Positions 1-64,000 of a stretch of DNA of 64,000 bases are shown in pieces. The position numbers and the translations under genes were made by a program. Under the pieces are notes generated by a model, which worked only from the letters and a program-made list of their open reading frames with translations, was not told where the DNA came from and did no database searches. This DNA is from Pseudidiomarina homiensis (GTDB taxonomy: Bacteria; Pseudomonadota; Gammaproteobacteria; Enterobacterales; Alteromonadaceae), in NCBI RefSeq assembly GCF_003987225.1, contig NZ_PIPX01000001.1, positions 496,001 through 560,000 of the forward strand, given 5' to 3'. Numbering within the stretch: position 1 is the first letter of the stretch; every line of letters starts with the position of its first letter.

Positions 1-509
1 TCGGCACGCTCTTGCTCGGCGAGCGCTACTTTAAGCGCAGCCTTCGCCTGTAGATAGGATGCTTCTGCTTCATCATATTCTTGTTGGCTAACCGCTTTTT
101 GTTGCAAAAGGTCTTGTAAACGATTAAATCGGGCACTACTTGCAGCCAGCGTGGCTTCAGCTTGAGCGACAGCAGCTTCGGCAGCGCTTAAGTCAGCTTG
201 ATAAGTTGATGCATCAATCTGGTACAGTGACTGTCCAGCTTCAACGGTACTACCTTCAGTAAAAAACTTCTGTTCTAAAATACCGCCAACTTGCGGTCGC
301 ACCTCAGCAGTACGAAACGCGGTAGCACGACCAGGCAAAGTCACCTGTAACTCGACATTTTCGGGTTGTATCGTGACGACACCCACTGTTTGCTGTTGTT
401 GTGCTTGCTGTTGCTGTGCAGCACCTTCGTTACTATCGCTGCAGCCACTGACAAATAGGGCGCTCGCCAAGACAGTTGCCGCAATCGGTGATAGGGTACG
501 TTGACGCAT
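1..509 (-). CDS. RND efflux periplasmic adaptor (AcrA/MexA type), N-terminal part
   Basis: The 169 visible residues begin with a lipoprotein signal peptide (lipobox LFVSGC), so the protein would be acylated and anchored in the periplasm. A short Gln-rich linker follows, then a lipoyl-like beta segment and the start of an alpha-hairpin (EAAVAQAEATLAASSARF), the usual order of membrane-fusion proteins that join an inner-membrane RND pump to a TolC-type channel. The gene reads out of the left edge, so the C-terminal part and the pump gene are not seen. An AcrR-like operator lies 48 bases upstream of the ATG, which supports an acrA assignment. The protein could equally be a MexA/VexA-type paralogue; substrates cannot be told from this part. 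Confidence 0.88.
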   Translation of the reverse strand, partial: MRQRTLSPIAATVLASALFVSGCSDSNEGAAQQQQAQQQQTVGVVTIQPENVELQVTLPGRATAFRTAEVRPQVGGILEQKFFTEGSTVEAGQSLYQIDASTYQADLSAAEAAVAQAEATLAASSARFNRLQDLLQQKAVSQQEYDEAEASYLQAKAALKVALAEQERA

Positions 510-557
510 TAAAATCTACCTCATACATTTAGGGTGCGTAGTTTAGGTGCTCAATTA

Positions 558-581
558 TACATACATACATGAATGTTTGTA
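558..581. promoter_or_regulatory. AcrR/TetR-type operator upstream of the efflux adaptor
   Basis: The arms TACATACAT and ATGTTTGTA (8 of 9 positions symmetric) are separated by six bases. From memory, about 20 of 24 positions match the Escherichia coli acrAB operator bound by AcrR. The site lies between the adaptor gene and the divergent unknown gene at 633, so a TetR-family repressor could control both. No such repressor is in the window. Confidence 0.65.
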
Positions 582-632
582 AGTGCGGATCACATATTTA
601 TTGGGCTTACGTTCACTTATTGGTAAAAGTTT

Positions 633-1085
633 ATGTCATCGACCTTTCGTAAGAGTTTAATTGCTGGAATTGCTGTTTTTTGTCTCGGTTTACTCGCTAT
701 TTGGTGGTGGCAGGGCGCATCGACTGAGAAGGGCTCGCGCGAACGCAATGCGCAATATACCGAGCTTCTTGAATTATCGGGCCAACTCAACCGTGATTTA
801 CCTCGTCTTTTAGATCGTCAAACGCGTTTTGAGCGCGCTGAAGTGGTGAATTATGGTATGCGTTTCTATTACAGCTTAGTCAGTGTTGATCGCTTTAATC
901 ACGATGAAGCTGAGATTGCACAACAAGTTGAGCCTCAGTTACGCAATGCTTACTGCAATGATGAAAATTTAGCCTTCTACCGAGAACGCGCTGACTTCAT
1001 CGAATTCCAGTATTTAGATCAAAACGAATTAAAGATTTTTCATTTTCGCTTTAGCCCTGCCGATTGTAGGGCTACAAAGGGGTAG
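633..1085 (+). CDS. Membrane-anchored protein of unknown function
   Basis: The 150-residue protein has one N-terminal hydrophobic segment (about residues 9-27, IAGIAVFCLGLLAIWWW) preceded by positive charges. This predicts a single-pass inner-membrane protein or an uncleaved signal anchor with a soluble periplasmic domain. The domain has two cysteines (in the YCNDEN and DCRATKG segments) that could form a disulfide. I do not recognise the family. The gene starts 51 bases after the AcrR-like operator and ends 5 bases before the M28 peptidase gene, so it is probably co-transcribed with that gene and DedA. No strong ribosome-binding site is visible before the ATG, so the start is moderately sure. 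Confidence 0.7.
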   Translation: MSSTFRKSLIAGIAVFCLGLLAIWWWQGASTEKGSRERNAQYTELLELSGQLNRDLPRLLDRQTRFERAEVVNYGMRFYYSLVSVDRFNHDEAEIAQQVEPQLRNAYCNDENLAFYRERADFIEFQYLDQNELKIFHFRFSPADCRATKG

Positions 1086-1090
1086 ATAGT

Positions 1091-2461
1091 ATGAAGTTAA
1101 GTATCTCTATGGCATTACTTAGCAGCGTTGTTTGTAGTGCTGCTTTCGCGGCAAACCCTAGTTACCACGAGCAAGAAAAACTCCACGATATCGCTGCGGC
1201 GGTATCGCCTGAGCGTATCGAACAGGACATCACCAAACTTGTCAGTTTTGGTACGCGGCACACGTTATCAGAAACTGCGTCTGATACCCGTGGCATAGGC
1301 GCAGCACGACGTTGGATCAAAGCTGAATTTGATCGAATTTCAGAAGCTTGTGGTGGTTGCTTAGAGGTTTATTACCAGAGCGAGGTCATCAGTGGTGAAA
1401 CGCGTATTCCTGAGCCGACTGAGGTCGTCAGTGTGATTGCGGTTCAGCGCGGCGCAGTTGACCCAAGCCGCTACGTAATTATGTCCGGTGATATCGATTC
1501 ACGTGTTTCTGATGTTATGGACGCCACCTCCGATGCTCCCGGCGCAAATGACAATGCTTCGGGTGTGGCCGGCACACTCGAGGCAGCCCGAGTACTTAGC
1601 CAATATGAATTTGCCGGAAGCATTGTTTACGCTGCATTGGCTGGCGAAGAGCAGGGTTTGTTCGGCGGCAGAATTATGGCTGAGCAAGCGCAAAAGGATG
1701 GCTGGCGTATCAAAGCCGTGTTGAACAACGACATGATCGGCAACATCGAAGGTATCAATGGTGTCGTGAATAATACCACCGCACGTATTTTTGCCGAAGG
1801 CACCCGCATGAACGAGACGGAGTCCGATGCTCGCCGGCGACGTTTTACGGGTGGTGAAGTAGATTCGCCAAGCCGCAACGTAGCGCGTTATATCGATTGG
1901 ATGGCCGATCGTTATATCCCGAACCTCGATACCATGGTCATTTATCGCCTTGACCGTTTCGGTCGTGGCGGACATCACCGACCCTTCAATGACCTAGGTT
2001 ATCCAGGTGTGCGTATTATGGAAACCAACGAGAATTATCACCGCCAGCACCAAGACTTACGCGTCGAAAACGGTATCCAGTACGGTGATACCTTGGACGG
2101 GGTTGATTTCGATTATGCGGCTAAACTTACTGCGCTTAACGCCGTTTCGTTGGCAAGTATGGCGTGGGCTCCAAGTCCACCGGCCGAAGTGCAAATCAAA
2201 GGTGCTGTTAGCCCAGACACAACATTGTCGTGGCAAGCACCGAGTAATGCCGAAGCTGATTTAGTTGCTGGTTATCGCATCTATTGGCGTCACACGGATG
2301 CTCCTAATTGGGAGTTCAGTCGTGATGTTGGCAAGGTGACGGAATACACCCTCGAAAACATCGTTATCGATAATTATTTCTTTGGCGTCGCAAGCGTCAG
2401 CCAAGACGGTTTTGAGAGTCCTGTTGTGTTCCCAGGAGCCGCTGGAGCCTTCGGTGAATGA
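1091..2461 (+). CDS. Secreted M28 family zinc peptidase with C-terminal Fn3-like domain
   Basis: A signal peptide (residues 1-20, cut after AAFA) sends this 456-residue protein to the periplasm or outside. The M28 aminopeptidase core is seen from the metal-binding GANDNASG (Asp154), the GEEQG pair (Glu186-Glu187), NNDMIG (Asp214) and the late NENYHRQHQD segment. The first metal ligand, normally His in a GHxDS motif, reads SGDIDS here, so Asp133 takes the His position. Residues about 365-450 form a fibronectin-III-like domain (TLSWQAP, AGYRIYWR). It starts after a GGGG-type ribosome-binding site and overlaps the next gene by ATGA. Its likely role is release of amino acids from peptides; substrate range is unknown. 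Confidence 0.87.
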   Translation: MKLSISMALLSSVVCSAAFAANPSYHEQEKLHDIAAAVSPERIEQDITKLVSFGTRHTLSETASDTRGIGAARRWIKAEFDRISEACGGCLEVYYQSEVISGETRIPEPTEVVSVIAVQRGAVDPSRYVIMSGDIDSRVSDVMDATSDAPGANDNASGVAGTLEAARVLSQYEFAGSIVYAALAGEEQGLFGGRIMAEQAQKDGWRIKAVLNNDMIGNIEGINGVVNNTTARIFAEGTRMNETESDARRRRFTGGEVDSPSRNVARYIDWMADRYIPNLDTMVIYRLDRFGRGGHHRPFNDLGYPGVRIMETNENYHRQHQDLRVENGIQYGDTLDGVDFDYAAKLTALNAVSLASMAWAPSPPAEVQIKGAVSPDTTLSWQAPSNAEADLVAGYRIYWRHTDAPNWEFSRDVGKVTEYTLENIVIDNYFFGVASVSQDGFESPVVFPGAAGAFGE

Positions 2462-3060
2462 ACCCCGAGCCACCTAAAAGTAATAACGCTCAGGCCAATA
2501 AGTGGCTTGAGCGTATTTTAGAATCCAAGCATATATTGTGGATGATTTTTGTCCTTTCGATGTTGGAAGCAACGATCATTCCCATTCCCCTCGAATTAGT
2601 GCTTATCCCGTTACTGCTGCACGAACGTGAACGCTGGTTTGCGGTTGCGACCGCGACCCTTGCTGGTTGCTTGATCGGCGCCAGTATCGGTTATGGTATT
2701 GGGCTGTTTTTATTCGATACTGCTGGCCAATGGTTACTCGAAACGCTGAATTATCAAGATTCCTTTAATGAATTCAAAGCCGAATTTAATGAGGATGGTT
2801 TTGTAACGTTATTGCTGGTTGGGATCACGCCGATTCCGTTTCAAGTCGGAATGCTAACCGCTGGCAGTACGGGTTATCCATTTCTGTTGTTTTTATTAGC
2901 CGCAGTTATTGCCCGCGGCATACGCTACTATGGCTTAGCCGTATTAGTAAATTGGCTCGGCGAGCGCATTCTCGCTTGGTGGCAAAAGCAGCAGAAACGC
3001 CTCGGGTGGGGCGTTTTAGTAGCTGGTATCGCAGTCTATTTAATCGTTATTTTTGTTTGA
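2458..3060 (+). CDS. DedA/VTT-domain membrane protein (YqaA type)
   Basis: This 200-residue inner-membrane protein has four to five hydrophobic stretches and the VTT features: an early IPIPLELVLIP segment after the first helix, a glycine-rich GCLIGASIGYGIG helix, and the GITPIPFQVGMLTAGS re-entrant segment. DedA relatives are linked to lipid scrambling or carrier recycling and to membrane potential homeostasis; YqaA is a short branch. It starts inside the stop of the M28 gene (ATGA), so translation is coupled. It ends 9 bases before the end of the convergent ArsA-like gene. Confidence 0.82.
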   Translation: MNPEPPKSNNAQANKWLERILESKHILWMIFVLSMLEATIIPIPLELVLIPLLLHERERWFAVATATLAGCLIGASIGYGIGLFLFDTAGQWLLETLNYQDSFNEFKAEFNEDGFVTLLLVGITPIPFQVGMLTAGSTGYPFLLFLLAAVIARGIRYYGLAVLVNWLGERILAWWQKQQKRLGWGVLVAGIAVYLIVIFV

Positions 3061-3069
3061 CGTTAGCCA

Positions 3070-4098
3070 TCACAAAGGCTGTAACGGGTTGTCAGCGATG
3101 GCCTCAATTAATTGCTGCAAGCCTTGAATACCATCCAAATCACGCGCAAACAACGGTAGAAAGGCGCCCGGTAGCTGCGCGAATACTGTTTTAATTTGCT
3201 TGCGATAGAGCTCTTCTTGTTGCCGCCGTAATGCCATAAATTCACCTTCGACGTGTTCTGGAAGGTTGCGATTAATCCATAGTCCTGCGAGCGGTAAACC
3301 TTGCTCTGTCAATTGACGCACGGCGCGTTCTGTTTCCAGGATCGGCAGTTTTTCGGGGGTCAAGACGAGGGCGATGGCAGTTTGTTGCGGATTTTTAATG
3401 CTATCGCGGGTGCGCTGGAAAAGCTGCTGTCGGTGGCGTAGGCGTGCAGCGATCGCTTGATTACGTTCGGAAAGATCAGGTACATCGTGCTGTTTAGGCT
3501 CCGCTAAAGGATGGTGCGGTGCGCGTTGACGAGATGATGATAAGTGATCTACTACGCCTTGCAACTGTCGTGCTTTATCTGACGTTTGTAGCATGCCTTG
3601 GGTCCAGGCTGACATTGCCTCAGGTAGTGTCAGTAAACGTAGCGTATGGCCAGTGGGGGCAGTGTCAAAAATAATTAAGTCATAGCCGCGCTGCTCGCGT
3701 TCATCGATGAGTCGCGCAATACTCTCGAGGATCGCTGCTTCTTGCGTACCCGGCGACTGTGCGGTGAGCTTTAACTGCTTTTCAATTTGTGGATAGAGCG
3801 TCGGCTTCACTAAGCTTTTCATGCCTGCTAATACATCAGCAATGTGCTGTTCTACCTGACGATCGGGATCAATTTCCAATGCATCTAAATTGGCGATTAA
3901 CGGGCTTATTTCTGCGCCAATCGGTTGCGCGAAAGCATCACTTAAACTGTGCGCAGGGTCAGTTGAAACCACAAGTGTCTTGCGACCACTGTGGGCATGG
4001 TGGAGTGCCAAAGAGGCAGCAATAGAAGTTTTGCCGACGCCACCTTTACCACCGACAAAGATGACTGCCGGTGGCGCGTGCAAAAGGTCAATGGTCAT
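3070..4098 (-). CDS. ArsA/GET3-like P-loop ATPase
   Basis: The 342-residue protein belongs to the SIMIBI class of ATPases. It has the deviant Walker A GGKGGVGKTS near the N-terminus, a switch I DPAHSLSDAF and a switch II DTAPTGHTLRLL. These are signatures of ArsA (arsenite efflux) and GET3/TRC40 (tail-anchored protein targeting). No clear arsenite-binding Cys triad and no ars genes are seen, so arsenic export is not supported. I chose the ATG at 4098 because it shares its A with the stop of the upstream gene (TGATG), a typical coupling arrangement; an ATG three codons earlier is possible. It is the last gene of a CstA-CC-protein-ATPase cassette and may work on its small partner rather than on arsenic. 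Confidence 0.87.
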   Translation of the reverse strand: MTIDLLHAPPAVIFVGGKGGVGKTSIAASLALHHAHSGRKTLVVSTDPAHSLSDAFAQPIGAEISPLIANLDALEIDPDRQVEQHIADVLAGMKSLVKPTLYPQIEKQLKLTAQSPGTQEAAILESIARLIDEREQRGYDLIIFDTAPTGHTLRLLTLPEAMSAWTQGMLQTSDKARQLQGVVDHLSSSRQRAPHHPLAEPKQHDVPDLSERNQAIAARLRHRQQLFQRTRDSIKNPQQTAIALVLTPEKLPILETERAVRQLTEQGLPLAGLWINRNLPEHVEGEFMALRRQQEELYRKQIKTVFAQLPGAFLPLFARDLDGIQGLQQLIEAIADNPLQPL

Positions 4099-4370
4099 CA
4101 GCAGCACCGAAACTCGTCAAAAGGCGAGTGCTCCATTCCCATACGCAAGTGCCACTCATGGAATTGTTCTAATAAGAGTGGCTGCAGCTCAAGCGTGTAA
4201 TAACTTGCCGGATTTGGAATTCCCATCATTTCTGAGTACACGTAGAGCATAAATAAATCCTCTTGCTCACGCTTTGCCCGCGCCACCGCAGCGCGGTAGG
4301 GCGCATTGTAGTACTCGTTCGCAAATTGGCTGGCCTGTGCCAGCCAACCTTTAATGGCTTGAATTCGCAT
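4098..4370 (-). CDS. Small cory-CC-star type protein ending in Cys-Cys
   Basis: The 90-residue, charged, helical protein ends in PFDEFRCC, with two cysteines as the last residues and no other Cys. The terminal pair, length and position between a CstA-type carrier and an ArsA-like ATPase fit the family I know as cory-CC-star proteins, whose function is not established. Tyr- and Met-rich helices (NEYYNAPYR, MLYVYSEMMG) carry no membrane segment, so it is probably cytosolic or membrane-associated. The start overlaps the carrier gene by 20 bases and the stop overlaps the ATPase start. The Cys-Cys end could be a thiol, metal or lipidation site; that is inference. Confidence 0.75.
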   Translation of the reverse strand: MRIQAIKGWLAQASQFANEYYNAPYRAAVARAKREQEDLFMLYVYSEMMGIPNPASYYTLELQPLLLEQFHEWHLRMGMEHSPFDEFRCC

Positions 4371-6027
4371 TTTCTTTGCGTAACCGATTTAAGGTAGACC
4401 CAGCCTCCAGAGCAATCCAGATTGCGGCGATCAGCACCAACAAGTCAAGACTGAATAAGAACCAGTCGGATGCCTCATAGAAGCCTTTAAGTTGAATGAT
4501 TAAGGCAAAAATAGTCATAATCAGCAGGAATATTAATGGCAACAACGTTACATACATTGGCCGTTTGAGTTTAACCAACATCGTTGTGATAACCAGCAGC
4601 GTTAGGCCAGCCAGTAGTTGGTTAGTGGTACCAAATAACGGCCAGATCGCTAGGCCACCAGAACCATCAGCACCACCTGCACCAAAGGCAAGCAATAAGC
4701 ATGAACCAACAGCGAGTAGGGTGGCTGGGGCCGCCTTTTCCATCCACTGAATATTATAAATAGAACCCCATTCTTGGAAGATATAGCGCTGTAAGCGTAA
4801 ACCGGTATCCATAGTGGTTCCCGCAAAAAGTACTGCCATTACGGTTAGCAACGTTTCCGCAATACCAACGTTAAAGCCAAGGCCTTCTTGCAGAATACGT
4901 GCGCCGCCAGATACAAACGCGGTAACCCCGCCTTGACCAAAGCTATGATAGACCGCTTGCCAATCGGCGAGAGTTGCAAAGCCAGCGGTGACTGCAATGA
5001 TGGTGGCCAACGATAACGAGCCTTCACCAATTGCACCGAAGTAGCCAACAAAACGCGCATCAGTTTCTTTATCGAGTTGCTTCGAAGTCGTTCCCGATGC
5101 GACCAAACCATGAAAGCCAGAAATTGCGCCACAAGCAATGGTAACGAACAATAACGGGATCAGTGACGGAGTGCCCTCAGGAGTGTCTGAGTTGAACGCC
5201 GGCGCTACCAACTCAGGTCCACTAATCAAGACTGCGCCATAAATTAGAATCAGGCCAATGAATAATTGTAGGCCGTTAATGTAATCGCGAGGCTGCAACA
5301 ACATCCACACTGGCAACAATGAAGCAATAGCGGCGTACAAGAAGAGGATAAGAATCCACGTTGCATTATCTGATAACCCCATTATCGTCTCGGGCAATGC
5401 GAGTGGTGCTTCAGGGCCAGCTACGATTAAAGCATAAAGGGCGATGACACCAAGTATCGAGACGGTACCTAGGTTGAGCCATTTGCGGAAAATAAATTGA
5501 CCAATAATGAGTGCGACAAAAATAGCGCCCCAAACCGGAACGACCGAACTCGGAAAATTAATCAGTAACCCAGAAATAGCTGTAGCGAATACGGCATTGA
5601 CCATCAGCAATACCAAGAAAATGACAATCATAAATAAGGACTGCGAACGTTTACCTACCACGTCGCCAGTCAACGCACCGATTGAACGTGCGCGGTTGCG
5701 ATTCGACGCCCAAATAGCTCCAGCGTCATGTACGCCCGCGAAAAAGATAGTACCGAAAATTACCCATAAAAACGCTGGTACCCAGCCCCAAATCACCGCG
5801 ATAGCAGGGCCAATAATGGGTGCCGCGCCCGCAACAGAGGTAAAGTGGTGTCCCCAAAGAACGTATTTGTTGGTGGGAACAAAGTCGACGCCGTCTTCAA
5901 ACTCATGGGCTGGAGTGCGAAAATTCGGATCGAGCTTATAGATCTTTTCGGCTACAAATTTGGAGTAAAAGACATAACCGAGAAACATACCGCCTAAACC
6001 GAGTAACATCAGTAAAATAGCGTTCAT
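4351..6027 (-). CDS. Short CstA-family carbon-starvation carrier
   Basis: This 558-residue polytopic inner-membrane protein has the CstA signatures: HHFTSVAGAAPIIGPAIA near residue 60, FAGVHDAGA near 97, the SGFHGLVASGTTSKQL region mid-protein and FGTTNQLLAGLTLL late. CstA relatives import pyruvate or peptides during carbon limitation. It is shorter than the roughly 700-residue E. coli CstA, as in a separate branch of the family. An AAAGGTG ribosome-binding site precedes the ATG. It heads a three-gene overlapping cassette with the CC-protein and the ArsA-like ATPase. The substrate is inferred only from the family. Confidence 0.9.
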   Translation of the reverse strand: MNAILLMLLGLGGMFLGYVFYSKFVAEKIYKLDPNFRTPAHEFEDGVDFVPTNKYVLWGHHFTSVAGAAPIIGPAIAVIWGWVPAFLWVIFGTIFFAGVHDAGAIWASNRNRARSIGALTGDVVGKRSQSLFMIVIFLVLLMVNAVFATAISGLLINFPSSVVPVWGAIFVALIIGQFIFRKWLNLGTVSILGVIALYALIVAGPEAPLALPETIMGLSDNATWILILFLYAAIASLLPVWMLLQPRDYINGLQLFIGLILIYGAVLISGPELVAPAFNSDTPEGTPSLIPLLFVTIACGAISGFHGLVASGTTSKQLDKETDARFVGYFGAIGEGSLSLATIIAVTAGFATLADWQAVYHSFGQGGVTAFVSGGARILQEGLGFNVGIAETLLTVMAVLFAGTTMDTGLRLQRYIFQEWGSIYNIQWMEKAAPATLLAVGSCLLLAFGAGGADGSGGLAIWPLFGTTNQLLAGLTLLVITTMLVKLKRPMYVTLLPLIFLLIMTIFALIIQLKGFYEASDWFLFSLDLLVLIAAIWIALEAGSTLNRLRKENANSSH

Positions 6028-6148
6028 GTGACACCTTTTTGGTTTATGATGAGGTACAAAACGTCCTTTTTATTGCGCCAGATCATAAGCTCAACGGCGC
6101 AGGTACAACATTCGACAAAGGTCTAGTTTCATCAGCTCAAGGATAGTT

Positions 6149-7975
6149 ATGTTTCGTTGGTTTGAAAACCGTTTAGATCCATTCCCGCCGATTACCGGTG
6201 AGCAACCGCCCAGTTCGTTGATTGCTTTTTGCCGTTATTTCACCCGTGGTGCATGGCCGTATATCTTTACCACTGGTGTGCTGATGACGTTGATCGCACT
6301 GACTGAGGTATGGTTGTTCAGCTTTATTGGCAATATTGTCGATTGGCTGAGTGTACAGTCACGCGAAACGTTTTTTACTGAACAGAAGTGGTGGTTGATT
6401 GGTATGACCGCTATCGTGTTGTTGGGCTTGCCTTTGCTGGTTGTTTTGCATTCGTTAGTAACGTACCAATCATTGCTGGGTAACTATCCGATGCGGATCC
6501 GCTGGTTGGTGCATAACTACCTACTGCGCCAGTCGCTGACGTTCTATCAAGATGAGTTTGCTGGACGAATCGCTACTAAAGTGATGCAAACTGCGTTGGC
6601 TGTACGTGAGAGCGTCATCAAACTCTTTGATGTGCTGAACTACGTCAGTGTTTATTTTATCGGTACGGTGGTGATTGTCGCGAGCGCAGACTGGCGTTTG
6701 GCCATGCCTTTGTTGGTGTGGCTGGGTTGTTACCTAGTATTATTACGCTACTTTGTGCCACGTTTAGGGCAAGTTGCGACGCGTCAAGCTGATGCGCGGT
6801 CGGTTATGACCGGACGCGTCGTCGATAGTTATACCAATATTCAAACGGTGAAACTCTTCTCTCATGCGCAACGAGAAAGTGCTTTCGCGCGTGAAGGAAT
6901 GGAACAATTTCTCGGTACAGTACATCAACAAATGCGCTTGGTTACCAAGCTCTATACGTGTCTCTATTTACTCAACTCACTATTACTGTTTTCAGTAGCG
7001 GCATTAGCGATATGGCTATGGCTCGGGGCATTGATAAGTGTTGGCGCTATCGCCGTAGCGTTGAGCTTGGTGTTGCGCTTGTGGGGCATGAGCCAATGGA
7101 TTATGTGGGAAGTATCGGCCTTGTTCGAGAACCTGGGCACGGTGCAAGATGGCATTAAAACGATAGCAGTGCCGCAACACATTACCGATGCGCCTTCGGC
7201 AAAAGCGCTTGCGGTACCTCGCGGTGAAGTTGAATTTGCGCATGTCAATTTTGACTACACTGATGATAAGCCAGTTTTACGGGATTTGAACCTACACATC
7301 AAAGCTGGTGAAAAAATTGGCTTAGTGGGGCGCTCGGGGGCTGGAAAGTCGACTTTGGTCAACCTGTTGCTGCGCTTTTATGAAGTGAATGATGGGCAAA
7401 TCCTGATCGATGGACAAAATATTGCGCAGGTTACGCAAGACAGTTTACGCGAGCACATTGGCATGGTGACTCAGGACACTTCGCTGCTACACCGCTCAGT
7501 GCGCGGAAATATTGCCTATGGCCGTCCCGATGCGACGGACTCTGAAGTTGTGCAAGCAGCGGCGCGCGCGGAGGCAATGGATTTTATTGCCGAACTTGAG
7601 GATTCGCACGGGCGCCGTGGTTATGACGCTCACGTTGGCGAACGCGGGGTGAAACTATCAGGCGGCCAACGGCAACGTATTGCGATAGCGCGGGTGATGT
7701 TGAAAGATGCCCCTCTGTTAATTTTAGACGAAGCTACATCAGCTCTCGATTCCGAAGTCGAAGCAGCGATTCAAGAAAACCTCTACCGACTTATGGAAGG
7801 TAAGACGGTTATTGCTATTGCCCACCGTTTGTCGACCATCGCCGCAATGGATCGTTTAGTCGTGATGGACGAGGGACGTATTATCGAGCAAGGCACTCAT
7901 GCCGAGCTACTTGCGCAGAACGGGCTTTACGCAAGTTTATGGGCGCGCCAATCAGGCGGTTTTATCGCCGATTAA
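6149..7975 (+). CDS. ABC exporter, fused membrane and ATPase domains
   Basis: The 608-residue half-transporter has a six-helix type IV exporter domain (about residues 35-335) followed by a nucleotide-binding domain. Visible motifs are Walker A GRSGAGKS (394-401), the signature LSGGQ (503-507), Walker B LLILDEAT and the switch His in AIAHRLST. It should act as a homodimer exporting lipids, peptides or drugs from the cytoplasm, like MsbA or multidrug half-transporters. It stands alone between divergent cstA and the sigma-factor operon, so context gives no substrate. An AAGGATAG ribosome-binding site precedes the ATG. Confidence 0.92.
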   Translation: MFRWFENRLDPFPPITGEQPPSSLIAFCRYFTRGAWPYIFTTGVLMTLIALTEVWLFSFIGNIVDWLSVQSRETFFTEQKWWLIGMTAIVLLGLPLLVVLHSLVTYQSLLGNYPMRIRWLVHNYLLRQSLTFYQDEFAGRIATKVMQTALAVRESVIKLFDVLNYVSVYFIGTVVIVASADWRLAMPLLVWLGCYLVLLRYFVPRLGQVATRQADARSVMTGRVVDSYTNIQTVKLFSHAQRESAFAREGMEQFLGTVHQQMRLVTKLYTCLYLLNSLLLFSVAALAIWLWLGALISVGAIAVALSLVLRLWGMSQWIMWEVSALFENLGTVQDGIKTIAVPQHITDAPSAKALAVPRGEVEFAHVNFDYTDDKPVLRDLNLHIKAGEKIGLVGRSGAGKSTLVNLLLRFYEVNDGQILIDGQNIAQVTQDSLREHIGMVTQDTSLLHRSVRGNIAYGRPDATDSEVVQAAARAEAMDFIAELEDSHGRRGYDAHVGERGVKLSGGQRQRIAIARVMLKDAPLLILDEATSALDSEVEAAIQENLYRLMEGKTVIAIAHRLSTIAAMDRLVVMDEGRIIEQGTHAELLAQNGLYASLWARQSGGFIAD

Positions 7976-8048
7976 AAAAGTTGGAATAAAAGTACGCGCT
8001 ACGCCGTCTTGATCATGAAAACCTGGTCACAGCTACTGAGCGAAACCT

Positions 8049-8567
8049 ATGACACAACTCGAATCGAATGCTTTACCACACACTATGATGCAGCAACGCT
8101 ATCGTATGATTGCGCCTTATGTTGCCGGTGCACAGGTATTAGCTACGCAATTCATGCGGTGTCCGCAGCGTGGAAAGGATATGGTTCAAGATGCGCTCGA
8201 AAAAGCGCTGCGAACGCAACATTTTCCGCTCGAGAGTAAAGCTAAACCATGGTTTTTGCAGGTGGTACGCCATCGTTGCCTCGACGAGTTACGGCTCTTA
8301 CAACGTCACACCGACGATTCAGTATTAACCGAGCTTGCGACGCAAACGCACGACTCACTGCCGCTCGTTGAGCAGAATCTAGTGCAGAAAGCATTGGCGA
8401 AATTATCACCAGAACAACGTGACTTGCTTGTTCTCCGTGAGTTCAACGATTGTAGTTATGCTGATATTGCTGCGATCGTTGGTATCCCTGAGGGCACCGT
8501 GATGTCACGCCTGCATCGGGCACGTATGGCAATGCGGCAGGCATTGCAACAACTTGGAGAGCGTTGA
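8049..8567 (+). CDS. ECF-type RNA polymerase sigma factor
   Basis: The 172-residue protein has a region 2 core (residues about 25-80, with DMVQDALEKAL and PWFLQVVRHRCLDELR) and a region 4 helix-turn-helix (about 115-165, LSPEQRDLLVLREF and PEGTVMSRLHRAR). It would direct RNA polymerase to a small stress regulon. The stop overlaps the start of a zinc-finger anti-sigma factor by ATGA, the usual arrangement in which the membrane anti-sigma holds the sigma factor inactive. The first ATG in this frame was taken as start; the ribosome-binding site is weak. The target promoters and inducing signal are not visible. Confidence 0.9.
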   Translation: MTQLESNALPHTMMQQRYRMIAPYVAGAQVLATQFMRCPQRGKDMVQDALEKALRTQHFPLESKAKPWFLQVVRHRCLDELRLLQRHTDDSVLTELATQTHDSLPLVEQNLVQKALAKLSPEQRDLLVLREFNDCSYADIAAIVGIPEGTVMSRLHRARMAMRQALQQLGER

Positions 8568-8998
8568 TGACACAGCAAGAACAACCTTGTCAAAACATAG
8601 AGCCGTTGATTAGTGGCGCACTAGATAACGAGCTCACGCAGCAACAACGGCAGCAACTACATTTGCATTTAGCTTCGTGCGAAGCTTGCGCAAATTTGTA
8701 TCGTGAGCTGGCCGAACAGCGGGGCGCGGTAAAACTTGGTGTACAAACAAACGACGTGCTGAACGAATCACAGAGTACGCGTATTTGGAATGCAATCGGT
8801 TGGTCACTATTGGTGCTTGGCCTTATTCCACTGGTGATTTACGCCATCTATCAGTTTAGCCAAGACACCAGTATTCCATGGTGGATTAAGTTAACCATCG
8901 GAACTACAGTGCTTGGGCTGATTTTACTCTTTATTAATGTGTTACGGCAACGCATGCAAGCGGCCAAGTCTGACCCCTACAAGAAGGTAAACTTATGA
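8564..8998 (+). CDS. Membrane anti-sigma factor with zinc-finger (zf-HC2) domain
   Basis: In the 144-residue protein, residues about 10-48 form the anti-sigma zinc finger: an early Cys, then LHLHLASCEACANLY with the His-x3-Cys-x2-Cys ligands. Two hydrophobic helices follow (about 78-98 and 106-127), placing it in the inner membrane with the zinc finger in the cytoplasm. It would sequester the sigma factor encoded just upstream. Genes on both sides are joined by ATGA overlaps, so sigma, anti-sigma and YbjQ-like protein are made together. Confidence 0.88.
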   Translation: MMTQQEQPCQNIEPLISGALDNELTQQQRQQLHLHLASCEACANLYRELAEQRGAVKLGVQTNDVLNESQSTRIWNAIGWSLLVLGLIPLVIYAIYQFSQDTSIPWWIKLTIGTTVLGLILLFINVLRQRMQAAKSDPYKKVNL

Positions 8999-9336
8999 AA
9001 CATATTCCGATTGTTACGACCGAGACGATTGCTGGAAAAACGATCACTGAACAGTTAGGTATCGTCCGCGGTAATACTATACGCGCACGCCATGTGGGGC
9101 GGGATATTCTTGCTGCCTTTCGCAATCTGGTTGGCGGCGAAATCAGCGATTACACCAAACTCATGGCTGAGAGTCGCGAACAAGCCTTAGATCGCATGCA
9201 AACAGAAGCGCTTGAGCTAGGTGCAGATGCGGTGGTAAGTGTGCGTTTCACCACATCTATGCTCGCTCATGGCGCCGCAGAGCTCTTAGTTTATGGGACT
9301 GCCGTAAAATTAACTGCTGATAACTCAAGCAACTAG
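8995..9336 (+). CDS. YbjQ/UPF0145 family protein
   Basis: The 113-residue protein carries the YbjQ signature, including an early TTETIAGKTITEQLG strand, GRDILAAFRNLVGGEISDYT, and LGADAVVSVRF. The family forms ring-like pentamers and is often labelled heavy-metal-binding, but its function is not established. It starts within the stop of the anti-sigma gene (ATGA), so it belongs to the sigma operon. That link suggests a role in the stress response the sigma factor governs, which is inference. The downstream small gene starts 138 bases later. Confidence 0.87.
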   Translation: MKHIPIVTTETIAGKTITEQLGIVRGNTIRARHVGRDILAAFRNLVGGEISDYTKLMAESREQALDRMQTEALELGADAVVSVRFTTSMLAHGAAELLVYGTAVKLTADNSSN

Positions 9337-9474
9337 CAACTAGCCACCATATCTTTACGTGAACTTTACGGACAGGTTTGCGATTTTTGCTTACTCTGCT
9401 AATACTTGAACAGTTGTAATCGCACTGCGAAGGGCGTGGTGCGGCTACATCTGCAAAGAACGTGGAGTTTACTC

Positions 9475-9714
9475 ATGATGCGTAAATTGCTGATTTTAGC
9501 TATTTTCGCTGCAGCCTTTTATCAGTATTACTATGGCTTTGGCGCACATTTGATGCCAGACATCGATCTTGGTGAAGTCGCAGGCGATCTAAAACGCAAA
9601 GCTGTCGAAAAACGCGATCCAACCTTACTTACCTTAGAATGTCCTGCTGGAACCTATGTTGCTGTGGATGAAACACTGCAAACCGCAAATTGCCAACCGC
9701 GCTCTCGTTTGTAA
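9475..9714 (+). CDS. Small secreted or membrane-anchored protein of unknown function
   Basis: I start this 79-residue protein at the ATG pair 9475/9478 because GGAG lies 7 bases upstream; the open frame extends further 5' without a good ribosome-binding site. Residues 4-20 form a hydrophobic segment rich in Phe and Tyr (LLILAIFAAAFYQYYYG). The mature part has two cysteines (LECPAGTY and ANCQPRS) about 17 residues apart that could form a disulfide. No family recognised. It lies between the sigma operon and the DUF2868 gene and may be transcribed alone. Confidence 0.6.
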   Translation: MMRKLLILAIFAAAFYQYYYGFGAHLMPDIDLGEVAGDLKRKAVEKRDPTLLTLECPAGTYVAVDETLQTANCQPRSRL

Positions 9715-9803
9715 GTAGCCGTTAACGACGCTTTACCTTCACTCAGCGCTCCAGTATCTTAAGCCTTCCAGCATCACTTTGTTTCAGGCGGGGAAGGCTA
9801 CCC

Positions 9804-11090
9804 TTGGATTTAAGTCGTTTTGAACAGTTCTGGCTTGCTGAGCATCAGCGTTTGCGTGATGTGCGTGATCCGTCGTTACAGCAACAGCAATTCAAGCTAA
9901 ATGAAATCCGGGCACACGGGCCCCAGAACCAACTTATCGAACGTGCTGTGTGCTTAAGCGAACGTCAAGGTTTGCTAAATCAGTTAAGCCATTGGCAGCA
10001 CTTGCGACGTCTGTTGACCTTGGTGCTAGGTGTGCTTGCCGTAGTGATTGGTATGGGTGTCAGTCAAACTATTCTTAGCCAACCACAGCCGTTATCGTTA
10101 CTCTTCGCGATCAACATCCTACTTTTACCAAACCTATTAATGTTGTTGTTTTGGTTAGCTTTTACGCTGCGCAAGCCCCGACCAAGCGGGATAACGGGTG
10201 TGGCTTATTCACTGTTGACGTTGTTACAACGCAAACGTGGAGAAAGTGCGCTTGAACAGAGTTGGTTAGCGCACGTGCAGCAGCAGCGACTTTTACAACC
10301 ATTGATGGCAGTCGCGACACATGGGTTTTGGCTGCTCATAGCAATATCGTCGTGGCTAACATTGATACTCTACCTAAGTTTTAATGACTATACTTTTCAA
10401 TGGGCGACGACAATCCTGAATGCTGAGCAGGTCGCGACGATTGCGCATGCCATTAACGGTTTGCCGCATTTCTTATTCTCTGCACAAGTGCCAACCATTG
10501 CTGACAGTGCGACGAATACTACTATTGCTGCACAAGCAGGGCGTTGGCTAGCGCTTTGCTTGATGACCTATGGCGTGTTACCAAGAGCGCTTGCTGCGTT
10601 GCTCGCCGTTGGGTTGTTTTACCGGCGCGCACACGCAATGGAGCTTGATCTGCAAGCCGAGGGTTACCACGCTGTGGTGAATGCATTGGGTGAATCTCGA
10701 CAACAAACGAACACTGTCGATGCTGATACCGACAGTGATACTGCAATCCATTTTCATTATGCGGACCATGGCCATGGTAGCTATTTGTTAACTTTAGATT
10801 ATGAGGCTGAACCTGAGTACACGACAAGCGCCGAACAGCTAGGGTTGGTTGCAACCTATGCAGACAAACAACACATGCTGCAACGCTTAAGCGCAAATCC
10901 AAGTGCGCAGCTACAGGTAAGGGTTGCAGCTCAATTAACGCCGGATCGAAGTAGTATCCAGTATTTAGCGGCGCTCGCCCAAACGACCCAACAGCTGACT
11001 GTGGTGCTTGTCCGTGGTTCACAAGCAACTTATTTAGCCCAGTGGCAACAACAATTAGACCGTTATGGAGTTGCTTATGTCGTCGCTTAA
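9804..11090 (+). CDS. DUF2868 membrane protein
   Basis: The 428-residue protein starts at TTG behind a strong GGGGAAGG ribosome-binding site. It has four predicted membrane helices (about residues 70-90, 95-118, 170-195 and 240-275) and a soluble C-terminal domain from about 290 that may be cytoplasmic. This matches DUF2868, a family that nearly always sits beside a GTPase with a DUF3482 domain, as here. Its last codons overlap the GTPase start region. The pair probably forms one membrane-GTPase complex; its job is unknown. Confidence 0.82.
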   Translation: MDLSRFEQFWLAEHQRLRDVRDPSLQQQQFKLNEIRAHGPQNQLIERAVCLSERQGLLNQLSHWQHLRRLLTLVLGVLAVVIGMGVSQTILSQPQPLSLLFAINILLLPNLLMLLFWLAFTLRKPRPSGITGVAYSLLTLLQRKRGESALEQSWLAHVQQQRLLQPLMAVATHGFWLLIAISSWLTLILYLSFNDYTFQWATTILNAEQVATIAHAINGLPHFLFSAQVPTIADSATNTTIAAQAGRWLALCLMTYGVLPRALAALLAVGLFYRRAHAMELDLQAEGYHAVVNALGESRQQTNTVDADTDSDTAIHFHYADHGHGSYLLTLDYEAEPEYTTSAEQLGLVATYADKQHMLQRLSANPSAQLQVRVAAQLTPDRSSIQYLAALAQTTQQLTVVLVRGSQATYLAQWQQQLDRYGVAYVVA

Positions 11091-12429
11091 GATTGCGGTG
11101 GTCGGGCACACTAATGCCGGCAAAACCTCGCTATTGCGTACGCTATTGCATTCACGCCAATTCGGTGAGGTCGATCAACGACCAAGCACTACGCGAAGCG
11201 TACTTGAACAAGGTGTATGGTTAGAAGGGCAACAGCTTTTGGCCTTTTATGATACGCCTGGGTTAGAGTCCGGTTCGGAACTTTTTAATGAAGTTGAAGC
11301 CTTTGTCGAACAGTTTCGCCATGATGGGCCAGCACAGATTCGTGCCTTTCTTGCTAGCGCGTTGGCGGACGACCGGTTCGCACAAGAAGCGAAAGTCTTG
11401 CGCCAATTATTGCAGTCGGATGCCGCTTTTTATGTTATTGATTGCCGTGATCCTGTATTGCCAAAATATCAAGATGAATTGCATTTATTGACGCGTTGTG
11501 GGAAGCCGCTGATTCCAGTGCTTAACTACACTGCCGCTGCGGGGCAACAGGAACAAGCATGGCGGCAGGCTTTGGCAAAGCTAAGTCTCCATGCTGTTGT
11601 TGCTTTCGATACAGTGACACCGCCCGAAGGTGGTGAAGCCTATTTACTTGAAAGTTTGGCGACCGTCGTGCCGTCAGCAGCGGGAGCATTGAAGGAACTC
11701 ATCGCCTGGCGCGGCAAGGAACGAGAACAGCGCCTGCATGGCGCATTGCATGCGGTTGCAGAACTACTGGTAGATGTTGCAAGTTACCAAGAAGTTGTGC
11801 CGCAAAGCGCTCCAGACCACGAACTACAAACGGCAATTGAACGTTTGCAACGGCGCATTCGTATGCGTGAGCAGGATACAGTACGTAGTATCTTGAATCG
11901 TTTTGCATTTTTACCTGAAGATGCGATAGCTGAGCAGCTTGATAGTGCATCTGGTGCATGGCAAGAGGACCTGTTTGCGCCCGAAGTACTAAAAGCCTGG
12001 GGCAAAGATGCTGGTTTTGGGATTGGCGCTGGAGCCGCAACGGGTGCCGGTATTGACCTAATGGTCGGTGGCATGAGCTTAGGAGCCGCAACAGCATTAG
12101 GTGCGGCTGCTGGCGGGCTTTATCAGAGTTGGCGTCACTTAGGCGAAAAGTTGAAACAACGTTGGCGCGGGCAACGTGAACTTCACGTTGATAATGCCAC
12201 GCTCGCTGCGCTGACCGGTCGTCAGTTGTATCTATTACAACAGTTAGTACGGCGTGGTCATGCCGCGACTGAGACTCTTACCATAGCCAAATCTCATCGT
12301 GTATCACGCGAACAATTCAAGACGATAGAGCAGTCCCTTGGCCCCATATTAGCCCATACTCCGGACATTGATCGTCAGCGAGTGGTGACGGAACTTGCGG
12401 GAAAGCTAGAAGAGAATTGGTCGGCGTGA
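11077..12429 (+). CDS. GTPase with DUF3482 domain
   Basis: The 450-residue protein has an N-terminal Era/TrmE-like G domain: P-loop GHTNAGKTS near residue 10, a switch threonine in PSTTRSV, DTPG near 55 and the loose NYTA motif near 150. The C-terminal DUF3482 part holds a glycine-rich hydrophobic hairpin (GFGIGAGAATGAGIDLMVGG, GAATALGAAAGG) that could insert in membranes, as in dynamin- or YdjX-type G proteins. I chose the ATG at 11077 since TATGGAG lies 6 bases ahead; an ATG four codons earlier is possible. It overlaps the DUF2868 gene by 14 bases and its 3' end overlaps the tRNA-Pro gene on the other strand. Confidence 0.85.
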   Translation: MSSLKIAVVGHTNAGKTSLLRTLLHSRQFGEVDQRPSTTRSVLEQGVWLEGQQLLAFYDTPGLESGSELFNEVEAFVEQFRHDGPAQIRAFLASALADDRFAQEAKVLRQLLQSDAAFYVIDCRDPVLPKYQDELHLLTRCGKPLIPVLNYTAAAGQQEQAWRQALAKLSLHAVVAFDTVTPPEGGEAYLLESLATVVPSAAGALKELIAWRGKEREQRLHGALHAVAELLVDVASYQEVVPQSAPDHELQTAIERLQRRIRMREQDTVRSILNRFAFLPEDAIAEQLDSASGAWQEDLFAPEVLKAWGKDAGFGIGAGAATGAGIDLMVGGMSLGAATALGAAAGGLYQSWRHLGEKLKQRWRGQRELHVDNATLAALTGRQLYLLQQLVRRGHAATETLTIAKSHRVSREQFKTIEQSLGPILAHTPDIDRQRVVTELAGKLEENWSA

Positions 12430-12494
12430 CTGGATTTGAACCAGCGACCCCTGACACCCCATGACAGTGCGCTACCAAGCTGCGCTACACGCCG
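12418..12494 (-). tRNA. tRNA-Pro (anticodon GGG)
   Basis: A full cloverleaf of 77 bases reads on the minus strand: acceptor CGGCGTG/CACGCCG, D arm, anticodon loop ATGGGGT and T arm CTGG-TTCAAAT-CCAG, with CCA encoded. The anticodon stem has the T-T mismatch also found in E. coli proL. The 3' acceptor and CCA overlap the last 12 bases of the DUF3482 gene on the opposite strand. Confidence 0.95.
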
Positions 12495-12506
12495 ACCGAG
12501 CCCGTT

Positions 12507-12534
12507 ATATTACTGCTTTTTTTTGATTTAACAA
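12507..12534 (-). promoter_or_regulatory. Promoter of tRNA-Pro
   Basis: On the minus strand TTGTTA (12534-12529) and TAATAT (12512-12507) are spaced by 16 bases, with a GC-rich discriminator CGGGC just after. It lies 13 bases before the tRNA 5' end and between it and the yejM stop. Confidence 0.6.
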
Positions 12535-12568
12535 GCCATCGTCGGTACGAACGAAGTCAAGTGGTTAT

Positions 12569-14173
12569 TTATTCGTCATTTTGTTGGCTAAAGCGTTGCA
12601 AATGCTTGATACCGTCGACCAACACCGGCGTAGCAGGGGCGACATTTGGCATTTCCTCGAGCGTTGTGTTGGCAAAGCTACGCACGCGACCATCAGTACT
12701 TATAACGGTTGTCGCATCAACATCATACACCACAAGATCACGCGCAAAGCTCGTCATCACTGGGAATTCACGTTCCTGCGGAAGGAATAAGTTCTTACCG
12801 GTTGCGAATGCTTCCACACCCCCAGCACAATCCATATAGCGCTGAGTGAGCGTCGGTGTAATATCCGTGAGTAGTGCGATATCTTGGGCGGCGAAAGAAA
12901 GGTTTTGCGTGTGAAACAACGGCACTTGCACGTTCTGTAAGCTATATACTTCACGCGGAGTTTGCGTGCTCGTGTTATTCGTCAAAGCGGTAACAATCAC
13001 TTGCTGGCCCGCCACTATCGCCTTTGCTAGCTGTTCAAGGGTCGTGTTATTTAATTCAGACTGTAGCGAAAAGGTTAGGGTATCGCGATAGCTTTCCATG
13101 GTTGGTTGACGCAAGTAGCTGGCTACATCGAATTGTTGCAGGTCTCCGCTTAACTCGATGCGGATTTGATAATCTTTGAACTGCTTCCAGAAAGCTGGAA
13201 CTTGTTGCTTAGCGGCCATCGGCTCGCTGTAAATATCAGCTAACCCGTAAAATAATTCGAAAACCCCGCCAGACACACTGGTTTGTCCTACTAAAGGTGA
13301 TGCGAAGCGTTCTAACTGCGGCAATACTTCAAGTATGCGTTGCTGTTCAGTAGCCGTTAGTGAGTCAAAGACCACGACCAAGGTATCTCGAGTGACACCT
13401 TGGCGGGCACACATAAGTTCATGTGGCGGATAATTGAGGTCAATTCGAGCCGTACCCTTGAGTAGCCGATCGGTGGCTTGCGAACGCTCTTCGGCGAGCC
13501 AACCATGTTTGCTCATTAGCGTCTGTGCTGTGGTGGGATATGACAGCGGAAACAAATCGTCCTGCTTGGTGATCGGCGTGTAAAACACTGCATCAGCCCA
13601 TATATGGATACTGTGGCTGGCCAAAAAGCACAGCACGAACACTGCGCTAAACGCAGCTCCCCAATGCTTCTCGCGTAAACGTTCCAAACGTTTCCAAGCG
13701 ATGTTCGCTAAAGCTAACTCGAAGACCAGCAAGACGACAAAGACAAGTAACATACCTAAGAGTAGGACAAAGCTAGCGCCAGCAAAGGCGGTTTCAGCAT
13801 CTAACGCCAACTGCGATAAGGAATAGGTATTTAAATGGTAGCCGTATTGACGGAAAAATAAGGCATCCGCTACTAATGCTATGAGCCCAAATGCTGCGAC
13901 AAGGGTAGCCACGCCCTTGAGGAATCGCGAAAAGGGCACGATCAAACAAAACGGAAAGATTAAAATAATGAAGGTAATAAACGGCAAGAACGCAAAGTGA
14001 CCGAGCCAACTAATGAGCATGTAAAAACCACCAAGCAAGGTGGATGGGGTATCAGCGGCTTCAATATAGAGCGTGCCAATGGCGAGCGCTAAAATGATAT
14101 TGAAGAAGGTGAACCAGTGTCCCCAACTGATCAGTCGAGCAATTTTGTCACGGCGCTGTTTGCGTTGTCTCAT
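12569..14173 (-). CDS. yejM: YejM/PbgA/LapC-type inner-membrane protein (DUF3413 plus sulfatase-like domain)
   Basis: The 534-residue protein has five N-terminal membrane helices (DUF3413, residues about 15-165) and a periplasmic alkaline-phosphatase/sulfatase-like domain (about 240-500). In E. coli this protein controls lipopolysaccharide synthesis by regulating FtsH-LapB degradation of LpxC. The neighbours yejL and yejK confirm orthology. It is shorter than the 586-residue E. coli protein, and the sulfatase nucleophile region (GQTSVSGGVFELFYG) and the metal-site strand (VIVTALTNN) look eroded, in line with a sensing rather than enzymatic role. It follows yejL by 16 bases. Confidence 0.88.
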   Translation of the reverse strand: MRQRKQRRDKIARLISWGHWFTFFNIILALAIGTLYIEAADTPSTLLGGFYMLISWLGHFAFLPFITFIILIFPFCLIVPFSRFLKGVATLVAAFGLIALVADALFFRQYGYHLNTYSLSQLALDAETAFAGASFVLLLGMLLVFVVLLVFELALANIAWKRLERLREKHWGAAFSAVFVLCFLASHSIHIWADAVFYTPITKQDDLFPLSYPTTAQTLMSKHGWLAEERSQATDRLLKGTARIDLNYPPHELMCARQGVTRDTLVVVFDSLTATEQQRILEVLPQLERFASPLVGQTSVSGGVFELFYGLADIYSEPMAAKQQVPAFWKQFKDYQIRIELSGDLQQFDVASYLRQPTMESYRDTLTFSLQSELNNTTLEQLAKAIVAGQQVIVTALTNNTSTQTPREVYSLQNVQVPLFHTQNLSFAAQDIALLTDITPTLTQRYMDCAGGVEAFATGKNLFLPQEREFPVMTSFARDLVVYDVDATTVISTDGRVRSFANTTLEEMPNVAPATPVLVDGIKHLQRFSQQNDE

Positions 14174-14189
14174 GCGTGCCCTAAAAGTC

Positions 14190-14405
14190 TTATTTATTCA
14201 ACGATTGTAGCAGGACTTTACCAAATTGTTCAGCTACTTGCTGAGCGCGCTGTGGCTCATAGTGTTGCGACAAGATATGCGTAACGGCATTGCCAAGCGT
14301 CATAAGTGCAAGGTCCACTGGCACGTTTTCTTTGTGTAGCGTCTCCAGCACGTCATTGAGAAGTTTTTCTTGCTGGGCGGCTTCATATTTTGACACGATT
14401 GGCAT
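14190..14405 (-). CDS. yejL: YejL family protein
   Basis: The 71-residue protein matches the YejL/DUF1414 family: MPIVSKYE start, NVPVDLALMTLGNAVTHILS core and a C-terminal QVAEQFGKVLLQSL. The family forms small helical dimers of unknown role. It lies between divergent yejK and downstream yejM, the conserved gammaproteobacterial order. AAGGAAAAAA precedes the ATG. Confidence 0.88.
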   Translation of the reverse strand: MPIVSKYEAAQQEKLLNDVLETLHKENVPVDLALMTLGNAVTHILSQHYEPQRAQQVAEQFGKVLLQSLNK

Positions 14406-14486
14406 CGATTTTTTTCCTTACATGTTAGAATGCCGGCAATCTTATCACAGGCGCAACCATTTGCAGTAAGAAAGGAATGCAGCACC

Positions 14487-15530
14487 ATGCAAGCAGATGT
14501 ACAGCACAGTATCATTCATCAATTTTACACCAATGACGGCCAAATCGGGCTGCGTGTCGCACCGACAACACTCGCGATCAATGATGAGGTCGGCCTTTTG
14601 CTCGATGAACTGACAGAAGTCTACCAAGCCAAGCCAAGTAAAGGTTATGCGCGTTTTTTGCGGCCTGAGGATGAACACGAACGTAGTGTGGAGAGCAATT
14701 TTCCCGAGCTGCTCGAACATTGGCGGAAGGGGCAAGAGGAGTTTGTTAATTTCTCGCAAGAAAGTGCCAAGCTTTTACACCAACAACTACAACATTACGG
14801 CATTCTGGAAGCCGGTTTTTTGCTTGTTGCGAGCTACCGTGAACGCGGCCAAGATTTTTTAGTCGTTGCCTTTTTACCGAGTCAAGAAGGGGTCACCATC
14901 GCTGCCGATTTGAGTGTTGATAAATCCTCGCAGTTGGCGATTAGCAAAGTACAGCTGGCCGCGACGATTAATTTAAGCGAATGGGCCGATGAGCCTGATT
15001 CAACCACTTATATCTCGTTTATTAAAGGCCGCGCTGGACGCAAGGTATCTGACTTCTTTTTGGATTTTTTAGGGTGTGCCGAGGGCTTAAATGCGAAAAA
15101 ACAGTCACAACAATTGATTGAGAGCGTGAGCCGTTATGCCCAAGAGGAACAACTCGAAAACGAGCAAGCGCGACAATTGCGCAAGTCCGTGTACGACATC
15201 TGTGACAATCAATGGCAACAAGGCGAGCCGGTACGCGTCAAAGATCTATCAGAACAATTACGAGAAGCTGTCCCTGTAGAGCGTAGCTTTGCTGATTTTA
15301 ATCAAAGTCAGGCTGAGCGAGCATTAGTCGACGAGTTTCCTACCGATCGCTCAACATTGAAGAAACTGGTGAAATTCCAAGGGCAGGGAGGCGGTTTAAG
15401 TATCGGCTTTGACCAAGATTTATTAGGCGCGCGCGTTGAGTACGATCCACACAATGACAAGTTGACCGTGCACTGCACTCCGCCGAACCTACGGGACCAA
15501 TTACGTCGCTATTTCGGTATTGACAGTTAA
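14487..15530 (+). CDS. yejK: Nucleoid-associated protein YejK (NdpA)
   Basis: I start the 347-residue protein at 14487 (MQADVQHSIIHQFY), which aligns with the usual YejK start and has AAAGGA 10 bases upstream; the frame is open 19 codons earlier. YejK/NdpA is an abundant double-strand DNA-binding nucleoid protein that also interacts with topoisomerase IV. Family features are the LLDELTEVYQAKPSKGYARF stretch near the N-terminus, FLDFLGCAE near the middle and the C-terminal LVKFQGQGGGLSIGFD. It is divergent from yejL-yejM and ends at a bidirectional terminator shared with cspD. Confidence 0.92.
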   Translation: MQADVQHSIIHQFYTNDGQIGLRVAPTTLAINDEVGLLLDELTEVYQAKPSKGYARFLRPEDEHERSVESNFPELLEHWRKGQEEFVNFSQESAKLLHQQLQHYGILEAGFLLVASYRERGQDFLVVAFLPSQEGVTIAADLSVDKSSQLAISKVQLAATINLSEWADEPDSTTYISFIKGRAGRKVSDFFLDFLGCAEGLNAKKQSQQLIESVSRYAQEEQLENEQARQLRKSVYDICDNQWQQGEPVRVKDLSEQLREAVPVERSFADFNQSQAERALVDEFPTDRSTLKKLVKFQGQGGGLSIGFDQDLLGARVEYDPHNDKLTVHCTPPNLRDQLRRYFGIDS

Positions 15531-15551
15531 GACGCGGAATCCAGAAAATAA

Positions 15552-15585
15552 AAAACGCCAGCTCAGATAACTGAACTGGCGTTTT
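15552..15585. terminator. Bidirectional terminator between yejK and cspD
   Basis: The arms AAAACGCCAG and CTGGCGTTTT form a perfect 10-base stem, with an inner TCAG/CTGA extension. T-rich sequence follows on both strands, so it can end the convergent yejK and cspD transcripts. Confidence 0.88.
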
Positions 15586-15599
15586 AGTTTTAAAGAGTC

Positions 15600-15629
15600 T
15601 TATTTCTGCACGGGTTATTTCTGCACAGG
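15600..15629 (-). repeat. 15-base tandem duplication covering the cspD stop codon
   Basis: TTATTTCTGCACGGG (15600-15614) is followed directly by TTATTTCTGCACAGG (15615-15629), 14 of 15 identical. Read on the coding strand this repeats the last four codons and the stop of cspD in frame, so the second copy now lies after the stop as a reserve stop. Confidence 0.85.
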
Positions 15630-15824
15630 AATTATGTTCGTGGCGTGAAGACCTTTAGGACCTTCTTCGAGTTCGAACTCGACGTCTTGTCCTGCTTTAA
15701 GGGTGCGATAACCTTCCATTTCGATCGTTGAATAATGTGCGAAGATATCACCTTCACGGTCTTCTGCTTCAATGAATCCAAAACCTTTTGAGTTGTTGAA
15801 CCATTTCACTTTACCGGTTGCCAT
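15615..15824 (-). CDS. cspD: Cold-shock-domain protein CspD
   Basis: The 69-residue single-domain protein has RNP1 KGFGFIE and RNP2 DIFAHYS nucleic-acid-binding motifs. The segment MEGYRTLKAGQ and the place next to clpS-clpA point to CspD, a stationary-phase single-strand DNA/RNA binder that inhibits replication in E. coli, rather than CspA. AAGGAAGTAG precedes the ATG. It is divergent from clpS, and their shared 237-base gap holds no other gene. Long-UTR cold-shock control cannot be judged by eye. Confidence 0.9.
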   Translation of the reverse strand: MATGKVKWFNNSKGFGFIEAEDREGDIFAHYSTIEMEGYRTLKAGQDVEFELEEGPKGLHATNIIPVQK

Positions 15825-16061
15825 ACTTCTACTTCCTTTAATTCTGCAGTTACTATTTAATTATTGTTAGAATGACGTCGAGGCCTTTAAAAAGCCATTT
15901 GTTAACGCCATGTTTTACTCTAGGTGAGTTCTGTTCAGTGTCAAGCCAAATTTGTTTATTTAATGAACGGTGCGGCGGTTTTACATACACCTAATGGGTA
16001 AAATTCATCGGAAAGTGAGCGAAATTCTCGTTTTCTAGCTATAAATAGGTTAAGCATAGTT

Positions 16062-16382
16062 ATGAGTAGTATGGACCAACAGCAACATGGAGCGGTGCAT
16101 GATCGGCAGAGCGAAAAGGAAAAGCTCGCGCCACCGCCCATGTATAAGGTGATTTTGAATAATGACGATTACACCCCCATGGATTTTGTCGTGGAGGTAC
16201 TCATTAAGTTCTTTCGGATGGATCAGGAACGCGCCACCGACACCATGTTGACCATTCATTATAAAGGCCGCGCTGTGTGCGGGGTCTATTCGGCAGAAGT
16301 TGCCGAAACCAAAGTAGTACAAGTGAACCAGTATGCGCGAGAACATGAACACCCGCTGTTATGTTCAATGGAAAAGGCTTAA
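16062..16382 (+). CDS. clpS: ClpS adaptor for ClpAP
   Basis: The 106-residue protein delivers N-degron substrates to ClpA. The N-terminal tail (residues 1-25) is charged and flexible, as needed to dock on ClpA. The core has the [20 protein letters not shown] stretch that forms the hydrophobic N-degron pocket, and a late [19 protein letters not shown] segment. The gene precedes clpA by 60 bases, and aat, which makes N-degrons, is also nearby. Confidence 0.95.
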
Positions 16383-16442
16383 CTCGTTGACGAGTTGCCA
16401 ACCCAATGCGCTGTCGTGGTCTGGTCCAAATGAGGAGTGCGT

Positions 16443-18716
16443 ATGTTAAATAAAGCTCTAGAAATAACCCTAAACGATGCCTTTCGGATAGCGCGTGATC
16501 GTCGTCATGAGCTAATGACCGTAGAGCACCTTTTGCTAGCACTCCTAGATAATCCCGAAGCGTCGAAAGCTTTGCGTGCGTGCGGTCTCGAATTTACCAG
16601 GCTCAAACAAGAATTGTTGGCTTACATTGATCGCAGTACGCCGAGTTTCGACGTTGAAACAGCAGAAAGTGAAACCCAACCGACACTTGGTTTCCAGCGT
16701 GTTTTGCAACGCGCGGTATTTCATGTGCAGTCGTCAGGCAACAGTGAAGTGACGGGAGCAAATGTCTTAGTCGCTATTTTTAGCGAGCAGGAGTCACATG
16801 CTGTTTACTTATTGAATAAACACGACATCACTCGTTTAGATGTGGTGCATTTCCTGTCTCATGGACTGTCGAAGGTGGATGAGCCGATTATTCGTCAAGA
16901 CGAAGATGACACCGAGCAGCAAGAAGGCGTAACAGAAGAGCAGGAAAGCTATCTGAAACGTTTCTGCACCAACCTTAATGCCCGCGCGAAAGAAGGAAAA
17001 ATCGATCCGTTGATCGGTCGAGACCTTGAGTTAGAACGTTGTGTGCAGGTGCTATGCCGCCGACGTAAAAACAACCCGCTATTGGTTGGCGAAGCGGGCG
17101 TGGGGAAAACTGCGATTGCAGAAGGCCTCGCTTATCGCATCGTCAACAATGACGTGCCTGAAGTTATGGCTGATGCGACAATTTACTCGCTTGATATGGG
17201 TGGTTTGCTCGCCGGCACGAAATATCGTGGTGACTTTGAAAAACGTTTCAAAGCGCTGCTGAAAGAGGTCAAAGGGAAAACCCACGCAATACTGTTTATT
17301 GATGAAATCCATACGATTGTCGGCGCCGGTGCCGCGAGTGGCGGCGTTCTTGACGCATCCAATTTACTTAAACCGTTGCTAAGTAGTGGCGAGCTTAAAT
17401 GTATTGGCTCAACTACTTATAGCGAATTTAAAAATATTTTCGAAAAAGATCGTGCCTTGGTACGTCGCTTTCAAAAGATTGATATTACCGAACCTTCGGT
17501 GGACGACACCACGAAGATTCTTATGGGCTTGAAAGAGCGTTATGAAGCCCATCACGGCATTCGCTACACTCAACCTGCTATTCGTGCTGCGGCGGAACTC
17601 TCTGCGCGCTATATCAATGAACGTCACTTACCTGATAAGGCAATCGACGTCATCGATGAAGCAGGTGCGAGTCAACGTTTGGTGGCACCATCGAAGCGCA
17701 AAAAGACGATTAACGTAGGTGATATCGAGCAAATTATCGCGAAAATCGCCCGCATTCCTGAGCAAAGTGTTTCGCGTTCCGATCAGCAATTGCTTAAGCA
17801 GCTAGATCGTAATCTGAAACTTGTGGTTTTTGGTCAAGACCAAGCCATCGATCAACTTAGTGCAGCGATTCGCCTGTCACGCTCAGGCCTCGGTGCTGAG
17901 CATAAGCCAATTGGCTCGTTTTTGTTTGCAGGTCCAACCGGCGTAGGTAAAACCGAGATTACCCAACAGCTTGCCAAAGCACTTGGTATTGAATTCTTGC
18001 GCTTTGACATGTCGGAATACATGGAACGCCATGCCGTTAGCCGCTTAATAGGTGCACCACCGGGCTATGTTGGCTTTGATCAAGGTGGACTGTTAACCGA
18101 AGGTGTGATCAAACATCCGCACGCTGTGGTGCTGCTGGATGAAATCGAAAAAGCGCATAGCGATATCTACAATATTTTATTACAGGTCATGGATCACGGT
18201 ACCTTAACGGACAATAATGGCCGTAAAGCGGATTTCCGAAACGTGATTCTGGTGATGACCACCAATGCTGGTGTGCAAGAAACTGTGCGGCAGTCGATTG
18301 GCTTTAAACAACAGGATCATGCTCCCGATGCAATGTTAGAAATCAACCGAACCTTCAGTCCAGAGTTCCGTAATCGTCTGGATGGCACTGTTTGGTTTAA
18401 TCATTTGAGTCCCGAAGTCATTGCGCAGGTGGTTGATAAATTTGTGACGGAACTGCAAGCGCAACTGGATCGTAAACAGGTCACCTTAGAGCTAGACGAT
18501 GCGGCACGTGCTTGGTTGGCCGAGAAAGGCTACGACAAAGCTATGGGCGCACGCCCAATGGCGCGTGTGATTCAGGAGCATTTGAAGAAACCACTCGCCA
18601 ACGAGATTCTGTTTGGCAAGTTAACGCATGGTGGAGATGTTAGTGTTAGCGTCGAGGCCGATGCACTGACACTAAAAATTGCAGAGCGCGAAGCCCGTAG
18701 TTCAACTACGGGCTAA
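16443..18716 (+). CDS. clpA: ClpA, ATPase subunit of the ClpAP protease
   Basis: The 757-residue AAA+ unfoldase starts at the ATG at 16443 with GAGGAG 5 bases upstream; a GTG two codons earlier is less likely. It has a Clp-N domain (1-145) that binds ClpS, D1 with Walker A GEAGVGKT and Walker B ILFIDEIH, and D2 with Walker A GPTGVGKTE and Walker B VVLLDEIEKAH. The IGL-type ClpP-binding loop is expected in D2 (QSIGFKQQ near residue 617). It feeds substrates to ClpP, whose gene is not here. A hairpin covers its last codons. Confidence 0.96.
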   Translation: MLNKALEITLNDAFRIARDRRHELMTVEHLLLALLDNPEASKALRACGLEFTRLKQELLAYIDRSTPSFDVETAESETQPTLGFQRVLQRAVFHVQSSGNSEVTGANVLVAIFSEQESHAVYLLNKHDITRLDVVHFLSHGLSKVDEPIIRQDEDDTEQQEGVTEEQESYLKRFCTNLNARAKEGKIDPLIGRDLELERCVQVLCRRRKNNPLLVGEAGVGKTAIAEGLAYRIVNNDVPEVMADATIYSLDMGGLLAGTKYRGDFEKRFKALLKEVKGKTHAILFIDEIHTIVGAGAASGGVLDASNLLKPLLSSGELKCIGSTTYSEFKNIFEKDRALVRRFQKIDITEPSVDDTTKILMGLKERYEAHHGIRYTQPAIRAAAELSARYINERHLPDKAIDVIDEAGASQRLVAPSKRKKTINVGDIEQIIAKIARIPEQSVSRSDQQLLKQLDRNLKLVVFGQDQAIDQLSAAIRLSRSGLGAEHKPIGSFLFAGPTGVGKTEITQQLAKALGIEFLRFDMSEYMERHAVSRLIGAPPGYVGFDQGGLLTEGVIKHPHAVVLLDEIEKAHSDIYNILLQVMDHGTLTDNNGRKADFRNVILVMTTNAGVQETVRQSIGFKQQDHAPDAMLEINRTFSPEFRNRLDGTVWFNHLSPEVIAQVVDKFVTELQAQLDRKQVTLELDDAARAWLAEKGYDKAMGARPMARVIQEHLKKPLANEILFGKLTHGGDVSVSVEADALTLKIAEREARSSTTG
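18692..18714 (+). other. Hairpin at the end of clpA
   Basis: AGCCCGTAG and CTACGGGCT form a perfect 9-base stem around the loop TTCAA, overlapping the clpA stop codon. No T-tract follows on either strand, so it is not a standard intrinsic terminator; it may stabilise the 3' end of the mRNA. Confidence 0.5.
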
Positions 18717-18729
18717 GGGCAGGCGCGAT

Positions 18730-18948
<219 letters not shown>

Positions 18949-19007
18949 TCAAATCCTCGATTTTTTGCTAAGCTCGGAAAAAGTGGTCAGAATTCTAGCT
19001 GTTTTTA

Positions 19008-19729
19008 CTACAAATTACCACTCGATTTGTGGTTTAGCACTCGCGGCTTCCAGAAATCTGGCGAAACGCTTCTCTGGTTTTCTCTAAAGTGGCGTACTAA
19101 GTACAAGAATTGTGCTCGTGGCATCTCGATCTGACCAAGCGATACTAAATGTGCGTTGGGGACTTGGGCATCGAGTAACTTACCTCCGGCGGCAAAAAAG
19201 TTTTCTGCGAAGCTTAAAAAAGCCAGCTTTGAAGCGTTGGCACTGCAATGAAACATACTTTCACCGCAAAAGATCCCATCGATAGCCACTCCGTACATAC
19301 CACCAACAAGCGTTGTTTGGTCCCATACTTCGACAGAGTGCGCATATCCCAGTGCGTGCAGTTGTAAATAAGCATCTTGCATTGCCGCCGTGATCCAGGT
19401 GCCTTCTTGACTCGCATGAACTTCTGCGCAGCGCCGAATCACGCCTGCGAAATCATGATTCAGGGTTACTCGCAGCGGCGTGCGGCGACGGAAACGACGC
19501 ATCGAACGGCTTTCATGAAGACTTGCGGGGGTGAAGAGGGCTCTCGGATCAGGACTCCACCATAACGGCGGGTCATCATCGGTAAACCAAGGAAAAATCC
19601 CATTACGATAGGCATTCAGTAGGCGTGCGACACTCAGGTCGCCGCCAACGGCAAGCAAGCCATTAGGTTCTCGCAGCGCAAGTTCTGCCGGTGGAAAGCT
19701 GGTGTCTTGCGCGGCGAGACGATAAACCA

Positions 19730-19730
<1 letters not shown>
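19008..19730 (-). CDS. aat: Leucyl/phenylalanyl-tRNA-protein transferase
   Basis: The 240-residue cytosolic enzyme moves Leu or Phe from aminoacyl-tRNA to N-terminal Arg or Lys of proteins, marking them for ClpS-ClpAP. Signatures include FPPAELALREPNGLLAVGGD near the N-terminus, GIFPWF, WWSPDPRAL and the GGMYGVAIDGIFCGESMFH core. Its ATG shares one base with the trxB stop (TAATG), so the two are coupled. Aat, ClpS and ClpA lie within 4 kb of each other. Confidence 0.95.
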
Positions 19731-20707
<977 letters not shown>

Positions 20708-20780
20708 TTAACAATTAAATTTGTGATGTGTGCATCAATACATTGGGGTTGATTGTATGGATTACAACGACCACAAACAA

Positions 20781-20807
20781 GAGACCCGCAACAAATGTGC
20801 GGGTCTC
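20781..20807 (-). terminator. Terminator downstream of ald
   Basis: GAGACCCGCA and TGCGGGTCTC form a perfect 10-base stem around a 7-base loop, 23 bases past the ald stop. The downstream side on the minus strand is only mildly T-rich (TTGTTTG). Confidence 0.75.
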
Positions 20808-20829
20808 AAAAGCGGGGTGAACTGTAAAC

Positions 20830-21957
20830 TTAGCTGCGAATAGCTTCAAGCGGATCTTGATAGTCCAAGCCCAGCTTTTCGCCCAAGTCGTCGTGCACTG
20901 CTTTGTAGGTAATTTTACCTTTGTGCATGTTCAAACCGTTGCGCAAGTGTTCGTTGTTTTCCATCGCTTTCAAACCATGGTTTGCCAAGGCTAACCCGAA
21001 CGGTAGGGTGGCGTTGTTCAAGGCAATGGTTGAGGTGCGAGCAACACCACCTGGCATGTTGGCGACACAGTAGTGAACGATGTCGTCAACAACATAAGTC
21101 GGTTCTTGGTGCGTCGTTGCTTTTGACGTCTCGAAACAACCGCCTTGGTCGATGGCAACGTCAACCACAACTGAACCTGGTTTCATGTTCTTCAAGTGTT
21201 CACGCGTTAACAGCTTAGGCGCAGCTGCGCCTGGGATTAATACTGCCCCTACAACAAGGTCGGCTTCGCGCGAGAATTTATCAACAGCATCTACAGTTGA
21301 GTAAATGGTTTTAACACGACCCGCAAAAATGTCATCTAGTTGGCGTAAACGCGGCAGTGAGCGATCCAAAATAGTTACGTCTGCACCCATACCGACCGCC
21401 ATTTTGGCTGCTTGGGTACCAACAACACCACCGCCGATGACCAATACTTTACCTGGTTCAACACCTGGTACGCCGCCCAAGAGGACGCCGCTACCGCCGT
21501 TGGCTTTTTCCAAATTGTGCGCACCTGCTTGAATTGACATGCGGCCAGCAACTTCGCTCATCGGTGCCAACAGTGGTAGTCCACCATTACGGTCAGTGAC
21601 CGTTTCATAAGCAATAGCAGTAACGCCAGCTTTGCCCAACAAATCGGTTTGGGTTGGATCTGGCGCAAGGTGCAAATAGGTGTAGAGAATCTGGCCTTCA
21701 CGCAATTGTACGCATTCATTTGGCTGTGGCTCTTTCACTTTGATGATCATTTCTGCTTTAGCAAAAATCTCAGCTGGATCATCAACAATGGTTGCACCGG
21801 CAAGCTCATAATCTTCGTTGGTAAAACCGATGGCCGCACCACCGTTGTTTTCAACGAGTACGTCGTGGCCATGTGCAACATATTCACGCACTGCAGCAGG
21901 GGTTAGACCGATACGATACTCGTGGTTTTTAATTTCTTTAGGTACACCAATTAGCAT
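20830..21957 (-). CDS. ald: Alanine dehydrogenase
   Basis: The 375-residue cytosolic enzyme converts L-alanine to pyruvate and ammonia with NAD. It starts with the family hallmark [20 protein letters not shown], has the VKEPQPNE region with the pyruvate-binding lysine, and a NAD-binding [20 protein letters not shown] Rossmann motif near residue 173. It is divergent from an Lrp-family regulator, the common arrangement for alanine-responsive control. A palindrome in the shared gap is a candidate operator. Confidence 0.96.
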
Positions 21958-22053
21958 GACTTCATTCCCGTTAAGGTTGGCGGTTTCACATTAGGATTTA
22001 CGGCGAGCATTATAGGCGAAACCGCTTCCGTGTTTCGTACTTTTTTTTATGCC

Positions 22054-22066
22054 ATATACCGTATAT
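22054..22066. promoter_or_regulatory. Palindrome in the ald-lrp gap, overlapping a TATAAT box
   Basis: ATATAC and GTATAT are perfect inverted arms around a single C. The right arm overlaps a TATAAT sequence (22064-22069) that suits a -10 box for the lrp gene starting at 22102. This could be the binding site of the encoded Lrp-family regulator; no good -35 box was identified. Confidence 0.45.
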
Positions 22067-22101
22067 AATTCGGTGCAAATAAACATAAAGCGTGAAAAAA
22101 C

Positions 22102-22593
22102 ATGTTTAATGCCGAAGAACCCGTACGAATCACTATTGACAGAATTGACCGTAAAATATTAAAGCTGCTGCAAGACGACGGCCGTTTATCAAACGTTGCT
22201 TTAGCACAACGCGTAGGGCTGAGCGCATCGGCGTGTAATGAACGCGTCCGCAAGCTCGAACAAGAAGGGGTGATTGAAAGTTACCATGCGCGGATCAACC
22301 CCAGTAAGCTTGGTGCTAACCTCATGGTCTTCGTCGAAATAACCCTAACGCGAACCTCTTCAGACTCTTTTGCGGAATTTAGTGACGCGGTACGTAAAAC
22401 ACCAGAGATTCTGGAGTGTCACTTGGTTGCTGGCGATTTTGATTTTCTTATCAAGGCCCGCGTGCCAGACATGCCTTCGTACCGCAAGCTCCTAGGGGAA
22501 ACCTTGCTCACGATGCCAGGGGTGAACGAATCAAGAACCTATGTCGTCATGGAAGAAGTCAAAAACGATAATAAAGTTCTTATAAAAGGTTAG
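22102..22593 (+). CDS. lrp: Lrp/AsnC family transcriptional regulator
   Basis: The 163-residue protein has an N-terminal winged helix-turn-helix (residues about 10-60: IDRKILKLLQDDGRLSN, RVGLSASACNERVRKLE) and a C-terminal RAM domain that binds amino acids (residues about 75-155, VEITLTRTS, LVAGDFDFLIKARV). It is encoded between divergent ald and ftsK, the same lrp-ftsK-lolA order as in E. coli, so it is probably the Lrp ortholog. Control of ald in response to alanine or leucine is inferred from the arrangement. Confidence 0.92.
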   Translation: MFNAEEPVRITIDRIDRKILKLLQDDGRLSNVALAQRVGLSASACNERVRKLEQEGVIESYHARINPSKLGANLMVFVEITLTRTSSDSFAEFSDAVRKTPEILECHLVAGDFDFLIKARVPDMPSYRKLLGETLLTMPGVNESRTYVVMEEVKNDNKVLIKG

Positions 22594-22696
22594 CAAAAGG
22601 CTCGTAAAACTGCTGAACATAACGCGCTGACACGCTACACTAGAAACAGTTCAACTAACACGATAAGAACAAGAACGACGCTAACAGGGAAACGAC

Positions 22697-22744
22697 ATGC
22701 ATAAGATACGTGTTTACATGATGCAAACGCTGGGTGGCCTATGA
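22697..22744 (+). CDS. Putative 15-codon leader ORF coupled to ftsK
   Basis: An ATG preceded by CAGGGAAA opens a frame coding [15 protein letters not shown], whose TGA stop overlaps the ftsK ATG (ATGA). The ftsK frame has an in-frame TAA 13 codons upstream, so ftsK cannot start earlier and has no good ribosome-binding site of its own. Translation of ftsK may depend on this leader. No homologue is known to me; it could be chance. Confidence 0.4.
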
Positions 22745-25146
22745 GTGGTGCTCAACGCGTTTTAGAAGTAGGCCTCATCCTCTGCGGAGCGTTTGCCATT
22801 TTCTTGTTTTTGGCATTAGTCAGCTTCAATCCGGCCGACCCAAGCTGGTCGCAAACAGGGTACCAAGGCACGATTGAAAATGCCGCCGGCGCAATTGGAG
22901 CGTGGTTTGCTGACGCTCTGTTATTCGCTTTTGGTTTTGTTGCCTACGCCATTCCATTTGGCTTGGCGGGCTTAGGCTACGTCATGTTCCGCCAACCGCA
23001 TCGGTTATTGGAACTTGATTACCTTGCGCTTGGCTTGCGCCTGATCGGACTCATACTTACGTTGGTCGGAGCGTCAGCACTCGCGTCGCTTAATTTTGCT
23101 GCATTGTATTCTTTTTCTGCTGGTGGTGTTGTTGGCGATGTTATCAGTAGTTCGTTGCTGCCGTATTTCAACCTGATCGGCACGACTTTATTGTTGCTTA
23201 CATTTTTATGCACTGGACTTACGCTCGTAACAGGTATTTCATGGGTTTGGCTGGCGGATAAGCTCGGCGAATGGAGTATTCGTGGCACGTTATGGCTGTT
23301 CAATAAGCTCAGAACACAAATTGGCCAGTGGCAAGGTGATAAAGAAGCTAAGGTCTCAGGTGATGTTAAAGCGGCCGCTTTAGAAGATGGTAAAACGCGG
23401 GGGCAGAGCAAGGCGAGCGCTCTCAAATCGTTACCAGCGACTGAACGACATGATCGGCAAGAGCCTGATATCGATTTAGATTTGAGCATTAGTACCGACG
23501 AACCCGAGCCAGACTTAGGGCTATTTGGTGAACCTGACGTTGCTGAAGACGACGCTGTTGAGGTTAAACCTGCGACAAAGCAAAAGTCGAATAATTCAAT
23601 GCAGGCGTTAGCGGACGATGATGAAGAAGCAGCAACACGCCAGCCAATGTTAGATCCACTACCGTCGATCGCATTGCTCGATAAACCGGCACAAACAGGG
23701 AACCCGCTCACGCCCGCAGAGCTCGACCAAATAAGCCAAACCGTTGAAGCGGTATTGCAAGACTTTGGCGTCGAAGTGAAGGTTGCAAACGTGCAACCCG
23801 GCCCGGTGATCACCAGGTTTGAGCTCGATTTAGCCCCTGGGGTAAAAGTCTCAAAAATATCTAATCTCGATAAAGATATTGCGCGCTCGCTGTCGGCGAT
23901 ATCCGTTCGCGTGGTTGAGGTTATTCCCGGTAAGTCGTATGTCGGACTCGAATTACCGAATAAGAGCCGAGAAACTGTTTTCTTTAGCGATGTGATTGCC
24001 TGTGACGCTTTTCAACAAAGCCAGTCACCGCTCACAATGGTATTAGGTAAGGGCATCTCGGGCCAACCGGTGATTGTTGACTTGGCGAAGATGCCGCACT
24101 TGTTGGTGGCCGGTACGACCGGTTCGGGTAAATCCGTTGGCGTCAACGTCATGATTCTGAGCTTACTCTATAAGAGCACGCCGGAAGAAGTGCGTTTAAT
24201 CATGATCGACCCGAAAATGCTTGAACTCTCGGTTTATGAAGGTATCCCGCACTTATTAACCGAGGTGGTGACCGACATGAAAGATGCAGCTAATGCACTA
24301 CGTTGGTGCGTTGGTGAAATGGAGCGTCGCTACAAGTTAATGTCGGCCCTTGGTGTGCGTAATCTGAAAGGTTATAACGCCAAAGTTGCTGACGCCCGCA
24401 ATAGCGGTGAACCGTTGCGGGACCCATTGTGGAAACCGGGCGACTCAATGGATGAGTTACCGCCGTACTTGGAAACCTTACCTAGCATCGTCGTGGTTAT
24501 TGATGAGTTCGCCGACATGATGATGATCGTCGGTAAGAAAGTTGAAGAACTCATTGCGCGTATCGCGCAAAAAGCACGAGCCGCTGGTATTCACCTTGTG
24601 CTCGCAACGCAACGTCCGTCGGTTGACGTTATTACCGGCTTGATCAAGGCCAATATTCCAACCCGCATTGCGTTTCAAGTACAGTCGAAGATCGATTCGC
24701 GTACCATTCTTGATCAACCCGGTGCTGACCAGCTGTTGGGGCAGGGTGATATGCTTTATTTACCGCCCGGCAGTGGCGTTCCAACGCGGGTGCATGGCGC
24801 TTTTGTTGATGATCACGAAGTACATGCAGTGGTGGCGGATTGGAAGAAGCGCGGCAAGCCAAACTATCTTGATGAAATTCTTAACGGTGACCCGTCAGAG
24901 GATGCGCTGCTTCCGGGCGAAAGTCTGGAAGATGACGATGCTGAAAGTGACCCACTTTACGACGAGGCCGTCGCATTTGTGACGGAAACACAGCGGGTTT
25001 CCGTTTCCAGTGTGCAACGCAAATTCAGAATTGGTTACAATCGCGCCGCGCGTATCGTTGAACAAATGGAACACAGTGGTGTCGTTAGTAGTGCGGCAAG
25101 CAACGGCCAACGTGATGTGTTGGCGCCGCGTCCGCCCCGCGATTAA
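22741..25146 (+). CDS. ftsK: DNA translocase FtsK
   Basis: The 801-residue protein links septum formation with chromosome dimer resolution. Four N-terminal membrane helices (about 10-170) anchor it at the septum. A short acidic linker (about 200-310) leads to the RecA-like motor with Walker A GTTGSGKS (458-465) and an ATPase core ending near 720. A C-terminal winged-helix gamma domain (about 735-795, [23 protein letters not shown]) reads KOPS sequences and activates XerD. The linker is far shorter than in E. coli (1329 residues). It is followed by lolA at 22 bases. Confidence 0.96.
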
Positions 25147-25168
25147 CATTGATAAAAAAGGGTCAAGT

Positions 25169-25810
25169 ATGACGTTACAACGCAGCTTCATTGCTACAGC
25201 CATTGCAGTTTTCGCTTTCAGCTCAAATGCGATGGCACTAGATGCCAAAAGCGAACTGCAAGAACTGTTGGCGCCGATTAGTACGTTGCAAGCCGAGTTT
25301 CAGCAACATGTGTTGGATGCCAACGGAGACTTAGTGCAAGAGCTTAAGGGCGCACTGGCGTTGGCAAGACCGAATAAATTTTATTGGCATAGCGATGCAC
25401 CGGATGAGCTCATTTTGGTCGCCGACGGACAAGCGGTGTATTACTACGACCCATTTGTTGAACAAGTCACGATTAGCGCGCAGAGTGAGGCAGCAAACCA
25501 AAGCCCCTTTTTATTGCTGTTAGATGCTGAAGCAAGTGCTTGGGCTGACTATGAAGTGAGTAATGAGGGGTTAAGTTTTCAATTGCAGCCGACCGCAAAC
25601 GCTACGCAGCAGCAAAGCCTACAAGTGAACTTTGTCGCCAAGGAAGAGCAACCTGCGCAACTCAATGAGTTAATTCTTGATGATGGGCAAGGGCAAATCA
25701 CGCGAATCCAATTACGCGATGTAAAGACCAATGTAGCCTTACCTTACACGACTTTTAGTTTTCAGATCCCTGAAAACGCCGTGGTCGACGACCAACGATC
25801 AACCCAGTAA
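25169..25810 (+). CDS. lolA: Outer-membrane lipoprotein carrier LolA
   Basis: I start the 213-residue protein at the ATG at 25169, with AAAAAAGGG upstream and a proper signal peptide (cut after SNAMA); the frame is open further upstream inside ftsK. LolA takes lipoproteins from LolCDE and carries them across the periplasm to LolB. The mature protein shows the family pattern: early LQAEFQQHVLDANGD, RPNKFYWHSDAPDE and VYYYDPFVEQVTI. It stands between ftsK and rarA, as in E. coli. Confidence 0.93.
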   Translation: MTLQRSFIATAIAVFAFSSNAMALDAKSELQELLAPISTLQAEFQQHVLDANGDLVQELKGALALARPNKFYWHSDAPDELILVADGQAVYYYDPFVEQVTISAQSEAANQSPFLLLLDAEASAWADYEVSNEGLSFQLQPTANATQQQSLQVNFVAKEEQPAQLNELILDDGQGQITRIQLRDVKTNVALPYTTFSFQIPENAVVDDQRSTQ

Positions 25811-25819
25811 GAGGGGCGC

Positions 25820-27149
25820 GTGGCTAACCAAAGTTTCGATTTTGCTCCCGATTTCCGTCCTCTAGCGGCCCGCATGCGGCCGCTGACGCTGAACGATTAC
25901 GTCGGTCAGGAACAACTTCTCGGCGCAGGGAAACCGCTGCGTGATGCTATCGAACGTGGCCAACTGCACTCGATGATCCTCTGGGGCCCGCCCGGCACTG
26001 GCAAAACCACGTTGGCCGAAATTATTGCGCAATCAGGCGCCGCGGCCATCGAGCGTGTTAGCGCTGTAACCTCTGGCGTGAAAGACATCCGCGCAGCAAT
26101 TGCGAAAGCCAAAGAAAATCAACAACAAGGCCAAAGAACCTTGTTGTTTGTCGACGAAGTTCATCGTTTTAATAAAAGCCAACAAGATGCATTTTTGCCG
26201 CATATTGAAGACGGTACTGTGGTGTTTATTGGTGCAACGACTGAGAACCCAGCGTTTGAGCTCAATGGTGCATTACTTTCTCGCGCTCGCGTTTATCGGC
26301 TCAAGGCGCTTGATGAGAGCGCCATCACGAAACTGCTACAGTTGGCCCTAACCGACAACGACCGAGGGCTTGGTGACCGTCAGATCACGCTCACCCAGCC
26401 GGCGCTTGATTACTTGGTCCACGCGGCTGGTGGTGACGCCCGAAGAGCATTAAATTATCTAGAAATCAGCGCTGACACCGTTGGTAACGGCGAGACCCTT
26501 GAACGGGAAATGGTGGTTGAGGCCATAGGTGGCCGACAAGCTGGTTTCGATAAGCAAGGTGACGTTTACTATGACTTACTATCCGCTCTGCATAAATCGG
26601 TGCGGGGTTCTTCGGCCGATGGCGCTTTGTATTGGTATGCGCGAATTTTGCACGGCGGCGGCGATCCACTGATTGCTGCGCGCCGTCTGTTAGCTATCGC
26701 GTCAGAAGACATAGGCAATGCTGACCCTCGTGCATTGCAGCTTGCGCTCAACGCTTGGGATACCTTTCACCGGGTCGGTCCAGCCGAGGGCGAGCGCGCG
26801 ATTGCGCAAGCATTGGTGTATTGTGCGTTGGCGCCGAAAAGCAATGCGCTTTATCGCGCTTTCGGGGCAGCGAAAAAGCTTGCGGCGGAGCATCCTGATG
26901 CACAGGTTCCACATCATCTGCGCAACGCGCCCACCAACGTTCACAAGCAAGAAGGTTTTGGTGAGGACTATCGTTACGCCCACGATTACCCCAATGCTGT
27001 GGTGGCAGGCGAGCGCTATCTGCCGTCGGAATTAGGCTCAACTGTCCTGTACGAACCAAGCGAGCGCGGATTAGAACAACAATTGAAAGCGAAGCTTGAG
27101 TGGTTAAAACAACAAGACCAACAAAGTAATTGGCAACGGGGTAAGGATA

Positions 27150-27157
<8 letters not shown>
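25820..27157 (+). CDS. rarA: Replication-associated recombination protein RarA (MgsA)
   Basis: The 445-residue AAA+ ATPase starts at GTG behind GAGGGG. It acts at stalled or gapped replication forks and contacts SSB. Motifs are [16 protein letters not shown] near residue 20, Walker [10 protein letters not shown], Walker [21 protein letters not shown] and sensor [10 protein letters not shown]. The C-terminal tetramerisation domain follows. Its last 8 bases overlap crcB. Confidence 0.96.
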
Positions 27158-28833
<1,676 letters not shown>

Positions 28834-28836
28834 GGC

Positions 28837-29166
28837 TCAAATACATTTCGCCGGTTTTGGCAAGCCCGCAATGCGCGTGGCTTGCTTCGCCGGGCCTTTC
28901 GGAAATAATCGATACAAATAACGACTATTGGCTTTATCCGGACCAAGTCGTTGGCCTATGGCCTTGACTAAGACTCGCATAGCTGGACTCGTATCAAATT
29001 CTCGATAAAAATCTCGGACAAAGTTCACCACTTCCCAGTGAGCTTCCGTTAACGTGATTCCTTCCAAGCTGGCAATATACTCGGCAAGCTCTGGACTCCA
29101 ATCCGAGAAATTCGCAAGGTACTCGTGCTTGTCAGTAGCATAGCTACGGCCATTAAACTCAAACAT
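28837..29166 (-). CDS. tusE: Sulfur-relay protein TusE (DsrC family)
   Basis: The 109-residue protein ends in GLPKPAKCI, with the invariant penultimate Cys108 that accepts persulfide sulfur from TusBCD and passes it to MnmA for 2-thiouridine at the wobble base. Other family features are [21 protein letters not shown] and [16 protein letters not shown]. It is the last gene of yccA-tusDCBE; its start overlaps the tusB-like gene by 8 bases. Confidence 0.93.
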
Positions 29167-29527
29167 GATTGGATTTACTCGCGTTTGCTAAGCCGACGTA
29201 GCTCACTGGCTGCGCATCCAGGGTCATCGCGACCCAACTTGCATCATTTAACTGCATCACAAAGGGGGGCAGCGCCTCAGCGCTATCGTCATGCAGCTCA
29301 AGTTCAGTCTGCAATACATAAGCAGGATAAGGGAATTCATCCAGTAGCTCAGGTGTTACCAACAGTTGCTCGAGCGCCTGCTCGGTAAAAATAGCCGTCA
29401 GATCTTGGCCTTGTGCGGTACTGACTAACAAGGCTTGATCGGCGTCTGAGAGTGGCCACGAACGGATGTAATAAAGAGCTCGTGGTGCGGGCAGGTCTTC
29501 ATTAAGCAAAGTATCGTTACTGTTCAT
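29159..29527 (-). CDS. tusB: Divergent TusB-like sulfur-relay subunit
   Basis: The 122-residue protein lies between tusC and tusE, where TusB belongs. Similarity to TusB/DsrH is weak: [17 protein letters not shown] resembles the LHTLxRSPW start and the C-terminal [16 protein letters not shown] resembles the DFVRLTVKH end. It has about 25 extra residues and no Cys, which is also the case in many TusB. It would be the structural beta subunit of the TusBCD hexamer. Position supports the call more than sequence. Confidence 0.6.
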
Positions 29528-29572
29528 GAGCTACCTTCATTATTTTGCCGTAGTGCGTTTGCTGGCCAAGCA

Positions 29573-29911
29573 TTAGAAACGCAAAACTTTACCGGCGCAA
29601 GCGAGGCGATTAGCAAGTTGTTGGTGATCGACCGATTGAACGTCCATAACCCAGTCTGTAGTGGATTCTGAGCCATTCTCAGTAACCACCAACGGTGCAG
29701 GGCATTCGTACAAGTCGAGTAGGGCATAGCGTTTTTGCAACGAGCGTTCAGAATGCAGCGCATCCTGGCCCTGCTGAAGATGCTGCAAGCCATCACCTAG
29801 CAGTACCAACTGCGGATTGAGCTCAAGTGTGGCCAGCGCTAAGTACATGGCTTGGCCATGCCAACTTGCGGGCGCATCGGGCGCTTGCGTTTGAATTACG
29901 TAGATCGTCAT
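29573..29911 (-). CDS. tusC: Sulfur-relay subunit TusC (DsrF-like)
   Basis: The 112-residue protein has the DsrE/F fold pattern: YLALATLELNPQLVLLGDGLQHLQQG, then an ERSLQKRYALLDLYECP segment like TusC, and the short C-terminal GKVLRF typical of the DsrE family. It forms the TusBCD complex that relays sulfur from TusA to TusE. It starts within the stop of tusD (TAATG). Confidence 0.8.
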   Translation of the reverse strand: MTIYVIQTQAPDAPASWHGQAMYLALATLELNPQLVLLGDGLQHLQQGQDALHSERSLQKRYALLDLYECPAPLVVTENGSESTTDWVMDVQSVDHQQLANRLACAGKVLRF

Positions 29912-30273
29912 TAGAACTGCATCACCCGTTCAGCTTTTGCGGCAGCCATACTGAATTCGGTTAAGCCTCCTAGCGCAAAACCATCGTGCAAGTCCGCCTC
30001 AGACAATTGATAATCTTGTTCAACCACGGTAGCACAGAGCACCAAAGGAATGTCGTGCTGGGTGGCGAGCTTTAACCATTCGGCAGCCACAGGCGTGACT
30101 TGTGTACCCATGTGCTGGCCATGCAGCACGCCCGCTTCGTAGAAGAAGACTTGCTGAATCCGATGTCCCAACGTAAGCGCAGCCTGCGCGTAATGAAACG
30201 CTAACAGGCTGCGAGAGTCGTCGGGTGCACTATGCACCGAAAGAACAATGTCCGTCACAAGCTTATTCGTCAC
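29911..30273 (-). CDS. tusD: Sulfurtransferase TusD (DsrE-like)
   Basis: The 120-residue protein has the catalytic Cys80 in IPLVLCATV, matching Cys78 of E. coli TusD, plus the VFFYEAGVLHG loop and the ERVMQF ending. It receives persulfide sulfur from TusA within the TusBCD hexamer. Its start overlaps the yccA end by 11 bases, and tusC follows by a one-base overlap. Confidence 0.92.
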   Translation of the reverse strand: MTNKLVTDIVLSVHSAPDDSRSLLAFHYAQAALTLGHRIQQVFFYEAGVLHGQHMGTQVTPVAAEWLKLATQHDIPLVLCATVVEQDYQLSEADLHDGFALGGLTEFSMAAAKAERVMQF

Positions 30274-30937
30274 CGCCGAAGGCCATCAACAGGTTCAGCA
30301 AGCTGACGAAGATGTTATAGATCGATACATAAAGGGTGACCGTTGCTAATACGTAGTTACGCTCGCCGCCATGAATAATGGCACTGGTCTGCATCAAGAT
30401 AGCTCCTGCTGAGAACAGAATAAACAAACCTGACAGAGCTAAACCAATCGCTGGCATGTTCAAGAACAAGTTCGCAATGAACAGAGCGATCAAGACAAAG
30501 AAACCGGCGACCATCATACCGCCCAAAAACGACATGTCTTTTTTGGTGGTTAAGACGTAGGCCGATAGCGCAAAGAATATCAATGCTGTACCACCCAACG
30601 CCGTCATAATAATTTCAGCGCCTTGCGGACCAATGGCGTTAATCATGCCTAAAATCGGGCCGAGGGTGTACCCCATAAAACCAGTCAAGGCGAACACCGA
30701 GAGCAAGCCCATAGCACTGTTTGCGGTTTTATGAACTAAAAATAACAAGCCATAAAAACCGACCAGTGTGATAATCATACCAGGGTTAGGCAGATCCATG
30801 CTCGCTGCCAAAAATGCGGTAAACGCACTAAAGGCCAACGTTAATCCAAGCAACATATAAGTGTTGCGTAATACTTTGTTGGTCTGTAGAACCGATTCGC
30901 CACGCTGGGTAGACGATACGTGAACTTGATTGTTCAT
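30263..30937 (-). CDS. yccA: Bax-inhibitor-1 / YccA family membrane protein
   Basis: I start the 224-residue protein at 30937 (MNNQVHVSSTQRGES), which aligns with E. coli YccA and has GGAGAAG upstream; the frame runs 42 codons further but crosses the intergenic region. Seven hydrophobic helices and the segment TNKVLRNTYMLLGLTLAFSA identify the BI-1 family. YccA modulates the FtsH protease in E. coli. The yccA-tus neighbourhood is conserved, although the functional link is unclear. Confidence 0.9.
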   Translation of the reverse strand: MNNQVHVSSTQRGESVLQTNKVLRNTYMLLGLTLAFSAFTAFLAASMDLPNPGMIITLVGFYGLLFLVHKTANSAMGLLSVFALTGFMGYTLGPILGMINAIGPQGAEIIMTALGGTALIFFALSAYVLTTKKDMSFLGGMMVAGFFVLIALFIANLFLNMPAIGLALSGLFILFSAGAILMQTSAIIHGGERNYVLATVTLYVSIYNIFVSLLNLLMAFGGDE

Positions 30938-31071
30938 GGACTTCTCCGTTGATTTAACTAACTGCACGCAGTGTATCCCAAAAGTGGGGGTAACAAGCAA
31001 TGCTTTCAAGCTAATTTTGTTGCTAATTGTATAAAATGACAGCAAACGAACCAAATGATTCAAATTTTTGC

Positions 31072-31100
31072 TTTACAAGCCGATTCAGGCTCTTTATCAT
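31072..31100 (+). promoter_or_regulatory. Promoter of tRNA-Ser
   Basis: TTTACA (31072-31077) and TATCAT (31095-31100) are spaced by 17 bases and end 34 bases before the mature tRNA, a fair sigma-70 promoter. Confidence 0.6.
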
Positions 31101-31134
31101 TCGCTTCGTCTTGAGGCACACAGCCACAGACACC

Positions 31135-31226
31135 GGAGAGATGGCAGAGTTCGGTTGAATGCACCTGACTTGAAATCAGGCGTGGGTTCACACCCACCGG
31201 GGGTTCGAATCCCTCTCTCTCCGCCA
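31135..31226 (+). tRNA. tRNA-Ser (anticodon TGA)
   Basis: A class II cloverleaf of 92 bases with acceptor GGAGAGA, anticodon arm CCTGA-CTTGAAA-TCAGG, long variable arm GTGGGTTCACACCCAC, T arm and encoded CCA. Confidence 0.96.
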
Positions 31227-31236
31227 ATTTCCCGAA

Positions 31237-31266
31237 AGCCCGCTAGTTCGCTAGCGGGCTTTTTTG
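31237..31266 (+). terminator. Intrinsic terminator after tRNA-Ser
   Basis: AGCCCGCTAG and CTAGCGGGCT form a 10-base stem closed by a TTCG tetraloop and followed by seven T residues. Confidence 0.95.
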
Positions 31267-31357
31267 TTTGTGCTTTATCATCTGGTCGTACCTGTTTATA
31301 CTGCTTTATCTTCTTATACGAAAAAACATTACAACAAGTTTAGTTACCGAGGATGTT

Positions 31358-32149
31358 ATGGAAGCTTTCGATCAGGTACTGCAACGGATTACACCGGCTG
31401 CGCAACAAGCAATTGAACTCCCAGCGGGGTGGGGGCAAGGTCGGGCGTTGTTTGGCGGACTTACTGCAGCGATAGCTTGGCAACATGGTCATGCTGGGGC
31501 TGATCCCGAACAACAGCTCAGGGCTATGACGGTTTCATTTGTTGCGCCGGTACTTGCGGGGCAAGCAAGCTTATCGCGTCGCGTATTACGAAAGGGCAAA
31601 AACGTTACGCAAATAGCAGTTGAGATTGTACAGCATGATGAAGTTGTTTTAGCTGCTCTTTTAACCTACGGTGCGGCCCGTGTTTCACAAATACGAGTCA
31701 CTGATACCCCGGAACCTAAGAGCATTGAGCTCGATGCTGGTACGCCATTTCCACCGGCGAAAGTACTCCCCGAATTTGCCCGCGCATTTGATTACAGCGT
31801 GACGGTAGGAGGACTGCCATTTAGTGGTAATACAAGCCGTGAATTTGGTGGATTCATGCGTTTTAGTGAACTTAGCCAGCCGGTGACCATTGGCACCTTT
31901 TTAGGCTTAGTCGATGCGTGGCCACCGGCGCTCTTGCCGCACCTAACTGAGCTAGCACCTGCAAGTTCACTCACTTGGACGATTGAGTTTCCGTCACACC
32001 TTCCGCAACAGCTGACAAATGAATGGTGGCATTACGTCGCCACAATTGACTACGCGGCCGACGGCTACGGGCATACGCATGCGCACATTTGGGACAAGCA
32101 AGGGCAACTCGTAGCGATTAGCCGACAAACCGTGACAGTTTTTGCTTAG
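31358..32149 (+). CDS. TesB-like acyl-CoA thioesterase (double hotdog)
   Basis: The 263-residue protein starts at the ATG at 31358 with CGAGGA upstream; the frame is open 30 codons further back through the tRNA terminator, which is not plausible coding. The first half shows the hotdog pattern GRALFGGLTAAIAW followed by SFVAPVLAGQASLSRRVLRKGKNVTQ; the second half has GFMRFSELSQPV and SLTWTIEF. This fits the TesB-like thioesterases that hydrolyse acyl-CoA in the cytoplasm. Chain-length preference is unknown and the gene stands alone. Confidence 0.82.
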   Translation: MEAFDQVLQRITPAAQQAIELPAGWGQGRALFGGLTAAIAWQHGHAGADPEQQLRAMTVSFVAPVLAGQASLSRRVLRKGKNVTQIAVEIVQHDEVVLAALLTYGAARVSQIRVTDTPEPKSIELDAGTPFPPAKVLPEFARAFDYSVTVGGLPFSGNTSREFGGFMRFSELSQPVTIGTFLGLVDAWPPALLPHLTELAPASSLTWTIEFPSHLPQQLTNEWWHYVATIDYAADGYGHTHAHIWDKQGQLVAISRQTVTVFA

Positions 32150-32254
32150 GCTTCATTTGACGTTAAAAAGCAAATCAATAAATGAGAATGACCATATGTT
32201 GATGCTGAGCGTGTAAGAGAATAAATAAACGTGATAATTTTGTTGTATTTTTGC

Positions 32255-32283
32255 TTGCACTCCAAACGCATCTCGGGCATATC
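32255..32283 (+). promoter_or_regulatory. Candidate promoter of uvrY
   Basis: TTGCAC (32255-32260) and CATATC (32278-32283) are spaced by 17 bases. Transcription would begin near 32290, right at the first leader hairpin. Confidence 0.4.
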
Positions 32284-32289
32284 TTGACT

Positions 32290-32331
32290 CGCACCGACAT
32301 GGGGTTGGTGCGCTAACCGAAATTGTTCGGT
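32290..32331 (+). promoter_or_regulatory. Two hairpins in the uvrY leader
   Basis: Hairpin 1 pairs GCACCGAC (32291-32298) with GTTGGTGC (32304-32311) with one G-T pair and loop ATGGG, plus a flanking C-G. Hairpin 2 pairs ACCGAA (32316-32321) with TTCGGT (32326-32331) around ATTG. They end 20 bases before the start codon and just before the AAGGAAG ribosome-binding site, so they could affect translation. Confidence 0.5.
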
Positions 32332-32351
32332 GTCTTCATAAGGAAGCGAAG

Positions 32352-33044
32352 ATGACAGAGTTCATCGTAGCTGTACCCTCACAGTTGGTGGGGTTAGGCA
32401 TGGAAACATTAATCAACCAAGAGCCTAAATTTTCAGTAGTTGCAACCGTAAACAACCAACAACAATTACGCGACGCAATCGCTCGCGCTCCGTTCGCCAC
32501 GGTCATCCTTGGCAGTCAATTATGCAGCGACGGTACTATTGAAGTCTGGCGTCGTATTCAGCGCCGCTATCCAGATGTTCATATGCTACTCTGGGCGGCA
32601 CGATTTCAAGACGTACTTGATTTTCAGTGTAATCTCGAACGTGTCGAGGGGTATTTACTTGCAAGTGCGCAAAAAGATGAGTTTTTGAACGCTTGTCATA
32701 TGCTGAGTAAAGGACGTATGTATGTGGCCGCAAGTGTTGCCGAGTATTTAGCGAAAAACCCAGCGCGACAACGGCAGGGCGAACTGCTAGCTAAATTAAG
32801 TAAGCGTGAAATTCAAGTCGCACAAATGATAGCGCAAGGACGTCGTTCCACAGCAATTGGGCAGCTGCTTAATATAAGTAGTAAAACAGTGAATACCTTT
32901 CGCTACCGAATTTTTGATAAACTCGGGATTAGTGGTGATGTTGAGCTGACGCATTTAGCGTTGCAAATGAAATTGGTAGATCTTGATGACGAGGTAGCAG
33001 TACAAGACGATGACGAAACAAGCGAAGGAGGCGTTCGACGCTAA
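32352..33044 (+). CDS. uvrY: UvrY/GacA ortholog with degenerate receiver domain
   Basis: The 230-residue protein ends in an intact LuxR/GerE helix-turn-helix (about 147-212: LSKREIQVAQMIAQG, SSKTVNTFRYRIFDKLGISGDVELTHLA) closely like E. coli UvrY, and lies in the conserved uvrY-uvrC-pgsA-tRNA order. UvrY/GacA normally receives phosphate from BarA/GacS and switches on CsrB/RsmY-type small RNAs. Here the receiver has lost its active site: the N-terminal Asp pair reads Val8-Pro9, the phospho-acceptor position reads Gly54 (VILGSQ), and neither the Thr/Ser nor the Lys switch residue is seen (LLWAAR, GYLLAS). It thus cannot be phosphorylated in the usual way. Its end overlaps uvrC by 35 bases. Confidence 0.85.
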   Translation: MTEFIVAVPSQLVGLGMETLINQEPKFSVVATVNNQQQLRDAIARAPFATVILGSQLCSDGTIEVWRRIQRRYPDVHMLLWAARFQDVLDFQCNLERVEGYLLASAQKDEFLNACHMLSKGRMYVAASVAEYLAKNPARQRQGELLAKLSKREIQVAQMIAQGRRSTAIGQLLNISSKTVNTFRYRIFDKLGISGDVELTHLALQMKLVDLDDEVAVQDDDETSEGGVRR

Positions 33045-34884
33045 GCGATTTCTACAAAGTCTGACGCATCAGCCCGGGGTGTACCGGATGTATGATGCGT
33101 CAGGCGACATTATTTACGTGGGTAAGGCGAAAGACCTGCGTAAACGTGTGGGCAGCTATTTCCGTAGCCAAGTGGACAGCCCGAAGACGCAAACGCTCGT
33201 CAAGCAAATCTGCACTATCGAAGTCACCGTAACCAATACCGAAGCTGAAGCGCTGATCCTCGAGAACAATTTCATTAAGAAATACCGACCGCGCTACAAC
33301 GTACTGTTACGTGATGATAAATCCTATCCATATATTCTCGTCAGCGATCATCAGCATCCACGTTTAGCGTTTCACCGTGGTACGCGCCGCGAAAAAGGCC
33401 GTTATTTTGGACCATTCCCAAATGGTGTTGCAGTGCGCAATAGTCTGCGTCTGTTACAAAAACTTTTTCCCGTGCGCCAATGCGAAGACTCTTACTACCG
33501 CGCGCGCAGTCGACCTTGTTTGCAATACCAACTCAAGCGCTGCTTGGCACCTTGCGTAAAAGGCTACTGCAGCGATGATGAATATAACGAGCAAGTAGAG
33601 CTCGCCAAACGCTTTTTAGAAGGCAAGAACCAGGAGGTCATTGAGCAACTGGTGGGCAAAATGGAACAATCGAGTGCAGCGTTAGATTTTGAACGCGCAG
33701 CGCGTTTTCGTGATCAAATAGGCGCCTTACGCCAAGTCCAGGAACGCAATGCAGTGACCGGCAATCAACAAGAGCTTGATGTCATTGGTTATGCACGCCA
33801 AGGTGGAATTGCCGCTGTTCATTTGTTATTTGTCCGCGATGGCGCAGTGCAGGGCAGCCGTAGCTATTTTCCGAAGGTTCCAGCGAACACTGAAGATGCG
33901 GAAGTGCTACTGGCATTCTTGCTGCAGTTTTACTTGAATGATCAAGTGGAACGACGCTTGCCACGTGAGATTATCTTACCCGAGCAAAATGCCGCCAACG
34001 TACTTGATCCGGAACAAGAATTGAAAGCACTTGAACAGGCCTTGGCGCAGAAAATTCGCATGACACATAACGTCCGAGGCGAACGTAAACAATATCAGGT
34101 ACTAGCACAAAAGAATGCAATGAACGCGCTCGATAGCAAAGCGAATCAAGCGAGTACTATGATGATGCGGGTTCGTGCCTTGGAGCAAGAGCTCGACTTT
34201 GGGCGTCCTATCACGCGTATGGAATGCTTTGATATTAGCCACACGATGGGACAGGAAACTGTGGCGTCGTGTGTGGTGTTTGACCAGCAAGGCCCGAAAA
34301 AAAGTGACTACCGACGTTACAATATTAAAGGCATTACGCCGGGTGATGATTATGCCGCGATGGCGCAAGCATTGCAGCGTCGCTTTGATCCACTCAAGCA
34401 CGGTAAAGTTGATGCGGCACCGATGCCGGATATTTTGTTTATTGATGGCGGCAAAGGGCAGTTAAGTCAGGCGGAAGATTATTTTGCCGACTGGCCGACT
34501 GAATCGGCAAAAGCTGCGCCTTTACTCGTTGGTGTCGCAAAAGGGGAGTCGCGTAAACCAGGCCTAGAGACGCTTATCTTGGCTGGTAGCCATGCGACTA
34601 TTCCGTTGGCTGCTGATGCGCCTGCATTGCATTTGGTGCAGCACATTCGTGATGAATCGCACCGATTTGCTATTACCGGTCACCGGCAGCGCCGTGCGAA
34701 AGTCCGTCGCACTTCGCGCCTAGAGGATATTCCAGGTATTGGTGCCAAGCGCCGACAACGTTTATTGCAAAATCTAGGTGGATTACAACAGGTAAAACAG
34801 GCTAGTATTGAGCAACTCGCAGCGGTACCTGGCGTCAGCCACGAATTAGCTGAAACCATCTATCACGCGTTTCGTGACGAATAA
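33010..34884 (+). CDS. uvrC: Excinuclease ABC subunit C
   Basis: The 624-residue nuclease makes both incisions in nucleotide-excision repair. It has a GIY-YIG domain (residues about 18-95, QPGVYRMYD, IIYVGKAKDLRKRV), a Cys-rich segment (CEDSYYRARSRPCLQYQLKRC), a UVR UvrB-binding motif near 205-240, the RNase H-like second nuclease domain (ITRMECFDISH, FIDGGKGQL) and C-terminal helix-hairpin-helix repeats (LEDIPGIGAKRRQRLL). It starts 35 bases inside uvrY, so the two are co-translated. Confidence 0.97.
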   Translation: MTKQAKEAFDAKRFLQSLTHQPGVYRMYDASGDIIYVGKAKDLRKRVGSYFRSQVDSPKTQTLVKQICTIEVTVTNTEAEALILENNFIKKYRPRYNVLLRDDKSYPYILVSDHQHPRLAFHRGTRREKGRYFGPFPNGVAVRNSLRLLQKLFPVRQCEDSYYRARSRPCLQYQLKRCLAPCVKGYCSDDEYNEQVELAKRFLEGKNQEVIEQLVGKMEQSSAALDFERAARFRDQIGALRQVQERNAVTGNQQELDVIGYARQGGIAAVHLLFVRDGAVQGSRSYFPKVPANTEDAEVLLAFLLQFYLNDQVERRLPREIILPEQNAANVLDPEQELKALEQALAQKIRMTHNVRGERKQYQVLAQKNAMNALDSKANQASTMMMRVRALEQELDFGRPITRMECFDISHTMGQETVASCVVFDQQGPKKSDYRRYNIKGITPGDDYAAMAQALQRRFDPLKHGKVDAAPMPDILFIDGGKGQLSQAEDYFADWPTESAKAAPLLVGVAKGESRKPGLETLILAGSHATIPLAADAPALHLVQHIRDESHRFAITGHRQRRAKVRRTSRLEDIPGIGAKRRQRLLQNLGGLQQVKQASIEQLAAVPGVSHELAETIYHAFRDE

Positions 34885-34901
34885 AAGGAACTCTCAGTCG
34901 C

Positions 34902-35450
34902 ATGTGGAATATTCCCAACCTGCTGACCAGCTTTCGCATCCTACTGATCCCGGTATTTTTGGGCATTTACTATTTACCGGGCAGTGATGCTAACTTTTGG
35001 GCGGCGTTTGTCTTTGCTTTAGCGGCAGTTACCGACGGTTTAGACGGTTATATCGCAAGAAAATTTAATCAATTCACCAAGTTCGGTGCGTTTTTAGACC
35101 CAGTGGCCGATAAAGTCATGGTTGCCGCGTCGTTGATCGTTGTCGTTGAAACCTATGCAACTTGGTGGATCAGTGTGCCAGCGTTGGCGATTGTCAGCCG
35201 CGAGCTGGTGGTTTCTGCCTTACGCGAGTGGATGGCGCAAATTGGTTCACAAGCAAAAGTCCAAGTCTCGAATTTGGGAAAAATAAAAACTACCGCGCAA
35301 ATGGTCGCTATCGGTGGCCTCATTTGGGAAGCCAATACCTTTGTTATCGTTACTGCGACTATTTTGCTGTACGTCGCATTTGTGCTGACGTTGTGGTCAA
35401 TGTGGGAATATTTGCGCGCGGCTTGGTCAGATTTAAGCCAAGTGGATTAA
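34902..35450 (+). CDS. pgsA: Phosphatidylglycerophosphate synthase
   Basis: The 182-residue inner-membrane enzyme makes phosphatidylglycerophosphate from CDP-diacylglycerol and glycerol 3-phosphate. The full CDP-alcohol phosphotransferase motif is present: Asp45, Asp48-Gly49, Ala52-Arg53, Gly62, Asp66 and Asp70. Membrane helices flank it. It follows uvrC by 17 bases and precedes the tRNA cluster, as in E. coli. Confidence 0.96.
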   Translation: MWNIPNLLTSFRILLIPVFLGIYYLPGSDANFWAAFVFALAAVTDGLDGYIARKFNQFTKFGAFLDPVADKVMVAASLIVVVETYATWWISVPALAIVSRELVVSALREWMAQIGSQAKVQVSNLGKIKTTAQMVAIGGLIWEANTFVIVTATILLYVAFVLTLWSMWEYLRAAWSDLSQVD

Positions 35451-35486
35451 AAATAAGCAAACAAACAGGTTAGCGGCAAAAAATCG

Positions 35487-35514
35487 TTGACCTTGCCGAA
35501 ATAGACAGTAGAAT
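35487..35514 (+). promoter_or_regulatory. Promoter of the tRNA Gly-Cys-Leu cluster
   Basis: TTGACC (35487-35492) and TAGAAT (35509-35514) are spaced by 16 bases, followed by the GC-rich discriminator GCGTCGGC typical of stringently controlled stable-RNA promoters. Confidence 0.75.
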
Positions 35515-35529
35515 GCGTCGGCACTGGAT

Positions 35530-35605
35530 GCGGGAATAGCTCAGCTGGTAGAGCACAACCTTGCCAAGGTTGGGGTCGCGAGTTCGAATCTCGTTTCCCG
35601 CTCCA
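35530..35605 (+). tRNA. tRNA-Gly (anticodon GCC)
   Basis: A 76-base cloverleaf with acceptor GCGGGAA, anticodon arm CAACC-TTGCCAA-GGTTG, T arm with TTCGAAT and encoded CCA. First of three linked tRNA genes. Confidence 0.97.
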
Positions 35606-35614
35606 AATCCCGAT

Positions 35615-35688
35615 GGCGGGATGGCAGAATGGCTATGCAGCGGATTGCAAATCCGTGGATCTCGGTTCGACTCCGGGTCCCGCCTCCA
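35615..35688 (+). tRNA. tRNA-Cys (anticodon GCA)
   Basis: A 74-base cloverleaf with acceptor GGCGGGA, anticodon arm CGGAT-TGCAAA-TCCG region reading GCA, T arm with TTCGACT and encoded CCA. Confidence 0.97.
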
Positions 35689-35718
35689 TCGGAGTCTCAG
35701 GTACTACATCTATGATGT

Positions 35719-35805
35719 GCCCGGGTGGTGAAATTGGTAGACACAAGGGATTTAAAATCCCTCGCTGGTAACAGCGTGCCGGTTCAAGTCCGGCCCCGGG
35801 CACCA
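35719..35805 (+). tRNA. tRNA-Leu (anticodon TAA)
   Basis: An 87-base class II cloverleaf with acceptor GCCCGGG, anticodon arm AGGGA-TTTAAAA-TCCCT, a variable arm (CGCTGGTAACAGCG) and encoded CCA. Order Gly-Cys-Leu matches the E. coli glyW-cysT-leuZ cluster. Confidence 0.97.
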
Positions 35806-35905
35806 CTTCCTAAACGTTATTTAAGTTCCCATTGAATTCACTCATGTACAGCCATTTGTATAGTCGTTACTATTAATCGATGTGGTTAATGTAAGGTGCT
35901 AAATA

Positions 35906-36619
35906 ATGGGTTTATTAGCTTGGTTCGGCAACAAAATCGCTGGCTATCTGCAAAAACCTGGAAATGCGAGTCCTACTCCTCCAACGTCTGAATTTACCGC
36001 GCTGGAGCAAGCTATTGAGGTTGGTGACGTGTTGCTGATCGATGGCAATAGTCGCATCGCCACAGCGATCAAATACCTTACGCAGTCGACTTGGTCGCAC
36101 GCTGCTTTATGTGTCGAAAAAGATAATGAGAAAGGGGTAGTGCTGTTAGAGGCGGATGTTGTTGAAGGGGTGCGTTTGGTGCCTCTATCATACTATCAAT
36201 CTGTACATACGCGGATTTGCCGGCCCGTTGGGATTCGCCCCGACGATATGGCAAAGGCGGTAGATTATGCTAAGAATCGGTTGGGTCATCAGTACGATAC
36301 AGGGCATATCTTAGATTTAGCTCGCTATTTAATCAGTACGCCACCGGTACCGGTCGAATGGCGGCGCAGTTTGCTAACTTTCGGCAGTGGCGATCCCACC
36401 AAGGCCATTTGTTCCTCGCTAATTGCCCAAGCGTTTCAATCGATTCATTACCCGATACTACCGCACGCGATGGAAGAAAAACTTATCAGGCGACATCATA
36501 GCCAATATGTGCCGGGCGATTTCGACATTTCGCCATATTTCGCAATCATCAAGCCTAATTTACAAGAGCCGTTTAATCCTTACCAATTGCAATGGCACGA
36601 ACCAAGCGCGGCCCCTTAA
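35906..36619 (+). CDS. YiiX/YebB-like permuted papain-fold hydrolase
   Basis: The 237-residue protein fits the circularly permuted NlpC/P60-papain group. The catalytic His lies early in STWSHAAL and the Cys later in AICSSLIAQAF; the LLEADVVEGV segment is also typical. The entry GDVLLIDGN matches the family start. No signal peptide is seen, so it appears cytoplasmic or bound to the inner membrane by its N-terminal helix (LLAWFGNKIAGYL). Enzymes of this group act on peptide or lipid ester/amide bonds; the substrate is unknown. Confidence 0.75.
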   Translation: MGLLAWFGNKIAGYLQKPGNASPTPPTSEFTALEQAIEVGDVLLIDGNSRIATAIKYLTQSTWSHAALCVEKDNEKGVVLLEADVVEGVRLVPLSYYQSVHTRICRPVGIRPDDMAKAVDYAKNRLGHQYDTGHILDLARYLISTPPVPVEWRRSLLTFGSGDPTKAICSSLIAQAFQSIHYPILPHAMEEKLIRRHHSQYVPGDFDISPYFAIIKPNLQEPFNPYQLQWHEPSAAP

Positions 36620-36625
36620 AGGATA

Positions 36626-36648
36626 ACTCCGAAATTGCGTTTCGGGGT
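36626..36648. other. Hairpin after the YiiX-like gene
   Basis: ACTCCGAAA and TTTCGGGGT form a 9-base stem with one G-T pair around TTGCG, 6 bases past the stop. No T-tract follows, so its role as a terminator is doubtful. The rest of the 181-base gap to the metal-efflux operon shows no clear gene. Confidence 0.4.
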
Positions 36649-36803
36649 CACTGAAAGCCGTCGCCCTAAATTCAGAATGCAACTCAAATGTCGATTTGTC
36701 GATTCACCAACTGATTAAATTCGGTCTAAGCCTTGGTTTGATAAGGTTGCAGTACGCACCATCTTGAGTTAGGCTGGCGACTCTTTTTTAACAGAAGGCC
36801 GTG

Positions 36804-37145
36804 ATGTTGAGACAGGGTATTATCATGTTGGTGTTATTAGCGTTTCTGACTCAGGTCAGTCAGGCTATTGCTGACGTGCATCAACCTCATCAAACGTCAC
36901 CTGAGCAACACCTCGACTTTGATCATGATGAAAATCAGATCAGCCCGCAAGAGTTGCCACAGAAGGGCTCGGTAAGTTTCGACTGCCACCATTGTTGTCA
37001 CTGTCACGGTTCATTTCACATATACGCAATGAAAGCTGATAAAACGCTAATTTTACCGCGTTTGACGAGCACTATTGCAAATTACATTCAAGACTACACC
37101 AACCCTTTAGCATCGCCATTATTTCGGCCACCCATCTCCTCGTAA
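36804..37145 (+). CDS. Small periplasmic His/Cys-rich protein (CzcI-like)
   Basis: The 113-residue protein starts at the ATG at 36804 (a GTG one codon earlier is possible). A signal peptide (about residues 1-23) is followed by His/Asp-rich LDFDHDENQ and a striking FDCHHCCHCHGSFH cluster with four Cys and four His residues near position 60. It is the first gene before czcCBA-like genes, where small periplasmic metal-sensing proteins such as CzcI often occur. It likely binds a heavy metal and modulates the efflux system. Homology to CzcI itself is not established by eye. Confidence 0.7.
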   Translation: MLRQGIIMLVLLAFLTQVSQAIADVHQPHQTSPEQHLDFDHDENQISPQELPQKGSVSFDCHHCCHCHGSFHIYAMKADKTLILPRLTSTIANYIQDYTNPLASPLFRPPISS

Positions 37146-37216
37146 CTACTGTCCACGCTGCTTAGCAGCGCATTAAACCTTTATGTTTACGCAGTAGTAC
37201 GACTGAGGAGTCTTTT

Positions 37217-38443
37217 ATGCGTCTATTAGTGACCCGCAGCAAAGTTTTATTTGCTGCTATGAGTCTGGTCGTTTCGACCGGCTATGCCCATGCGCAAGAA
37301 CCCGCACTGCAGTGGCAACAAAGCGTACTTGAGCACCCGAGTGTGAAAGCCGCAGAGCGGCAAGCCGAAGCGATGATAGAGCAGGGCCAACAGCTAACTC
37401 AGCCCCTCTATAACCCAACCCTCTCTTCGCGTTTAGAGCGCGAAGGTGAATTCAATAATTACACAATTGGCCTGAGCCAAACGTTTGACTGGAGTACGGG
37501 GAATGAAGCCCGCGCCAGTCAAAGTGATGCTATGACTGTACTTGCCGAGAGCCTTTATGAGCAAGCGGCCACCGATCAGGCCAAAACCCTACTAACAGCT
37601 TATGTGCGTTGGTACGATGCAAAACAACGTTTCGCTCTTGCTGAGCAACAGGAGCAGATTGTACAACAAGCCATTGAACTCGTCGCTGAGCGAAGAAAAG
37701 CCGGTGATTTAGGTGCAATTGATGAACAGTTAACGGTGCTAGCTTTAAGTCGTCAGCTGCAACAATCGGCAGCGGCTTATCAACGTTTACAAACAGCGGA
37801 GGCCGACTTACGAGCTTTGCTTACAAGCACTGAGCTAACCGCACAAGCGATTGATCGCGAGCTGTTTAATGTTAAACCCAAATTAAATAGCAGCTGGCAA
37901 CAACACCCAACGCTCACCGCAGCTTACCTGAAATGGCAGCTCAAACGGGCCGACATTAACTGGCAACGTTCGCTTACTCAAGCTAATCCAACCTTTGGCA
38001 TCGAAGCTGGTGAAAGCGGTAATGAAAATGTCGTCGGTTTATCATTCAGCGTGCCTTTGCAAATCCGCAATAACTACACTGACGCTGTGCAGGCGGCAAA
38101 CAATGAGGCGGTTGCTGCTGAGCAACGGGTTTTGGCTTTGCGCAAAGAATGGGAAGCTGCTCTCAGTTCAGCACTTAATAACTACCGCTTCGTGAAACGA
38201 CAGTGGCAAAGTTGGGCCGAAAATTTCCAATCGCGGCAAACGACATCGATGCAGCTTATCAAACAGGCTTGGTTAACTGGTGATTTATCAACCACGGACT
38301 ACCTCACTGCAATGCAACAGCAATTGGACAGTCAGTTTGCTGGTATTGAGTTGCAAACAGCCTATCGATTAGCGGCCATTGAATGGCTTTACCGCTCCGG
38401 TGGACTTAGTGAGCAACTAGGGTTGCCACCGTTGAGCCAATAA
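37217..38443 (+). CDS. Outer-membrane efflux channel, CzcC/TolC type
   Basis: The 408-residue protein has a signal peptide (cut after GYAHA) and two long helical hairpin repeats (about 30-220 and 240-400) with the OEP pattern (NPTLSSRLEREGEF, NNYTIGLSQTFDW; second repeat NPTFGIEAGESGNENVVGLSFSVPL). It would form the trimeric outer-membrane pore of the metal efflux complex encoded with the next two genes. GAGGAG lies before the ATG. Confidence 0.9.
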   Translation: MRLLVTRSKVLFAAMSLVVSTGYAHAQEPALQWQQSVLEHPSVKAAERQAEAMIEQGQQLTQPLYNPTLSSRLEREGEFNNYTIGLSQTFDWSTGNEARASQSDAMTVLAESLYEQAATDQAKTLLTAYVRWYDAKQRFALAEQQEQIVQQAIELVAERRKAGDLGAIDEQLTVLALSRQLQQSAAAYQRLQTAEADLRALLTSTELTAQAIDRELFNVKPKLNSSWQQHPTLTAAYLKWQLKRADINWQRSLTQANPTFGIEAGESGNENVVGLSFSVPLQIRNNYTDAVQAANNEAVAAEQRVLALRKEWEAALSSALNNYRFVKRQWQSWAENFQSRQTTSMQLIKQAWLTGDLSTTDYLTAMQQQLDSQFAGIELQTAYRLAAIEWLYRSGGLSEQLGLPPLSQ

Positions 38444-38470
38444 AATGATGACCAGTTTGGAGATAAAACA

Positions 38471-39637
38471 ATGTTAATCAAACCTTTATACGCAGCAGTT
38501 ATTCTCGCACTTAGTTCGCCAGTGATGGCGCAGGATCAACACGAGCATGCTGCCAAAGCCGAGCATAAGCCGCAACAGCAGACAGAAAAGCATGCGGAGG
38601 CAGGACATGAAGAAGGAAGTCATGAAGAAGGCGAGGGTGTTGAGCTTTCCTCGCAACAGCAGGCAATGGCAGAAATTAGTACGAGTAAATTGCAACGTAA
38701 AATCATCGACTATCCAGTTTATGCACCCGGTGAAGTGGTTGCCAATGACTTCAACAGTTATGTACTGAGTCCAAGAATTGATTCAACCGTACTTAAGCGA
38801 TTTGTCAGTATTGGTGATCATGTCGAACAAGAACAGCCTTTGGCGACTTTGTTCAGTGCGACAATGGCAGAGGCTCAAAGTGGCTACTTGGTCAGCTTAA
38901 ACGAATGGCAACGCGTGCAATCGTTAGGCGAGCAAACCGTTGGTGAAAAGCGTTTTGTTGAAGCCAAAAACGCATTTGCCTCTGCGCAGGCAAAACTGAA
39001 GGCTTTCGGTATGTCAATGGCTGCTATAGAAAGACTCAACAAACCCAATTACCCAATTGGTGAATATCAGCTTACCGCCGCAATAAACGGAATCGTCGTA
39101 AGCGATGATTTTAAACAAGGTCAACAGGTAAATGCCGGTCATGAACTGGTTGAAATTTTGCAAGAAGACCTGCTGTGGGTAAACGCGCGCCTCCCGGGCT
39201 CAGCCGATCTTGAGGTCAACTATGGTGATGCGGTCACGGTAGAGGTCAATGGGCAACGCTTTGCCGCCAAAGTCATTCAAGAAGGTCACACCATTGATCA
39301 CAAAACGCGCACTCGCACCATTCGCTTAGCAGTACCAAATGAACACGACCAATTGCATCCTGGCTTATTTGCTGATGTTTATTTTTCAGTCGCCTCTGAT
39401 AGTCCAGTTTTTGCCGTGCAAGATTCAGCCTTGATGCGCGCGCCGGATGGCGATTGGCAAATCTTCATTGAGCATGAACTCGGTAAGTTTGAGCCGCTAG
39501 AAGTGACTATCGTTGCTGAAAATGGTCCTTGGAAAGTGATCACAGGTGTTGATGAGGGTGTCACATATGTTGATAACGGCGCATTTTTTGTCGCTTCGCA
39601 ACTCGCTAAAGGCGGTTTCGACCCGCATAACCACTAA
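38471..39637 (+). CDS. Heavy-metal RND periplasmic adaptor, CzcB type
   Basis: The 388-residue protein has a signal peptide (cut after SPVMA) and then a His/Glu-rich stretch (residues 20-60, with about eight His), a likely metal-binding tail as in CzcB. The core has the adaptor order: beta barrel and lipoyl half (YPVYAPGEVV, VLKRFVSIGDHVEQEQPL), helical hairpin (about 135-190), second lipoyl half and C-terminal domains. It joins the CzcA-like pump to the outer-membrane channel. It is 27 bases after the channel gene. Confidence 0.9.
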   Translation: MLIKPLYAAVILALSSPVMAQDQHEHAAKAEHKPQQQTEKHAEAGHEEGSHEEGEGVELSSQQQAMAEISTSKLQRKIIDYPVYAPGEVVANDFNSYVLSPRIDSTVLKRFVSIGDHVEQEQPLATLFSATMAEAQSGYLVSLNEWQRVQSLGEQTVGEKRFVEAKNAFASAQAKLKAFGMSMAAIERLNKPNYPIGEYQLTAAINGIVVSDDFKQGQQVNAGHELVEILQEDLLWVNARLPGSADLEVNYGDAVTVEVNGQRFAAKVIQEGHTIDHKTRTRTIRLAVPNEHDQLHPGLFADVYFSVASDSPVFAVQDSALMRAPDGDWQIFIEHELGKFEPLEVTIVAENGPWKVITGVDEGVTYVDNGAFFVASQLAKGGFDPHNH

Positions 39638-39648
39638 GAGGAGGTTGT

Positions 39649-42600
39649 ATGTTTCAGCGTATTATTCAGTTTGCTGTCGCCAACCGTCTCTTGTTGGTGT
39701 TAGCACTTTTCAGTGTAAGTATCGCGTCAGTTTTTGTGATACCAAAGCTTAATCTTGATGCCTTCCCAGATGTCACCAACGTACAGGTGACCGTGAATAC
39801 CGAAGCGCCAGGTTTAGCCGCAACAGAAGTTGAGCAACTCATCACGTACCCCATAGAATCGGTGATGTATGCGCTGCCTGACGTTAAAGAGGTTCGTTCA
39901 ATATCCAAAACAGGGCTATCCGGTATAACGGTTGTGTTCGACGAAAGTGTCGATATTTATTTTGCCCGGCAGTTAGTATTTGAGCGATTACAAGCCGCCA
40001 AAGAATTAATTCCCGAGGGTGTCGGGACACCAGAGATGGGACCCAACTCATCTGGACTTGGCCAGGTTTACCAATATTTACTCCTTGCCGAACCCGACTC
40101 TGGCGTCAAGAGTATGGAACTACGTAGTTTAAATGACTATGTCGTTAAGCTCTTACTGATGCCCGTAGAAGGTATTACTGAAGTATTATCTTTTGGCGGA
40201 AAGGTAAAGCAGTATCAGGTTAATCTAAATCCCGCGAAGTTACTCTCTTACGAGTTGACGCAGCAAGATGTAATGTCAGCAGTCAACCAAAATAATGGTA
40301 ACGTCGGTGGTTGGTACATGCCGCGTGGTCAAGAACAATTGGTCATTCGGGGTACTGGTTGGCTCGATAGCGGTAAGGATGGTCTAGAGCAACTACGTCA
40401 GATCCCTCTCAAAACGGTTGATGGCGTTTCGGTTACTCTAGGTCAGGTCGCTGACGTTGAAATAGGTAGCGAGATTCGTCAAGGTGCGGTATCGATGTCT
40501 CGCAAGGTTGATGGCGAGGTCAACCAACTGGGTGAAGTTGTCTCTGGCATCGTGCTTAAACGCATGGGGTCAAATACCAAGGCCACTATTGACGGAATTA
40601 AGCAACGTATTCCGCTGATTCAGCAGGCCCTGCCTGATGGTGTGAAGTTCGAGCCGTATTATGATCAAGCGGATCTAATTCAAAAAGCAGTCTCGACAGT
40701 TGCGTATTCATTGCTAATTGCCTTTATCTTTATCATTGCTGTGTTGGCGTTGTTTTTACTCAACTTACGCGCCACATTTTTAGTACTACTGTCGATACCA
40801 GTGTCAATTGCCATCGCACTTATGGTGATGTCAGCGATGGGAATGTCGGCCAATCTCATGTCACTTGGGGGCATAGCTGTCGCGATAGGGATGTTGGTTG
40901 ATGGTTCGGTAGTGATGGTGGAGAACATCTTTAAGCACCTGAGTCGGCCCGACGTTGAACACAAACACGAAGCGGACCAGCGGACTGAGTATCGTGACCC
41001 AGACCCGCAGGCAGCGGAACTCGATAATCACGGCATTAAACTTCGCATTAAAGAAGCTGCAAACGAAGTCGCACGCCCAGTGTTTTTCGCGGCGATGATC
41101 ATCTTGGTTGTTTTCATGCCATTGTTTAGTTTTCAAGGTGTTGAAGCAAAGCTATTTGAACCCATGGCGATAAGTATCATGCTTGCCATCGTTTCTGCAG
41201 TTTTTGTGGCTATTATGGTGGTGCCGGCCTTAGCTAGCTATTTTTTCAGTCGCGGTATTAAACCGCGTGAAAACAAGCTTCTAAAACCTCTCGATAATGG
41301 TTATAAAAAGCTGCTAAGGCGCGCTTTGGCAGGTAAAAAAATCGTTATTGCAGTGGCTTCGGTTTTGTTCGTTGGAGCTTTGCTACTCGTGCCTCGTCTT
41401 GGCACTGAGTTTGCACCAGAACTGGAAGAGGGCACAATAAATATACGTGTCACTTTGGCGCCATCGTCGAATCTAGAAACGGCTTTAGCAGTGGCGCCAA
41501 AGCTCGAGAAAGTTCTCATGGAGTTTCCCGAAACTACTTATGCACTAAGTCGAATAGGCCGAGCTGAAGTTGGCGGAGACCCTGAACCGATCAGCAATAT
41601 TGAGATTTATGTAGGTCTTAAACCGCAATCAGAATGGATCACAGCAACCGATCGTTATGCGTTGCAGGAAAAAATGGAAGCTAAACTTGATGCTTTCCCT
41701 GGTTTGTTGTTCAACTTTTCTCAACCCATTGCGACGCGCGTTGATGAGCTTTTGTCAGGAGTAAAGTCACAATTAGCGATCAAATTATTTGGTCCTGATC
41801 TTGATATTCTGGCGAGCAAAGGCGAAGCCATAGAGGCTGCGGTGAAGGAAGTTGACGGCGCAGTTGCGGTAGCCATGGAACAGATTCAGGGTGAAGCACA
41901 ACTCGTCGTCTCACCAAAGCGTCAACAATTGTCACGCTACGGCCTTAATGTCGCGGATGTGTTACGTGTTGTCGATAACGGACTCGGCGGTGCTTCTGCT
42001 GGGCAAATCATCCGCGGTAATGAACGTTATGACATCTATGTGAGGCTGGCCGAAGCGTTTCGTGATACTCCGGAATCTATTCGCTCATTGCGCTTGCTAA
42101 CGCCATCGGGCGCTTGGGTGACGCTCGGTGAAGTGGCTAATGTCGCAATTGAATCTGGTCCGCCGCAAATACGCCGTGACGATGTGCAGCGCCGGGTTGT
42201 GATTCAGTCTAATGTGCAGGGGCGTGATATGGGGAGTGTTGTCACCGATATTCGCCAAGCCATCAATGAAAAGGTTGATTTGCCAAGCGGCTATTCAGTC
42301 GACATTGGTGGCCAGTTTGAAAGCCAACAACGTGCTCAGCAACGCTTATCTATTGTAGTGCCGATATCGTTGACGATGATTGCATTCTTGCTCTATTTCG
42401 CTTTCGGAACGGTTGGCCAAGCGATGCTGATCTTGGTCAACGTGCCGCTCGCTGTTATCGGCGGCATCGTGGCCTTGTATGTTTCTGGGCAATACCTGTC
42501 GGTGCCCAGTGCAGTCGGTTTCATTACCTTATTCGGGGTGGCCGTACTCAACGGGGTGGTCTTGGTTGAAAGTATTAACCAACGTATAACCGATGGTCAC

Positions 42601-42846
42601 ACGGTTGATGCAGCTGTATTCGACGGCGCTTGGTCGCGCTTACGTCCAGTCTTAATGACAGCGATCACTTCAGCGTTAGGTTTGATTCCGATGTTGTTCG
42701 CGACCGGTGCTGGAGCTGAAATTCAGCGGCCTCTAGCAACTGTTATTGTCGGCGGTCTGGTGTCTGCAACTTTATTAACCTTGGTGGTTTTACCTGTTCT
42801 GTATCCTTGGTTTTCAAAACAGAAAGTCGCGGATCTTAGCCGTTAA
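39649..42846 (+). CDS. Heavy-metal RND pump, CzcA/CusA family
   Basis: The 1065-residue inner-membrane pump has twelve predicted helices and two large periplasmic loops. The helix IV motif reads AVAIGMLVDGSVVMVEN with Asp418, showing the HME-RND branch. The divalent type usually has another Asp earlier in this helix (DFG), which is absent, so copper/silver or another ion is as likely as zinc/cobalt/cadmium. A charged cytoplasmic insert (about 430-465, HEADQRTEYRDPDPQ) follows helix IV. It is the last gene of a four-gene operon. Substrate is unresolved. Confidence 0.93.
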   Translation: MFQRIIQFAVANRLLLVLALFSVSIASVFVIPKLNLDAFPDVTNVQVTVNTEAPGLAATEVEQLITYPIESVMYALPDVKEVRSISKTGLSGITVVFDESVDIYFARQLVFERLQAAKELIPEGVGTPEMGPNSSGLGQVYQYLLLAEPDSGVKSMELRSLNDYVVKLLLMPVEGITEVLSFGGKVKQYQVNLNPAKLLSYELTQQDVMSAVNQNNGNVGGWYMPRGQEQLVIRGTGWLDSGKDGLEQLRQIPLKTVDGVSVTLGQVADVEIGSEIRQGAVSMSRKVDGEVNQLGEVVSGIVLKRMGSNTKATIDGIKQRIPLIQQALPDGVKFEPYYDQADLIQKAVSTVAYSLLIAFIFIIAVLALFLLNLRATFLVLLSIPVSIAIALMVMSAMGMSANLMSLGGIAVAIGMLVDGSVVMVENIFKHLSRPDVEHKHEADQRTEYRDPDPQAAELDNHGIKLRIKEAANEVARPVFFAAMIILVVFMPLFSFQGVEAKLFEPMAISIMLAIVSAVFVAIMVVPALASYFFSRGIKPRENKLLKPLDNGYKKLLRRALAGKKIVIAVASVLFVGALLLVPRLGTEFAPELEEGTINIRVTLAPSSNLETALAVAPKLEKVLMEFPETTYALSRIGRAEVGGDPEPISNIEIYVGLKPQSEWITATDRYALQEKMEAKLDAFPGLLFNFSQPIATRVDELLSGVKSQLAIKLFGPDLDILASKGEAIEAAVKEVDGAVAVAMEQIQGEAQLVVSPKRQQLSRYGLNVADVLRVVDNGLGGASAGQIIRGNERYDIYVRLAEAFRDTPESIRSLRLLTPSGAWVTLGEVANVAIESGPPQIRRDDVQRRVVIQSNVQGRDMGSVVTDIRQAINEKVDLPSGYSVDIGGQFESQQRAQQRLSIVVPISLTMIAFLLYFAFGTVGQAMLILVNVPLAVIGGIVALYVSGQYLSVPSAVGFITLFGVAVLNGVVLVESINQRITDGHTVDAAVFDGAWSRLRPVLMTAITSALGLIPMLFATGAGAEIQRPLATVIVGGLVSATLLTLVVLPVLYPWFSKQKVADLSR

Positions 42847-42876
42847 CACTGACATTTGCTGAAGCTAAAAGAAAAG

Positions 42877-42899
42877 GGGCTCCGTTTAAGGAGCCCTTT
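42877..42899. terminator. Bidirectional terminator between the czcA-like gene and the amidohydrolase
   Basis: GGGCTCC and GGAGCCC form a 7-base stem around GTTTAA. TTTA follows on the plus strand and a longer TTTTCTTTT tract on the minus strand, so it can end both convergent genes. Confidence 0.85.
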
Positions 42900-42909
42900 A
42901 TCACTATCG

Positions 42910-44304
42910 CTATTCCATACGCAACGATTCAGGCAATAATTCCTCATTCACCTGACCATTTTGCTTGTACACCACACCGTCACGCATCACAAAATCAACG
43001 TCTTGGAGCAGGTTGATGTATTTCAGCACGTCACCGTTCACGGCGATGATGTCAGCGACTTTGCCTGGAGTGACGGAGCCATATTGGTCCTGCACGCCCA
43101 TCATGACCGCCGGCCAGTAGGTTGCTGCGCGAATGGTTTCCATCGGTGAGAAGTCCATTTCATAGACCCATGTGGCCATTTCGCGCCACGTAGTTTGGCA
43201 ATGAAACTTCATCGGAATACCAACATCGGTGCCAACCAGCATCACCACACCGGTTTCTTTTAACTGCGCAATTTTGTTTTTCAACGTTGGTTTACGCAAC
43301 GGTACTAGTTGTGAATAGCTCAAATGTCCCGGTTTTTCGATAGACTGCTTGATGTCAGCGATAGTGTCTTCTTTTAGGCCACGATGCCAGCAGCTATTAT
43401 CGAAATGCTCGTGGTTTTGTACGGTAGTTTCATAGTTGTACAAACCTTCAACGGTTGGTGTCCAAAACATTAAACCATCAAAAATACCGGTAGCTGTGCG
43501 CTCTTTTAGTGCCTCAAGCACGTCGTCCGGATAGCCCGGCGCAGTGGTAAGGCCGGTATGTTCAAAGTTATCGACGCCAACTTCAACACCTAAACGAATT
43601 TCGTCAGGCTTGTGGGCATGGGCGACGACTTTCAGCCCGCGTTTGTGCGCCTGCGAAACAATGGTTTCCATAACTTCACGGGGCATGTCGTCTTGGTCGA
43701 TAAGTTTAACGATTTCCATGCCGGCATCCGCCAACTCATTTACTTTTTCAACGGCCTGTTCAGGTGTTTTTATCGGCCAGCGGTAATGGCTTTGCCACTC
43801 GTCGGTTTCCCACTGTAAAAACGGCCCTGAGGTGTAAAGGTTCGGACTTGGGATCTCTCCCGCAGCTACAGCTTCTTTGATTGCAACGGTATCGCCGAGC
43901 GGTGCTCCTAGATCGCGGACCGAAGTAACGCCAGAGAGGAGTAATTGCACTAGTGCTGCAGGCATGACCTCATCAACAAAACGATCGGCGTATTCGGCCT
44001 GCCAATGCGGGTAATCGGCGTGTCCGGTTAATTGAATATGCGCATGGTTTTCCCAAAGTCCTGGCAGTACGTCATGGCCCTCGGTTGATATAATGCGATA
44101 GCCGTTAGGTACATCAAGCTCACCGACGCTGCCTACTTTTTCAATGACACCATCTTTAATTAAGATCACGCTATCAGCAATGGGTTGTTCGGCGGTGCCG
44201 TCAATTAAGCGGCCACCCACTAAGGCGATGGACTCGGCGTAAACGGCTTGGCTAACGCCTAAGGCGAGGGCACTTGTTACGAACAGTTTTGTTATCGTTT
44301 TCAT
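42910..44304 (-). CDS. Secreted amidohydrolase family protein
   Basis: The 464-residue protein starts at 44304 with AAGGAA upstream and a clean signal peptide (cut after AVYA); the frame is open 24 codons earlier. It has the imidazolonepropionase-like fold: N-terminal beta part IALVGGRLIDGTAEQP, metal motif HAHIQ near residue 83, VVAHAHKP mid-protein and the GTDVGIP segment with the last Asp. Secreted members often act as prolidase-like or peptide hydrolases. The substrate is not clear. It is divergent from the flavoprotein gene at 44493. Confidence 0.87.
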   Translation of the reverse strand: MKTITKLFVTSALALGVSQAVYAESIALVGGRLIDGTAEQPIADSVILIKDGVIEKVGSVGELDVPNGYRIISTEGHDVLPGLWENHAHIQLTGHADYPHWQAEYADRFVDEVMPAALVQLLLSGVTSVRDLGAPLGDTVAIKEAVAAGEIPSPNLYTSGPFLQWETDEWQSHYRWPIKTPEQAVEKVNELADAGMEIVKLIDQDDMPREVMETIVSQAHKRGLKVVAHAHKPDEIRLGVEVGVDNFEHTGLTTAPGYPDDVLEALKERTATGIFDGLMFWTPTVEGLYNYETTVQNHEHFDNSCWHRGLKEDTIADIKQSIEKPGHLSYSQLVPLRKPTLKNKIAQLKETGVVMLVGTDVGIPMKFHCQTTWREMATWVYEMDFSPMETIRAATYWPAVMMGVQDQYGSVTPGKVADIIAVNGDVLKYINLLQDVDFVMRDGVVYKQNGQVNEELLPESLRME

Positions 44305-44492
44305 TGGCGTTTCCTTCTTGTTTTGTGCAGCTTTCAAGCTACGCCTGTCGATTTTTTCATGCAAGGCAAGACGCACGATTTCCGCTCAACCTGCAAAAAA
44401 TCACGTCTAATCACCTTATTGGCTGTCGAGTCTTGTCGCTAAGACCATGGCACGCTACATTAGAATCAGCTGAAATTTCTAAGGGGCGTGCT

Positions 44493-46007
44493 ATGGTCGA
44501 TAATGCTTGGATGAACAGTGATACCTTGCTAATAGTCGCACAATGGCTACTTGGCTTATTTGTGCTGTTGCTGATCGTGGGTTTAGTTAGCATTATCGTG
44601 ATGTACATCGTCGATAAAACACAGACTAAACATACCATTCGTCGTAACTTTCCCGTCATCGGAAGATTTCGGTATGTCTTTGAAAATCTCGGCGAGTTTT
44701 TTCGGCAGTACTTTTTTGCGATGGATCGCGAAGAAATGCCATTTAATCGAGCTCAACGCAGTTGGGTGTACCGTGCCGCGAAAAATGCTGACCGTACCTT
44801 AGCCTTTGGTTCGACCCGTGATTTAACGAAAAACGGCACCATCATTTTTGCCAATGCGCCATACCCTCGGCAAACAGAAGAGAAAACGCACCCAGAAGAA
44901 GTCGAAATTGGCCCTTATTGTGACAACCCTTACAAGCCGGTTTCGTATTTCCATATCTCGGGGATGAGCTACGGAGCGCTATCCCCGGTCGCGGTAAAAG
45001 CACTGTCGAAAGGTGCTAAGATCGCTGGTTGTTGGTTGAATACCGGAGAGGGCGGTTTGAGCCCTTACCACCTTGAAGGTGAATGTGATGTAGTCTTTCA
45101 GATTGGTACCGCAAAGTATGGAGTGCGCAACAAAGACGGCAGTTTGAACGAACTACGCTTAAAAGAGTTAGGTGAACACAAGCTCATTAAAATGTTTGAA
45201 CTCAAACTTAGCCAAGGGGCAAAACCCGGCAAGGGTGGCATATTGCCTGGAATTAAGGTGAATAAAGAAATCGCTGAAATCCGCAGTATCCCTGAAGGCC
45301 AAGATTCTATTAGCCCGAATCGTCACCCAGAAATCAAAAACGATGATGAGTTATTGGATTTTATTGAACGAATTCGTTCTATTACCAATAAACCCGTCGG
45401 CATCAAGTTCGTTATGGGCGATCCAGGCTGGATTGATCAGCTGATTGACACAATCTTGCGTCGGGGCCCAGAAGCTGCTCCGGATTTTATAACCTTAGAC
45501 AGTGCCGATGGTGGCACCGGCTCAGCGCCGCAACCCTTAATGGATTACGTTGGCTTAAAACTCTCTGAAAGCTTGCCTATTTTAGTCGATAAGCTGATTG
45601 CGGCTGGGCTGAAAGACCGAATTCGCGTGATTGCCTCCGGTAAGATGATATCGCCTGCTGATGTTGCTTGGGCGCTTGCTATGGGCGCTGATTTTATTGT
45701 TTCTGCGCGTGGTTTTATGTTTTCACTGGGTTGTATTCAAGCCATGCAATGCAACAAAAACACCTGTCCAACAGGCGTCACCACTCATGATAAGGACTTA
45801 CAGAAAGGTTTAGATCCGGCAGATAAATCGGTTCGCGTTGCCAATTACCACAAATATTTAGAATACGGTGTGAATATTATTGCCCATTCCTGTGGTGTTT
45901 CAGATCCGCGGCAACTTAATCGCCGGCATGCGCGGGTAGTGACCCATACCGGCGACAGTGTGAGCTTGGCGGAGCGTTATCCGCCGCAAGCCCCCCGACA
46001 ATCATAA
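44493..46007 (+). CDS. Membrane-anchored orphan glutamate-synthase-type flavoprotein
   Basis: The 504-residue protein starts at 44493 with AAGGGG upstream. An N-terminal membrane helix (about 12-40) precedes a soluble FMN-binding glutamate synthase domain with SGMSYGALSPVAVKALSKGA, LDSADGGTGSAPQPLMD and a Cys cluster CIQAMQCNKNTCPTG like the 3Fe-4S site of GltB. There is no glutaminase domain and no GltD partner nearby, so it is not a full glutamate synthase. Its physiological reaction is unknown. The stop overlaps the convergent LysR gene by 6 bases. Confidence 0.85.
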   Translation: MVDNAWMNSDTLLIVAQWLLGLFVLLLIVGLVSIIVMYIVDKTQTKHTIRRNFPVIGRFRYVFENLGEFFRQYFFAMDREEMPFNRAQRSWVYRAAKNADRTLAFGSTRDLTKNGTIIFANAPYPRQTEEKTHPEEVEIGPYCDNPYKPVSYFHISGMSYGALSPVAVKALSKGAKIAGCWLNTGEGGLSPYHLEGECDVVFQIGTAKYGVRNKDGSLNELRLKELGEHKLIKMFELKLSQGAKPGKGGILPGIKVNKEIAEIRSIPEGQDSISPNRHPEIKNDDELLDFIERIRSITNKPVGIKFVMGDPGWIDQLIDTILRRGPEAAPDFITLDSADGGTGSAPQPLMDYVGLKLSESLPILVDKLIAAGLKDRIRVIASGKMISPADVAWALAMGADFIVSARGFMFSLGCIQAMQCNKNTCPTGVTTHDKDLQKGLDPADKSVRVANYHKYLEYGVNIIAHSCGVSDPRQLNRRHARVVTHTGDSVSLAERYPPQAPRQS

Positions 46008-46889
46008 CGATTGTTGTACGCGGCTTTGCAGCCATTTACTGAAGGCAACCACGGCGACGGGGTGACGTGCAGCTTGTCGCGTCACCACGAAAACATCATG
46101 CTTGCCGTCAACGGCTTGGTCTTGGCTACATTGCAATGAACGAAATGCGGGGTGCTGTAAGTAAAGGGTATCGACCAGCGTCGAGCCTGTGCCATTACTA
46201 ACGAGCTCTAGGCCGATACTAGGTTTTGCCACGGCCTGTACGGGTAGTGCCTGTGCTTGAACGGGAAAGTCGCGGCGATAAGCTTGCCACGCTTCGCTTT
46301 GTGGTTGCACCCACCAATGGCCGCTTGTGGTGATATCACTAGCAGCACTTACAGGTGCATAACGCGGGCTGTATAGATTTTGCTGCTTTAAATTGCGGTC
46401 TTTAATGCGACCATGTACCAGTGCCAAGTCAAACGCCCCCTGTTGCACACCCAGTGCGATAGCTGCATGGTGGTGATCAGCAACGGTGTCGTCATAAGTG
46501 TCGAGTTGCAGGCGAATATGCGGATAAATTGCGGTAAAATCGGCAAGGCGACTCGCTAGCCACCAGCGCAGGACATTACTCGGAACATAAATACGCAAGG
46601 TGGTTAAGGCTTCATCGCCGCTGACCCGCGCACGCTCAACACTTTGCTCCAGTTGTTGAAACAGCGCAAGCAGTTGTTCGCCTAACAGTTCTCCGGCTGG
46701 GGTGAGGGCATGGATGCGATTATCACGATGAAACAGCTGTGTGCCTAACTGTTCTTCAAGGGTTTGAATGTGCCTTGTTACAGCAGATTGGGATAACCCC
46801 AGCTGCTGGGCGGCATGCTTAAAGGAACTGGCATTCGCCGCAACCGCGAAGACGCGCAGGGCGTTCAAAGAATAGTTTTTAAGTAGCAC
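46002..46889 (-). CDS. LysR family transcriptional regulator
   Basis: The 295-residue protein has the N-terminal winged helix-turn-helix (residues about 5-62, LNALRVFAVAANASSFKHAAQQLGLSQSAVTRHIQTLE) and a periplasmic-binding-like effector domain (90-290). The start resembles the GcvA/AmpR subgroup. It is divergent from a LysE exporter with a 114-base gap, the usual place for its operator, so it likely controls that exporter in response to an amino acid. Confidence 0.9.
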   Translation of the reverse strand: MLLKNYSLNALRVFAVAANASSFKHAAQQLGLSQSAVTRHIQTLEEQLGTQLFHRDNRIHALTPAGELLGEQLLALFQQLEQSVERARVSGDEALTTLRIYVPSNVLRWWLASRLADFTAIYPHIRLQLDTYDDTVADHHHAAIALGVQQGAFDLALVHGRIKDRNLKQQNLYSPRYAPVSAASDITTSGHWWVQPQSEAWQAYRRDFPVQAQALPVQAVAKPSIGLELVSNGTGSTLVDTLYLQHPAFRSLQCSQDQAVDGKHDVFVVTRQAARHPVAVVAFSKWLQSRVQQSL

Positions 46890-47003
46890 AATGAGTCCTC
46901 GCTGTTAAATCGCAGCTGAATAATAGCACAACCATGGTTGCCGAAAGCGAAACTTCGCTTGCGAAAACAAGAATAGATTAACGACGAACGAGAACCAATA
47001 GCA

Positions 47004-47657
47004 ATGTATTTACGTGAATTTATCGAAATCGCGGTTTTGCACTTTCTAGCCGTTGCCTCACCAGGACCTGACTTTGCCGTGACCGCGCGTTATAGCTTAG
47101 CTTATGGACGTCGCATCGGCCGCTACGTAGCCCTCGGCATTGGTGCGGGGATACTTATTCATGTGGCGTATTCATTACTTGGTGTCACCTTGATTATTCA
47201 CCGCTACCAATGGGTTTATGCCTCGCTGCTTTTATTGGGAGCGTTGTACCTTGGTTGGATAGGTTGGCAAGCCATTCAAGCCAAACCCGCAAGTCAGGCG
47301 CCCGAGGCGGCCGCCGCGGCAGGTGAGCTTAGTCGCGCTAAAGCGTTTCGGGTTGGTTTCATTACCAACGGTCTCAACGTGAAAGCGACCTTATTTTTTA
47401 TGGCGCTCTTTACCGCGATTATCGACCCAACTACGCCGACGTGGATCAAAACCAGTTATGGTCTCTATATGGCCGTTGCGACCGCCGCTTGGTTTACCTT
47501 ATTAGCCACAGCCTTGACCATAGGTCCAATATACGAGCGAATTTGGCGTTTTGGTCATTGGCTTGATCGCCTCATGGGCGCCATCTTATTGTTGCTCTGC
47601 GTAAAGCTTATCAACGACTGGTGGCAGGTAATTCAAGTTCTCGTGAGCGGGGATTAA
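47004..47657 (+). CDS. LysE/RhtB family amino-acid exporter
   Basis: The 217-residue inner-membrane protein has about six helices and the LysE signature near the N-terminus (HFLAVASPGPDFAVTARYSLAYGRR) plus FRVGFITNGLNVKATLFFMALFTAI. It exports amino acids or derivatives such as lysine, threonine or homoserine lactone. The divergent LysR gene is its likely regulator. Confidence 0.9.
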   Translation: MYLREFIEIAVLHFLAVASPGPDFAVTARYSLAYGRRIGRYVALGIGAGILIHVAYSLLGVTLIIHRYQWVYASLLLLGALYLGWIGWQAIQAKPASQAPEAAAAAGELSRAKAFRVGFITNGLNVKATLFFMALFTAIIDPTTPTWIKTSYGLYMAVATAAWFTLLATALTIGPIYERIWRFGHWLDRLMGAILLLLCVKLINDWWQVIQVLVSGD

Positions 47658-47702
47658 TGCTATGATCCGCAACGTTAAATAGAAGTGGGTAAAGAGACAC
47701 CT

Positions 47703-48587
47703 ATGCAGTTATTTGTAAACGATCTTACAGTCATCGATTTTTCGTATTTATGCGCCGAGCGGGGCATTGTTGGTGAAAGTTGGATCGTCGATATCATTCT
47801 AGACGGCAGCCTCAACGAACAATCGATGGTGCTGGACTTCGGCAAAGTCAAAAAGCAGATCAAACGCATTATCGATGATGCCGTTGACCACAAGCTTGCT
47901 GTGCCCGCGGATCACTCATATACACGCGTTACCCATACTGATGATGATAGTAGCTACTGGGTTGATTTCTTGCGCCCACAAGAACGCTCCATTCATCTCT
48001 TTTGCCCAGCGGATGCCTTTGCCTTTATCGACGCTGAAGAAGTTTCCATGGCCAGTGTTAATGCTTATTTACGGGCGGTGATCAAACGCGAATTGCCCGG
48101 TAATGTAGCTGGTCTTGAGGTTATCCTACGCGAAGAAAACATCGCTGGTGCCTATTATCACTACACGCATGGCCTGAAAAAGCATGATGGTAACTGCCAG
48201 CGCATTGCCCATGGTCATCGCTCACAACTCCAGGTTTTTATTGATAACGCACGAGCGCCGCAGGTTGAAGAACGCTGGGCGCGGCGGTGGCAAGATATCT
48301 ATTTAGGTTCACAAGAAGACACTTGCTCAGTTAATGAACTCAAACTGTCTTCTGCTGGCAAGCTGGTCAGCGATAGCAGTCACCAAGCCTATCGCTACAC
48401 AGCGGACCAGGGCCTGTTCGAGTTAGCTGTGCCACACCAGGAAAATGATCTCATAGCCAGCGATTCAACCGTTGAATGTATTGCCGATTACTTAGCTCAA
48501 ACCATAGCGCTGGAAGAAAACGCTCAGGGCCGAGTAAAAGTAATGGCGTATGAGGGCGTTGGTAAAGGAGCTATTGGCTATGCGTAA
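47703..48587 (+). CDS. Tandem PTPS-like protein (6-carboxytetrahydropterin synthase family)
   Basis: I start the 294-residue protein at the ATG at 47703 with AAAGAGAC upstream. It has two halves resembling 6-pyruvoyl-tetrahydropterin synthase/QueD. The first half has the MVLDFGKVKKQIKRII helix and an Asp62-His63 pair but lacks the His-x-His zinc motif. The second half has His153, Cys165 and His170-Gly-His172, like the QueD CGRLHGH site. So active-site parts are divided between halves. It precedes an M23 peptidase gene by an 8-base overlap. A role in queuosine or pterin synthesis is not supported by neighbours. Confidence 0.7.
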   Translation: MQLFVNDLTVIDFSYLCAERGIVGESWIVDIILDGSLNEQSMVLDFGKVKKQIKRIIDDAVDHKLAVPADHSYTRVTHTDDDSSYWVDFLRPQERSIHLFCPADAFAFIDAEEVSMASVNAYLRAVIKRELPGNVAGLEVILREENIAGAYYHYTHGLKKHDGNCQRIAHGHRSQLQVFIDNARAPQVEERWARRWQDIYLGSQEDTCSVNELKLSSAGKLVSDSSHQAYRYTADQGLFELAVPHQENDLIASDSTVECIADYLAQTIALEENAQGRVKVMAYEGVGKGAIGYA

Positions 48588-49401
48588 ACTGCTTGGTGTG
48601 GCGCTATTGTTGTTATCTGGTGCTGCGAACGCGATGTCAGTTATTGAATTACATGGTGCCAAAACAGCCGGAGCTTTGCTGGTTGGTAAAACCGCTGCTG
48701 GTAGTGAGGTCAAACTCAACGATAAAAGCCTCGAAGTATCTAGCGAAGGTGTTGTGGTGTTTGGCTTTGAGCGTGATGCCAAAGGCCCGCAAACGTTAAC
48801 GATTAAGCTTGCTGATGGCAGCGTACATAAAGAAGTCATCGCTTTAGAACCGCGCGAGTACAAGATTGATCGGGTTGAAGGTGTACCACAGCGTACGGTC
48901 ACGCCAGATCCAGAACAGGTTGCACGTGCACGTAAAGAAGCTGCAGCGGTGTGGCGAGCGCGACAGACGCGAACCGATGAACTGTACTTTTTAGAGCCGG
49001 TAATTAGCCCAGCAGAAGGGCGAATTAGTGGGGTTTATGGTAGTCAACGTATCTTCAATGGCGAGCCTCGCAACCCGCACTTTGGGCTCGATGTCGCTGC
49101 CCCAACGGGCACACCTGTCAAAGTGGTATGGCCCGGCGAAGTAGTGTTTGCTGATCCTGATTTATTTTATTCTGGCGGCACCATTATTGTTAATCATGGT
49201 TTTGGCGTAACGACCACCTATATTCATCTAAGTGCCGTTAACGTTGCCGTCGGGCAACGCGTGCAACAAGGTGACGTGATTGGTGCGATTGGTGCGACAG
49301 GCCGAGCAACCGGGCCGCACCTCGATTGGCGCGTGAACTGGGGCGATGTGCGCCTTGACCCAGCACTCGTGCTTGAGCATTTCGATAAGCCGGTGTTTTA
49401 A
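48580..49401 (+). CDS. Secreted M23 peptidase (LytM-like)
   Basis: The 273-residue protein starts at 48580 with AAAGGAG upstream and a signal peptide (cut after AANA). A beta-rich N-terminal domain (about 25-110) precedes an M23 domain with HFGLDVAAPTGTPV, an ITV-like NHGFGVTTTYIHLS and GRATGPHLDWRV, holding the zinc ligands His, Asp and His. It should cut peptidoglycan cross-links in the periplasm. It overlaps the PTPS-like gene by 8 bases and the convergent M61 gene by 4. Confidence 0.9.
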   Translation: MRKLLGVALLLLSGAANAMSVIELHGAKTAGALLVGKTAAGSEVKLNDKSLEVSSEGVVVFGFERDAKGPQTLTIKLADGSVHKEVIALEPREYKIDRVEGVPQRTVTPDPEQVARARKEAAAVWRARQTRTDELYFLEPVISPAEGRISGVYGSQRIFNGEPRNPHFGLDVAAPTGTPVKVVWPGEVVFADPDLFYSGGTIIVNHGFGVTTTYIHLSAVNVAVGQRVQQGDVIGAIGATGRATGPHLDWRVNWGDVRLDPALVLEHFDKPVF

Positions 49402-51170
49402 AGCTTCAGCCAACGTTTTGCGTGCGTCGGCTCAACAACCTTTAAGACATAGTTGTTAAGCTTAGGAGCTTGCCAAATGAGCTCCACTGAAATTAATTCA
49501 TCACGGCGAAATGCATGCACGATCACAACATCACCGGGTTGATAACGTTCAAAAACTTCTCGCATATTACTATCGGTAACCTGCAAATTATCAATGGCGA
49601 TAACACGGTCTTGCGCACTCAAACCAGCTTCTTGAGCAGCTTCATCAGCAAAGACGACTTGTAGCTCGAGGCCATGCATTGAGGCTTTGAACTTGGCGCC
49701 TAATGCAACCGGCAAAGGAGTGGGGGCTGAACGACCACCAAAGCCATTGTCATCCTGCGTAGGTTTGCGCTCAATGGCAATGCCAAATTGCTCAAGCAGC
49801 TCGGCTACGGGAAGCGGCTCGGTGCTATTTACCGCTCGGTCAATAAACGCGTGTAGGTGAATACCGTATTCGTCCTGCATAAACTCCGCAAACGTCGTGT
49901 CGGTGGTCCCTTGCAACGTGGCGCCGTAACGCCGCCACAAATTCGCCATACACTGGCCGAGCGACAATGTATCGCGGCTCTCAGCACGGATAAACAAGTC
50001 TAGACAAAGCGCAATTAATGCACCTTTGGCGTAGTAACTCACGATTGCGTTTGGAGCATTTTCATCTTGTTTATAAAAACGATTCCACGCCTGCAAACTT
50101 GAATCACCTACGGTGTGCCGATCCACGCCAACACCCCGATGTACCCGTGCCAAGGTATCGCCAACTAAACCTAAATACGTCGGCGCATCGATTAAGCCAG
50201 CCTCGTGCAACACAAAATCGTCAAAGTAAGATGTAATTCCCTCATAAAACCATAACTGCCGCGTGTATTGCTCAGCAGCCAGTGAATACGGAATAAAGTC
50301 GTTGGGTTTAAGCGTTTTTATGTTCCAACTGTGAAAGTACTCGTGACTACATAGACTCAAAAACGTACGGTAGTCAGTGTCTATGTTTGGCCTTGTACCG
50401 GGGCTGACAAGGTCTCGACGAGAGCACATAAGTGCTGTTGAATTGCGATGCTCTAGACCACCAAAACCTTTGCCAACCACCATCGTTAAAAACAAGTACT
50501 CTTTAAATGGAACTTGCTTTTCGAATAGTAAAATTTGCTGTTCGCAAATTCGCGCTAAATCACCACAAATTCGTTCCACATCGGCGAAATTTCTTCCGGC
50601 GGTAACGAATGCGTGTTTAATTCCACCGGCGATAAACTCATGGATCCCCAAGTCACCAAGTAAAAATGGATAATCGATAAGTTCTTCATAACTCTCAGCG
50701 CGAAAGCGGCCAGCGCTGTAATGCTCGCCGCTTAATCGCGGCATTCCAGTGGCGACACGCCAGTGTTTGCATGGCTCGCTCAACTCTACGGTCAACTCAA
50801 CGGATTCATCGGTTCGTCCAGCCACAGCAAGGCATAAACTACTATTGTTAAAAAAGCCCCAGAACTGATCAAGATAAGCGCTACGGACCGACAAATCGAA
50901 GGCATATACCTGATAATGAACGGTAAGTTCTGCTGCTTCAGCACAGTCAATTCGCCACGTTTGTTTGTCTACCGCGTGGAGAGTGAGGGCTTTACCATTG
51001 CTTTCGGCACGTAAATCAAGAATATTGCGCGCAAAGTCGCGAATCATATAACTACCTGGGATCCACGCTGGAAGCTTCAGTTCGATACTGTCATCGGTGT
51101 GGACATCAATACGTAAACGCACCGCAAACTGGTGGCCATGAGGATCAAGCGGAGAAATATGATAATGCAT
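49398..51170 (-). CDS. M61 family aminopeptidase with PDZ domain
   Basis: The 590-residue protein has an N-terminal beta domain (KLPAWIPGSYMIRDFARNI near residue 33), a gluzincin core with HEYFHSWN near residue 280 and a later Glu in the WFYEGITSYFDD segment, and a C-terminal PDZ domain (about 500-570, GLSAQDRVIAIDNLQV). No signal peptide is visible, so it may act in the cytoplasm. M61 enzymes such as glycyl aminopeptidase remove N-terminal Gly or Ala. It ends 4 bases inside the convergent M23 gene. Confidence 0.92.
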   Translation of the reverse strand: MHYHISPLDPHGHQFAVRLRIDVHTDDSIELKLPAWIPGSYMIRDFARNILDLRAESNGKALTLHAVDKQTWRIDCAEAAELTVHYQVYAFDLSVRSAYLDQFWGFFNNSSLCLAVAGRTDESVELTVELSEPCKHWRVATGMPRLSGEHYSAGRFRAESYEELIDYPFLLGDLGIHEFIAGGIKHAFVTAGRNFADVERICGDLARICEQQILLFEKQVPFKEYLFLTMVVGKGFGGLEHRNSTALMCSRRDLVSPGTRPNIDTDYRTFLSLCSHEYFHSWNIKTLKPNDFIPYSLAAEQYTRQLWFYEGITSYFDDFVLHEAGLIDAPTYLGLVGDTLARVHRGVGVDRHTVGDSSLQAWNRFYKQDENAPNAIVSYYAKGALIALCLDLFIRAESRDTLSLGQCMANLWRRYGATLQGTTDTTFAEFMQDEYGIHLHAFIDRAVNSTEPLPVAELLEQFGIAIERKPTQDDNGFGGRSAPTPLPVALGAKFKASMHGLELQVVFADEAAQEAGLSAQDRVIAIDNLQVTDSNMREVFERYQPGDVVIVHAFRRDELISVELIWQAPKLNNYVLKVVEPTHAKRWLKL

Positions 51171-51289
51171 AGTTTTGACCTTAAGGATTAAAGTGACAAC
51201 TACTCAGGCTTTGAATGGTAGCATGGGCAGATTTCGCTATGTAGCGTTTTGCATGCGATAAATGAACCGACAGGTAAAAGTTGAACGGG

Positions 51290-51295
51290 TATAAT
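51290..51295 (+). promoter_or_regulatory. Candidate -10 box for the LytS/LytTR operon
   Basis: A perfect TATAAT lies 33 bases before the kinase start in the gap from the divergent M61 gene. No convincing -35 box is seen, which may point to activator-dependent transcription. Confidence 0.35.
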
Positions 51296-51328
51296 CAGTT
51301 CTAATAAGCAAATGAAATAGGGTGATAA

Positions 51329-52414
51329 ATGCCTGTAGTTGGACGTTGGAAAGCTTTATTGGATGATCGCAACCGCTTTTTCTGGGTGCTGCAGGCAGCC
51401 GGCTGGTTTGGTTATGCGTTGGTGCAATACATTGGTTCACTCATGCACGAGATGCGTGATATCTATGTGTTAATTATCCTTCTCGGCGCCTATGCCGGAT
51501 TTCTCTTGACTGTTCCGTTGCGTTATCTCTATCGCCGTATTTGGGACAGCCCGCCATGGCTGCTGATCTTGATTGTGCTGGCATCGGCTTATTTCTCTGC
51601 CAGCATTTGGGCTGTGATTGACAACGCTACCTACTGGGAAATTTATAAATTTGGTTTTCGTCCTGAAAACAATTGGTTTTATTTCAAGAACACCCTCGCA
51701 AAATTTTACATTATGCTAAGTTGGAGCGGTCTCTATTTCGGCATCAAATATTATCAAATGCTGCAAGATGAGAAACAAAAAGCATTAATGGCAACCTCCA
51801 TGGCGCACCAAGCTCAGTTGAAGATGCTTCGTTATCAGTTGAATCCGCACTTTCTATTTAACACTTTGAATGCAATCTCCACGCTCATTTTGATTAAAGA
51901 AAATGATCTCGCGAACAAAATGATGAGCAAGCTAAGTTCCTTCTTGCGCTTTTCGCTGGATAACGAGCCCATTAAAAAGATCCCGTTGGCGCGTGAGATT
52001 GAGGCCCTAATGTTATACCTCGATATCGAAAAGGTGCGTTTTGATGAACGTCTGAACGTCACTATCGAAATAAGCGATGAAGCCCAACAGGCTTTAGTTC
52101 CAAGCTTATTTCTGCAACCGCTCATTGAGAACTCAATAAAATATGCCATCGCTAAATTGGAAGAGGGCGGAGAAATTAGCATAAGCGCCGAGCGTCAGGG
52201 CGAAGAGTTGGTTGTCATTGTCGCAGATAATGGTCCTGGAACAACAAAACCAACGCAAGACTTGATTCGTAGTGGTGGCGTTGGCTTAGCAAACACACGC
52301 GATCGGTTACAGGCCTTGTATGGAAAGAGCTACTCATTTACATTATCCTCTAACGGTCCTTCAGGCATGCGTGTCGAAATTCGCATCCCCTTCGAACAGG
52401 TTGAGGTTTCATGA
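51329..52414 (+). CDS. LytS/AlgZ-type sensor histidine kinase
   Basis: The 361-residue protein has four N-terminal membrane helices (about 20-160) and the His_kinase domain with LNPHFLFNTLNAIS, phospho-acceptor His174, and an ATP-binding part with PLIENSIKYA and ADNGPG/GVGLANTRDRL. It would phosphorylate the LytTR regulator encoded by the next gene, which starts within its stop (ATGA). The signal is unknown; the short membrane domain has no clear periplasmic sensor loop. Confidence 0.93.
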   Translation: MPVVGRWKALLDDRNRFFWVLQAAGWFGYALVQYIGSLMHEMRDIYVLIILLGAYAGFLLTVPLRYLYRRIWDSPPWLLILIVLASAYFSASIWAVIDNATYWEIYKFGFRPENNWFYFKNTLAKFYIMLSWSGLYFGIKYYQMLQDEKQKALMATSMAHQAQLKMLRYQLNPHFLFNTLNAISTLILIKENDLANKMMSKLSSFLRFSLDNEPIKKIPLAREIEALMLYLDIEKVRFDERLNVTIEISDEAQQALVPSLFLQPLIENSIKYAIAKLEEGGEISISAERQGEELVVIVADNGPGTTKPTQDLIRSGGVGLANTRDRLQALYGKSYSFTLSSNGPSGMRVEIRIPFEQVEVS

Positions 52415-53238
52415 CAAGCAAAATCCGCACTTTAGTGGTCGATGATGAGTCACTCGCACGCCGCGGTTTAATCGTGCGCTTGCAGGATTTTCCCCAGGTC
52501 GAATTATTGGACGAGTGTCAAAGCGCACGGCAAGCACTCGAAAAGATCATTGAGCACCGACCCGATCTGATTTTTTTAGATATTCAAATGCCTGGTATGA
52601 ATGGTTTTGAACTTTTACGCGAAGTAAAAGCCAAAGGCATTGAATTACCTATTGTTGTCTTTGTGACTGCATACGACCAATATGCGATCAAGGCCTTCGA
52701 AGTTCGCGCTATCGACTATCTACTCAAGCCGGTCGATCATGAACGTTTGAGCCTTGCTTTGGAGCGCGTCACAAAAAACCTTGCGCAGCGTGAACGAAAT
52801 GCACAACAAGAGCGTATGTTGAACTTATTAGCAGACGCGACCGGCGAAGACTGCGAAGCGATCTTGCGGAAGCTTGCTGACAATGAAAATGTCGGCGCAT
52901 CACGCTACCCAGAACATATTGCAATTAAGGAAAGTGGTGAAATCACTCGCGTTGCGATTAACTCCATCGAATGGGTCGATGCTGCGGGCGATTACATGTG
53001 TATTCACGCTGCCAATGAGACACATATTTTACGTCGGACGATGAAGGAGCTCGAGGAAGAGCTTAATCCGAATCGTTTTCAACGAATTCATCGTTCGGCG
53101 ATCGTTAATTTAGACCAAATTGAAAAACTCTGTAGTCGCCAAAATGGTGAATATCATATTGTGCTGAAAAACGGCAAGGAACTTAAAGTCAGTCGTAGCT
53201 ACAAAGAACGGATTAAGAAGCTTATTTTAAGTACTTAA
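52411..53238 (+). CDS. LytTR response regulator (AlgR/LytR type)
   Basis: The 275-residue protein has an intact receiver (Asp11-Asp12, phospho-acceptor Asp57 in LIFLDIQMPG, Lys in YLLKPVDH) and a C-terminal LytTR DNA-binding domain (about 170-270, EWVDAAGDYMCIHA, FQRIHRSAIVNLDQIE). It pairs with the kinase upstream by an ATGA overlap. Typical targets are cell-surface, autolysis or nutrient-stress genes. The DUF6279 lipoprotein gene 29 bases downstream is likely part of the operon. Confidence 0.94.
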   Translation: MTSKIRTLVVDDESLARRGLIVRLQDFPQVELLDECQSARQALEKIIEHRPDLIFLDIQMPGMNGFELLREVKAKGIELPIVVFVTAYDQYAIKAFEVRAIDYLLKPVDHERLSLALERVTKNLAQRERNAQQERMLNLLADATGEDCEAILRKLADNENVGASRYPEHIAIKESGEITRVAINSIEWVDAAGDYMCIHAANETHILRRTMKELEEELNPNRFQRIHRSAIVNLDQIEKLCSRQNGEYHIVLKNGKELKVSRSYKERIKKLILST

Positions 53239-53267
53239 CTGCAAGCCACAAAGGAGCACAAACGATT

Positions 53268-54134
53268 ATGACGAAATGGAAAACTATCATCATCATTGTG
53301 CTCGTCTTCAGTGCCTTCTTAACAGGTTGCTCGACGCAATTCGGTTATCGCTTTGCCGATACTTACCTTGAATGGCAACTCGCCAAGTACATAGACGTTT
53401 CCGGCCAACTGGAAACAGACGTTGATACTGCCATTGACGAGTTGCACATGTGGCATGCTCGATCTGAATTACCTCGCTATCGAGACTTCCTCGACACCAT
53501 GCTCGACGATCTCGATCACGGCGCCGTTGATGCTCAACGTTTATTTGATTATGGCGGTGAAGTGTTCCATCTCTGGCAACGGATACGCAACCAAATCACA
53601 CCCTATGCCCAAGAGTTTTTACCACGACTGAACGCGACTCAACGGACCCAACTCATTAAGAATTTACGTGATCGTTTGCAAGAAGAACGTAAGGAAGCGC
53701 AAGAATTAACCGACGATGAACGCTTTGAACGCAGTTACGATAGAGCTGTGGAGCGTGCAAGCGATTGGCTAGGCCGTGTTCACCCAGAACAGCGCCGGCT
53801 ACTGCGCCGTTGGGTGCAAGAGCGGGACAACAGTGATGAACTATGGCTAGACTACCAAGCACAGTGGTTGAATCGTTTTGAAGAAATTTTAGCGGAACCG
53901 CAGGCTGAAACTTTTGCCGCTGAGCTGCATGACCTTTTTACTCAGCCAGAACAACTGCGCTCTGAGGAATTACACGCGCAGAACGCAGAGAATCGAGAGT
54001 TAGCAGTGGCGGTTATTTTAGTGATTTACCAAAGCTTAAGTTCGCAGCAAAAACAACATTTAGAAGCGAAACTGCGAGAGTACCGCGCCACGTTAACCGA
54101 TTTGATCAACGAGTACGCGGTAACTACCGATTAG
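53268..54134 (+). CDS. DUF6279 family lipoprotein
   Basis: The 288-residue protein has a lipoprotein signal (lipobox FLTGC near residue 21) and a helical, charge-rich mature part with the family start QFGYRFADTYLEWQLAKYIDV. Family function is unknown. It follows the LytS/LytTR genes and may be a surface output or accessory of that system. It ends 1 base before the convergent pyk gene. Confidence 0.85.
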   Translation: MTKWKTIIIIVLVFSAFLTGCSTQFGYRFADTYLEWQLAKYIDVSGQLETDVDTAIDELHMWHARSELPRYRDFLDTMLDDLDHGAVDAQRLFDYGGEVFHLWQRIRNQITPYAQEFLPRLNATQRTQLIKNLRDRLQEERKEAQELTDDERFERSYDRAVERASDWLGRVHPEQRRLLRRWVQERDNSDELWLDYQAQWLNRFEEILAEPQAETFAAELHDLFTQPEQLRSEELHAQNAENRELAVAVILVIYQSLSSQQKQHLEAKLREYRATLTDLINEYAVTTD

Positions 54135-54135
54135 T

Positions 54136-55572
54136 TTATTTAACTTCAATAATTTTGCACGTATTGGTCGAACCAACGGTTTCCATTACATCGCCATGGG
54201 TCAACACCACCAAATCACCAGCGACAATGTGGCCACGGGCTTTGACTTCAGCTATCGCATCTTGCACCAAGTTTTCCGGTTTACTTTGCGTGGAGTCAAA
54301 GGCGATAGGGTAAACACCGCGGTACAGCGCACAACGATTACGGCTGGCGGTGTGTCGGGACAGTGAAAAAATTGGCAAAATCGTATGAATGCGCGACATC
54401 AACTTGGCAGTTGAGCCTGACTCAGTAAGGGCGATAATTGCTTTGACCCCAGCGAGGTGCGTTGCCGCATACATAGCGGTGATAGCCGTTGCTTCTTGCG
54501 TATTGGTAAAGGTTTCTTCGAGATCTTTGCGATCTAAACGCGCCGAAGGATGCTCTTCAGCACCGAGGCAAATTTCTGCCATCGCTTTTACTGTGGCAAT
54601 AGGGTGCTTACCGGCGGCGGTTTCTGCTGACAACATCACCGCATCGGTACCATCAAGTACCGCATTGGCAACATCCATCACCTCAGCACGCGTCGGCATG
54701 GAGTTTTCAATCATCGACTCCATCATCTGAGTTGCAGTGATCACTACTTTATTTAATTGACGGGCACGTTCAATAATACGTTTTTGCTTACCGACGAGCT
54801 GTGCATCACCAATTTCAACACCTAAGTCGCCACGCGCTACCATTACTGCCTCAGAAGCTCGTATGATGTCATCTAGTGCGGCGTCATTCGCTACGGCTTC
54901 AGCGCGCTCAATTTTCGCACACAGCATTCCAGTGCCATTGGCTTCGCGCAATAAGCGACGAGCTTCGTTCATGTCAGCGCCCGAGCGAGGGAACGAGACA
55001 GCCAGATAGTCAACGCCGATTTCTGCAGCTAGCTTAATGTCTTCTAAATCTTTTTCAGTTAGTGCCGAAGCCGACAACCCGCCACCTAGGCGGTTGATAC
55101 CTTTATTATTTGAGAGCTTACCGCCAACTAGAACTGTGGTAATCACTTTTGCACCTTCGACCTTATCAACCTGTAACCGCAAACGGCCATCGTCCAGCAA
55201 CAGAATATCGCCCGGTTCGACGTCTTGCGGAAGTTCTTTATAGTCAATTCCGACCGCTTGCCCAGTGCCAGCATCGCGAGGCAAGTCGCCATCAAGGACA
55301 AAAGTATCACCTTCATCGAGAGTAACAGCGTCGTGCGTAAATTTTGCGATGCGAATTTTGGGGCCTTGTAGGTCACCAAGAATGGCGACATGAGTGCCTA
55401 ATTCGCGACAAATTTCGCGTACCGTCTGCGCTCGTTGCTTGTGATCTGCTGCACTGCCGTGAGAAAAATTAAGACGAACCACATTAGCACCAGCTTTGAT
55501 GAGTGCCTCTAGGGTGGTGCGATCATCGGTCGCGGGCCCAAGTGTGGTAACAATTTTAGTACGGCGTAACAT
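54136..55572 (-). CDS. pykA: Pyruvate kinase (PykA type)
   Basis: I start the 478-residue enzyme at 55572 ([17 protein letters not shown]), with AAGGAG upstream; the frame extends 36 codons further into the gap. It transfers phosphate from phosphoenolpyruvate to ADP. Key features are the substrate-loop [46 protein letters not shown] and [10 protein letters not shown]. Length and start resemble AMP-activated PykA. It faces away from the divergent GAPDH gene, so two glycolytic enzymes share one 185-base control region. Confidence 0.95.
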
Positions 55573-55757
55573 GTAATACTCCTTGCTGCGGACGGTCAGG
55601 TAGATAGTGCTAAAGTTCTTATGCTTAGCTTGTCGCGGGATTATAGCATGAGCGGCAAAGGGATACAGAGCTTCTGGCACTTACCGGCGCTTTTAAGTAC
55701 AATAGCGCGCACTTTTTTCTGTTTCGTTTCTTTTCACCGTAACGCAAGGGTAATCGC

Positions 55758-57203
55758 ATGAGTGACCAACAGCAGGATTTGACCTTACAAAGCTGGCAGG
55801 AGCGCCAGGAATACGCCGAAATGATGCAACCGTTAATTGGGCGTTTGTACCGTAACTACGGCGTTGAAATTTTGGTCTATGGCCGTTCTCTGTTAAATGT
55901 TGACACCATCAACATTATCAAAGCGCATCGCTTGATTCGTCGTCACGAAGGTATCAAACTTCGTCTTCGCGAAAGCTTCCCATTCATTGAAGCACTAAGC
56001 AAAATGCGTTTGGCGCCGGCACGGGTTGACCTCGGTAAGCTTGCCTTTAACTATCTGCATAAGGACGCTGGCAAAGGCGCCTCAGTCGAAGACTACCTGC
56101 ACAGTGAACTTGCTGACATCGTCGATAAAGCCGATGAAATCCCAGCTCAAGATGTTGTTCTGTATGGTTTTGGCCGTATCGGACGTTTGCTTGCCCGGCT
56201 ATTAATCGAACGTAACGGCAGCAACAATAAGATGCGTTTACGCGCTATCGTGGTACGTGGCGGTCGCGACGGTGATCTTGAAAAGCGTGCGAGCCTGTTA
56301 CGCCGTGATTCAGTTCATGGTCCATTCAATGGCTCAATTACTGTTGATCACGAAAACTGTGCGATTCGCGCCAACGGCACCAGTATCAAGGTTATTTACT
56401 CTGATGGTCCAGACCAAGTCGACTACACTCAATACGGCATCGATAATGCCATTGTTATTGATAATACCGGGATTTGGAAAGATGAAGCAGGGCTTGGCTT
56501 GCATTTGAAGTCAAAAGGCGTCAAGAAAGTGCTGCTGACAGCGCCGTCAAAAGGTGACATCAAGAACATCGTTTACGGTGTGAACCATGACATGATTCAA
56601 CCTGAAGATTTAATCGTCAGTGCTGCTAGCTGTACCACTAACGCTATTACTCCAGTGCTCAAAGCGATTCATGATCATTACACAATTCGTAATGGCCACG
56701 TTGAAACCGTGCATTCGTATACCAACGACCAAAACCTCATTGATAATTACCATAAAGCGGAACGTCGTGGTCGTTCAGCACCGTTAAATATGGTTCTTAC
56801 CTCAACGGGTGCGGCGAAAGCGGTTGCTAAGGCGTTACCTGATCTCGCTGGTAAGTTGACTGGAAACGCGATTCGCGTGCCAACGCCGAACGTCTCCATG
56901 GCCATCATGAACTTGAACTTGGGCAAAGAGACCAGCAAAGATGATCTTAATGCATTCTTGCGTGACCAAGCTTTACATTCAGATCTCCAAGCACAAATTG
57001 ATTTTACTGCATCAACCGAGATTGTATCGACCGACCTCGTTGGCTCACGTTACGCTGGTGTAGTGGACTCACAGGCCACGATCGTAGATGGTGACCGCGC
57101 AGTACTTTATGTTTGGTACGACAACGAATTTGGTTATAGCTGCCAAGTAATCCGTGTTGCCGAACAGATGGCAGGTCAACAGCTAATGAATCTGCCAAAA
57201 TAA
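55758..57203 (+). CDS. Glyceraldehyde-3-phosphate dehydrogenase, long form
   Basis: The 481-residue protein has a canonical GAPDH from about residue 131 (NAD-binding VVLYGFGRIGRLLARLL), with catalytic Cys292 in SAASCTTNAITP and the helix with NLIDNYHKAERRGRSAPLNM. About 130 extra N-terminal helical residues precede it, a form known in Shewanella and related marine groups. It makes 1,3-bisphosphoglycerate with NAD(P). It is divergent from pykA and ends at a strong terminator. Confidence 0.93.
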   Translation: MSDQQQDLTLQSWQERQEYAEMMQPLIGRLYRNYGVEILVYGRSLLNVDTINIIKAHRLIRRHEGIKLRLRESFPFIEALSKMRLAPARVDLGKLAFNYLHKDAGKGASVEDYLHSELADIVDKADEIPAQDVVLYGFGRIGRLLARLLIERNGSNNKMRLRAIVVRGGRDGDLEKRASLLRRDSVHGPFNGSITVDHENCAIRANGTSIKVIYSDGPDQVDYTQYGIDNAIVIDNTGIWKDEAGLGLHLKSKGVKKVLLTAPSKGDIKNIVYGVNHDMIQPEDLIVSAASCTTNAITPVLKAIHDHYTIRNGHVETVHSYTNDQNLIDNYHKAERRGRSAPLNMVLTSTGAAKAVAKALPDLAGKLTGNAIRVPTPNVSMAIMNLNLGKETSKDDLNAFLRDQALHSDLQAQIDFTASTEIVSTDLVGSRYAGVVDSQATIVDGDRAVLYVWYDNEFGYSCQVIRVAEQMAGQQLMNLPK

Positions 57204-57216
57204 AATGATCCACTAA

Positions 57217-57244
57217 CAAAAGCGCCAATAGGCGCTTTTGTTTT
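57217..57244 (+). terminator. Terminator after the GAPDH gene
   Basis: CAAAAGCGCC and GGCGCTTTTG form a perfect 10-base stem around AATA, followed by TTTTG. Confidence 0.92.
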
Positions 57245-57278
57245 GCCAATTCGAAAGTTAATCCAAAAGGGAAACACA

Positions 57279-58409
57279 ATGTTCATTACAGCGCATTTTG
57301 ATAGTGGCAACATTGATGTCATTAAAGCTGAAGAGGCAAGCAACATTGAATTGCAAATTCGCCGTGACAACCAATCTGACTTCTATCAGTGGTTCCACTT
57401 CAAGCTCTATGGCGAGGTCGGGGTAGACCACGTCATGCACATCACTAATGCCGGCCAATCAGCCTATCCAGACGGCTGGAAAGAGTACTCAGCATTAGCA
57501 TCGTATGATCGTGAGACGTGGTTCCGGGTGCCCACCCGTTTCGATGGTAAAACGTTAACCATTGAGCACACGCTCGAGCAAGAAAGCATCTACTTCGCAT
57601 ACTTTGTGCCGTATTCGTATGAACGTCATCAAGATCTCATTCAGTGGGCGCAACAATCAAGCTTGGTTGAACATGTCTTTTTAGGTCCAACCTTGGATGG
57701 CCGCGACATGAACCTATTAGTTATTGGCGAGCCTGATGATACTAAACAAAAAATCTGGGTAACCGCTCGTCAACATCCGGGCGAGAGTATGGCTGAATGG
57801 TTTATCGAGGGCATGCTAGCCCGCTTGCTTGACGATGAAGACGGTGCTGTACGCAAACTCTTACAACACAACGTGTTCTACGTTGTTCCTAATATGAACC
57901 CGGACGGTAGCGTTCGCGGCCATTTGCGTACCAATGCGGTGGGTACCAACCTGAACCGTGAATGGGCCGAACCGAGCCTAGAAAAGAGCCCAGAAGTTTA
58001 CTACGTACTGAAGGCCATGCAAGAAAGTGGTGTCGATCTTTATCTTGATATCCATGGCGACGAGAACCTGCCGTATAATTTCTTAGCGGGCTGCGAAGGC
58101 GTTCCATGTTACAACGAACGTCACGACAAGTTAGCGCAATTGTTTAAGCAGACATTGTTGGCGATCACACCTGAATTCCAAACTGAGTTCGGTTACGACG
58201 TCGATAAACCTGGTGAAGCAAACCTGACAGTGGCTAGTAATGCAGTTGCAGAGCGCTTTAATTGTTTGGCATTCACCTTAGAAATGCCGTTTAAAGATAA
58301 TGCTAATCTACCAGATGAAGATTTTGGTTGGTCGGCAAATCGTAGTGCGCAATTGGGTGCTGACGTCCTGAGCGCGGTTTACGCTGTAGCAAATAACTTG
58401 CGCGATTAA
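57279..58409 (+). CDS. M14 family carboxypeptidase (cytosolic carboxypeptidase-like)
   Basis: The 376-residue protein starts at 57279 with AAAAGGGAAA upstream; the frame is open into the terminator. It has a beta-rich N-terminal domain (1-125) like bacterial and eukaryotic cytosolic carboxypeptidases, then the zinc motif ARQHPGESMAEW (His and Glu), NMNPDGSVRGHLRTNAVGTNLNR and DIHGDE (third ligand), with a late Glu in TLEMPFKD. No signal peptide. It likely removes C-terminal residues from peptides; the natural substrate is unknown. Confidence 0.9.
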   Translation: MFITAHFDSGNIDVIKAEEASNIELQIRRDNQSDFYQWFHFKLYGEVGVDHVMHITNAGQSAYPDGWKEYSALASYDRETWFRVPTRFDGKTLTIEHTLEQESIYFAYFVPYSYERHQDLIQWAQQSSLVEHVFLGPTLDGRDMNLLVIGEPDDTKQKIWVTARQHPGESMAEWFIEGMLARLLDDEDGAVRKLLQHNVFYVVPNMNPDGSVRGHLRTNAVGTNLNREWAEPSLEKSPEVYYVLKAMQESGVDLYLDIHGDENLPYNFLAGCEGVPCYNERHDKLAQLFKQTLLAITPEFQTEFGYDVDKPGEANLTVASNAVAERFNCLAFTLEMPFKDNANLPDEDFGWSANRSAQLGADVLSAVYAVANNLRD

Positions 58410-58478
58410 TGCGCGCAAGTTAGTTTTAAATAACCATAATCACAATAAATAACGATAACAATTCGCAAGGGGGACACC

Positions 58479-60164
58479 TTGGAAGCGATTAATAATTTTC
58501 TATTGCTGCTCGACAGCTACCTTGGCTCAGCAGCCTACTTTCCATATATTCTGCTCGGTGTAGGTATCTTCTTCACCTTGTACCTTGGCTTTCCACAAAT
58601 CCGCTTTTTCGGACATGCATGGAAAGTTGTTACAGGGAAATTCGATAAAAAAGGTGCGCAAGGTGATACCAGTCACTTCCAGGCACTTTCGACAGCGCTA
58701 TCAGGTACCGTCGGAACCGGTAATATCGGTGGCGTTGCTTTGGCAATTTTTCTTGGTGGACCGGCAGCCTTATTCTGGATGTGGGTGACTGCATTTCTTG
58801 GTATGACGACGAAATTTGTCGAAGTAACGCTATCGCATAAATATCGCGTCAAGACCGAAGATGGCACTATGGCAGGCGGCCCTATGTACTACATGGATCG
58901 TCGTCTGAACATGAAGTGGTTGGCGGTCATTTTTGCTATTGCCACTATCATCAGTTCTTTCGGTACCGGTAACATGCCGCAAATCAATAACATCGCTCAG
59001 AGTATGGAAATGAGCTTTGGTTTTGATCCAATGCTGACTGGTGGTGTCTTGGCCATTCTGTTAGCGATGGTCATTATCGGTGGCATTAAGCGGATCGCTG
59101 CCGTGACCTCAAAAATTGTACCGATCATGGGTGTGTTGTATGTGATTGGTGCGCTGAGCGTAATTTTTTACAATCTCGATCAAATTGGCCCATCGTTCGC
59201 TGCAATCTTTACGGATGCATTTACTGGTTCTGCCGCGACTGGTGGTTTCTTAGGTGCGACTTTTGCTTACGCCTTTAACCGTGGTGTTAACCGTGGTTTG
59301 TTTTCGAACGAGGCAGGTCAAGGTTCTGCGCCAATCGCTCATGCTTCTGCACGGGCAGATGAACCAGTTTCTGAGGGACTCGTTTCAATTCTAGAACCCT
59401 TCATCGATACGATTATTGTCTGTACCTTGACGGGTCTCGTCATCTTGTCGTCAGGTGTTTGGAATCAGAAACACGAGAACACTTTCTCGCGTACCGATTT
59501 AGAGATTGTCGCTGGTAACTACAACGACACGCTTGATGCTGACCGCACTGCGTTGTATCACTATTTGAACGACACCGATGAAAACACCATTGAGAAATTC
59601 ACAGGCACCATTCAAGTAGAAAATGGTGAGGCGGTATCCAACGGTTATACCATGTTGCACGCGCGCTCAGTGGCCGAGAATGTTCGCTTTATCGTTGCTG
59701 GTGAAGACCCTTACACGGGTACCTTGCGTATCGACGATGGCCGTTTGATGAAGGAAGATATTGTCATCGTCGGTGAAAGCTTGGTGCATTCAGCAGCTTT
59801 AACATCGATTGCATTTAGTAATGGTTTCCTTGGTAGTGCAGGGGAGTACATTGTCCCAATTAGCTTGATGTTGTTTGCCTTCTCAACCGCAATTGCTTGG
59901 TCGTACTATGGTGACCGTGCAGTGGTTTACCTATTCGGGCAAAAAGGTGTCATGCCTTATCGCATCATCTATGTTGCAGGCTTCTTCGTCGCTTCGTTTG
60001 CTGATACCACATTAGTCTGGACGTTGTCCTATGTGGCGATAGTGCTGATGACACTCCCCAACTTACTGGGTATCTTCTTGTTACGCCGTGAAATGAAAGA
60101 CACTGTGAAGGCTTACTGGCAAGATTTTGATGCTGAACAAGCGAAAAAGAAAGAGCAAGAGTAA
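58479..60164 (+). CDS. Alanine/glycine:cation symporter (AGCS) with large insertion
   Basis: The 561-residue inner-membrane symporter starts at TTG behind AAGGGGGAC. The family signature [34 protein letters not shown] is seen near residue 75, along with [23 protein letters not shown]. It brings in alanine or glycine with sodium. About 105 hydrophilic residues (roughly 325-432) interrupt the protein between two late helices, unlike the common 450-500-residue members. A strong terminator follows. Alanine import would feed ald elsewhere in the window. Confidence 0.93.
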
Positions 60165-60196
60165 CGCAAGTATCATCCTTGTGAACCCTTGTAAGG

Positions 60197-60225
60197 GAGC
60201 CCGCCATGTGCGGGCTCTTTTTTTT
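60197..60225 (+). terminator. Terminator after the AGCS symporter gene
   Basis: GAGCCCGC and GCGGGCTC form a perfect 8-base stem around CATGT, followed by eight or more T residues. Confidence 0.95.
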
Positions 60226-60307
60226 ACCGGTAGCTAACGGCGAACGCTTGAATTTAACGCTGAAACCCTTATATTGCTTAGTCTGATGTAAAAAGAGAGA
60301 GGATCTG

Positions 60308-60634
60308 ATGGCACTCATTCGTTGCCCCTCCTGTAACAAACGCACTTCTGACAAAGCTAAACAGTGCTCACATTGTGACTATGTGCTTGCTGGGCGTAGT
60401 AAAGAAGACCTTGATCGCGAAAAGGAACGCGCGCAACAACGCCGCAAAGAGAAGCTTCTGAGCCAGTCGATGTTGGCATTATTGGTCGCTATTGCAGCTT
60501 TTGCTTATATCTTTATAGAGCAACCGCCCGAGGAATCTTGGTACGCAAAAATCAGTTACAGTTTACTGTTTTTAGGTCTGCTATGGTTTTTAGTTAATCG
60601 TGTACGTCTGCTAATGAACAAGCGAGAGCGTTAA
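60308..60634 (+). CDS. Zinc-ribbon membrane protein of unknown function
   Basis: The 108-residue protein begins with a zinc ribbon (CPSCN and CSHCD, four Cys), then a charged helix (DREKERAQQRRKEK) and two membrane helices (about 52-72 and 80-98). This suggests an inner-membrane protein with a cytoplasmic zinc-bound head. The stop shares a base with the next start (TAATG). Function unknown. Confidence 0.75.
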   Translation: MALIRCPSCNKRTSDKAKQCSHCDYVLAGRSKEDLDREKERAQQRRKEKLLSQSMLALLVAIAAFAYIFIEQPPEESWYAKISYSLLFLGLLWFLVNRVRLLMNKRER

Positions 60635-60924
60635 TGCAGTTTGAAGATCTGCTTGCCAGTATTACCCCAGAGACATTTGAACGTTTAGTTGCGGCCGTAG
60701 AAACAGGCCGTTGGCCAGACGGTGTCGCACTTACTGCGGCACAAAAAGAAAATACGATTCAGTTGGTCATGGCTTATCAAGCGAAGTACTGCCCATCTGA
60801 TGAACCTTTTCGTATCGGTGCCGACGGCTTATTAGTCACCCGTAGCAAACGTGAAATGAAAGCCTCGATAGCATCAAACGAGCAAACAATTGCTTCTTTT
60901 CCTCTGCATAGTGATGAGTCCTAG
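60634..60924 (+). CDS. yeaC: YeaC family protein (DUF1315)
   Basis: The 96-residue protein matches YeaC: FEDLLASITPETFERLVAAVETGRWPDG and the YQAKYCPSDEPFRIG region. Family function is unknown; yeaC in E. coli lies near msrB. Here it precedes free-Met-sulfoxide reductase by 3 bases, another Met-sulfoxide link. Translation is coupled with the zinc-ribbon gene upstream. Confidence 0.85.
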   Translation: MQFEDLLASITPETFERLVAAVETGRWPDGVALTAAQKENTIQLVMAYQAKYCPSDEPFRIGADGLLVTRSKREMKASIASNEQTIASFPLHSDES

Positions 60925-60927
60925 ATT

Positions 60928-61404
60928 ATGAGTCGTACCGATTATTCATTGTTGCTTGCGCAAGCGCAGGCGATTACCGCCGGCGAAGAAGACTTGATCG
61001 CCAATTTAAGCAACTTGTCCGCACTTGTTTATGAAGCGCTGGAAGATGTGAACTGGGTTGGGTTTTACCTGACTCGTGAACCTAATAAGCTTGTACTTGG
61101 TCCGTTTCAAGGCAAAGTCGCGTGTTTGCGTATAGACTTTGGAAAAGGTGTTTGTGGAGCGGCTGCGAGCACGCAAACAGCTCAACGGGTAGAAGATGTA
61201 CACGAATTTCCAGGCCACATTGCGTGTGATAGTGCATCGAACTCTGAAGTTGTCGTGCCGCTAATCGTAGACGGGAAGGTGGTTGGTGTTTTCGACCTTG
61301 ATAGCCCAATTGTAGGTCGATTCAGTGAAGATGACGCGGCCGCGTTAAGCAAACTTGGACGTTTTATTGAAACACTCAATTGGTCGTCGCTCACCCATGT
61401 ATAG
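60928..61404 (+). CDS. msrC: Free methionine-(R)-sulfoxide reductase (GAF domain)
   Basis: The 158-residue GAF-domain enzyme reduces free Met-R-sulfoxide with thioredoxin. Cys66, Cys76 and Cys100 have the same spacing as the catalytic Cys84, Cys94 and Cys118 of the E. coli enzyme, in KVACLRIDFGKGVCG and FPGHIACDSAS. It sits in a run of tightly spaced genes from the zinc-ribbon gene to prc; the next gene overlaps by 8 bases. Confidence 0.93.
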   Translation: MSRTDYSLLLAQAQAITAGEEDLIANLSNLSALVYEALEDVNWVGFYLTREPNKLVLGPFQGKVACLRIDFGKGVCGAAASTQTAQRVEDVHEFPGHIACDSASNSEVVVPLIVDGKVVGVFDLDSPIVGRFSEDDAAALSKLGRFIETLNWSSLTHV

Positions 61405-61687
61405 TGAATTTGACATTTATACCTATTTAGTCAGTCATAGTGACATGGCTTTTTTTGAAGATGATGCCGACGAAGCCGTCGATCAAATGAACGAGATGTT
61501 GCATTATATTCACGCTTATAGTGAAGAAAGTGATACCCTCGATAGTTTAGAAGAAGTAGTACGCCGCACCTTGTTTGATTGGATTGAGAACCCCGATCTT
61601 TTGGGACTCGACAGTGATGAAATGCAAGCGTACATAATGGAGCAATTAGCTGACGCGCGTCAGCAGGAAAGCGATGATGATGAGTGA
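61397..61687 (+). CDS. Small acidic protein of unknown function between msrC and proQ
   Basis: I start the 96-residue protein at the ATG at 61397 ([14 protein letters not shown]); the frame is open 14 codons earlier within msrC. It is strongly acidic ([25 protein letters not shown], ending SDDDE) and predicted helical, with no membrane segment and no Cys. No family recognised. Overlaps with msrC (8 bases) and proQ (14 bases) make co-expression near certain. Confidence 0.7.
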
Positions 61688-62324
61688 AGTAAAGAAGTTA
61701 ACGAATAATAAAGAAGTTTTAGCTTACCTAGCGGCAAAATTTCCCGCCTGTTTCTCACTCGACGGCGATGCTAAGCCGCTTAAGATTGGTATTTTCGAGG
61801 AGCTCGCGCAACGTTTAGAAGATGACGAAAGCGTTAGCAAAACGCGTTTACGGACTGCGTTGCGCCACTATACGAATTCATGGCGTTATTTACGCGCGAT
61901 GAAGGCGGGCGGTCAACGGATAGACTTAGACGGTAACGAAGTAGGTGCGGTCGAAGAAGAGCATCAAAGCCACGCCGCCGAGGCTCTTGCAGAATCTCAA
62001 GCTGCAGCCGCAGAGCGCAAGAAAAAAGCGCAAGCCGAACAACGCGCCGCAGCACCGAAACGCGACAAAACGTCGAAACCAAAGTTAACCTCTAAACCAA
62101 AAACAGCTCCCAAACGTAAACCGAAAAAGGCACCACAGCCAAAATTACAGGCAGCACAAGGCGACGATTTAAAAGTGGGTCAAAAGGTGCAAGTGAAGGC
62201 CGGCAAACAGCCTGTTGCAGGTGAAATCATTGAACGCGATAGGAATGATGTAGTGGTGCAACTTCATAATGGTTTAACGGTCAAAGTTGCAACAGACGCC
62301 ATCTTTGTCGCAAAGCAGGAGTAG
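61674..62324 (+). CDS. proQ: RNA chaperone ProQ
   Basis: The 216-residue protein has the FinO/ProQ domain (about 8-115: [54 protein letters not shown]), a Lys/Ala/Pro-rich linker (120-160) and a C-terminal Tudor-like domain (165-216). It binds structured small RNAs and 3' ends. Three ATG codons in a row (61674, 61677, 61680) are possible starts; AGGA lies 5-11 bases upstream. It precedes prc, as in E. coli. Confidence 0.95.
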
Positions 62325-62328
62325 TCGT

Positions 62329-64000
62329 ATGGCTCAATTAGCGCTCAAGAAAATAGCTCTCTCGGTAACCCTTAGCTTAGGCTTAGCTGGCACCGCTGTT
62401 GCAGTGCCACCTGCACACGATGTCGATGAACTGCCAGAACTTAAGCAAGAAGAACAGCACAGTGTCGTCAGTCAACGCGTAACCACTTATTTTACGCGCT
62501 ACCATTTTAAAAATATGGAACTCGACAACGAACTGTCCGAGCGCATTCTTGACCGCTACTTGGAAATGCTCGACTACAATAAAATGATTTTTCTGCGTGA
62601 AGATATCGAGCAAGCAGCCGAATATAAGCACTTGTTCGACGATATGATTCACGCCGGTAAATTGAGCCCAGCGTATGCGCTATTCGATAAGGCGCTTAAG
62701 CGTAACTATGAGCGTTATGAGTACGCCCTGAGCCTGCTTGATCAAGAAAAGCCTTTTGATTTCAGCTTAGCTGGCGATCGCTACCACTATGACCGCGAAG
62801 ATGCAGAGTGGGCCGCTTCCAAAGACGAACTTAATGAATTATGGCGGCAACGTGTAAAGTATGACGCTCTTAACTTAACCATGACAGGCAAAGAGTGGCC
62901 TGACGTCGTAGATACGCTCGAAAAGCGCTACAACAACGCCTTAAAACGCTTAACGCAAACCAATAGTGAAGATGTTTTTCAAACCGTGATGAATGCGTTT
63001 GCACGTAGTGTTGAAGCGCACACTAGCTATTTATCACCGGCAAACTCTGAGCGTTTCGAACAGAATATGAACCTCTCCCTTGAGGGCATTGGTGCTGTTC
63101 TGCAATCTGATTACGATTATACCGTTATCAGAAGCTTAGTCCCTGGTGGACCAGCCGATAAAAATGGCAATATCGCTCCTGACGACCGTGTTGTTGGCGT
63201 CGCTCAAGGTGCTGATGAGGACGCCGAATTTACCGATATTATCGGTTGGCGTCTGGACGAAGTCGTCGAGCTCATTAAAGGCCCTAAAGGTTCAACGGTG
63301 CAGTTGCAGGTTTTAAAGGCTGATCAATCAGCGAGCTCGGCCCCCAAAGTCGTCAAGATCGTGCGTGACGAAGTTAAACTTGAGGATCGCGCGGCTAAAG
63401 TAGAGGTCAAAACAATGGAGGAGGGTCCTTACAAAGGGCGCTCGCTCGGCGTTATTACCGTACCAAGCTTCTACCACAATGTGAGTGAAGACGTTAAACA
63501 ACTCATTACCGAGTCCGAAGAGGCCGGTGCTGAGGGTATCATTATGGACTTACGCACCAACGGTGGTGGGAGTCTTCAAGAAGCGATTCGCTTGACCGGA
63601 TTATTTATTGATTCTGGTCCCGTTGTGCAGGTTGCAGACGGTAGTGGTCGTCGTGAAGTCAATGGCGATCGGGATGACACAACCTATTACAATGGTCCGT
63701 TGGTAGTGATGATCGACCGTTACAGCGCTTCGGCGTCAGAGATCTTCGCCGCAGCAATGCAAGATTACGAACGTGCGCTGATTGTTGGTGAAAACACCTA
63801 TGGTAAAGGAACTGTGCAACAGCACCGAGGGTTACAGCGACGCTTTGACTTCTTCGATGAACCATTAGGAAGCGTGCAGTACACCATCGCCAAATTCTAC
63901 CGCATCAACGGTGGCAGTACACAGCTTAAAGGCGTGGCCCCAGACATCACTTTCCCGACCGTGACAGATGTTGACGAGTTCGGTGAGAGTAGTCTTGAAA
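62329..64000 (+). CDS. prc: Tail-specific protease Prc, N-terminal part
   Basis: The 557 visible residues are open to the right edge. AGGAG lies 7 bases before the ATG. A signal peptide (cut near TAVA) sends the protein to the periplasm. An N-terminal helical domain is followed by a PDZ domain (about 245-330, NMNLSLEGIGAVL, VPGGPADKNG) and the S41 core with catalytic Ser468 in SASASE and Lys493 in YGKGTVQQ. Prc trims penicillin-binding protein 3 and degrades peptidoglycan hydrolases with NlpI in E. coli. The C-terminal part is outside the window. Confidence 0.95.
   Translation, partial: MAQLALKKIALSVTLSLGLAGTAVAVPPAHDVDELPELKQEEQHSVVSQRVTTYFTRYHFKNMELDNELSERILDRYLEMLDYNKMIFLREDIEQAAEYKHLFDDMIHAGKLSPAYALFDKALKRNYERYEYALSLLDQEKPFDFSLAGDRYHYDREDAEWAASKDELNELWRQRVKYDALNLTMTGKEWPDVVDTLEKRYNNALKRLTQTNSEDVFQTVMNAFARSVEAHTSYLSPANSERFEQNMNLSLEGIGAVLQSDYDYTVIRSLVPGGPADKNGNIAPDDRVVGVAQGADEDAEFTDIIGWRLDEVVELIKGPKGSTVQLQVLKADQSASSAPKVVKIVRDEVKLEDRAAKVEVKTMEEGPYKGRSLGVITVPSFYHNVSEDVKQLITESEEAGAEGIIMDLRTNGGGSLQEAIRLTGLFIDSGPVVQVADGSGRREVNGDRDDTTYYNGPLVVMIDRYSASASEIFAAAMQDYERALIVGENTYGKGTVQQHRGLQRRFDFFDEPLGSVQYTIAKFYRINGGSTQLKGVAPDITFPTVTDVDEFGESSLE

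Follow-up and report, generated by a model that had tools for sequence, protein, structure and literature searches.

The uvrY locus and its altered receiver

We analysed a window of 64,000 nt from Pseudidiomarina homiensis, in which a 230-aa uvrY/GacA orthologue is encoded from an ATG start on the forward strand (32352..33044, +), as identified from its open reading frame, profile matches, alignment, synteny and a structure model. The protein combines a putative pseudo-receiver with a LuxR-type helix-turn-helix (HTH), and its nearest named relative is from Pseudidiomarina sp. CB1 (99% protein identity). On the same strand, uvrY is followed by uvrC (33010..34884, +), which overlaps it by 35 bp, then by pgsA (34902..35450, +) and the genes for tRNA-Gly (35530-35605, +), tRNA-Cys (35615-35688, +) and tRNA-Leu (35719-35805, +). 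Upstream of the start codon lies a Shine-Dalgarno motif, AAGGA (32340..32344, +), within ATAAGGAAGC, and 5′ of it a leader hairpin, CGCACCGAC-ATGGG-GTTGGTGCG (32290..32312, +), positioned directly 3′ of a likely promoter that was inferred by eye.

The DNA-binding half, a GerE/LuxR HTH at residues 148-203 (32793..32960, +; Pfam profile and alignment), scores 59.2 bits against a Pfam GerE cut-off of 23.5, while the Pfam Response_reg model reaches 14.3 bits against a cut-off of 30.2, leaving a sub-threshold receiver trace. The top NCBIfam model for the whole protein is the UvrY/SirA/GacA equivalog PRK09483, whose cut-off of 280 bits it misses at 122 bits; in a genome search with the same model the window gene scored 121.7 bits, and of 14 control genomes just one exceeded the cut-off. 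When the protein was aligned with 22 canonical orthologues taken from other Alteromonadaceae genera (GTDB sense), substitutions were seen at all five receiver active-site positions: Val8-Pro9 stand at the acidic pair (32373..32378, +), Gly54 at the phospho-acceptor Asp (32511..32513, +), Ala82 at the conserved Thr/Ser (32595..32597, +) and Ala104 at the conserved Lys (32661..32663, +). A sequence-only reading of this DNA had named the same Val-Pro and Gly replacements and the missing Thr and Lys, all of which the alignment confirms, and a conserved Asp aligned at the acceptor site, which would have contradicted it, was not found in the window protein.

To place these replacements within the family, species genomes were scanned, which yielded 61 loci, of which 57 belong to Idiomarinaceae after four Methylococcaceae loci were set aside. 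Across the resulting 58 Idiomarinaceae sequences (the window and 57 public loci), the acidic pair and the Lys are absent in every case, and a Thr or Ser is retained in only five. The acceptor Asp is missing from all 41 Pseudidiomarina and Idiomarina sequences; it is kept in eight of the 58, every one within a 17-row Aliidiomarina clade, seven being read from the alignment and one (L111, whose start had previously been missed) judged by eye. Since 57 further loci have neither the acidic pair nor the Lys, the receiver loss is neither a sequencing error nor a one-off. The scan pattern, KT[VI]NTFRY, is biased towards the Idiomarinaceae clade and canonical copies may have escaped it; this bias is guarded against by a search of 98 family genomes (E ≤ 1e-15), which gave exactly one match in each of seven Idiomarinaceae genomes (three Pseudidiomarina, two Idiomarina and two Aliidiomarina, genera inferred), all seven degenerate. 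A match was also obtained in 89 of the 91 remaining genomes, and the 27 whole receivers read there (the 22 alignment references and five more) were all canonical. For Pseudidiomarina and Idiomarina, we conclude with high confidence that Asp phosphorylation has been lost.

Several loci outside this pattern are recorded here as separate observations. Two of the 98 genomes (G013 and G073) lack a UvrY match at E ≤ 1e-15, though other genomes of their genera have one. In another Alteromonadaceae genome (L054 of G012, about 4480-5121) uvrY has a canonical receiver followed by a frameshift before the HTH, either a mutation or an assembly error. In the four Methylococcaceae loci (L097, L110, L113 and L114) the recognition helix is KTVNTFRYR, the receivers are canonical and the fetched DNA contains no uvrC.

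Orthology and timing of the loss

The low UvrY-model score raises the question of whether the gene is UvrY at all, as opposed to a paralogue that took its place beside uvrC, and a paralogue elsewhere in the genome does outscore it slightly (128 versus 122 bits). The synteny speaks against such a replacement, with uvrC directly 3′ of uvrY in the window, in all 57 Idiomarinaceae loci and in all 22 reference orthologues. So does the recognition helix: the window protein carries the UvrY-type SxKTVN[ST][YF]RYR, and all 80 Idiomarinaceae and canonical UvrY sequences have the same HTH residues K178, T179, N181, R184, Y185 and R186, whereas the helix differs in five LuxR-type paralogues of the same genome. 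In a tree of DNA-binding domains, those five paralogues form a separate clade (96/94), although the branch uniting all UvrY is weak (74/56) and rests on few columns. A replacement is, for these reasons, very improbable. The two other good UvrY-model matches in the genome (128 and 111 bits) both have intact receivers, have no uvrC within 1.5 kb on either side, and in one case adjoin a HisKA_3 kinase; given this neighbour, the missing uvrC and the separate clade, we regard them as paralogues, and no second, canonical UvrY, which would have overturned the earlier proposal, was found. We take the window gene to be the UvrY/GacA regulator that Idiomarinaceae received by vertical descent; its orthology, named in the sequence-only reading, is borne out by synteny and the shared recognition helix.

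The same reading had proposed tracing on a tree where the Asp residues were lost. On a quick, midpoint-rooted uvrC tree, the 58 Idiomarinaceae rows form one clade (SH-aLRT 100), the acidic-pair loss is a single change, and the state of the acceptor Asp requires four changes when L111 is coded as lacking it. As far as these sequences place it, the receiver loss goes back to the base of a single family, Idiomarinaceae, and is common to the whole family as sampled.

Constraint, fold and a rebuilt receiver stretch

Whether the degenerate receiver is decaying can be judged from substitution rates. In 21 of 22 close pairs receiver dN/dS lies between 0.016 and 0.12, the remaining pair giving 0.163 with a dS of 0.07, and HTH dN/dS lies between 0 and 0.07; the pairs are non-independent, and dS is in many cases high or saturated; saturated dS was set to 2, so that the ratios there are bounds. 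The gene is under purifying selection, not decay, in accordance with the earlier remark that it is not a pseudogene. At the same time the receiver is at least 15 points less identical than the HTH in six of 13 Idiomarinaceae pairs, compared with one of 11 canonical pairs (not matched for divergence), so relaxed constraint may explain part of the change. For the window against L068 the identities are 53% for the receiver and 68% for the HTH, and against L084 they are 42% and 61%.

The proposal to model the receiver was followed with AlphaFold2, which, from a 45-row alignment, predicted five strands and five helices in receiver order with a mean pLDDT of 88 and receiver blocks at 91-98. The best structural matches in the PDB are NarL-family regulators such as RcsB, LiaR and VraR, and one match (3cz5) aligns 136 residues at 2.0 Å with a Z of 19.4. 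In the available text of a 2025 review, a pseudo-receiver (PsR/ALR) is a receiver-like fold without key catalytic residues (PMC12632262), and this is what the model predicts for the window protein.

A rebuilt stretch, residues 62-93 (32535..32630, +), spans α3-β4-α4, with helix and strand positions taken from the AlphaFold2 model. Thirteen positions in it are new by alignment (T62, W66, R67, R68, R72, W81, Q86, D87, L89, D90, F91, Q92 and C93), each of them shared by 39-41 of the 41 Pseudidiomarina and Idiomarina sequences, whereas 0-8 of the 22 canonical sequences have it. These residues look like a remade interaction face, and since that face is near-invariant we would prefer a partner or ligand to pure dosage as the basis of control. 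From this motif only R67, W81 and D90 are common in Aliidiomarina (13, 16 and 13 of 17), and since the motif is mostly absent there, the three genera may not share one switch. A redox switch through Cys93 is no more than a possibility: 39 of the 41 Pseudidiomarina and Idiomarina sequences have this residue, but none of the 17 from Aliidiomarina does.

The upstream kinase, the Csr output and the control of the regulator

UvrY/SirA/GacA activates CsrB-type RNA through an 18-bp inverted repeat, here called the GacA box, and the sequence-only reading had suggested searching the genome for barA/gacS, csrA and CsrB-like RNAs. CsrA was found, as one copy in the genome itself and in all six Idiomarinaceae stretches examined; a full-length BarA and a CsrB-like RNA were not found in the genome. 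With the eight best candidates scored per genome, the BarA model exceeds its cut-off in 52 of the 98 genomes of the family and in none of the seven Idiomarinaceae. Loss of BarA alone would be unremarkable, since 39 genomes outside Idiomarinaceae also have no match over the cut-off and all 16 of their UvrY receivers that were read are canonical. Where barA is present in two relatives (G022 and G008) it adjoins rlmD and relA, and no barA was seen within 1.5 kb of rlmD in the genome itself or in five other Idiomarinaceae (six of seven listings).

A hybrid kinase of HisKA-HATPase-REC-REC-Hpt architecture has been kept close to gshA in all six Idiomarinaceae genomes for which this stretch was retrieved, its domains having been scanned in three of the six; in the genome of the window it lies near gshA and csrA (L137, 9451-11520; G000:C1). 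The top NCBIfam model for this copy, the one on which the model was run, is BarA at 535 of 890 bits, followed by TorS at 450, and the match covers the core of the BarA model (residues 278-904) with no sCache_4 sensor. We did not accept it as BarA: in a genome that has a true BarA (G035), other hybrid kinases also reach 517 bits, the core is 36% identical to BarA of G022, and the gene lies away from the rlmD locus. It may be a reshaped descendant of BarA or a substitute for it. The Pseudidiomarina copies (689-727 aa) have a shorter N terminus than those of Idiomarina and Aliidiomarina (868-911 aa), where this end includes a PAS-like part. A second type of hybrid kinase, with a 7TMR-DISM sensor, adjoins parC in G004, and like kinases occupy like places in G055 and G014 (domains and parC judged by eye). 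A search for this parC-linked kinase in the seven Idiomarinaceae found, among the matches listed, the kinase and receiver core alone. In G006 the match of a 341-aa open frame (C1:337503-338330) to the parC-linked kinase is confined to the receiver-Hpt end, which gives the impression of a phosphorelay tail with a gene of its own.

On the output side, the CsrB covariance model (E ≤ 0.1) found matches in 28 of 98 family genomes and in none of the seven Idiomarinaceae, though 63 of the other 91 genomes were negative too. Laxer filters returned nothing in the genome itself or in the other two Pseudidiomarina, and in four of the seven Idiomarinaceae the hits had E-values no better than 0.13, a level at which five of 14 controls also match at E ≤ 5 without CsrB, E. 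coli included. Two genomes with canonical UvrY (G006 and G090) are CsrB-negative even with these filters. Among the CsrB loci of relatives, 19 of 20 carry a box-like repeat of at least 10 of 12 positions in the fetched 3.3 kb (a count made without a shuffled control), and in 14 loci read closely a GGA-dense RNA, at 16-22 GGA per 250 nt, begins about 190-420 nt 3′ of the box. An AGGA-triplet pattern that matches all 20 control CsrB loci, anywhere in the locus (19 of the 20 Rfam-matched loci, with L119 left out, plus L199), occurs at 14 places in the genome, none of which exceeds 10 GGA per 250 nt, compared with 16-25 in the 20 controls. Reading this pattern backwards gives an uninformative control, because AGGA is identical backwards. 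The strict GacA box was absent from the genome and from 62 of 97 others, and a looser box was also absent from the genome, with single or double matches in G070, G028 and G059. The isolated box-like matches in G059, G028, G070 and G010 were rejected, having at most six GGA per 250 nt downstream, compared with 16-22 at 14 control boxes. A CsrB is likely absent from the genome, and RNAs of another shape would escape the search because the controls were picked by their likeness to CsrB. The sequence-only reading had suggested that the phosphorelay would have to be rewired; on evidence weaker than that for the receiver, the BarA-CsrB arm looks dismantled and not merely rewired.

Taken together, these data suggest that UvrY/GacA of Idiomarinaceae has turned into a phosphorylation-independent pseudo-receiver transcription factor. 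The protein would bind DNA without phosphorylation, probably as a dimer; csrB would no longer be a target, and the regulator would be detached from both BarA and CsrB. A partner or ligand at the rebuilt α3-β4-α4 face would set its activity, changes in the amount of the protein itself being the next likeliest control. That the protein is a working regulator seems very probable. For the nature of the switch we lean towards a partner or ligand rather than amount, and the whole reading, a phosphorylation-independent pseudo-receiver that has left csrB and is switched at the rebuilt face, is on balance the one we favour, though with only modest confidence.

Control by amount is a tentative alternative with some evidence of its own: a constitutively active protein would be regulated through its synthesis alone, possibly by CsrA at the Shine-Dalgarno and by the leader hairpin. 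At 9-10 of 10 positions, the CsrA consensus is matched by the uvrY Shine-Dalgarno in nine of 57 loci and by none of 436 other gene starts from these loci, four loci (L095, L096, L100 and L103, of the Aliidiomarina clade, two near-identical) carrying the perfect 10-base consensus. CsrA binding to the varA (uvrY) mRNA is described for Vibrio cholerae in the available text of PMC6550530. A hairpin of at least seven Watson-Crick pairs occurs at the corresponding place in 23 of 26 Pseudidiomarina with differing stem sequences, as against 58 of 570 shuffles of all 57 upstream regions, and could perhaps be a 5′-end mRNA stabiliser or a protein site; its loop is often ATGG(G). However, eight of the nine strong sites fall in the Aliidiomarina clade and the window scores seven of 10, the comparison was post hoc over non-independent species with 221 of the 436 background starts having no qualifying GGA, the Pseudidiomarina loops contain no GGA, and the new near-invariant receiver motif is left unexplained. 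The hairpin and the CsrA-like sites lend weak support to control by amount. If synthesis were controlled through CsrA, the protein would reflect CsrA activity rather than determine it. Autoregulation is not claimed, the best GacA-box scores 5′ of uvrY being about those of shuffled sequence (8.4 versus 8.3 in Pseudidiomarina, 8.1 versus 8.1 in Idiomarina and 8.7 versus 8.2 in Aliidiomarina).

Two further explanations would keep the phosphate or dispense with the protein. Residual phosphorylation, either of some other residue or, weakly, of the acceptor Asp that some Aliidiomarina retain, could draw on the eight of 17 Aliidiomarina-clade sequences that have this residue and on the hybrid kinase near gshA that is nearest to BarA; with the acidic pair and Lys gone throughout the family and the acceptor gone from Pseudidiomarina and Idiomarina, we consider it unlikely. 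Retention of uvrY chiefly as a cis element for uvrC, supplying a promoter or translational coupling while the protein is nearly idle, would account for the constant neighbour and the 35 bp overlap, but it leaves unexplained why both domains are under strong amino-acid constraint, why the recognition helix does not vary and why the new receiver residues are near-invariant. Moreover, the overlap seems not to be general, as in the Aliidiomarina clade the uvrC match (not its start codon) begins some 50-180 nt past the uvrY stop, and this explanation is scarcely credible.

The favoured reading, a pseudo-receiver switched by a partner or ligand, can be set beside known systems. The protein is like UvrY/SirA/GacA/VarA of the BarA-UvrY and GacS-GacA systems in its uvrY-uvrC-pgsA locus, length, receiver and LuxR HTH, and recognition helix, but unlike them it has no acidic pair, acceptor Asp or Lys, and no full-length BarA, CsrB-like RNA or GacA box was found in its genome. 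Because the defining receiver chemistry is missing, we file it as a UvrY/GacA orthologue and not as a working GacA-type response regulator. In combining a degenerate receiver with a LuxR HTH it resembles CsgD and VpsT, NarL-family proteins of that same architecture. VpsT ranks 34th in the Foldseek list, with an E-value worse than those of LiaR, RcsB and EvgA; no CsgD-named entry stands among the 50 best matches listed per fold search, an absence that is uninformative according to the tool's own note. Control by c-di-GMP as in VpsT was rejected, as the VpsT motif W[FLM][TS]R occurs in none of the 58 Idiomarinaceae sequences. ChxR, HP1043, RedZ, JadR1, BldM and WhiI, to our knowledge not orthologous to UvrY, are alike in having lost the usual receiver chemistry; here, by contrast, it is known to which partner pathway the regulator ancestrally belonged, and its loss of this chemistry is placed at the base of a family. 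The available part of PMC12632262 names CsgD and VpsT among pseudo-receiver structures, and describes ChxR, HP1043, RedZ and JadR1 as regulators that are active in dimeric form or whose control lies with a ligand, a partner or their own amount. BldM and WhiI are given as atypical regulators in the available literature.

As a kind, pseudo-receiver regulators are already known, the acceptor Asp being missing in 2.0% of sampled receivers according to the same partial text of PMC12632262; what is new is that a whole family has one at a usually conserved global regulator. BarA/UvrY is called well conserved among gammaproteobacteria in the available text of PMC3171408. The main texts of PMC12632262 and PMC4395418 do not mention UvrY, GacA or Idiomarina, and the part of PMC1183210 available counts the signalling proteins of Idiomarina loihiensis with UvrY/GacA unnamed. 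Among the titles and abstract openings of the best matches listed, mostly from non-subscription literature, there was no prior report of receiver loss in Idiomarinaceae UvrY. Among the matches listed for Idiomarina, only a 2020 paper ties the genus to GacS/GacA, its available text giving both, together with LadS, as present (PMC7366521), and the receiver loss questions the working GacS/GacA pair inferred there.

Idiomarinaceae offer a natural experiment, in which CsrA and the regulator are kept while the phosphorylation chemistry is lost and the kinase and RNA output apparently are too. A more far-reaching possibility, which we think improbable, is that the whole family has an inverted Csr circuit, with BarA and the antagonist CsrB RNAs gone and a phosphorylation-free UvrY whose synthesis or activity would follow CsrA, or a new ligand sensed by the rebuilt receiver, in which case the former top of the cascade would now be its output. 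The family allows a test of how UvrY acts without phosphate, and also of how pseudo-receivers originate and switch, the latter being a mystery according to the available text of the 2025 review (PMC12632262).
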